A stretch of 21,231 bases of DNA from a virus: positions 1 to 21,231 of the IMG/VR virus record IMGVR_UViG_3300010331_000047. The stretch is one strand, 5' to 3'. This document shows positions 1 through 21,231 of this stretch, piece by piece (within the stretch, counting starts at the first letter, position 1; each line of letters begins with the position of its first letter). The notes beneath the pieces are model-generated. The model was given only the letters and a program-made list of their open reading frames with translations, was not told where the DNA came from and searched no databases. The translations under genes were made by a program, and so were the position numbers.

Positions 1-2
1 AA

Positions 3-179
3 AAGCTATTCTTTTATGGTAAAATTGGCAAAAGCAAAGTGACAAAAAAGGTATTTAAACAAAAAGATGTTCAATTGCCCTATTTTAAAGGCTTACAAGG
101 CAATTTTGAAGCCGAAAAAATCAAACGAGCAATTGAACAAATTAAAATGAGTTCTTTCCTTAATTTATGTAGTTTTTAG
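3..179 (+). pseudogene. 3' fragment of an unidentified reading frame, probably a host gene cut by the phage
   Basis: An open frame enters from the window edge and continues for 58 codons to a TAG at 177-179. The residues are lysine-rich and look like a genuine protein, with a segment around DVQLPYFKGLQGNFEAEKIK. I do not recognise the family. The stop lies about 10 bases inside the place where I would put the phage left end (TG at 168). The last three residues and the stop would therefore come from phage DNA and the gene would be truncated by insertion. If the phage end lies elsewhere, this could simply be the natural end of the gene. Confidence 0.4.
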
Positions 180-259
180 TAATTTTAAATTTTCACAACT
201 ATAACCGCCGCAAATCGATGCTTTTCTAGTTACTATTAATGATATATATATCTATCATT
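168..259. other. Candidate left end (attL) of the Mu-like prophage
   Basis: Transposable phages begin with 5'-TG, and in Mu the repressor gene is the first gene at the left end, read leftward. Here a TG-starting sequence (TGTAGTTTTTAGTAATTTT) begins at 168, just after the truncated frame and about 90 bp before the repressor stop codon. Two roughly similar AT-rich stretches, TTTTTAGTAATTTTAA (173-188) and TTTTCTAGTTACTATTAA (223-240), could be transposase-binding sites. The exact boundary is inferred; the right end and the target duplication are outside the window. Confidence 0.35.
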
Positions 260-1072
260 TTAAGCATAATTTAAATGATCAGTGGCAGCTGCGGCTTCTT
301 CGCCATGTCCAGAGGTCGATGACTGACCTTTCTTTATAAGGGATTGCTCATTAATTTTTTCTTCCATAATCCCCTCAATTTTGATTTTGTCACGATCATT
401 GAGTTGTCTATATAGCAGTAGGATATTTTCTTCATCAGCACTTAGTCCAGGAATAATCTCTTTTTTATTATCTTCAGGCCCTGTGTTATTATAATCTAAA
501 TCTGAGTTAGGCATGAATAAATTAGTAATCTCCAGAATACTTAGATTAAATGACTCAAGAAAGCTATCAAACATTTTTTTACTCAGTTCATTTGATTGGC
601 TTATAAAATCAATATACCGCCTAAGCTCTGCAAGCATCCCGGCTATACTCTCACAATAAAAAAAATATTTATCCTTATTTAAAGATTCAATATTTAATAT
701 TGCATATAATTCTTCGATAGATGTTATTAATTCAAGTTGTTCATCCTTTTTAGAATATCTATTTATTCTACCAAAAAACCCAAGTTGCTGATCTAGTAAC
801 TCAGAATTCATAAACAGTACTTCATGATGTAAATATTCCTTTTCTTTTTTTAACTTTTCATTATATTTTTCTCCTGTACCCTCTTTTAACCATGCTTCAT
901 TAACGCAGAATTCGCTCATTATATTTTTTATTACATTTTCAGAAATAGCTTGTTTACCTTTCTCAACCCAAGACACACTGGATTTTGCTAGTCCAATTCG
1001 TTTTCCGAACATTTCTTGATTTAATCCAGAATCATCTCTAATCTCTTTTATTCTCTCATATAAAGTTCTCAT
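260..1072 (-). CDS. Prophage repressor, XRE-family helix-turn-helix protein
   Basis: This is a 270-residue DNA-binding protein with an N-terminal XRE/Cro-type helix-turn-helix (about residues 2-62; LNQEMFGKRIGLAKSSVSWV is the HTH core). The middle is a long hydrophilic helical region. The C-terminal tail (LSADEENILLLYRQLN, then SSTSGHGEEAAAA) is of a kind common in clostridial XRE regulators. It lies leftward next to the left end and divergent from the early operon, the position of the Mu c repressor. An ATG 12 bases upstream (1084) has no ribosome binding site; its own ATGGAGA supplies the Shine-Dalgarno for the ATG at 1072, so I chose 1072. It probably binds the TTCGT-N3-ACGAA operators in the divergent control region and so controls lysogeny and its own expression. 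No peptidase catalytic domain (LexA/CI type) is evident. Confidence 0.85.
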   Translation of the reverse strand: MRTLYERIKEIRDDSGLNQEMFGKRIGLAKSSVSWVEKGKQAISENVIKNIMSEFCVNEAWLKEGTGEKYNEKLKKEKEYLHHEVLFMNSELLDQQLGFFGRINRYSKKDEQLELITSIEELYAILNIESLNKDKYFFYCESIAGMLAELRRYIDFISQSNELSKKMFDSFLESFNLSILEITNLFMPNSDLDYNNTGPEDNKKEIIPGLSADEENILLLYRQLNDRDKIKIEGIMEEKINEQSLIKKGQSSTSGHGEEAAAATDHLNYA

Positions 1073-1088
1073 TTTTGTCTCCATTTCG

Positions 1089-1135
1089 CTATAGGTTTAA
1101 AGCGAGTTAAATATATTATTAACATTAGTTCGTAG
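1089..1135 (-). promoter_or_regulatory. Possible repressor promoter
   Basis: On the minus strand a weak -35 (TTCGTT, 1136-1141) and a -10 (TAATAT, 1113-1118) are separated by 17 bp, upstream of the repressor. The -35 overlaps the repressor-proximal operator, which would fit autoregulation. The hexamers are poor, so the exact placement is uncertain. Confidence 0.3.
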
Positions 1136-1143
1136 AACGAATT
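1127..1143. promoter_or_regulatory. Operator 1 (repressor-proximal palindrome)
   Basis: TTCGT-AGA-ACGAA (1129-1141) is a perfect inverted repeat with a 3-bp centre. It has the same half-site as the palindrome in the early promoter 15 bp further on. The two were found nowhere else in the window. Repressor binding here would overlap the possible repressor promoter. Confidence 0.7.
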
Positions 1144-1150
1144 ATTTATA

Positions 1151-1179
1151 TTGACAAGTTCGTTTTACGAACTTATAAT
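1151..1179 (+). promoter_or_regulatory. Early promoter with an embedded operator (operator 2)
   Basis: The promoter has consensus hexamers, TTGACA at 1151-1156 and TATAAT at 1174-1179, with exactly 17 bp between them. The spacer is filled by a perfect palindrome, AAGTTCGT-TTT-ACGAACTT (1156-1174). A protein bound there would block RNA polymerase directly. It points toward the Ner-like, transposase and ATPase genes and is the natural target of the prophage repressor. Confidence 0.88.
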
Positions 1180-1186
1180 GTATATA

Positions 1187-1462
1187 GGATAGATAAATAT
1201 ATCAAATAAACAATATCACGTCAGAAGTAATATTACAAATACAAACATACGTTTTGCACTTCTAACAATTAAATACAGTCAATTAAAGAACTTCACATCT
1301 TCTACAGGTGCTCATTTCTAACGGCACTACAAAAGTGAACCTTGGCAATTAAATATAGTGACAGCGATGGGAAATAATTTTAATTCATTGAGCCGATAAA
1401 AGATACCGAAAATGCTGTATTGAAATAGCGGTGATGATGGATGAAATTGGAGGTTTTTAATC
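1187..1462 (+). other. Early-operon 5' leader, no gene seen
   Basis: About 275 bases lie between the early promoter and the first plausible start codon. I see only reading frames of about 10 codons or fewer. There is one pair of similar stretches, CAATTAAATACAGT (1266-1279) and CAATTAAATATAGT (1346-1359), 80 bp apart. No convincing terminator or known riboswitch was recognised. In Mu the corresponding region holds an internal enhancer for transposition, but nothing here shows that directly. Confidence 0.5.
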
Positions 1463-1633
1463 ATGACAAAAATTGATTTACTAGATGAAGTTTTAGATCT
1501 TCAGAACCATAATCTTTTATGCTATTCAACTAATTACTTAATGGATGAGCCTAAAAAAGGATATGAAGCTGAATTCAATAAGACATTAGAAAAAATAAGA
1601 CTGTTAGGAGAAATTAAGGCAGATTATAAATAG
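1463..1633 (+). CDS. Small unknown early protein (56 aa)
   Basis: An ATG with a good ribosome binding site (GGAGG at 1449-1453, about 9 bases upstream) opens a 56-codon frame ending in TAG. The protein is acidic at the N-terminus (KIDLLDEVLDLQNHN) and mostly helical in appearance, with a single cysteine. It is the first gene of the early operon. I do not recognise a family. The ribosome binding site, the position and the lack of competing frames support a real gene. Confidence 0.6.
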   Translation: MTKIDLLDEVLDLQNHNLLCYSTNYLMDEPKKGYEAEFNKTLEKIRLLGEIKADYK

Positions 1634-1694
1634 TATGCAATTTAATTTTACACCATAAGGGGAATTTTAACAGCATGAAAAGGGGGCAATTTTA

Positions 1695-1916
1695 GTGAGA
1701 CAAAATAACAACAAAACATTAAGTGCAATTGGTTCAATAATAAAAAAAAGACTGGTTGACCTTAATATGAGACAGAAAGAACTAGCAATACAAATAGGTA
1801 CGAGTGAAAAGTATCTTCATTTAATGCTATATGGATATCGCACAGGAGAAAAATACCTTTCAGATATCGAGAAGGCACTTGATGTTGACCTTCAGACCTA
1901 TAAAAAATCAGCGTAA
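1695..1916 (+). CDS. Ner-like small helix-turn-helix regulator
   Basis: This is a 73-residue protein that is nearly all one XRE-type HTH domain (RQKELAIQIGTSEKYLHLML in the middle). It starts at GTG, because an in-frame stop lies just upstream; the ribosome binding site is AAAAGGGGG at 1678-1686. Size, fold and position between the repressor and the transposase match Mu Ner, which turns down early and repressor transcription during lytic growth. That role is inferred. A six-codon frame (ATG 1675 to TAG 1693-1695) overlaps the GTG by one base and could couple translation. Confidence 0.75.
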   Translation: MRQNNNKTLSAIGSIIKKRLVDLNMRQKELAIQIGTSEKYLHLMLYGYRTGEKYLSDIEKALDVDLQTYKKSA

Positions 1917-1928
1917 AGGAGAGTAAAA

Positions 1929-2291
1929 ATGACAAAAGAAGTTGATAAGAAAATGATGTTTTTACAGGAATACAAGGAAGGCTTTGCTGAGATTCAAAAG
2001 CTTGTTGATGGGTTTGATGCTATTGAGACTGCTTCACAGGAAACTTTTATAGGTGAAAGAAATACCATCCTTAAGCAACAACTGAATTTCTTAAAAGGGC
2101 AAAGACTGGAAGTATACCATGAAATAAGAAAGTTTCTGGCTAGTACAAATAGCAAGCTTAAAGCTTTATCAGATACCGAGGTTTTCTTAATAAAAGAGCT
2201 TGAAGAGTGCGAAGAGTTTTCTAATTTACTAAGTTCTACTGAGAAGAATGTTTCCGTAGCAGAAAAAGAAAAGGATGGACAGAATGGGTAA
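1929..2291 (+). CDS. Unknown early coiled-coil protein (120 aa)
   Basis: The gene starts 12 bases after the Ner-like gene, behind AAAGGAGAG. The protein is helical and charged, with heptad-like leucine and isoleucine spacing in residues 30-100, and lacks cysteine-rich or catalytic motifs. No family was recognised. Its place directly before the transposase and its co-transcription from the early promoter suggest a replication or regulatory accessory role, but nothing in the sequence proves this. Confidence 0.65.
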   Translation: MTKEVDKKMMFLQEYKEGFAEIQKLVDGFDAIETASQETFIGERNTILKQQLNFLKGQRLEVYHEIRKFLASTNSKLKALSDTEVFLIKELEECEEFSNLLSSTEKNVSVAEKEKDGQNG

Positions 2292-2382
2292 GAAAATTAA
2301 AAAAGTTTGGAAGAAAAGGAGCTTGAAAGCTACCAACCGACAGCTCCTTTATTCCAAACCTTATATAAAAACTTACCTCTAG
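2284..2382 (+). CDS. Possible 32-aa basic peptide upstream of the transposase
   Basis: An ATG overlaps the end of the previous gene by 8 bases, behind AAAAGGA (2271-2277). It opens a 32-codon frame ending at TAG 2380-2382. The peptide is very basic, with about eleven lysine and arginine residues, starting MGKKIKKVWKKR. The frame runs through both arms of the hairpin at 2305-2359, so it could be a leader peptide whose translation alters that RNA fold. It could also be a chance frame. Confidence 0.35.
   Translation: MGKKIKKVWKKRSLKATNRQLLYSKPYIKTYL
2305..2359 (+). repeat. Hairpin upstream of the transposase gene
   Basis: GTTTGGAA (2305-2312) pairs with TTCCAAAC (2352-2359), and AAAGGAGCT (2315-2323) pairs with AGCTCCTTT (2342-2350). 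The total is 17 bp with a small internal loop and an 18-base loop. No T-run follows, so it is not a typical intrinsic terminator. The 3' arm CTCCTTT (2344-2350) is also complementary to AAAGGAG of the transposase ribosome binding site (2409-2415), which would allow an alternative fold. Confidence 0.65.
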
Positions 2383-2425
2383 ATTATATCATCAAAAAAA
2401 ATGAATGCAAAGGAGGTAGTGGAAT

Positions 2426-4495
2426 TTGGCGGAGACATATATACCAATAGATCAAGCAGCTGAACTTGAAGGTGTTGAATACCATACACTTTATAGAAAA
2501 ATTCAAAGAGGAAACAATTTCGACATTAAAAAAATATCTTCAAATACTGGTGGTAATGAGAGAATTTTAGTTGCGCTAACTTCCCTCTCTACAAAGGCTA
2601 TACGTACCTATCAAGCTAAACAGGATTTACAGATAAAAACTATGATTTCTGATACAGAATCCAGTGATGGTAATGAAGATGAGGCATGGTATTTAGGAGT
2701 AGATCTAAGTAAATACATGAAAAAGCATAGTGAGAGTTTCTATAAAAGCGTAGAGCTGGCAAATAGGATTAAGGAATATCTAGAATATAAGGGTGATGAC
2801 AAGACCCAATATACCGAGGACTTTGCAAAGAAGCTAGGAATGAGTGGCAGAAACTTTAGAAGGAAGATTGAAAAATATCTTGAAGGTTGTGCCTGGGCTC
2901 TTGAAATGAGTGAACATGATGGCAAAAACTATGAATTCTATAGAATTCTTGCAATTTGTCAGAGACCAAGAGAAAAGAAGCATATTGCCCTAACGGATGA
3001 AATGAAAGCAGTCATTGAAAACATTTGGTTTGATAAGTCCTTTGCAGCAAACCACAGGAAGCAAACAAAGCTTTATATAATATTTCAGCAGATTGCTGAA
3101 GAAAGAGGATGGGTGCTGACTCCAAGCTATCCCACAGTAAATAGATATATCAATGAGGTTTCTGGAAAATATGGAAATGAGCGCTTCCTAGCAGATCAAG
3201 GGCTTAGAGAATTCAAGCGCTCCATGATGATCAAGCGCAGGAGAAATACTGGAATGCTTCAGGTCATGGAACTGGTACAGGGTGATGCTCATACATTTGA
3301 TTGTTGGGTGAAAATTACTAGAGGAAATGGTCATGTAACAGCTATTAAGCCATATTTAGTAGCGCTAATCGATACAAGAAGCAGATGCCTGGTTGGATGG
3401 GGAATATGTGAGGTTCCAAATTCAGACGTTATTAAGCAAGTATTGATGCACATGATGTATCAAAAGAAAAATAATCCTATTGATGGTGTCCCCAGATTTA
3501 TATTGATTGATAACGGTAAGGACTGGACTTCTCAGACTCTTACGGGCAGAAACAGAAAAGACAGAGTGAGTCTGGATGGTGAGATAAAGGGATTCTTCAA
3601 ATCTATAGGTATTGAGGATGACAAACGAAGCCTACCTTATCAAGCTTGGACAAAGGGCGAGATTGAAAGGTTCTTCGGAGAAGTATGTAACTCATTTACT
3701 TCAAGCTTTGATTCTTATACTGGGACATTAACTGGTTCAAAGACCATTAATAAAATCAAAAAGGATATCAAGGGGATGCTTGAACGGGATGAATTGTTAT
3801 CCATAGAAGAGTTCGCTGCAAAGTTTGACAAGTGGCTTAACGATGAATACCACACAAAGATTCACAAAGGTTTAAAAGAGCAAAAGGAACCAAATCCGAG
3901 ACCAATTAATGTATTTATGGAAGCAGAAAGATACTTGAAGGCTGCTCCACCTATGGAGTTCACTAGAGTACAGCTTATGAACTATGAGGAACGGACTGTA
4001 TACGCTGTGGGAATTAAAATGAATAATGATTACTACCATAATGAAACCCTTGGCAGATATATAGGCAAAAAGGTAGATGTGAGATTTAGTTATAACGAGC
4101 CTGATGTGCTGCATGTGTACGATAAGGAAGGAAATAAGGTATGTGAAGCAATACGTGAAATTGGTCTTAACCCATTAGCTTTGAGAGATGATCCAGACCT
4201 TATTGAACACATGAAAGTTCAGAAGAGGCAGATTCGTACAACAAAAGATAACCTTACTTATTTACAGACACCATATGAGCAGCGTGGAAAAGCACTGGAG
4301 AATAACATAAGTGTTGCGAAGGCAGATAGGAAAGTTATTTTACCTGAGCTGACAAATGAAGCTCCAAAGGTTGTAAGTATTCCAGAGGATAAACAGTATA
4401 GAGCTGAGAATAAGGCAAGAAAGAACAAAGAAAGTACAAACTGTAATGAGTTTTTTGACAAACAATTTGAGAAGGCTATGAGCAAATTAGGATAA
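2426..4495 (+). CDS. Mu-type DDE transposase (MuA family)
   Basis: The 689-residue protein catalyses strand transfer for phage integration and replication by transposition. The start is TTG, with AGGAGG at 2411-2416; no upstream in-frame start exists. The N-terminus (about 1-65) resembles the Mu DNA-binding winged helix. The RNase H-like core holds the catalytic triad: Asp287 (GDAHTFD), Asp362 (LIDNGKDW) and Glu414 (KGEIERFFGEV). The spacings are close to those of MuA. Residues about 541-575 match the Mu transposase C-terminal beta-barrel domain (GRYIGKKVDVRF, then CEAIREIG). The very C-terminus is lysine-rich, where MuA interacts with MuB. It is followed without a gap by the ATPase gene. Confidence 0.95.
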   Translation: MAETYIPIDQAAELEGVEYHTLYRKIQRGNNFDIKKISSNTGGNERILVALTSLSTKAIRTYQAKQDLQIKTMISDTESSDGNEDEAWYLGVDLSKYMKKHSESFYKSVELANRIKEYLEYKGDDKTQYTEDFAKKLGMSGRNFRRKIEKYLEGCAWALEMSEHDGKNYEFYRILAICQRPREKKHIALTDEMKAVIENIWFDKSFAANHRKQTKLYIIFQQIAEERGWVLTPSYPTVNRYINEVSGKYGNERFLADQGLREFKRSMMIKRRRNTGMLQVMELVQGDAHTFDCWVKITRGNGHVTAIKPYLVALIDTRSRCLVGWGICEVPNSDVIKQVLMHMMYQKKNNPIDGVPRFILIDNGKDWTSQTLTGRNRKDRVSLDGEIKGFFKSIGIEDDKRSLPYQAWTKGEIERFFGEVCNSFTSSFDSYTGTLTGSKTINKIKKDIKGMLERDELLSIEEFAAKFDKWLNDEYHTKIHKGLKEQKEPNPRPINVFMEAERYLKAAPPMEFTRVQLMNYEERTVYAVGIKMNNDYYHNETLGRYIGKKVDVRFSYNEPDVLHVYDKEGNKVCEAIREIGLNPLALRDDPDLIEHMKVQKRQIRTTKDNLTYLQTPYEQRGKALENNISVAKADRKVILPELTNEAPKVVSIPEDKQYRAENKARKNKESTNCNEFFDKQFEKAMSKLG

Positions 4496-4509
4496 TGGAG
4501 GTAAGAAAA

Positions 4510-5490
4510 ATGGAATCAGCAAAAGTTATTAACTTTAGGAATGATGTAGCTGCAATAGCTCGTGAATTTATGGATAAGGGCAATATTACTATGGAGGATT
4601 TTTCAAAGAAGATACACTTTTCTAGAACGGCACTGACACAATATATTTCAGGAAAGTATGGTTCAGACCCAAAGAATATTGAAAAAGCAATTATGGATTA
4701 TTTGGTTCAGGAAGGAGCAGTTGTAACACAAACAGAAAAACCGACAGTTAAAACTTATGCTTCTAAGCCTGAGTTCTTCGCTTCAAGAGATGCAAAAAAC
4801 ATAGTTGCAATATGCCAGTCATGCCAGGAATACAAGGGACTAGGAATTATAGCAGGAAAATCAGGCTATGGAAAGACCTTCACCTTAAAACATTATTCAA
4901 AGATGGATAGAGTCTGCTACATATATTGTGACGATACCATGGGATGCAGAGATTTGGTTGAAGCAATAGAAGATGCTCTTGGAATTCCACAAAAATATGG
5001 TTCTATCACAAAACGTGTCAAAAGTATCAAGAAATTCTTTAGTGTGAATAAGGGATATCTGCTGATTATTGATGAAGCTGACAAACTCCTGAATAAATAT
5101 ACCCAAAAGAAGATGGAAATTCTCAGAACCATATATGATCCTACAGAAAAGGACTCAGATGAATCAGAAGTTGGTCTAGTTATCGCAGGGGAACCAAAGT
5201 TGGAATCAATGATCAAGTCTTATCTTCCAAGGTTTGCAAACAGGGCAGATTTTAACATAAGGCTTGAAGGCTTGACTAAAAAAGAGGTTGAGAAATATCT
5301 TGAAGGCTATAACTTAACCGGGGATGCTCTGAATGAAATGATTTCAAGGGCCACTAACAATCAGACTGGTTGTTTCAGAGTTCTGAACAAAACCCTTAGA
5401 AATATTGTGAGGTTGCAGCCTGATCAAGACCAAGATGTTGAAATTACATTGGATGTAATAAATAAGGCCAGCGGAATGATGATGCTGTAG
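4510..5490 (+). CDS. Transposition target-capture AAA+ ATPase (MuB family)
   Basis: This 326-residue ATPase partners the transposase and selects target DNA. An N-terminal HTH (about 25-65, with FSKKIHFSRTALTQYI) precedes the AAA+ domain, the same order as in MuB. Walker A is GKSGYGKT (Lys122, Thr123) and Walker B is LLIIDEAD (Asp188, Glu189). An ATG at 4495 is five codons upstream and overlaps the transposase stop, but its own GGAGG (4497-4501) is the ribosome binding site for the ATG at 4510, so I chose the latter. The tight coupling to the transposase supports the pairing. Confidence 0.93.
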   Translation: MESAKVINFRNDVAAIAREFMDKGNITMEDFSKKIHFSRTALTQYISGKYGSDPKNIEKAIMDYLVQEGAVVTQTEKPTVKTYASKPEFFASRDAKNIVAICQSCQEYKGLGIIAGKSGYGKTFTLKHYSKMDRVCYIYCDDTMGCRDLVEAIEDALGIPQKYGSITKRVKSIKKFFSVNKGYLLIIDEADKLLNKYTQKKMEILRTIYDPTEKDSDESEVGLVIAGEPKLESMIKSYLPRFANRADFNIRLEGLTKKEVEKYLEGYNLTGDALNEMISRATNNQTGCFRVLNKTLRNIVRLQPDQDQDVEITLDVINKASGMMML

Positions 5491-5506
5491 GAAGGAGAAT
5501 TTGAAT

Positions 5507-5911
5507 ATGCAATTAACATTTATAGATACTGTCAAGTCAGCCATTAATGGCTTTGAGGCTAGCCTTTTCGATAAAGGCACTGCCATAAAAATGATAGAAG
5601 ATTCAGCGCAAGTCAAATGCACAGATTGCAGTGAGAAAAGCACAATAGATTTTAACAATTGCATTATGGATTTGAAACATGCTATGGATGATGAAATAGA
5701 AACAGGTTTATTTGATAAGCTGAGCAATCCTTTGGATGAAATGAGCATTGGCGAGGCGGTTAGACTTTATAACAGTAAAAGTATGCAGCTTCCTTGCAGA
5801 GGTGGGCATATAATTGGGATTTTCCATGAAACAGATAAAATCAAATCAAACTTAACGGAGGTCAGGTATTATGAGCAAAATCAAGAATATTGTGTACAGA
5901 AATTGGGATGA
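5507..5911 (+). CDS. Unknown early protein (134 aa)
   Basis: The ATG at 5507 has GAAGGAGA just upstream; a TTG six bases earlier is less likely. The protein has a CTDC pair near residue 40 and other scattered cysteines, but no complete zinc-binding pattern. I see no membrane segment. The 3' end overlaps the Gam gene by 41 bases in another frame, showing tight packing. The family is not recognised. Its place between MuB and Gam is where Mu-like phages carry variable early genes. Confidence 0.65.
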   Translation: MQLTFIDTVKSAINGFEASLFDKGTAIKMIEDSAQVKCTDCSEKSTIDFNNCIMDLKHAMDDEIETGLFDKLSNPLDEMSIGEAVRLYNSKSMQLPCRGGHIIGIFHETDKIKSNLTEVRYYEQNQEYCVQKLG

Positions 5912-6356
5912 AGTTAACCAGGCATTAAAAGAAGTTGGAGATATTGACCGCAATGTGGTGCATATCGAGGCCGACATGAACAAAAAGATAAATGAGATTA
6001 AGGCTGATGCCGAGAGGGATGCTTCTTCACTTCTTGAGAGAAAAAAGGTTCTGGAAACGAATATACAACAATTTACCGAGAGCTGCAGCGATGAGTTCAG
6101 TAGTTCAAAGTCAAAGAAGTTCATGTATGGTACTGTTGGCTTTAGAAAAACATCTAGTATCATCACCAGAAACGTTAAAGCAATACTGGAGGCTCTCAAG
6201 CAGAACCGCATGACGGATTGTATCCTTGTTACCGAAAAGCTGAATAAGGAAGAGCTTGAAAAGTACGATGATAAAGCTCTTGGAAAAATTGGAGCCAAGA
6301 GAAAGGTTGAGGATAAATTCTTCTATGAGATAAGTGAAGAAAGGGTGGATAGCTGA
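5871..6356 (+). CDS. Host-nuclease inhibitor Gam family protein
   Basis: This 161-residue protein belongs to the Mu Gam family, which binds DNA ends and protects them from exonucleases and is related to the Ku core fold. A long coiled coil covers about residues 28-72. It is followed by the family's characteristic stretch SKKFMYGTVGFRK (81-93), then a C-terminal helical part. The start is ATG with GGAGG at 5858-5862, inside the end of the previous gene. It stops at TGA, overlapping the ATG of the next small gene by one base. Confidence 0.88.
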   Translation: MSKIKNIVYRNWDEVNQALKEVGDIDRNVVHIEADMNKKINEIKADAERDASSLLERKKVLETNIQQFTESCSDEFSSSKSKKFMYGTVGFRKTSSIITRNVKAILEALKQNRMTDCILVTEKLNKEELEKYDDKALGKIGAKRKVEDKFFYEISEERVDS

Positions 6357-6490
6357 TGGCAAGCAAAAAAGATAAATCTAGGAAAGCAAATGCTAGACAT
6401 CAGGCTGAGCAGGCACGAAGAGATTCAGAAAAGATGATTGGTAGATTGATGCGCTCTCAGAGAATGCGGTATGGAGGTATAAAGGAATGA
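6356..6490 (+). CDS. Small basic protein (44 aa)
   Basis: The start ATG shares its A with the Gam stop codon, and the stop overlaps the next start, so translation is coupled on both sides. The peptide is rich in lysine, arginine and glutamine (KKDKSRKANARHQAEQARR) and probably forms a basic helix that could bind nucleic acid. No family was recognised. It is supported mainly by its exact fit between two coupled genes. Confidence 0.6.
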   Translation: MASKKDKSRKANARHQAEQARRDSEKMIGRLMRSQRMRYGGIKE

Positions 6491-6687
6491 CGAAGGCAAG
6501 CGAGCAAAGGCAGCTAAAAACCATTTTACCCAGTGAGGAAATAGCTGTTAATGTCATAAAGAAAGTCACTGGCAAAGAGTTGGGTAATGTTCTTGGTGGT
6601 ATTGAGGGTTTTACTAAATGTTTCAATCCTGATGATGAATACATGGTTGAGATTAAAGTTCAGAAAAGCTTAAAGCAGGAAGCTTAA
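6487..6687 (+). CDS. Unknown early protein (66 aa)
   Basis: It begins at an ATGA overlap with the preceding small gene and uses GGAGG (6475-6479) as ribosome binding site. The protein has a central glycine-rich turn (GKELGNVLGGIEGF) and a short beta-like C-terminus. There is no signal peptide and no known motif. A hairpin lies directly downstream. Confidence 0.6.
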   Translation: MTKASEQRQLKTILPSEEIAVNVIKKVTGKELGNVLGGIEGFTKCFNPDDEYMVEIKVQKSLKQEA

Positions 6688-6693
6688 CAGTTG

Positions 6694-6720
6694 GTAGGTG
6701 GCAGCAAATGTGCCACCTAC
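6694..6720 (+). repeat. Perfect 10-bp hairpin before gemA
   Basis: GTAGGTGGCA (6694-6703) pairs with TGCCACCTAC (6711-6720) around a 7-base loop. It lies between two early genes and 8 bases before the GGAGGG of the GemA-like gene. No T-run follows, so termination is unlikely. It could be an RNA processing or stability element, or modulate translation. Confidence 0.7.
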
Positions 6721-6738
6721 TCCTGTATGGAGGGTTTT

Positions 6739-7224
6739 ATGGTTACAAAGGCAATAAGTAGTGCTCAAGTAAAGGTAATTTATACTCTTGGAAATGAGCT
6801 TGGTTTAGTTGACAAAATGGCTTCTGTAGACGGTTTACATGAAATGGTATATAGCATGGTTCAAAAGGAGAAGGTATCTAAGCTTACAAGTGCTGAAGCT
6901 ATCATGATAATTGATAGGTTAAAGGGACACATGAAAGGATCAAGTAGGATGCGTTACTCCCCTCCTCCGACATTTGCCGAAGGAATGGCCTCAGAGGGAA
7001 AAATCAAGAAGATATGGGCGCTACTATATAAGCTCAAAAAAATTGATTCGGGAGAATTTAAAAGCATTACACTAAATCAACGGCTAAGAGGATTTTTAAA
7101 GAAATATGCTAGCATTGATGATATACGGTTTCTGACTGAAGAGAAAGCTTTTAGTGTAATAGAAGGTTTAAAAGGTCTAATCAGAACCGAAGAAAAAAAG
7201 GCTGAGAAGGAAATTGGAAAATGA
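6739..7224 (+). CDS. GemA-like regulatory protein (DUF1018, Mu gp16)
   Basis: The 161-residue protein begins (VTKAISSAQVKVIYTLGNEL) like the GemA/gp16 family of Mu-like phages. It shows the family pattern of two similar helical parts, with RMRYSPPPTFAEGMASEGKI between them. The frame stays open upstream to a GTG at 6691, but that part runs through the hairpin and has no ribosome binding site. The ATG at 6739 has GGAGGG five bases before it. Mu GemA affects host gene expression and early regulation; the role here is by homology only. Overlaps the next gene by ATGA. Confidence 0.75.
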   Translation: MVTKAISSAQVKVIYTLGNELGLVDKMASVDGLHEMVYSMVQKEKVSKLTSAEAIMIIDRLKGHMKGSSRMRYSPPPTFAEGMASEGKIKKIWALLYKLKKIDSGEFKSITLNQRLRGFLKKYASIDDIRFLTEEKAFSVIEGLKGLIRTEEKKAEKEIGK

Positions 7225-7547
7225 CATTTTGCATCTATAAAGGTGATATTTATGAGATAAAAAGTCAGAGCAGTACATTAGTTTTGCTATACGCAGATTT
7301 AAATACCATTGCAGTTCCTTTTAACACAGTTGTAATGATTCCTGAAAATGTACGTTCTAAGGTTGAAACTGAAATTATAAGTGTTCGAGATGAAATTAGT
7401 AGCTTAACAGCTAGGATACAACGCTTAGATGATGCCTACTCTACCAAAAAGGAGGCTCTAAGATGGCTAATGGCGGATGCCAGGAAGAAAGAAATAGCTG
7501 TGGTAGCAAGAGTATTATCAGAATATAGAAAGGACGTCGAATTATGA
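7221..7547 (+). CDS. Unknown early protein (108 aa)
   Basis: The start overlaps the GemA stop (ATGA). An N-terminal half with alternating hydrophobic residues looks like a small beta-barrel (about 1-45). It is followed by a charged coiled-coil helix (about 45-105). There is one cysteine at position 4. No family was recognised. Translationally coupled to both neighbours. Confidence 0.6.
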   Translation: MTFCIYKGDIYEIKSQSSTLVLLYADLNTIAVPFNTVVMIPENVRSKVETEIISVRDEISSLTARIQRLDDAYSTKKEALRWLMADARKKEIAVVARVLSEYRKDVEL

Positions 7548-7918
7548 CTACAGAAGAATGGATAGAAGTTCAAGAAAAATTGAAAGGCTTTTATGATATT
7601 GTTAAGCTAAAAATTGATGAATATGAGGTATCTATTGTTTTAGAGCGTATTGATCAATTCAAAAATGGTCTGATAGTTTATGTGAATGGAAAGCATTTAA
7701 CGGAAGATTGTGAAGAACGGCGCAGATTTTATAGACCAGTTACTAAGTCAATTTTATCAGCTAAGCAGAAAAAATCATTCGGAAAGCTGTCTAAGAAAGT
7801 TAGTGCGGAACTCGAATCAAAAACAAAGTATACGTACTATTCATACTATTGGACTTCGTTTGGCGGCTTAAAAAAACATATAATCAAGAACAATAGTTCC
7901 ATAGAAGTTATTAAATAG
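7544..7918 (+). CDS. Conserved-looking phage protein of unknown function (124 aa)
   Basis: It overlaps the previous gene by ATGA, with AAAGGA upstream. The C-terminal third is rich in aromatic residues (YTYYSYYWTSFGGLKKHIIK). I have the impression that this YYWTSF segment recurs in hypothetical proteins of firmicute phages, but this is recollection, not a search. There is no catalytic motif or membrane segment. The function is unknown. Confidence 0.6.
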   Translation: MTTEEWIEVQEKLKGFYDIVKLKIDEYEVSIVLERIDQFKNGLIVYVNGKHLTEDCEERRRFYRPVTKSILSAKQKKSFGKLSKKVSAELESKTKYTYYSYYWTSFGGLKKHIIKNNSSIEVIK

Positions 7919-7995
7919 CAGATACACGGTCAGCTCCTTCATGAGTCGATTAGGGATTATTTATCATGTGACCGAGTCACTGAAAGTGAGGAATT

Positions 7996-8262
7996 ATGAA
8001 ACACGCTGATATTATTATAAATTCATTTATAAACATGAATTTAAGTCAGCTCTGCAAAGTGCCTATTATTGCAGTATACAAAAATCCTTCTGACTATCCC
8101 GAGAAGTATGTTGCAAGGCTATGGGATATACATAAAAGACCTACCTTGTATGTTCTTGTTAAAGATGACATAGAAGATGTTAGGTGGAATATTCCAGAGA
8201 TAATGTATAGGTTAGAACCTTCACCAAAGGATGATCCTACTTTAGTTGAGACATGGCTTTGA
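7996..8262 (+). CDS. Conserved-looking phage protein of unknown function (88 aa)
   Basis: The ATG lies behind GTGAGG after a 77-base gap that contains small inverted repeats but no clear terminator. The protein is compact, with the segment YPEKYVARLWDIHKRP and a C-terminus ending DDPTLVETWL. These features seem familiar from small clostridial phage and plasmid proteins, but I cannot name the family. It is the last gene before mor. Confidence 0.6.
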   Translation: MKHADIIINSFINMNLSQLCKVPIIAVYKNPSDYPEKYVARLWDIHKRPTLYVLVKDDIEDVRWNIPEIMYRLEPSPKDDPTLVETWL

Positions 8263-8275
8263 CTTTGCAGATGGA

Positions 8276-8304
8276 TTGACAAAAACAATGATTTAATGTA
8301 TAAA
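8276..8304 (+). promoter_or_regulatory. Consensus-like promoter directly before the mor gene
   Basis: TTGACA (8276-8281) and TATAAA (8299-8304) are 17 bp apart in the gap between two genes. Transcription would begin near 8311, only about 7 bases before the likely mor start, so the transcript would be almost leaderless and lack the AAAGGTGG site. The match is striking but the geometry is odd, so it may be coincidental. Confidence 0.4.
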
Positions 8305-8317
8305 GGTGGTGAGGTCA

Positions 8318-8653
8318 TTGAATAGCAACACGAATTTGGCTCATATTATTGAAGAAGACCTTCCTGGGGAGTATGATCTACTTGTTGCTGAAATCGGTAT
8401 AGAAAAGACTTTAAAAGTTGCTAAGATGTTCGGAGGAAGCAGAGTATACTTCCACAAGTATGATACTGTTGAAAAGCCTTTAAGAAATAGGAAAATCAGA
8501 GAGGAATTCAATGGCTATAACTATTCTGAACTTGCCAGGAAGTATAATTTAACTGAGGTATGGATTAGAGAAATTTGTGAAGATATTGTTGAAAAGAAGA
8601 GAGGCAAATCAATAGAAGGACAAATAAATATCTTTGATTGTCAAAGTACTTAA
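8318..8653 (+). CDS. Mor-family transcription activator
   Basis: The 111-residue protein has the Mor/C family layout: an N-terminal dimerisation part (HIIEEDLPGEYDLLVAEIG; then a GGSRVYFHK strand) and a C-terminal HTH (FNGYNYSELARKYNLTEVWI). In Mu, Mor ends the early operon and activates middle transcription; here it also closes the early block. I chose the TTG at 8318 (AAAGGTGG 7-8 bases before it) rather than the GTG at 8306, which would overlap its own ribosome binding site. A terminator follows. Confidence 0.85.
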   Translation: MNSNTNLAHIIEEDLPGEYDLLVAEIGIEKTLKVAKMFGGSRVYFHKYDTVEKPLRNRKIREEFNGYNYSELARKYNLTEVWIREICEDIVEKKRGKSIEGQINIFDCQST

Positions 8654-8691
8654 TAAAACTAGTTTCACAGTAAAATATTTTGAAGAGATGT

Positions 8692-8722
8692 AAAATCCAA
8701 GTATAACAAATACTTGGATTTT
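8692..8722 (+). terminator. Intrinsic terminator closing the early operon
   Basis: AAAATCCAAGTA (8692-8703) pairs perfectly with TACTTGGATTTT (8711-8722) around a 7-base loop. It runs into a T-rich tract (TTTTTTATTTT, 8719-8729). It lies 38 bases after the mor stop codon and about 30 bases before the first late gene. Confidence 0.9.
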
Positions 8723-8753
8723 TTATTTTGCCCAGAATTTTGTGAGGTGCTCT

Positions 8754-9134
8754 ATGAATGTTAATTGGACTACAATAGTGCAATTAGTAACAACTATTGT
8801 TACAGGTATTATTTTCTTTTGGCTTAGCGACTGGAAAAAGAAAATGGAAGAATCAAGTAAGCAGAATGCTTGTGATATTAAAGATGTTGCGAATCAATTA
8901 AATGAGTTTAAGAATCAAATGCCATATAATTATACGCTTCGTGAGGATCATATACGGGCTATGGCAAATTTAGAAAAAAAGGTTGAAAAAATGAATGATA
9001 GTATTGAGCAAAAGTTAAATGATATCAATACCAAGATAGAACAAAAGCTTGATAGCTATTTTCAGAACTTTGACAAGAAGATTGACAAGATGGAAGAACA
9101 TTTTAATTCACATATTTTAAAGAAAGAAGGTTGA
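8754..9134 (+). CDS. Membrane-anchored coiled-coil protein, DUF2730-like
   Basis: This 126-residue protein has one N-terminal membrane segment (about residues 8-26, TTIVTGIIFFWL) followed by a long charged coiled coil (35-120). The middle motif PYNYTLREDHIRAM resembles DUF2730 proteins (Mu gp25), which sit just before the terminase block in Mu-like phages. The start is ATG at 8754 with GTGAGGTG upstream; the in-frame GTG at 8742 is itself part of that site. A role in the membrane during lysis is possible but unproven. Confidence 0.65.
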   Translation: MNVNWTTIVQLVTTIVTGIIFFWLSDWKKKMEESSKQNACDIKDVANQLNEFKNQMPYNYTLREDHIRAMANLEKKVEKMNDSIEQKLNDINTKIEQKLDSYFQNFDKKIDKMEEHFNSHILKKEG

Positions 9135-9138
9135 GAGG

Positions 9139-9426
9139 ATGGAAAACTTGAAAATTATTGAGTCCAAGAGACTTAGAGCTCTGATTATTAAAGCGATGTA
9201 TGATGCCTATCCAGGAGCATTGCTGAAAGGAACACTTAAAAGGGCATTTGCAGGAAACTACACTGGAATTGAGGTAGGAAGACAACTTGAATATCTTAAG
9301 GGAAAAGGCTACATAGAAATTGACAATGAAGACGAACCTGATAATGACAATGCTATGGTTAAAGTAACCTCCAAAGGCATAGACCTGATGGAAGAAACAA
9401 TTGAAGATCCAGGAGTTGGATTCTAA
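9139..9426 (+). CDS. Winged-helix phage protein (95 aa)
   Basis: The protein has an N-terminal helical part and then a winged-helix-like pattern (LEYLKGKGYIEIDNE, followed by the strand MVKVTSKGIDLMEE), as in small DNA-binding proteins. It lies between the DUF2730-like gene and the small terminase, where Mu carries gp26. The stop codon overlaps the next start (TAATG). It may help DNA packaging or regulation; the function is inferred from fold and position only. Confidence 0.65.
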   Translation: MENLKIIESKRLRALIIKAMYDAYPGALLKGTLKRAFAGNYTGIEVGRQLEYLKGKGYIEIDNEDEPDNDNAMVKVTSKGIDLMEETIEDPGVGF

Positions 9427-10019
9427 TGGGAGCTGAAAGAGAAAGAACTAGGGTTTGTAGTAAGGTTGACGAGCTTCCAGATGATATAAGGCCCAAGCTT
9501 GATGAGATGCTTGCCAGAACTGGCGAGAACTACCTTAAATATCAAGAGATTGCTGATGAAATCAGTAAAATGGGTTATCCAATAAGCAAGTCATCTATTG
9601 GAAGATATGCATTAAAAAATAATTCGGTTGTTAAGCGTTTGAATGAAGCTCGAAAAAGAACAGAAATGCTATTTGATGCAGTAAAAGACAATCAAGACAT
9701 ACAAGGTACAGAAATTGCAACAGCAATGTTTGTAGATCAGCTAGTACAAAAGATGGCTACAGCAGAAGATGATATTGAAAAGATGCCTATTGAAAAAGCA
9801 GCTCAGCTTATGATTGCAATACAAAGAAGCGCAGTTTACAAAGAAAAGTTCAAGCTTCAATTCAATAAGGGGTATAAAAAAGCCCTTGCAGAGGTTAAAG
9901 AAGAATTCATAAAAGAACTCAAACAAAATGAGCCTGAGCTACTTGAGAGAATAATTGAAGTTGCCAACAGGCTTGAGAAGAAAGTAGTAATGAAAGAAAC
10001 AGGTGATTCTGTTGCGTGA
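9426..10019 (+). CDS. Small terminase subunit, DUF3486 (Mu gp27-like)
   Basis: The 197-residue protein has the DUF3486 pattern. An N-terminal HTH region (LPDDIRPKLDEMLAR, then YQEIADEI and ISKSSIGRYALKNN) recognises DNA, followed by a long helical oligomerisation part. In Mu the equivalent gp27 directly precedes the large terminase. Here a NusG-like gene is inserted between the two subunits. The 3' end overlaps that gene by 8 bases. Confidence 0.82.
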   Translation: MGAERERTRVCSKVDELPDDIRPKLDEMLARTGENYLKYQEIADEISKMGYPISKSSIGRYALKNNSVVKRLNEARKRTEMLFDAVKDNQDIQGTEIATAMFVDQLVQKMATAEDDIEKMPIEKAAQLMIAIQRSAVYKEKFKLQFNKGYKKALAEVKEEFIKELKQNEPELLERIIEVANRLEKKVVMKETGDSVA

Positions 10020-10521
10020 ATGGTATGTATTGCAAGTTAGAACTGGCGAAGAGGCTGCTATCAGGGATTACATAAAAAGAAAATTACCAGGTATTAATGC
10101 TCTGGCACCACAGCGTGAAATGAAAGAACGCAAGGATGGAAAATGGAAAATCAGAATCAGAACATTGTTCAAAGGTTATGTCTTTGTAAACTGTAATATG
10201 GCTGTCGAAGAGTATTACATGCTTAATAACATTACAGGTGTGATAAGTATTTTAAAAGGTGCAGCGTCTTCCCCAACACCAGTTCCAGAAGAAGAAATGT
10301 GCTTTGTTTTAAGGCTAACAAAAGATGATGATTTAGTTGGAATAACAGATATAGTACTTGTGGGTGATAAGGTCAAGGTCGCATCTGGAGTGTTAGAAGG
10401 ATATGAAGGTCAAATTATTAAGGTAGACAAAAGGCATTTCAGGGCAAAGGTTAAGTTCTCTTTGATGGGACAGGAAAAGGTTATTGAGTTAGGAATAAAG
10501 TTAGTTGAAAAAATAGGTTGA
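10012..10521 (+). CDS. NusG paralog of LoaP type (probable late antiterminator)
   Basis: The 169-residue protein has an NGN domain (about 2-95; starts EWYVLQVRTGEE, contains LFKGYVFVNCNM) and a C-terminal KOW domain (about 116-166; VGDKVKVASGVLEGYEGQII). The NGN sequence is closest, in my reading, to the LoaP branch of specialised NusG proteins. LoaP proteins bind RNA polymerase and an RNA hairpin to let transcription pass terminators in long operons. The TTG at 10012 follows AGGTGAT; GTG at 10003 is the alternative. It lies between the terminase subunits and is followed by a structured gap. Confidence 0.85.
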   Translation: MREWYVLQVRTGEEAAIRDYIKRKLPGINALAPQREMKERKDGKWKIRIRTLFKGYVFVNCNMAVEEYYMLNNITGVISILKGAASSPTPVPEEEMCFVLRLTKDDDLVGITDIVLVGDKVKVASGVLEGYEGQIIKVDKRHFRAKVKFSLMGQEKVIELGIKLVEKIG

Positions 10522-10588
10522 AGCTTTTATGTGTTTGATTCGTCGCAGATAAAGGCTCAACGCATTTATATGGCAGATCAATAAAGCT
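10522..10588 (+). other. Possible RNA fold after the NusG-like gene (first element)
   Basis: AGCTTT (10522-10527) can pair with AAAGCT (10583-10588), and TTGAT (10535-10539) with ATCAA (10577-10581). They enclose about 37 bases without a clear inner stem. It is weaker than the following hairpin but lies in the same gene-free stretch. Confidence 0.35.
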
Positions 10589-10590
10589 AG

Positions 10591-10644
10591 GTTGAAAAAC
10601 TTGGATGGCGAAGCTCGCCAATCTATAAAAAAAGTTTTCTCAAC
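10591..10644 (+). promoter_or_regulatory. Two-part RNA hairpin, candidate recognition element for the NusG-like protein
   Basis: The outer stem pairs GTTGA (10591-10595) with TCAAC (10640-10644) and AAAACTT (10596-10602) with AAGTTTT (10632-10638), with C10639 bulged. An inner stem pairs TGGCGA (10606-10611) with TCGCCA (10615-10620) around an AGC loop. An asymmetric internal loop separates them. No T-run follows, so it is not an ordinary terminator. The location immediately after a LoaP-like gene and before the long late operon suggests a binding element. Confidence 0.6.
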
Positions 10645-10694
10645 TATTTTGTCAAAAAAGAGTTCTTTCTTACTCTCTTGTGAGGTGATACATA

Positions 10695-12215
10695 TTGAGC
10701 ATTGTTAAAGAAATTGCTGGGGTTGAAGCTTCAGAAGAAAAAAGAAAATATTATCTTCCATCTCAAAGTTTTTGGGAATACTGCAAGATGCGTTACCCAA
10801 AGCACTTCAAAGAAAGTAGACCCTACCAAAAAAAGATTGCAGACAGCTTTCAAGCTCTCTATGAAAAAAGAATTATAAGATTTAAGCCTAATGAGCCATG
10901 GCAGATAGTAGACTCAACAGAAGGTTTAACTGAATATGAATTTTGTAGAAAGATGAAGCTAAATCTCCCACCTAGACACTATAAGTCTTTTACCGCAACA
11001 TTATTCTCTCAATGGGTTTTCGGTAAAAATAATGAGAATCGCATAATTACAACATCATATAACGAAACTCTATCAGGCCGTTTTGGTAAAGCTGTAAGAG
11101 ATGGTATAGATGAAACAAAGATAGATAATAAAAGAGTAATTTTTAACGACATTTTCCCTGATACTCATATCAAACAAGGTGATGCAGCTAATCAAATATG
11201 GGCATTGGAAGGGCAGTTTTTCAATTACCTCGCCACCTCGTTTAATGGCACTGTTACTGGTGTTGGTTGTAACATTGGTATTATAGATGACCAGATAAAA
11301 ACAGCAGCCGAAGCTCACAATGAAAATCTCTTAGAAAACCATTGGAGTTGGTACACTGATACATTTCTTTCAAGACTTGAGGAAGGTGCTATTCAAATAA
11401 TTATAATGACTCGTTGGTCTAATAATGATATTTGTGGCAGGCTTGAGAAAGAAGAAGAAGCTAATGAATGGTACGAGCTTCGGATGAAGGCTTGCATAAA
11501 TGAAGAATCTCAGGAAATGCTCTGCGAGGAGGTATTTTCATTTGCTTCCTATAAGTCAAAAAAGAAGCTTATGTCAGCTGAGATTTTTGATGCTAACTAT
11601 CAGCAGGAGCCAGTGGATGCAAAGGGTAAGCTCTACTCTACTTTTAAAACCTATACCGATTTGCCAAGGGATGAAAAAGGAAATTTGATATATGAGAAAA
11701 TAATAGCTTATGGTGATACTGCAGATGAAGGAGCTGATAAGCTTTGCACCTTGGCAGCAGTTATGTGGAAAGGTGAAGGCTGGATAATTGATATCTATTA
11801 CTCTGGTGATGGTATGGAAGTGACTGAACCTGCAACAGCGGAAATGCTAGTGAAAAACAATGTCAACCTTGCAAAAATCGAAAGTAATAACGGTGGTAGA
11901 GGGTTTGCCAGAAACGTCGAAAGACTTATATGGGAAAAGTTCAAGACCAAGAAAGTAAAAATAGATTGGTTTCACCAGTCAGCAAACAAGATATCAAGGA
12001 TACTTTCAAACAGTACATTTGTCATGGAGCATTTATACTTCCCTTGGAATTGGCGCGACAGATGGCCTGAGTATTACAAGGATATGAATAGCTTCCAGCG
12101 TGAAGGCAAGAACAAACACGATGATGCTCCTGATGCTACTACAGGAATTGGTGAAATGATTCAAGGAAATATGAAAAAGGCGAAAAAGCCTCGGAAAAAG
12201 CCTAAAGGATGGTGA
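10695..12215 (+). CDS. Large terminase subunit (DNA packaging ATPase and nuclease, Mu gp28-like)
   Basis: The 506-residue packaging motor has an ATPase half with a variant Walker A, PPRHYKS (Lys97), and Walker B, IGIIDDQ (Asp198, Asp199). The nuclease half has acidic residues Asp341 (AYGDTADEG) and Asp476, Asp477 and Asp480 (HDDAPDA). The C-terminus is very basic. The start is TTG, six bases after GAGGTGAT (10682-10689). Tyrosine replaces the usual glycine in the Walker A position before lysine. It is followed by the portal gene after 5 bases. Confidence 0.92.
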   Translation: MSIVKEIAGVEASEEKRKYYLPSQSFWEYCKMRYPKHFKESRPYQKKIADSFQALYEKRIIRFKPNEPWQIVDSTEGLTEYEFCRKMKLNLPPRHYKSFTATLFSQWVFGKNNENRIITTSYNETLSGRFGKAVRDGIDETKIDNKRVIFNDIFPDTHIKQGDAANQIWALEGQFFNYLATSFNGTVTGVGCNIGIIDDQIKTAAEAHNENLLENHWSWYTDTFLSRLEEGAIQIIIMTRWSNNDICGRLEKEEEANEWYELRMKACINEESQEMLCEEVFSFASYKSKKKLMSAEIFDANYQQEPVDAKGKLYSTFKTYTDLPRDEKGNLIYEKIIAYGDTADEGADKLCTLAAVMWKGEGWIIDIYYSGDGMEVTEPATAEMLVKNNVNLAKIESNNGGRGFARNVERLIWEKFKTKKVKIDWFHQSANKISRILSNSTFVMEHLYFPWNWRDRWPEYYKDMNSFQREGKNKHDDAPDATTGIGEMIQGNMKKAKKPRKKPKGW

Positions 12216-12220
12216 TGTAA

Positions 12221-13633
12221 ATGCTATATAATTTGTCGTTTCTTAGTAAAGGTAGTCCATGGCCTCCTCCAAGTGAAGTTGACAGGTTGAAAAAATACAA
12301 GGAAAACAAAGCACTTTTCAAAGGTAAGCACAATGAGGTGTATAAGGACTGGGTCAGGTTGTTGCGTGATGATCAGAAGGCCACACTTGAAATAGTACTT
12401 AATTGGCATAAAAGACTTTCAAAACTTTGGGGTGACCTTCTTCTTTCTGAGCCTCCTAAGATAACTACTGGTTCATCACCAAATGAACAGAAAGAAATTG
12501 ATGATATCATTGAAACCAATAACCTTATAAATACGCTATATGAAGTGGTCATAGACGTAAGCAGATATGGAACTGGAATTCTCAATATTTACACCGAAGG
12601 TAGGAATGGCCGTATAGGTTCTAGCCAACCTGGTATTTGGTTCCCAGTGGTTGATAAAAACAACATTAAAAACGTTCTATACCATGTTATGGCTTGGACA
12701 TATATTGAAGTAAATGGAAATAGTCAAAAAACATACCTGAATGTCCAGATCCATGAGAAAGGGAAAATTACGAAGAAGCTCTTCTTCTTGGACAATAATA
12801 AGATTTCATATCAGGTTAATGCGGATGAAATTATAAATACAGGCATAGATGATTTTCTCATTATTCCTGTCAATAATGTTGTTACATCTGATGATGTATA
12901 TGGCGATGATGATTACACTGACCTTGATAGTATTGTTCAGGAAATGGAAATAAGAATAGCTCAAATTAGTAGAATATTGGATAAACATAGTGATCCTAAT
13001 ATGTATGGTGATGAGGCTGCACTCGAAGAAGATGAGGATGGCAGAGTTAGCTTCAGGGGTGGCGGTAAATTCTTCCCTGTCTCAGAAGGTGGCACCACAC
13101 CAGGATATGTAGTATGGGATGCACAGCTAGATGCTAATTGGAAAGAACTTGATTTTCTCACTTCTCAGTTATACATAATTTCAGAAACATCTGCAGCATG
13201 TTTTGGAGAATTGAAACAAGGTCTAGCTGAAAGCGGTTCAGCTCTCCGAAGGTTAATGATGGCACCACTTGCGAAGACTCAACGAATTAGGATGAGACTT
13301 GATCCAGCAACAAAGAAGGCAATTAAGCTTTGCAGTAAATTAAGTGGTAGAATAGATCTTTCCAAGGCACCTATAAGTATATTCTGGCAAGATGGAATTC
13401 CTAGAGATGACCGTGAGGAAGCTGAAATTATGTCTATTCGCACGGGAGGCACTGGAGGGGCTAGAACGGTAAGTGTACATACAGCTATTAAACGACTTGA
13501 TAATAAGACGGATGATGAAGTTGATACAGAAATGGAAAAGATAGCCGAGGATGAAATGACATCTAATCCACTGACGACTCCCCCGTTCTCAAGTGACAAT
13601 AAAATTCCTGAAGGAGGTAATCAAAATGCCTAA
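12221..13633 (+). CDS. Portal protein
   Basis: The 470-residue protein forms the dodecameric DNA gate at one head vertex. It has portal-like features: N-terminal WVRLLRDDQKATLEIVLNWH, the repeated-helix region around IVQEMEIRIAQISRIL, and the segment SGSALRRLMMAPLAK near residue 340. Position directly after the large terminase and before the minor head gene is diagnostic. The start ATG follows GGATGGTGAT. The C-terminus is disordered (proline-, glycine- and asparagine-rich) and overlaps the next gene by 8 bases. Confidence 0.88.
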   Translation: MLYNLSFLSKGSPWPPPSEVDRLKKYKENKALFKGKHNEVYKDWVRLLRDDQKATLEIVLNWHKRLSKLWGDLLLSEPPKITTGSSPNEQKEIDDIIETNNLINTLYEVVIDVSRYGTGILNIYTEGRNGRIGSSQPGIWFPVVDKNNIKNVLYHVMAWTYIEVNGNSQKTYLNVQIHEKGKITKKLFFLDNNKISYQVNADEIINTGIDDFLIIPVNNVVTSDDVYGDDDYTDLDSIVQEMEIRIAQISRILDKHSDPNMYGDEAALEEDEDGRVSFRGGGKFFPVSEGGTTPGYVVWDAQLDANWKELDFLTSQLYIISETSAACFGELKQGLAESGSALRRLMMAPLAKTQRIRMRLDPATKKAIKLCSKLSGRIDLSKAPISIFWQDGIPRDDREEAEIMSIRTGGTGGARTVSVHTAIKRLDNKTDDEVDTEMEKIAEDEMTSNPLTTPPFSSDNKIPEGGNQNA

Positions 13634-13811
13634 GAATGAAATGAATCTTCAAAGAACCATAGTAAAAGACCGTGAGGCATTGCTTCAGGCTGGACTTCTT
13701 GCATCTATGGAGATACTTAAAAATGAGTTTGGCTTTGACCAGCAAAAGCTTGGAAAGTTTGCAGACCTATACTTGCCTACTCTGAAGAAAAACCTTGGAG
13801 GGAAAAAGTAA
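13626..13811 (+). CDS. Small head-region protein (61 aa)
   Basis: The ATG at 13626 follows AAGGAGGT, inside the end of the portal gene. An upstream in-frame start would have no such site. The protein is helical (LLQAGLLASMEILKNEFGF) and ends in a basic tail. Its stop directly precedes the GTG start of the minor head gene. No family was recognised; it may be a head assembly factor. Confidence 0.65.
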   Translation: MPKNEMNLQRTIVKDREALLQAGLLASMEILKNEFGFDQQKLGKFADLYLPTLKKNLGGKK

Positions 13812-14897
13812 GTGGCTGACAAAAAGACACTTCTAGAAATTCAAAAGCTTGTTGATATATATCAGGAAGCCAAACAAGGTCTTATACGTACAATAGCTGA
13901 AAAAGAAGCTCGAGGAAATGTAACATGGTTTCAAAAGTCTCTTCTTGACCAGGTAGATAAGCAACTTTCAGAGCTTGATGTATTAGCAAAAGAATGGGTT
14001 AAGTCAGTTATTCCAGAGGCATATAATTCAGGACTTGATGATTTGAACAGTAAGCTTAAAAAGCTTGGAATTGATGCACAGTCAAAGCCTGATAATTTTG
14101 CAGTTCTCCATACTGAAGCAATTAATGCTATGGTAATGGACACCTTGGACGACTTACAGGAAGCAAACAGATATGCAAGTAATAGTATTAGACAGGTTGT
14201 CAAAAGAGCTGTTGATAATGCTGTGATACAAAAACTAGCCCAGGGACAGACGGTCAGAGAATGTAAAAAGGCTATTGTGAATGAACTTATGAATAAAAGC
14301 ATTGATGCTATAGAAGGCAAAAATGGTAAAGTAATGTCTTTGGATTCATATGCTGCAACTGTTGCCAGAAGTAGAACCAGAGAAGCAACAAACACAGCAA
14401 CAATAAATCAGTTGACAGCACTTGAACGAGACCTGGTTAAAATAAGCAAGCATAATACTACTTGCCCGATATGTGCAGCTTATCAAGGAAGAGTATTCAG
14501 CATATCGGGCAATGACAAACGATATCCTCCACTTTCAGAAGTGTTTAAAGGCCCTTATGCAAATATACACCCGAACTGTAGCCATGTTCCTGAACCATAC
14601 ATTGAGGAGCTGGCAGATGATCCTGAAGGCGACAGACGAAATTCTGCCCTTCCCTTTGACATTGATCCAAGAAGCCAAAAAGAAGTTGACTTGTATAACG
14701 GGATGAGGAAAAAGAAGCAACGACTCAGAGAGGATCGTAGACAATGGGAAAGATTTTCTCTAGCTTTACCTAATGATATACCTAAAACTTTTCAAGGCTT
14801 TATGAGTATGAAAAGAGCAAATGGTGAACGATGGGATAATATTCAGAAATCTTATCAAGATTACAATCAAAATGCAAAGAATAACAATAAAGCCTAA
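13812..14897 (+). CDS. Minor head protein (Mu gpF / SPP1 gp7 family)
   Basis: The 361-residue protein is thought to sit near the portal inside the head and help assembly or DNA ejection. The first 200 residues are helical. The conserved core includes a zinc-binding-like pattern: CPIC (Cys218, Cys221) and HPNCSH (His253, Cys256, His258), as in the Mu F-like head morphogenesis family. The start is GTG, with TTGGAGGG upstream, immediately after the previous stop. A 12-bp perfect inverted repeat lies across the CPIC codons (14462-14512). Confidence 0.85.
   Translation: MADKKTLLEIQKLVDIYQEAKQGLIRTIAEKEARGNVTWFQKSLLDQVDKQLSELDVLAKEWVKSVIPEAYNSGLDDLNSKLKKLGIDAQSKPDNFAVLHTEAINAMVMDTLDDLQEANRYASNSIRQVVKRAVDNAVIQKLAQGQTVRECKKAIVNELMNKSIDAIEGKNGKVMSLDSYAATVARSRTREATNTATINQLTALERDLVKISKHNTTCPICAAYQGRVFSISGNDKRYPPLSEVFKGPYANIHPNCSHVPEPYIEELADDPEGDRRNSALPFDIDPRSQKEVDLYNGMRKKKQRLREDRRQWERFSLALPNDIPKTFQGFMSMKRANGERWDNIQKSYQDYNQNAKNNNKA
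14462..14512 (+). repeat. 12-bp perfect inverted repeat within the minor head gene
   Basis: TTGCCCGATATG (14462-14473) and CATATCGGGCAA (14501-14512) are exact reverse complements separated by 27 bases. The sequence encodes the CPIC motif on the left and SISGN on the right. Confidence 0.8.
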
Positions 14898-14969
14898 ACG
14901 GCTTACAACCATTTTTAATTGCTTAGCGTAAAATTACAGCACAACATAATATTAGATAGGTTCTACCCC

Positions 14970-14996
14970 CGTTATAACGCGTTATAACGATATAAT
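14970..14996 (+). promoter_or_regulatory. 20-bp palindrome next to a -10 box, before the scaffold gene
   Basis: CGTTATAACG occurs twice in tandem (14970-14979 and 14980-14989), forming a 20-bp palindrome. TATAAT follows at 14991-14996. There is no -35 match at the right distance (CCCGTT at 14968-14973). That would suit an activator-dependent promoter, or a protein binding site that blocks one. The gap between head genes here is about 210 bases, the largest in the late operon. Confidence 0.5.
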
Positions 14997-15012
14997 AAGC
15001 ATTGTTTGTATT

Positions 15013-15047
15013 AAGGATTTGCTTTTTAAAAGCTAACTCCTTTTTAT
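15013..15047 (+). terminator. Weak terminator-like hairpin before the scaffold gene
   Basis: AAGGA (15013-15017) pairs with TCCTT (15038-15042), and GCTTT (15021-15025) with AAAGC (15029-15033). A T-rich stretch (TCCTTTTTATTAT) overlaps and follows. The stem is interrupted and AT-rich, so efficiency would be low. Confidence 0.35.
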
Positions 15048-15107
15048 TATACCCAAAATTGAAAATATTATACTGCCAGAAGGCAAGAAAAAAACAGGAG
15101 GTTAAAC

Positions 15108-15683
15108 ATGGATATTTTGGAGTTTATCAAAAAGAACACTGAAGCTTTTGCAAACGTGCCCAATGCTGCAGAGGTAGTTGGTAGTGTAGTGGCAAAAATG
15201 CAAGAGCTTGGTTATGCTGCTCTGGCCAATAATACGAAGGAACCTTTGTATGTTGACAAGTCGCAGTTTGACCAGGTAAACACTCAAGCAGGAGAACTTA
15301 ACAAGCAGCTTGAAGAATTGAAAAAGGCGGCCAACGGGAACGCTGAGCTAACTAAAACAATTGAAGAGCTACAGAAGAAGAATGGTGAGTGGGAAGGTAA
15401 GTATAAGGATGGCATGTTAGTAAGCGCAGTTAAGATGGCTGCAATGAAAGCCAATGCCAGAGATGCAGGTGATGTTCTATCTTTATTAGACAAAAATAAG
15501 CTTGTCTTAAAGGATGACAACACTATTGAGGGCCTTGAGGAACAGCTTAAAACACTGCAAGAATCAAAAGGATATCTCTTCGGTGATGCTGTAAAGATTG
15601 ACGGAACTAATCCAGCAAATGGAACAAAGACTGAAGCTGATCAGATTGCTAACGACTTCTCTGCAGGATTAAAGGGAGTCTAA
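15108..15683 (+). CDS. Capsid scaffolding protein (phage GP20 family)
   Basis: The 191-residue acidic protein has a coiled coil (about 52-100; QAGELNKQLEELKK, then LTKTIEELQKKNGEW) followed by the GP20-type segment MLVSAVKMAAMKANARDAGDVLSLLD. Such proteins guide capsid assembly and are encoded directly before the major capsid gene, as here. The start ATG follows AGGAGG. Mu has a protease/scaffold at this place; no protease motif is seen, so scaffolding would be by a separate non-protease protein. Confidence 0.8.
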   Translation: MDILEFIKKNTEAFANVPNAAEVVGSVVAKMQELGYAALANNTKEPLYVDKSQFDQVNTQAGELNKQLEELKKAANGNAELTKTIEELQKKNGEWEGKYKDGMLVSAVKMAAMKANARDAGDVLSLLDKNKLVLKDDNTIEGLEEQLKTLQESKGYLFGDAVKIDGTNPANGTKTEADQIANDFSAGLKGV

Positions 15684-15740
15684 ACAAGGTTATCAAAACA
15701 AGGTTATTAAATTATTAAAATAAGGTATTAAAACAAGGAG
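15683..15740 (+). repeat. Short imperfect direct repeats before the capsid gene
   Basis: AACAAGGTTATCAA, AACAAGGTTATTAA, AATAAGGTATTAA and AACAAGGAGG follow one another between the scaffold stop and the capsid start. The last copy contains the ribosome binding site. They look like slippage duplications of a ribosome-binding-site-like unit. Confidence 0.6.
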
Positions 15741-15751
15741 GATAAAATAAT

Positions 15752-16678
15752 ATGCCAAACACGATTGCATATGCAAGTGTATTTCAAACAGAATTGGATA
15801 AGCAAATGCTCGCAGATATGACATCTGCATGGATGGAACTAAACTCACAAATGGTAAAGTATAGTGGTGGAAATACTGTCAAGATACCAAAGATTGTTAT
15901 TCAGGGACTTGGTGACTATGACAAATCATCCGGATTCAAAGATGGTTCTATAACCTTGAGTTGGGAAGATCACACCTTTACCCAAGACAGAGCAAGAAGC
16001 TTTTCACTCGACTCACAAGATGTTGACGAAAGTAATTTTGCACTTTCAGCTGGAATGCTGATGGGAGAATTTCAACGTACGCAGGTTGCCCCAGAGGTTG
16101 ATGCATACAGATATAGCAAGATTGCAGCACTTGCACTTGCTGCAAGTAAAGCTGAAGGTGGTTATGCTGCAGCTGCAGCAACAATTCTTGCCAAGCTTAA
16201 AGGACATATAGCACTTGTTCAAGATATCATTGGTGAAAATGAACCACTAGTTATAACTCTATCTACTCCTGTTGCAGCTATTCTTGATCAGGCAGATAAA
16301 ATTGAAAAATTTACAGGCACAATTGACATTAAAGTTGGAGATGTTGTAACAAAAGTTAAGTCTATTGACAATATTCCTCTAATTAAGGTGCCTTCATCAA
16401 GAATGAAAACAGCATACACTTTTAATGATGGAGTAACAGCAGGTCAGGAAGCAGGAGGTTTTGTAACAGCAGCAGGAGCTAAGAAAATCAACTGGATCAT
16501 ATCTGCAAAGAAATCACTTATAGGTGTAACAAAAGCTGAAAAGCCTAGGATTTTTGATCCTTCCATCAACCAGAAAGCCGATGCATGGAAGATTGATTAT
16601 CGTAGATATCATGAGCTCTTCGTTCCAGACAATGCCAAGGATGGCTTGTATGTCTGCATCGAAGAAGCCTTAGTATAA
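15752..16678 (+). CDS. Major capsid protein
   Basis: The 308-residue protein follows the scaffold gene and has a strong ribosome binding site (AAGGAGG), as expected for the most abundant virion protein. The sequence has features seen in HK97-fold capsid proteins of clostridial phages. These include an N-terminal arm, SGGNTVKIPKI, DHTFTQDRARSFSLDSQD as a probable E-loop or P-domain region, and a C-terminal beta-rich domain ending DYRRYHELFVPDN. Identification rests on order, size and these features. Confidence 0.85.
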   Translation: MPNTIAYASVFQTELDKQMLADMTSAWMELNSQMVKYSGGNTVKIPKIVIQGLGDYDKSSGFKDGSITLSWEDHTFTQDRARSFSLDSQDVDESNFALSAGMLMGEFQRTQVAPEVDAYRYSKIAALALAASKAEGGYAAAAATILAKLKGHIALVQDIIGENEPLVITLSTPVAAILDQADKIEKFTGTIDIKVGDVVTKVKSIDNIPLIKVPSSRMKTAYTFNDGVTAGQEAGGFVTAAGAKKINWIISAKKSLIGVTKAEKPRIFDPSINQKADAWKIDYRRYHELFVPDNAKDGLYVCIEEALV

Positions 16679-16689
16679 GGAGGTAGCCT

Positions 16690-16938
16690 GTGTATACATT
16701 ACAGAAATTAAATGTTGTTAAGATAGTCGATACTGAGCTTAAAAAGGATGAGCTTATTTCCAAAGGCTTCACCTTAGTACAAGCTCAGGAGAAAGCTTCA
16801 AGTAATGAAAAACCTCTGAATAAAATGAATCTTGAGGAGCTGAAGGAGTATACAGCTCTGAAAGAAATAGACATAACAGGATTGACAAAGAAAGATGAAA
16901 TCATGGCAAAAATAAAGGAGATTGAGCAGGGTAAATAA
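16690..16938 (+). CDS. Small head protein with a Rho-N/HeH-like domain (82 aa)
   Basis: The start is GTG behind AAGGAGGT, directly after the capsid gene. The C-terminal part (LNKMNLEELKEYTALKEIDITGLTKKDEI, about 43-77) resembles the small Rho N-terminal/HeH helical domain that often occurs in short phage proteins after the capsid gene. These are thought to bind nucleic acid or act in head completion. The stop codon lies inside the loop of a hairpin. Confidence 0.65.
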   Translation: MYTLQKLNVVKIVDTELKKDELISKGFTLVQAQEKASSNEKPLNKMNLEELKEYTALKEIDITGLTKKDEIMAKIKEIEQGK

Positions 16939-16947
16939 ACCCTGCTC
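16924..16947 (+). terminator. Terminator-like hairpin after the capsid block
   Basis: GAGCAGGGT (16924-16932) pairs perfectly with ACCCTGCTC (16939-16947) around a 6-base loop that contains the stop codon. A mixed pyrimidine tract (CTCTTCTATTTT) follows, so termination may be partial. Confidence 0.55.
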
Positions 16948-16970
16948 CTCTTCTATTTTGAGGTGATAAC

Positions 16971-17408
16971 ATGCCAATAAATTTAGTGGTTGGAACCAAT
17001 TCATATCTCAGCATAGCAGATGCAGAAGAATATTTTACGACGAGAATACGCTCTGATTCATGGTATGGCGCAACCGAAGATGAAAAAGCTCAGGCACTTA
17101 TAACTGCAACAAGGCAAATTGATAGACTAGCTTTAAGAGGTACTAAAAAATTATCTAGCCAGGCACTTGCATTTCCTAGGTACCCAAATACTGAAGTATC
17201 TCAAAGGGTTAAGGATGCCATTTGTGAAGAAGGTTTTGCAATACTAAAAGGAGTAACTAAACGCATTGAACTTCAGCAGCAGGGCGTTAAGCAAGCACAA
17301 GTTGGTAATATAATGGAAATTTATTCCGGTAAGAAAATAAAACTTATATCTCCTGAAGCCAGAGAGTTGTTACGGCCTTACATGATTGGGAGTGTGAGAA
17401 TCACATGA
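16971..17408 (+). CDS. Head-tail connector protein (DnaT-like family)
   Basis: The 145-residue protein begins with the pattern NSYLSIADAEEYFTTRI. It then has a helical region with TATRQIDRLALRGTK and the AFPRYP motif. This pattern is typical of phage connector proteins annotated as 'DnaT-like' and placed right after the capsid genes. It probably docks on the portal. The start ATG follows GAGGTGAT. It overlaps the next gene by ATGA. Confidence 0.72.
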   Translation: MPINLVVGTNSYLSIADAEEYFTTRIRSDSWYGATEDEKAQALITATRQIDRLALRGTKKLSSQALAFPRYPNTEVSQRVKDAICEEGFAILKGVTKRIELQQQGVKQAQVGNIMEIYSGKKIKLISPEARELLRPYMIGSVRIT

Positions 17409-17689
17409 TTGAGGATTATTGCAACCAGTCAGTCGTATGGAAACACCTTACAGACTCAAATGAGTACAGTGAGCCTGTATATGCTGAACCTATAACAATA
17501 AAGTGTAGGAAGGAACAAAAAATTAAGCTTATTAGAAATAAGTTTGGTAAAGAAGTTGTATCCGATACTAAAATCACTACAACATCACCAGTTCAAGTTG
17601 ATGATCTTCTAGATAATATTACGGTAATATCTGTTCTTTCCCTTGTGGATTTTGATGGAAAAGTTGAAGGATATGAGGTGATGATCTGA
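17405..17689 (+). CDS. Probable head closure (stopper) protein (94 aa)
   Basis: The gene is translationally coupled to the connector (ATGA) and to the next gene (TGATGG). The protein is mostly beta strand (VVWKHLTDSNEYSEPVY, then SPVQVDDLLDNITVISV), as in head-tail stopper or adaptor proteins. Identification relies mainly on order: connector, stopper, gp10-like, tail terminator, tail tube. Confidence 0.55.
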   Translation: MIEDYCNQSVVWKHLTDSNEYSEPVYAEPITIKCRKEQKIKLIRNKFGKEVVSDTKITTTSPVQVDDLLDNITVISVLSLVDFDGKVEGYEVMI

Positions 17690-18042
17690 TGGAATGGGAT
17701 GAATGGCATGGTGATGAAGCAAAAACACTTGTTAAAAATGCAGGAATTAGAGCTCTCATGGAATGTGGGCAGGATTTAAAAGGTAAGTCACAGGATGAAG
17801 CTCCAGTTGATTTAGGTGATCTGAAGGGTAACTGCAATGTTCCTAATCCAGAAGAAAGCTCTGGTGATATTACTATAACAGTCGGATATAGTCTTCCCTA
17901 TGCGCTGCGTCAACATGAACATACTGAATATACTCATCCAAAGGGTGGTAAGGCAAAATATCTGGAAGACCCATACAAAAAAAATGAAAAGAAGTATCAG
18001 CAGTACATAAGCAATAAAATCAAGGAAGCACTGGGTGATTAA
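17689..18042 (+). CDS. HK97 gp10-like neck/tail component (117 aa)
   Basis: This protein carries the family pattern QDEAPVDLGDLKGN, then a strand segment (ITVGYSLPYALRQHE) and HPKGGKAKYLEDP. These occur in HK97 gp10-like proteins and firmicute minor capsid proteins at the head-tail joint. The start ATG overlaps the previous stop and follows GAGGTGAT. Confidence 0.78.
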   Translation: MEWDEWHGDEAKTLVKNAGIRALMECGQDLKGKSQDEAPVDLGDLKGNCNVPNPEESSGDITITVGYSLPYALRQHEHTEYTHPKGGKAKYLEDPYKKNEKKYQQYISNKIKEALGD

Positions 18043-18044
18043 AA

Positions 18045-18434
18045 ATGCTTGATGAAATAAGTGCATATCTACAGACACAAGGAAAAGGCACGGTAAACAC
18101 CGACATCTTCCTTGGTGAACTGCCTGATGTGAAAAAGGTGGGAAACAAGGAAATCGATATTGACAACTGCATTGCAATATTTGAGACAGGTGGCTATGAG
18201 CCAGAACTTAACTTTGACAATGACAATGCTGAGTTCCCTACTTTTCAGGTTATGGCCAGGAATAGGTTATATAAAACAGGGAGGCAAAAAATTCAAGAGA
18301 TTTATAAGCTTCTCCATGGGAACACTTCCCTGTTTCCACTTATTGAAGCTCAACAGCCTCCTACTCCTATAGGACAGGATGATAAAAAGCGCTGGGAGTT
18401 CTCGGTAAATTTTAAGGTTATAAAACAAATGTAA
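18045..18434 (+). CDS. Tail terminator-like protein (129 aa)
   Basis: It begins 2 bases after the preceding stop. The N-terminal helix is followed by the segment FPTFQVMARNRLYKTGRQKIQEIYKLL and a final strand (RWEFSVNFKVI), the pattern of tail terminator and minor capsid proteins that cap the tail tube. It directly precedes the tail tube gene, which fits. Confidence 0.7.
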   Translation: MLDEISAYLQTQGKGTVNTDIFLGELPDVKKVGNKEIDIDNCIAIFETGGYEPELNFDNDNAEFPTFQVMARNRLYKTGRQKIQEIYKLLHGNTSLFPLIEAQQPPTPIGQDDKKRWEFSVNFKVIKQM

Positions 18435-18447
18435 GGAGGTATACAAA

Positions 18448-19014
18448 ATGCCAATTAAAACAGGTAGAAAAGGAAATGTAAAGATAAAAATTGATACGAC
18501 TGCTGCCATTGCATGGGCAGCCACTACTTCATTCGAAGTTGGTGACATAGTATCCCAAGGTTCAGCTCCTGTAAAATATTATATGTGTAAAACAGCGCAT
18601 ACTTCAGGTGCAACCTTTGATGCAACAGAACAAATCAATTGGGATGATGTTACAACTGGTGTCGCTATTTCTAAAATGGGTGCTTGGAAACTTTCAATAA
18701 AGCAGAAACTTATTGAAGCTTCACATTTTGGTGATGGCGGTTGGGATAGCTCTGTTCCAGGGACTAAAGGTTGGGATGGAACAATTGATGGAAGTTGGAA
18801 TGTTAAAGAGGATACTTTGGGACAGAAAGTCATTCAGGATGCGGTTGACTCAGGTGAGGAAATTGATATTGACCTATTTGTTGATGAAACAGCAACCAGC
18901 GAAGACTACTCAGGTAAAGTATATATTGAGGAAATTAGTGTTGATACAGCAACAAAAGACTTGGTAAAGCTGCAGATTAAGTTCAAAGGAAATGGCGCTC
19001 TTATAATGCCTTAA
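18448..19014 (+). CDS. Major tail tube protein with an inserted carbohydrate-binding-like module
   Basis: The 188-residue protein builds the tail tube. It starts with MPIKTGRKGNVKIKID and resumes with AISKMGAWKLSIKQKLIEAS, GWDGTIDGSWN and a long C-terminal strand region, as in siphovirus tube proteins. Between them, residues about 22-68 look like a CBM5/12 (chitin-binding type 3) module. The elements are W23, FEVGDIVS, YYMCKTAHTSGATFD and a closing W65. If removed, the tube strands would join normally, so it looks like a domain insertion. The start ATG follows AAGGAGG. Confidence 0.8.
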   Translation: MPIKTGRKGNVKIKIDTTAAIAWAATTSFEVGDIVSQGSAPVKYYMCKTAHTSGATFDATEQINWDDVTTGVAISKMGAWKLSIKQKLIEASHFGDGGWDSSVPGTKGWDGTIDGSWNVKEDTLGQKVIQDAVDSGEEIDIDLFVDETATSEDYSGKVYIEEISVDTATKDLVKLQIKFKGNGALIMP

Positions 19015-19056
19015 TTTGTAAGGTTTATCAAAACTTAATTGATGGAGGAATATAAA

Positions 19057-19383
19057 ATGAGGTCAAAAACTGTTACTTTTGCTGGTAGAGATATCTTTGT
19101 AAAGGAAAGTAAAATTAAAGAACTAAACGAACTGGTTGATAAAATCGGTGCTGAATTTGATGACCTGATGAAAGCTAATGACCTAAATGATGCTAAGACA
19201 GCTATTAATAGCATTCTTCAGGAAAAGCTCCCTATTCTCTTTCCAGGAATAAAAAAAGATGAAGTTGAGGAAGCTTACCCTTCAGAAATTGAGGAGCTTG
19301 TTGGAGCATTTATAGAAGTAAATTTTTTCGGGATAAAGAAGGCCGTTACACCATTGCTCAGCTTTGCCCAGAAACGCTTATAA
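19057..19383 (+). CDS. Tail assembly chaperone, unshifted product (108 aa)
   Basis: This is the short form of the tail assembly chaperone (lambda gpG equivalent), located between tail tube and tape measure genes. It is helical, with LNELVDKIGAEFDDLM and a central run of acidic residues. The ATG at 19057 has GGAGG at 19044-19048; a TTG at 19039 lies before that site and is rejected. Codons 90-91 (TTT TTC) are within a slippery site, and reading through it in-frame ends at TAA 19381-19383. Confidence 0.8.
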   Translation: MRSKTVTFAGRDIFVKESKIKELNELVDKIGAEFDDLMKANDLNDAKTAINSILQEKLPILFPGIKKDEVEEAYPSEIEELVGAFIEVNFFGIKKAVTPLLSFAQKRL

Positions 19384-19733
19384 TCTTTGCAAAAGAGCTA
19401 GGATATAAGAAGCAGGATATAGAAGAGCTTACAACTCATGAGTTTTATGAAATATTAAACTCTGACTATCTTGTATTTTCTAAGAAGCTTGCTTACTGGG
19501 AGGATTTAAGTAAATATGCCTTCTTGGCCCAAAAAATATTTAGTATGTTCAATGATGGTGAGCCTCCACTAATTGAGGATTTGATAGGTGAACCACCAAA
19601 ATATAATGATAAAATCGCACCGGTGCCTATGGATGAAACGGAGTCGGAAAAGCAATGGATAGAATGGGCCAAAAGAAATGGCCATTCGGTAGAAAGAACT
19701 TCATCAGGATTAAAAATTAAAAAGTCACTCTAA
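19057..19733 (+). CDS. Tail assembly chaperone, -1 frameshift product (225 aa)
   Basis: At 19323-19329 the slippery heptamer T TTT TTC is in the correct register. Slipping back one base gives CGG GAT AAA and a frame open for 134 codons to the TAA at 19731-19733. The added part includes CPETLIIFAKELGYKK, WEDLSKYAFLAQKIFSMFND and WIEWAKRNG, typical of the long (gpGT-like) chaperone, which connects tape measure and tube proteins. The second frame has no start with a ribosome binding site, so it should be made only by frameshifting. Confidence 0.82.
19323..19329 (+). promoter_or_regulatory. Programmed -1 ribosomal frameshift site
   Basis: T TTT TTC fits the X XXY YYZ pattern in the reading frame of the chaperone gene. 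It lies 54 bases before the zero-frame stop. Overlapping frames and gene position match the known tail-chaperone frameshift of long-tailed phages. GGG and CCC tracts about 35 bases apart follow (19330-19332, 19368-19370), but I could not identify a convincing downstream stem. Confidence 0.8.
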
Positions 19734-19746
19734 CAGGTGGCTTTTT
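19719..19746 (+). terminator. Terminator-like hairpin between tail chaperone and tape measure genes
   Basis: AAAAAGTCAC (19719-19728) pairs with GTGGCTTTTT (19737-19746), with one G-T wobble and an 8-base loop. The T-run is in the 3' arm and AATTTTG follows. The hairpin overlaps the stop codon of the chaperone. It lies within the late operon, so read-through would be required. Confidence 0.6.
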
Positions 19747-19774
19747 AATTTTGTTCTAAAAGAGGGTGGAAGAA

Positions 19775-21231
19775 TTGGAAGTTGGTAAACTTTGGGCCAC
19801 TATGGGCCTTAATAAAACTCAATATGATAAAGGCATTGACGATGCAAAGAGTAAAGGCTCTGGCTTAGGTGGCTTTCTGAAAAACGCATTCCAGTTCACT
19901 GTAGGTCAAGGAATGTTTGACCTACTAAAAACAGGTATTAAGTCAGCTTGGGATAGCAGCATAGGCTTTAATTCTACAATGCAGCAAAATACTATAGCCT
20001 TTGAAACAATGCTAGGTAGCGCTGACAAGGCTGGTAAATTACTCAATGAACTTTCTTCATTGGCTGCATCTACACCTTTTGAATTTCCTGAGCTTGCAAA
20101 GGCTGCAAAGTCACTTACAGCGTTTGGAATTGATTCCAGTGAGGTGGCTGATAAATTACGTCGTATTGGGGATATTGCCTCTGGAGTAGGTGCTCCTGTT
20201 GGTGACTTAGCTGAGATATTTGGTAAAGCTAAAGTACAAGGAAGATTATTTGCAGAAGATATAAACCAGCTTACAGGCCGTGGAATACCAATAATACAAG
20301 AATTGGCTAAACAATTTGGCGTATCTGATTCAGAAGTCAAAAAGTTAGTTGAAGATGGGAAAATTGGATTCCCTCAGTTAGACCAGGCATTTAATAGTCT
20401 AACTGATAAAGGCGGCAAGTTTGCTGGCATGATGGATGCACAGTCAAAGTCTTTTGCAGGTATGATGTCAACTCTCAAGGATAATGTAAACATGACCTTG
20501 GGTAATATCATGAAGCCTCAGTTTGAATGGCTGACCTCTGTTGCCTTGCCAGAGGCTATTAAATTTGTAACACAGTTATCAGATGCTTTTACTAATGGAG
20601 GCATGCAAGGTGTATTAAATGAGATATTTCCTCCGACAATTGCCGGAATATTAACAGGCATTGGTGATGGAATACAAGCTTCATTCGGATGGATTTCTCA
20701 AAATGGCAACACTATTATGGCAATTGTATCAGGTATAGCAGGAGCCTTCCTTACATATAAAGCAGCTGTTATAGCTTCAACAATTGCTGCTGAAGCTCAC
20801 AATGCGGTTTCGGCTATTATGACTATAGCCAAAGGTAAAGAGGCAGTCGCTGAAGCACTGAGCAAAACTGCAAAAGAAGGCTCTACGGTAGCACAATGGC
20901 TCTTAAATGCTGCCCAGTCTGCAAACCCTGTAGCAATAATTATTATAGCCATAGGGGCTTTAATAGGCGCTTTAATATATTTATGGAATACAAATGATGG
21001 CTTTCGCAATGCCATTATTGGAGCATGGGAAGCCATAAAAAATGCTGCACTGACTGTTTGGAACTTCATCAAAGAACATATTACAACAATATTGACGGGG
21101 TTAGCTGTTGCAATACTTGGGCCATTAGGTTTACTTCTTTCATATGTTGTTACTCATTGGGATCAGATAAAAGCCAAAACAGTTGAAATATGGAATGCAA
21201 TCAAAGATTTCTTTATTAACCTATGGAATGG
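19775..21231 (+). CDS. Tail tape measure protein (partial, 3' end outside window)
   Basis: The frame is open for 485 codons to the window edge. The start is TTG at 19775, with AGAGGGTGG (19761-19769) upstream; GTG at 19766 overlaps that site. The N-terminal part has the 'tape measure domain' pattern: QQNTIAFETMLGSADKAGKL, ASTPFEFPELAKAAKSL, GRLFAEDINQLTGRGIPIIQ, then FPQLDQAFNSLTDKGGKFAG. Hydrophobic segments follow (for example IVSGIAGAFLTYKAAVIAS and ANPVAIIIIAIGALIGALIYLW). It sets tail length and takes part in DNA ejection. Confidence 0.92.
   Translation, partial: MEVGKLWATMGLNKTQYDKGIDDAKSKGSGLGGFLKNAFQFTVGQGMFDLLKTGIKSAWDSSIGFNSTMQQNTIAFETMLGSADKAGKLLNELSSLAASTPFEFPELAKAAKSLTAFGIDSSEVADKLRRIGDIASGVGAPVGDLAEIFGKAKVQGRLFAEDINQLTGRGIPIIQELAKQFGVSDSEVKKLVEDGKIGFPQLDQAFNSLTDKGGKFAGMMDAQSKSFAGMMSTLKDNVNMTLGNIMKPQFEWLTSVALPEAIKFVTQLSDAFTNGGMQGVLNEIFPPTIAGILTGIGDGIQASFGWISQNGNTIMAIVSGIAGAFLTYKAAVIASTIAAEAHNAVSAIMTIAKGKEAVAEALSKTAKEGSTVAQWLLNAAQSANPVAIIIIAIGALIGALIYLWNTNDGFRNAIIGAWEAIKNAALTVWNFIKEHITTILTGLAVAILGPLGLLLSYVVTHWDQIKAKTVEIWNAIKDFFINLWN

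Follow-up and report, generated by a model that had tools for sequence, protein, structure and literature searches.

The specialized regulators closest to the system described here include: (i) LoaP of Bacillus velezensis and Thermoanaerobacter (NF033641; PDB 8f5g), (ii) RfaH, a NusG paralog that reads non-template DNA at the ops pause and refolds, and (iii) the phage processive antitermination systems lambda N/nut, lambda Q and HK022 put, of which N and put use nascent RNA. In B. velezensis, the dfn leader contains a UNCG hairpin, upstream of a terminator, which is bound by LoaP and which LoaP needs in order to antagonize NusA-stimulated termination (PMC12691694). Residues E40, R41 and I143 recognize the hairpin, and mutating any of them lowers antibiotic output; a pause between the hairpin and the terminator also helps LoaP (PMC12691694). 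The ops element of RfaH has the sequence GGCGGTAGCGTG, and its role in pausing is described (PMC5995543, PMC7819879). Pause sites in general follow a consensus of the form G-10 Y-1 G+1. A further relative is an orphan RNA family of Rfam, RAGATH-28 (RF03052), for which no function, and indeed no mention, is found in the literature searched. For a sister orphan, RAGATH-18, later work established a function as the guide RNA of IS607 TnpB (PMC11061315).

The locus examined here lies in a virus record of 21,231 bases (IMGVR_UViG_3300010331_000047), which is analysed over its full length and is termed the window. The window has a Mu-like layout in which genes for a Mu transposase, a B-like AAA transposition protein and a Mor activator are followed by gp27, a NusG-like gene, terL, a portal gene and a minor capsid protein gene. 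The first-pass annotation, made from sequence alone, had called the phage Mu-like, and the recovery of the transposase, AAA protein, Mor and gp27 upholds that call. The phage is assigned to the Mu-like viruses of Firmicutes (Bacillota). The Mor-family activator (8306-8653, + strand; PF08765, 1.9e-15) is immediately followed by a strong terminator-like hairpin (8692-8722, +), which suggests that the late transcript begins 3' of that hairpin. The Mu gp27-type terminase small subunit (9426-10019, +; PF11985, 7e-29; PHROG 426 'terminase small subunit') is directly upstream of the NusG-like gene, here named loaP (10012-10521, +). The terminase large subunit gene terL (10695-12215, +; PHROG 30251, 2e-154) begins after a gap of 174 nt and is the proposed first member of the late genes predicted to be antiterminated, an activity that is untested.

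The loaP frame is complete (9994-10521 from stop to stop), with candidate starts at GTG 10003 or TTG 10012, the latter overlapping the stop codon of gp27. The NGN domain is detected by Pfam (PF02357, 3.8e-20), the KOW match is weak, and the AlphaFold2 model consists of an NGN domain and a beta-barrel KOW domain with a mean pLDDT of 90.4. Thus, the claim that a complete NGN plus KOW protein is encoded between the terminase genes holds, on the basis of the intact frame, the Pfam match, the predicted fold and the gp27 and terL flanks. The protein scores 172.3 bits against the NCBIfam model of LoaP (NF033641, cut-off 125). Membership is not met for housekeeping NusG (75.3 bits against the TIGR00922 cut-off of 135.7), RfaH (49.5 bits against a cut-off of 144.5) or UpxY (72 bits, under the cut-off). 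A maximum-likelihood tree of 63 proteins places the window protein inside a LoaP clade (support 97/86), together with chromosomal LoaPs and with a LoaP encoded on a plasmid beside the malonyltransferase gene fabD. Housekeeping NusG groups apart in a clade of its own (98/84), and RfaH of Escherichia coli, with a long branch to itself, falls outside the LoaP clade. The best structural match to the model is 8f5g, a 'NusG-RNA complex', of which three chains give TM scores to the query of 0.78-0.88, compared to 0.6 or less for any NusG or RfaH structure.

Membership of the LoaP branch is thereby shown by profile score, tree and predicted fold. The first-pass annotation had proposed this branch without computing a placement and had called for a tree; both the tree and the 8f5g match bear the proposal out, with the protein outside housekeeping NusG. 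The similarity to B. velezensis LoaP extends to the KERKDG segment of the window protein, which aligns at the E40/R41 position of LoaP homologs and retains the ER pair. The equivalence of this pair to the RNA-binding E40/R41 residues is inferred from the alignment, as is the numbering, and the counterpart of I143 is unresolved. The window copy differs from the B. velezensis and Thermoanaerobacter systems in that it is phage-borne, resides between terminase genes and has its RNA 3' of loaP.

Between loaP and terL is a structured RNA element (10516-10620, +) that had been missed in the first-pass annotation. The 174-nt gap folds better than shuffled sequences (z -2.3), and the element is built of two hairpins and a tail. 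Helix P0 (10517-10561, +; strands 10517-10521/10557-10561, GUUGA/UCAAC) overlaps the loaP stop codon with its 5' strand and encloses the P1 hairpin (10523-10556, +), which carries a UU bulge (10535-10536) and a UUCG tetraloop (10539-10542). The resulting GA-UUCG-UC apex with its bulge (10535-10544) is conserved and covarying, and is of the UNCG type that LoaP binds in polyketide leaders. A small hairpin, P2 (10587-10604, +), lies just before a conserved tail, AUGGCGAAGC-UCG (10605-10617, +). Complementarity exceeds that of a cross-sequence permutation for P0 (z=7.1), P1 (z=14.1) and P2 (z=5.3), and P0 and P2 are further supported by folding and by compensatory changes. Relatives have at the same spot a stem, a pyrimidine bulge, two pairs and a UNCG-type loop (e.g., UUGA-UUCG-UC, CUGA-CUCG-UC and UGU-UUCG-GC), followed by a small hairpin and by AUGGCGAAGC with hardly any variation. 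In 35 copies the covariation score is 0.411, compared to 0.188 when shuffled and at most 0.175 when slid, and compensatory changes are noted in 17 of 18 base pairs. The conserved RNA structure is thus established. The leader of fabD, beside the plasmid loaP, has the same P0-P1 form (AUGAC/GUCAU, CGAUGUUUCGGCACG, UGU-UUCG-GCA) and no tail; P2 and the ops-like tail are extra features of the phage RNA in that neither is seen in this one polyketide-type leader examined.

Several other pairings were considered. A helix P3, between the segment after P0 and bases 3' of the tail, is suggested by three loci and rejected as not general (z=-0.4); pairing of alignment columns 58-74 with bases 3' of the tail gives z=3.4. 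The P1 loop and the tail, a conceivable direct pair, are both nearly invariant. A hairpin at 10590-10645 could be an overlapping terminator, but its pairing is in competition with that of P2 and its U tract is poor. Variants of the element are also observed: one genome (G294) has two tandem RNA copies about 165 nt apart after a single LoaP-like gene (L175/L178), and in two loci (L024 and L031) the P1 hairpin after loaP is kept and the GGCGAAGC tail is lost or degenerate, providing a natural tail-less variant.

The phage RNA is a relative, not a curated member, of RAGATH-28. The window has no Rfam match at the gathering threshold; RF03052 aligns to 10529-10614 with 35.3 bits (E 1.1e-4), under the gathering score of 45.3, and this score is passed by the relatives L011 (46.9) and G294 (49.3). 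The alignment covers the full model (1-85) and preserves the order of hairpin, P2 and AUGGCGAAGC tail. Common to both RNAs are the GGUUGAUUCGUCC hairpin, the spacer, P2 and the tail. By contrast, helix P0 and the nested UNCG pairs of the phage RNA are absent from the Rfam model. A covariance model built here, R1, gives the window 66.8 bits; since the training set of R1 includes the window as well as many phage loci, scores at those loci are not independent.

The loaP gene occupies the same slot across Mu-like phages of Bacillota, as a survey called for in the first-pass annotation bears out. Two TerL relatives (L004 and L005) carry loaP between gp27 and terL at 43-48% identity, and in three gut phages (L011, L014 and L015) it is directly 3' of gp27. 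Among further divergent loci, the upstream neighbor is gp27 in 10 of 10, and the downstream long gene is the terminase large subunit in 10 of 10 of a largely overlapping set. The order gp27, loaP, RNA, terL is kept in all of the ten divergent loci checked, and the position of loaP before terL is thus shown. In four other TerL relatives (L006-L009) loaP is not detectable, nor is there any trace of the RNA. The proteobacterial Sinorhizobium phage phi3LM21 (L012) has a different NusG-like protein (4845-5513) two genes before the terminase, without the RNA. Some loaP-bearing phages also encode self-cleaving RNAs: type-P1 twister ribozymes just under the gathering score (L011:887-945 and L014:45-103) and a type II hammerhead (L004:478-544, - strand). 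These fit the name RAGATH (RNAs associated with genes associated with twister and hammerhead).

The position of loaP and its RNA bears on the possibility that a captured regulator is at work here, with host operons as the main targets of the protein and the RNA a relic. This account draws on the LoaP regulators studied so far, which serve host biosynthesis operons (PMC12691694). It is considered very unlikely, as the position and the RNA persist across divergent phages at about 27-50% protein identity.

The RNA and LoaP are linked in searches from either direction. An RNA-only pattern (TTGATTCGTC-N(40-70)-ATGGCGAAGC) finds 26 matches in viral contigs, 22 of them preceded on the same strand by loaP at a distance of 18-295 nt, and 40 matches in 257 Gb of genomes, where loaP is upstream in 20, all of Bacillota. 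The remaining matches (4 viral and 20 genomic) lack a neighboring LoaP, and P1 pairs poorly in most of them; they are judged to be chance, of which about 14 cases are expected in the genomes (20 fixed bases, 29 spacings). Some of the records counted are near-duplicates, and loci found by the pattern contain the tail by construction. Two further tests are free of this constraint. From the protein alone, the tail is within 350 nt downstream in 28 of 33 non-redundant LoaP loci (>=120 bits), compared to 1 of 20 more distant NusG-type proteins. In an unselected set of 299 genomes, RF03052 occurs in three, each with a LoaP-like gene directly upstream (3/3), one of these being the genome on which the set was centred. 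The linkage of RNA to LoaP is thus shown.

Chromosomal copies found with R1 lie upstream of loaP (L139 and L154) or after it (L153), the matches in L154 and L153 being weak (E about 0.1). For some chromosomal LoaP genes, a distance of 1.5 kb is free of such an RNA. RNAs of like architecture are also noted directly before DUF4351 or Transposase_31 (Rpn-like) genes (L181:1501-1628, L182:373-499, L183:1501-1627 on the - strand, and L184), in genomes that encode a chromosomal LoaP distant from these copies. Under a strict filter, distant copies occur in 2 of 7 genomes with a LoaP over the cut-off and in 0 of 292 others, an overlap that is small, yet unlikely by chance. The phage RNA is very likely the docking or loading site of LoaP, though binding data are lacking.

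An alternative is that the element is a DNA or packaging signal (pac, bound by the terminase small subunit) tied to loaP by location only. In its favor, the element lies between terminase genes and is followed in relatives by repeated CGTTTAAA-like motifs. Against it, the compensatory base-pair changes indicate selection at the RNA level, related RNAs reside in chromosomal LoaP leaders without a terminase, and the TerL relatives that lack loaP also lack the element. The packaging explanation is therefore held to be very unlikely. The CGTTTAAA-like motifs themselves recur within 150 nt after the tail in six loci, often spaced about 10 or 20 bp, at a density of 6.1 per kb compared to 0.16 elsewhere, and are not seen by eye in the shorter loaP-terL gap of the window. 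They may be an array bound by a protein, for instance a pac site for the terminase small subunit or a site for an activator.

The tail has the form GGCGNAGC-NYR; among 66 copies, 57 have the Y and 54 the R. Apart from one missing base it resembles ops (GGCGGTAGCGTG), and it matches the pause consensus as G-10 Y-1 R+1, with P2 about 11-12 nt upstream. That the tail pauses polymerase is inferred, as is any reading of the DNA. A strong intrinsic terminator within 500 nt after the tail is found in 33 of 64 tail-bearing loci, compared to 5.8 expected, and terminator enrichment in the relatives is thus established. The order of hairpin, tail, terminator and operon in these loci resembles a LoaP leader. 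In the window, no clear intrinsic terminator is detected between the RNA and terL; thus, the read-through targets of its LoaP would lie further downstream. A terminator-like hairpin inside the late gene cluster (16924-16947, +) is a possible target, but only a candidate, since such sites are no commoner in the window than in shuffles.

It is likely, in the absence of binding or transcription data, that LoaP loads on polymerase at the RNA and drives late-gene transcription through terminators. In the mechanism proposed, the phage would supply both a processive antiterminator of the LoaP type and the site at which it loads. A transcript from upstream, probably started by the Mor activator (a role that is inferred) and kept going by LoaP, would extend through gp27 and loaP. 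Polymerase leaving loaP would generate the P0-P1 hairpin, with its bulge and UNCG loop, to be bound by LoaP. About 60-70 nt later, the P2 hairpin and ops-like tail would pause polymerase and give LoaP time to dock. LoaP would then remain on polymerase and carry it past terminators located ahead of terL or among the late genes. Binding of the RNA by LoaP, pausing and antitermination are each inferred.

A different role is conceivable in which the RNA is an autoregulatory or attenuation element, with LoaP binding acting on the expression of loaP or terL, through translation or mRNA stability, and not on processivity. The RNA touches the loaP stop codon and sits just before terL, and terminators follow it in half of the loci. 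This explanation is nonetheless unlikely, as the published LoaP mechanism is antitermination (PMC12691694), and chromosomal copies in leaders upstream of loaP and before unrelated genes fit a loading site better.

The loading-site model compares with the known systems as follows. Like RfaH, the window LoaP is a specialized NusG paralog with a pause-like site (GGCG-N-AGC-NYR); it differs in its score and tree position, in a KOW domain modelled as a beta-barrel and in an RNA hairpin site. With lambda N/nut, lambda Q and HK022 put it shares phage processive antitermination as the proposed role, but the proteins and sites are unrelated, the window system being a NusG paralog with a LoaP-type RNA. 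The late-gene processivity role suggested in the first-pass annotation has indirect support only, from the adjacent LoaP-type RNA and the terminators in relatives. The comparison made there to lambda Q is loose because Q loads at a promoter, whereas the window LoaP has an RNA loading site; chromosomal LoaP, or lambda N with nut, is closer. A bolder reading, which we entertain without favoring it, is that RAGATH-28 and related RNAs recruit LoaP through a bipartite site, in which a capture hairpin is joined to a hairpin-and-consensus pause and the NGN domain would read the GGCGNAGC core on the non-template strand as RfaH reads ops. If this reading is true, two NusG paralogs share one recruitment grammar, and phages were carriers of a LoaP-RNA module.

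What this analysis adds is the RNA. It is related to an orphan Rfam family, and a broad group of Bacillota Mu-like phages carries it together with LoaP. An orphan RNA is now tied to a specific protein partner and a proposed mechanism, giving RAGATH-28-like RNA a testable job, and further LoaP targets can be sought with the covariance model. With the ops-like tail, it becomes possible to ask whether an RNA hairpin is enough for LoaP or whether a pause and contact with DNA are needed too. LoaP, known from antibiotic and polysaccharide clusters, would also control late genes in phages of a widespread group.

Follow-up and report, generated by a model that had tools for sequence, protein, structure and literature searches.

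The stretch of DNA analyzed here (the window, 21,231 nucleotides) represents a Mu-like phage of Bacillota, based on its gene content, which includes a MuA-type transposase, a MuB-like ATPase and a Gam-like gene, along with an SPP1-type portal and head and tail genes (Table 1). The product of the Mor-family gene is presumed to be the activator of the operon that starts behind it, and a strong terminator-like hairpin with a T-run (8692-8722) lies directly 3' of this gene and divides it from the late operon. The NusG paralog that follows the small terminase gene is a LoaP, as its score exceeds the curated NF033641 cut-off of 125 bits, and it is presumed to act in trans as an antiterminator; among solved chains, 8f5g is nearest to it (113 bits). 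Between the LoaP gene and the large terminase gene (terL) there are 173 bases with no open reading frame of at least 50 amino acids (10522-10694). The preliminary description of the window had reported this gene-free stretch behind the NusG paralog and remarked on its site ahead of the packaging genes, and our analyses bear out both observations.

Table 1. Features of the window and the evidence for their assignment.
Feature	Position	Strand	Evidence or remark
MuA-type transposase	2426-4495		
MuB-like ATPase	4495-5490		
Gam-like gene	5871-6356		
Mor-family activator	8306..8653	+	PF08765, 57 bits
Mu Gp27-like small terminase, precedes loaP	9426..10019	+	PF11985, 102 bits
LoaP (NusG paralog)	10003..10521	+	NF033641 antiterm_LoaP, 172.2 bits
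Hairpin 1, presumed LoaP recognition hairpin	10522..10557	+	Covariation, RF03052 and R2 matches
Linker, RAGATH-28 type, weakly conserved	10558..10586	+	Rfam alignment, alignment A3
Local stem 2, CUAGGUU GAAA AACUUGG	10587..10604	+	Rfam stem 2
Conserved second module GGAUGGCGAAGCUCGCC	10603..10619	+	A3; strict pattern
Two-tier hairpin of the preliminary description, alternative fold rivalling stem 2	10590..10645	+	z -4.4
Large terminase subunit, first gene past the RNA element	10695..12215	+	phrog_30251, 517 bits
Terminator-like hairpin at a gene boundary within the late operon	16924..16947	+	Pattern scan only; tail not strongly U-rich

Within the gene-free stretch the preliminary description had drawn a two-tier hairpin without a T-run behind it, proposed as the recognition RNA of LoaP, and had mentioned a second possible fold upstream of it. 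The long hairpin does fold as drawn (-19.2 kcal/mol, z = -4.4, equalled by none of 200 shuffles) and no T-run follows it. No intrinsic terminator was found in 10522-10694, as no U-run stands behind the hairpins and the terminator scan lists none there. The closest relatives, L003, L005, L006, L110, and L111, do not share the outer stem (10591-10602 with 10632-10644); in L003 a similar 3' strand is kept and the 5' strand differs, so that the pairing is lost. As a conserved element the long hairpin was therefore ruled out, and only its middle, GGAUGGCGAAGC...GCC, belongs to the conserved unit, which spans 10522 to about 10619. The upstream fold at 10522-10557 is also part of the minimum-energy structure, and it is the fold that evolution has conserved. 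We consider it very improbable that the long hairpin itself is the recognition element, based on the lack of the outer stem in the nearest relatives, the absence of a UNCG cap from its middle, which holds the conserved second module, and the location of the covariation in hairpin 1; its great stability and the similar outer stems that enclose the second module in ten or so other loci (L036, L039, L041, L042, L046, L047, L057, L086, L089, and L103) are the points in its favor.

Hairpin 1 consists of a stem with a UU bulge and a GA-UNCG-UC cap (UUGAUUCGUC at 10535-10544, with UUCG at 10539-10542), and it ends about 138 bases ahead of terL, so that a UNCG-type hairpin precedes the presumed target genes. 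Its pairing was assessed at seven pairs in 36 distinct sequences picked by cap and second module, independently of stem pairing. Paired cells made up 89%, as opposed to 44-59% with slid partners, and 53 cells had changed on both sides, as opposed to at most 24 in the control. The covariation score was 0.50 versus at most 0.18, and none of 500 shuffles reached 0.50; since kinship among the sequences inflates covariation counts, the slid control deserves most weight. Compensating changes in homologous phages, the point on which the preliminary description had staked its proposal, are therefore present in this region. A further double change affects the innermost pair in L022-L030, where GU-UNCG-GC replaces GA-UNCG-UC. 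The nearest distinct relative, L003 (a Bacillota MAG whose LoaP is 68% identical), shares the leader with the window (AGCUUUUACGUGCUUGAUUCGUCGCAGGUAAAAGCU versus AGCUUUUAUGUGUUUGAUUCGUCGCAGAUAAAGGCU), and a stem pair has changed from U-A to C-G. In the phages L005 and L006 (LoaP 43-47% identical, related terminase) the leader reads AACCUGGUAUGC-UGAUCCGUC-GCAUAUCAGGUU and a version with a CUCG cap. A short leader ORF from the ATG of GGATGGCG (MAKLANL) was dropped because other loci have GTG or GGG at that place and the ribosome site is not clear.

The search from homologs that the preliminary description had suggested gave a match: a model built without the window and L003 (R2) found 10523-10622 as the sole convincing match in the window (39.9 bits, rough E-value 2e-8). 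A second, weak match at 6434-6533 (E-value 0.05) was taken as chance, as it lies in the ORF-dense early region and has no second module. The proposal of a LoaP recognition RNA before the packaging genes is thus strongly supported by covariation and by the association with LoaP described below, although the wrong hairpin had been chosen; very probably the recognition element resides mainly at 10522-10557, and not in the long hairpin.

The second module has the consensus GGRUGGCGNAGC and is directly preceded by local stem 2, the summed stem score of which was 191 among 36 homologs, as opposed to a highest value of 133 in 300 shuffled sets. A candidate hairpin 3 within the module (GGRUG-GC-GNA-GC-YRCCC, with a GNA triloop) has 85% of its cells paired; it is merely suggestive because its letters are largely invariant and one column is A-C in most sequences. 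In the window the fold containing stem 2 falls short of the long outer fold by approximately 3 kcal/mol in stability, which we count against our preferred reading of the element; stem 2 is transcribed earlier, so a kinetic switch between the two predicted folds is possible.

A likeness that the preliminary description had missed is that to RAGATH-28 (RF03052), a catalogued orphan RNA. The order of parts is the same in both, a UUGAUNCGUC hairpin, a linker, a second hairpin and a GAUGGCGAAGC tail, and they differ in that stem 1 closes with U-G and GCA in the subtype of the window and with G-C and CCC in RAGATH-28. A search of 161 bases with RF03052 gave 35.3 bits (E-value 5e-5; match 10529-10614). 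The Rfam scan of the window at the gathering score of 45.3 gave no match, so that RF03052 appears only by E-value; for this reason we name the element RAGATH-28-like and count the sub-threshold score against our preferred reading. The gathering score is passed by nine of 17 loci (L036, L038, L039, L042, L046, L048, L049, L050, and L057), all directly after LoaP in phages, a position homologous to that in the window. The Rfam description line for RF03052 gives no function, and within the open PMC subset RAGATH-28 is named in no paper, although it may be reported elsewhere.

The neighborhood of this RNA is nearly exclusively that of LoaP. Both modules recur directly 3' of loaP among 49 LoaP-like loci of viral contigs, and strict patterns found the UNCG module in 29, GGRUGGCGNAGC in 35 and both in 27 of 58 distinct viral and bacterial LoaP-like loci. 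A DNA pattern that takes no account of proteins (TTGATNCGTCCN{45,75}GGRTGGCGAAGC, and a GC variant) was run over 2.9 million viral contigs and matched 29 loci, every one of which has an upstream LoaP-like gene in the same orientation, its end lying -1 to 264 bases (median 27) from the element; as the pattern was derived from LoaP neighborhoods, RAGATH-28 elsewhere could be missed. These 29 loci include several near-identical phages, one being a near-copy of the window phage, and their LoaPs form 17 clusters at 70% identity, eight at 50% and four at 40%. The Rfam model, built independently of the present work, matched four places in three of 398 bacterial genomes, all downstream of LoaP-like genes and with two tandem copies in one genome; the filters of this search were strict and weak copies may escape it, as did those of G221, which only our own model matched.

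RAGATH RNAs owe their name to their association with genes near ribozymes. This naming could suggest that RAGATH-28 is a separate RNA which only accompanies loaP, for instance a ribozyme or a put-like antiterminator that works without protein, as could the fact that the second module is commoner than the strict UNCG cap (35 versus 29 of 58). We regard this as extremely unlikely in view of the LoaP-like genes at 29 of 29 blind matches and four of four genome matches, and of a UNCG cap that suits the known ligand class of LoaP.

Where LoaP is missing, the element was not found: the RNA model detected nothing in L007-L011, which have related terminases but no LoaP, and in L010 (related terminase and Gp27) gp27 runs directly into terL. 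The element was also absent from most of the cellular LoaP neighborhoods searched, which we count against our preferred reading. A scan for UNCG hairpins around 15 bacterial LoaP genes gave few matches, with possible hairpins directly after loaP in L122, 1.9 kb downstream in L121 and beside loaP in L120, and zero matches with a stricter stem cut-off. L121 (~10364, reverse-complement coordinates) and L122 (~8520) have GGCGUUYCGGCGCCC in common, about 1.9 kb downstream of loaP in the former and directly behind it in the latter, and in both it precedes a similar gene with a chain-length-regulator-like N-terminus; this sequence is possibly a bacterial form of the LoaP hairpin. Two other arrangements were observed. 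In L080 (G290) the reverse strand carries two tandem RAGATH-28-like copies, at 1493-1591 and 1327-1424, behind a LoaP-like gene, the second with a degenerate cap, UUGAGUAUUC, and the genes downstream are SAF/CpaB-type-like and not terminase. In L123 (G223) a RAGATH-28-like sequence is situated upstream of loaP (8522-8623, minus strand), not downstream.

The usual place of the element is before terL. Among 20 loci chosen for diversity, 18 had a large terminase as their first large gene downstream, with best matches to at least three PHROG groups (phrog_38; phrog_30251; phrog_2/3717); the exceptions, which we count against our preferred reading, were L017 (tail sheath) and L080 (an unassigned, SAF-like gene). 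The two sister phages, that of the window and L003, have the leader, LoaP, portal and head genes in common, and behind the same leader their large terminases belong to different groups (phrog_30251-type in the window, phrog_38-type at 8691-10409 in L003), so that an exchange of the terminase seems to have taken place. The location of the element at the start of the late operon, shared by phages with unrelated backbones, points to a role in controlling late genes. In many loci (L018, L036-L047, L057, L086-L092, and L103-L111), although not in the window, the interval separating the element from terL contains arrays of CCGTTTAAAA-type repeats at a spacing of about 10-11 or 21 bases, situated 30-110 bases past the second module (72 matches versus about six expected in shuffles, overlapping matches being counted). 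Their layout resembles a phased array for protein binding and may represent a small-terminase (pac/cos) site.

The position at the loaP stop codon, which the element overlaps in L090, L092, L108, and L110, together with the leader-like placement upstream of loaP in G223, is what would be expected of an element that serves the loaP message itself, for autoregulation or at its 3' end (an attenuator, a stabilizer or a LoaP feedback site) instead of a loading site for the late operon. We consider this unlikely, as terL is next in nearly all loci, from different terminase groups, and the hairpins already known for LoaP serve to load antitermination (PMC12691694); a feedback role would also be compatible with loading.

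The LoaP of Bacillus velezensis binds and needs a UNCG-type hairpin and acts by antagonizing NusA, and its E40, R41, and I143 mutants do not recognize the hairpin and lose antibiotic production (PMC12691694). E42-R43 of the window LoaP match the RNA-binding E40/R41, an assignment by sequence context because the B. velezensis protein is outside our alignment. Arg at the R41 position is kept in nearly all LoaPs that bear the RNA element, and Glu at the E40 position is kept in the classical clade, the divergent clade mostly having I, L, V, or T instead, so that a conserved Arg and mostly a Glu occur as in B. velezensis LoaP (PMC12691694). The viral paralogs without the RNA element (L052-L060) have A/L and then T/A at these positions.

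Based on these data we consider it likely that LoaP and the RAGATH-28-like RNA form a cassette through which antitermination gates the late operons of phages; LoaP binding, pausing, antitermination and timing are the parts of this mechanism that we infer. The Mor-type activator would probably start the late transcript near 8700, and the small late genes, TerS and LoaP would be produced first. LoaP would then bind the UNCG hairpin at 10522-10557 in the nascent RNA and load onto the polymerase, the RNA thereby recruiting in cis the LoaP encoded upstream to the polymerase that is copying this operon. The second module (stem 2 and GGRUGGCGNAGC) may help loading as a pause or docking site, a role proposed because the order of UNCG hairpin, second structured site and genes parallels that of hairpin, pause and terminator in the dfn leader (PMC12691694). 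The loaded polymerase would ignore NusA-stimulated terminators across the terminase, head and tail genes, and the hairpin at 16924..16947 is a possible target. The pattern scan of the window found terminator-like hairpins in a total near chance, with few clear intrinsic terminators downstream of the element, which we count against antitermination.

As in the dfn/mln systems of B. velezensis (PMC12691694), a LoaP-family protein is combined here with a UNCG-type hairpin ahead of a long operon, the likeness being one of UNCG class. The phage system differs in its target, a late operon instead of an antibiotic cluster, in the location of the element 3' of loaP within the same operon, and in the additional conserved stem 2 and GGRUGGCGNAGC, which would be a new component, being absent from the available text description of dfn (PMC12691694).

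For the RAGATH-28 family as a whole, the occurrence of the element beside LoaP genes in many unrelated phages, together with its likeness to RAGATH-28, suggests that the family is probably a late-gene switch, opening the genes for building the virus particle. We see an even chance that RAGATH-28 is, more specifically, a two-part antitermination RNA, in which the UNCG hairpin loads LoaP and the elongation complex is paused or contacted by the second module; as a portable cassette, loaP and this RNA would gate late operons across many unrelated phages. There is a precedent for explaining an orphan RAGATH RNA through its neighbor, although with an unrelated function, in RAGATH-18, whose constant neighbor gene is TnpB and which guides this nuclease (PMC11061315).

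In the Q and N/nut systems of phage lambda, a phage-coded factor modifies the polymerase just ahead of late or delayed-early genes. The principle of a polymerase-modifying phage factor would be the same here, whereas the protein family and the site differ, a NusG paralog and a UNCG RNA taking their place. If our interpretation is true, the portable loaP-RNA cassette would be a Gram-positive counterpart of lambda Q, LoaP would control the late genes of phages as well as biosynthetic operons of bacteria, and dozens of naturally occurring pairs of protein and RNA would be at hand for studying how LoaP reads RNA. The orphan family RAGATH-28 would thereby gain a concrete, testable function, and Mu-like and other Bacillota phages may switch on their late genes by this route.
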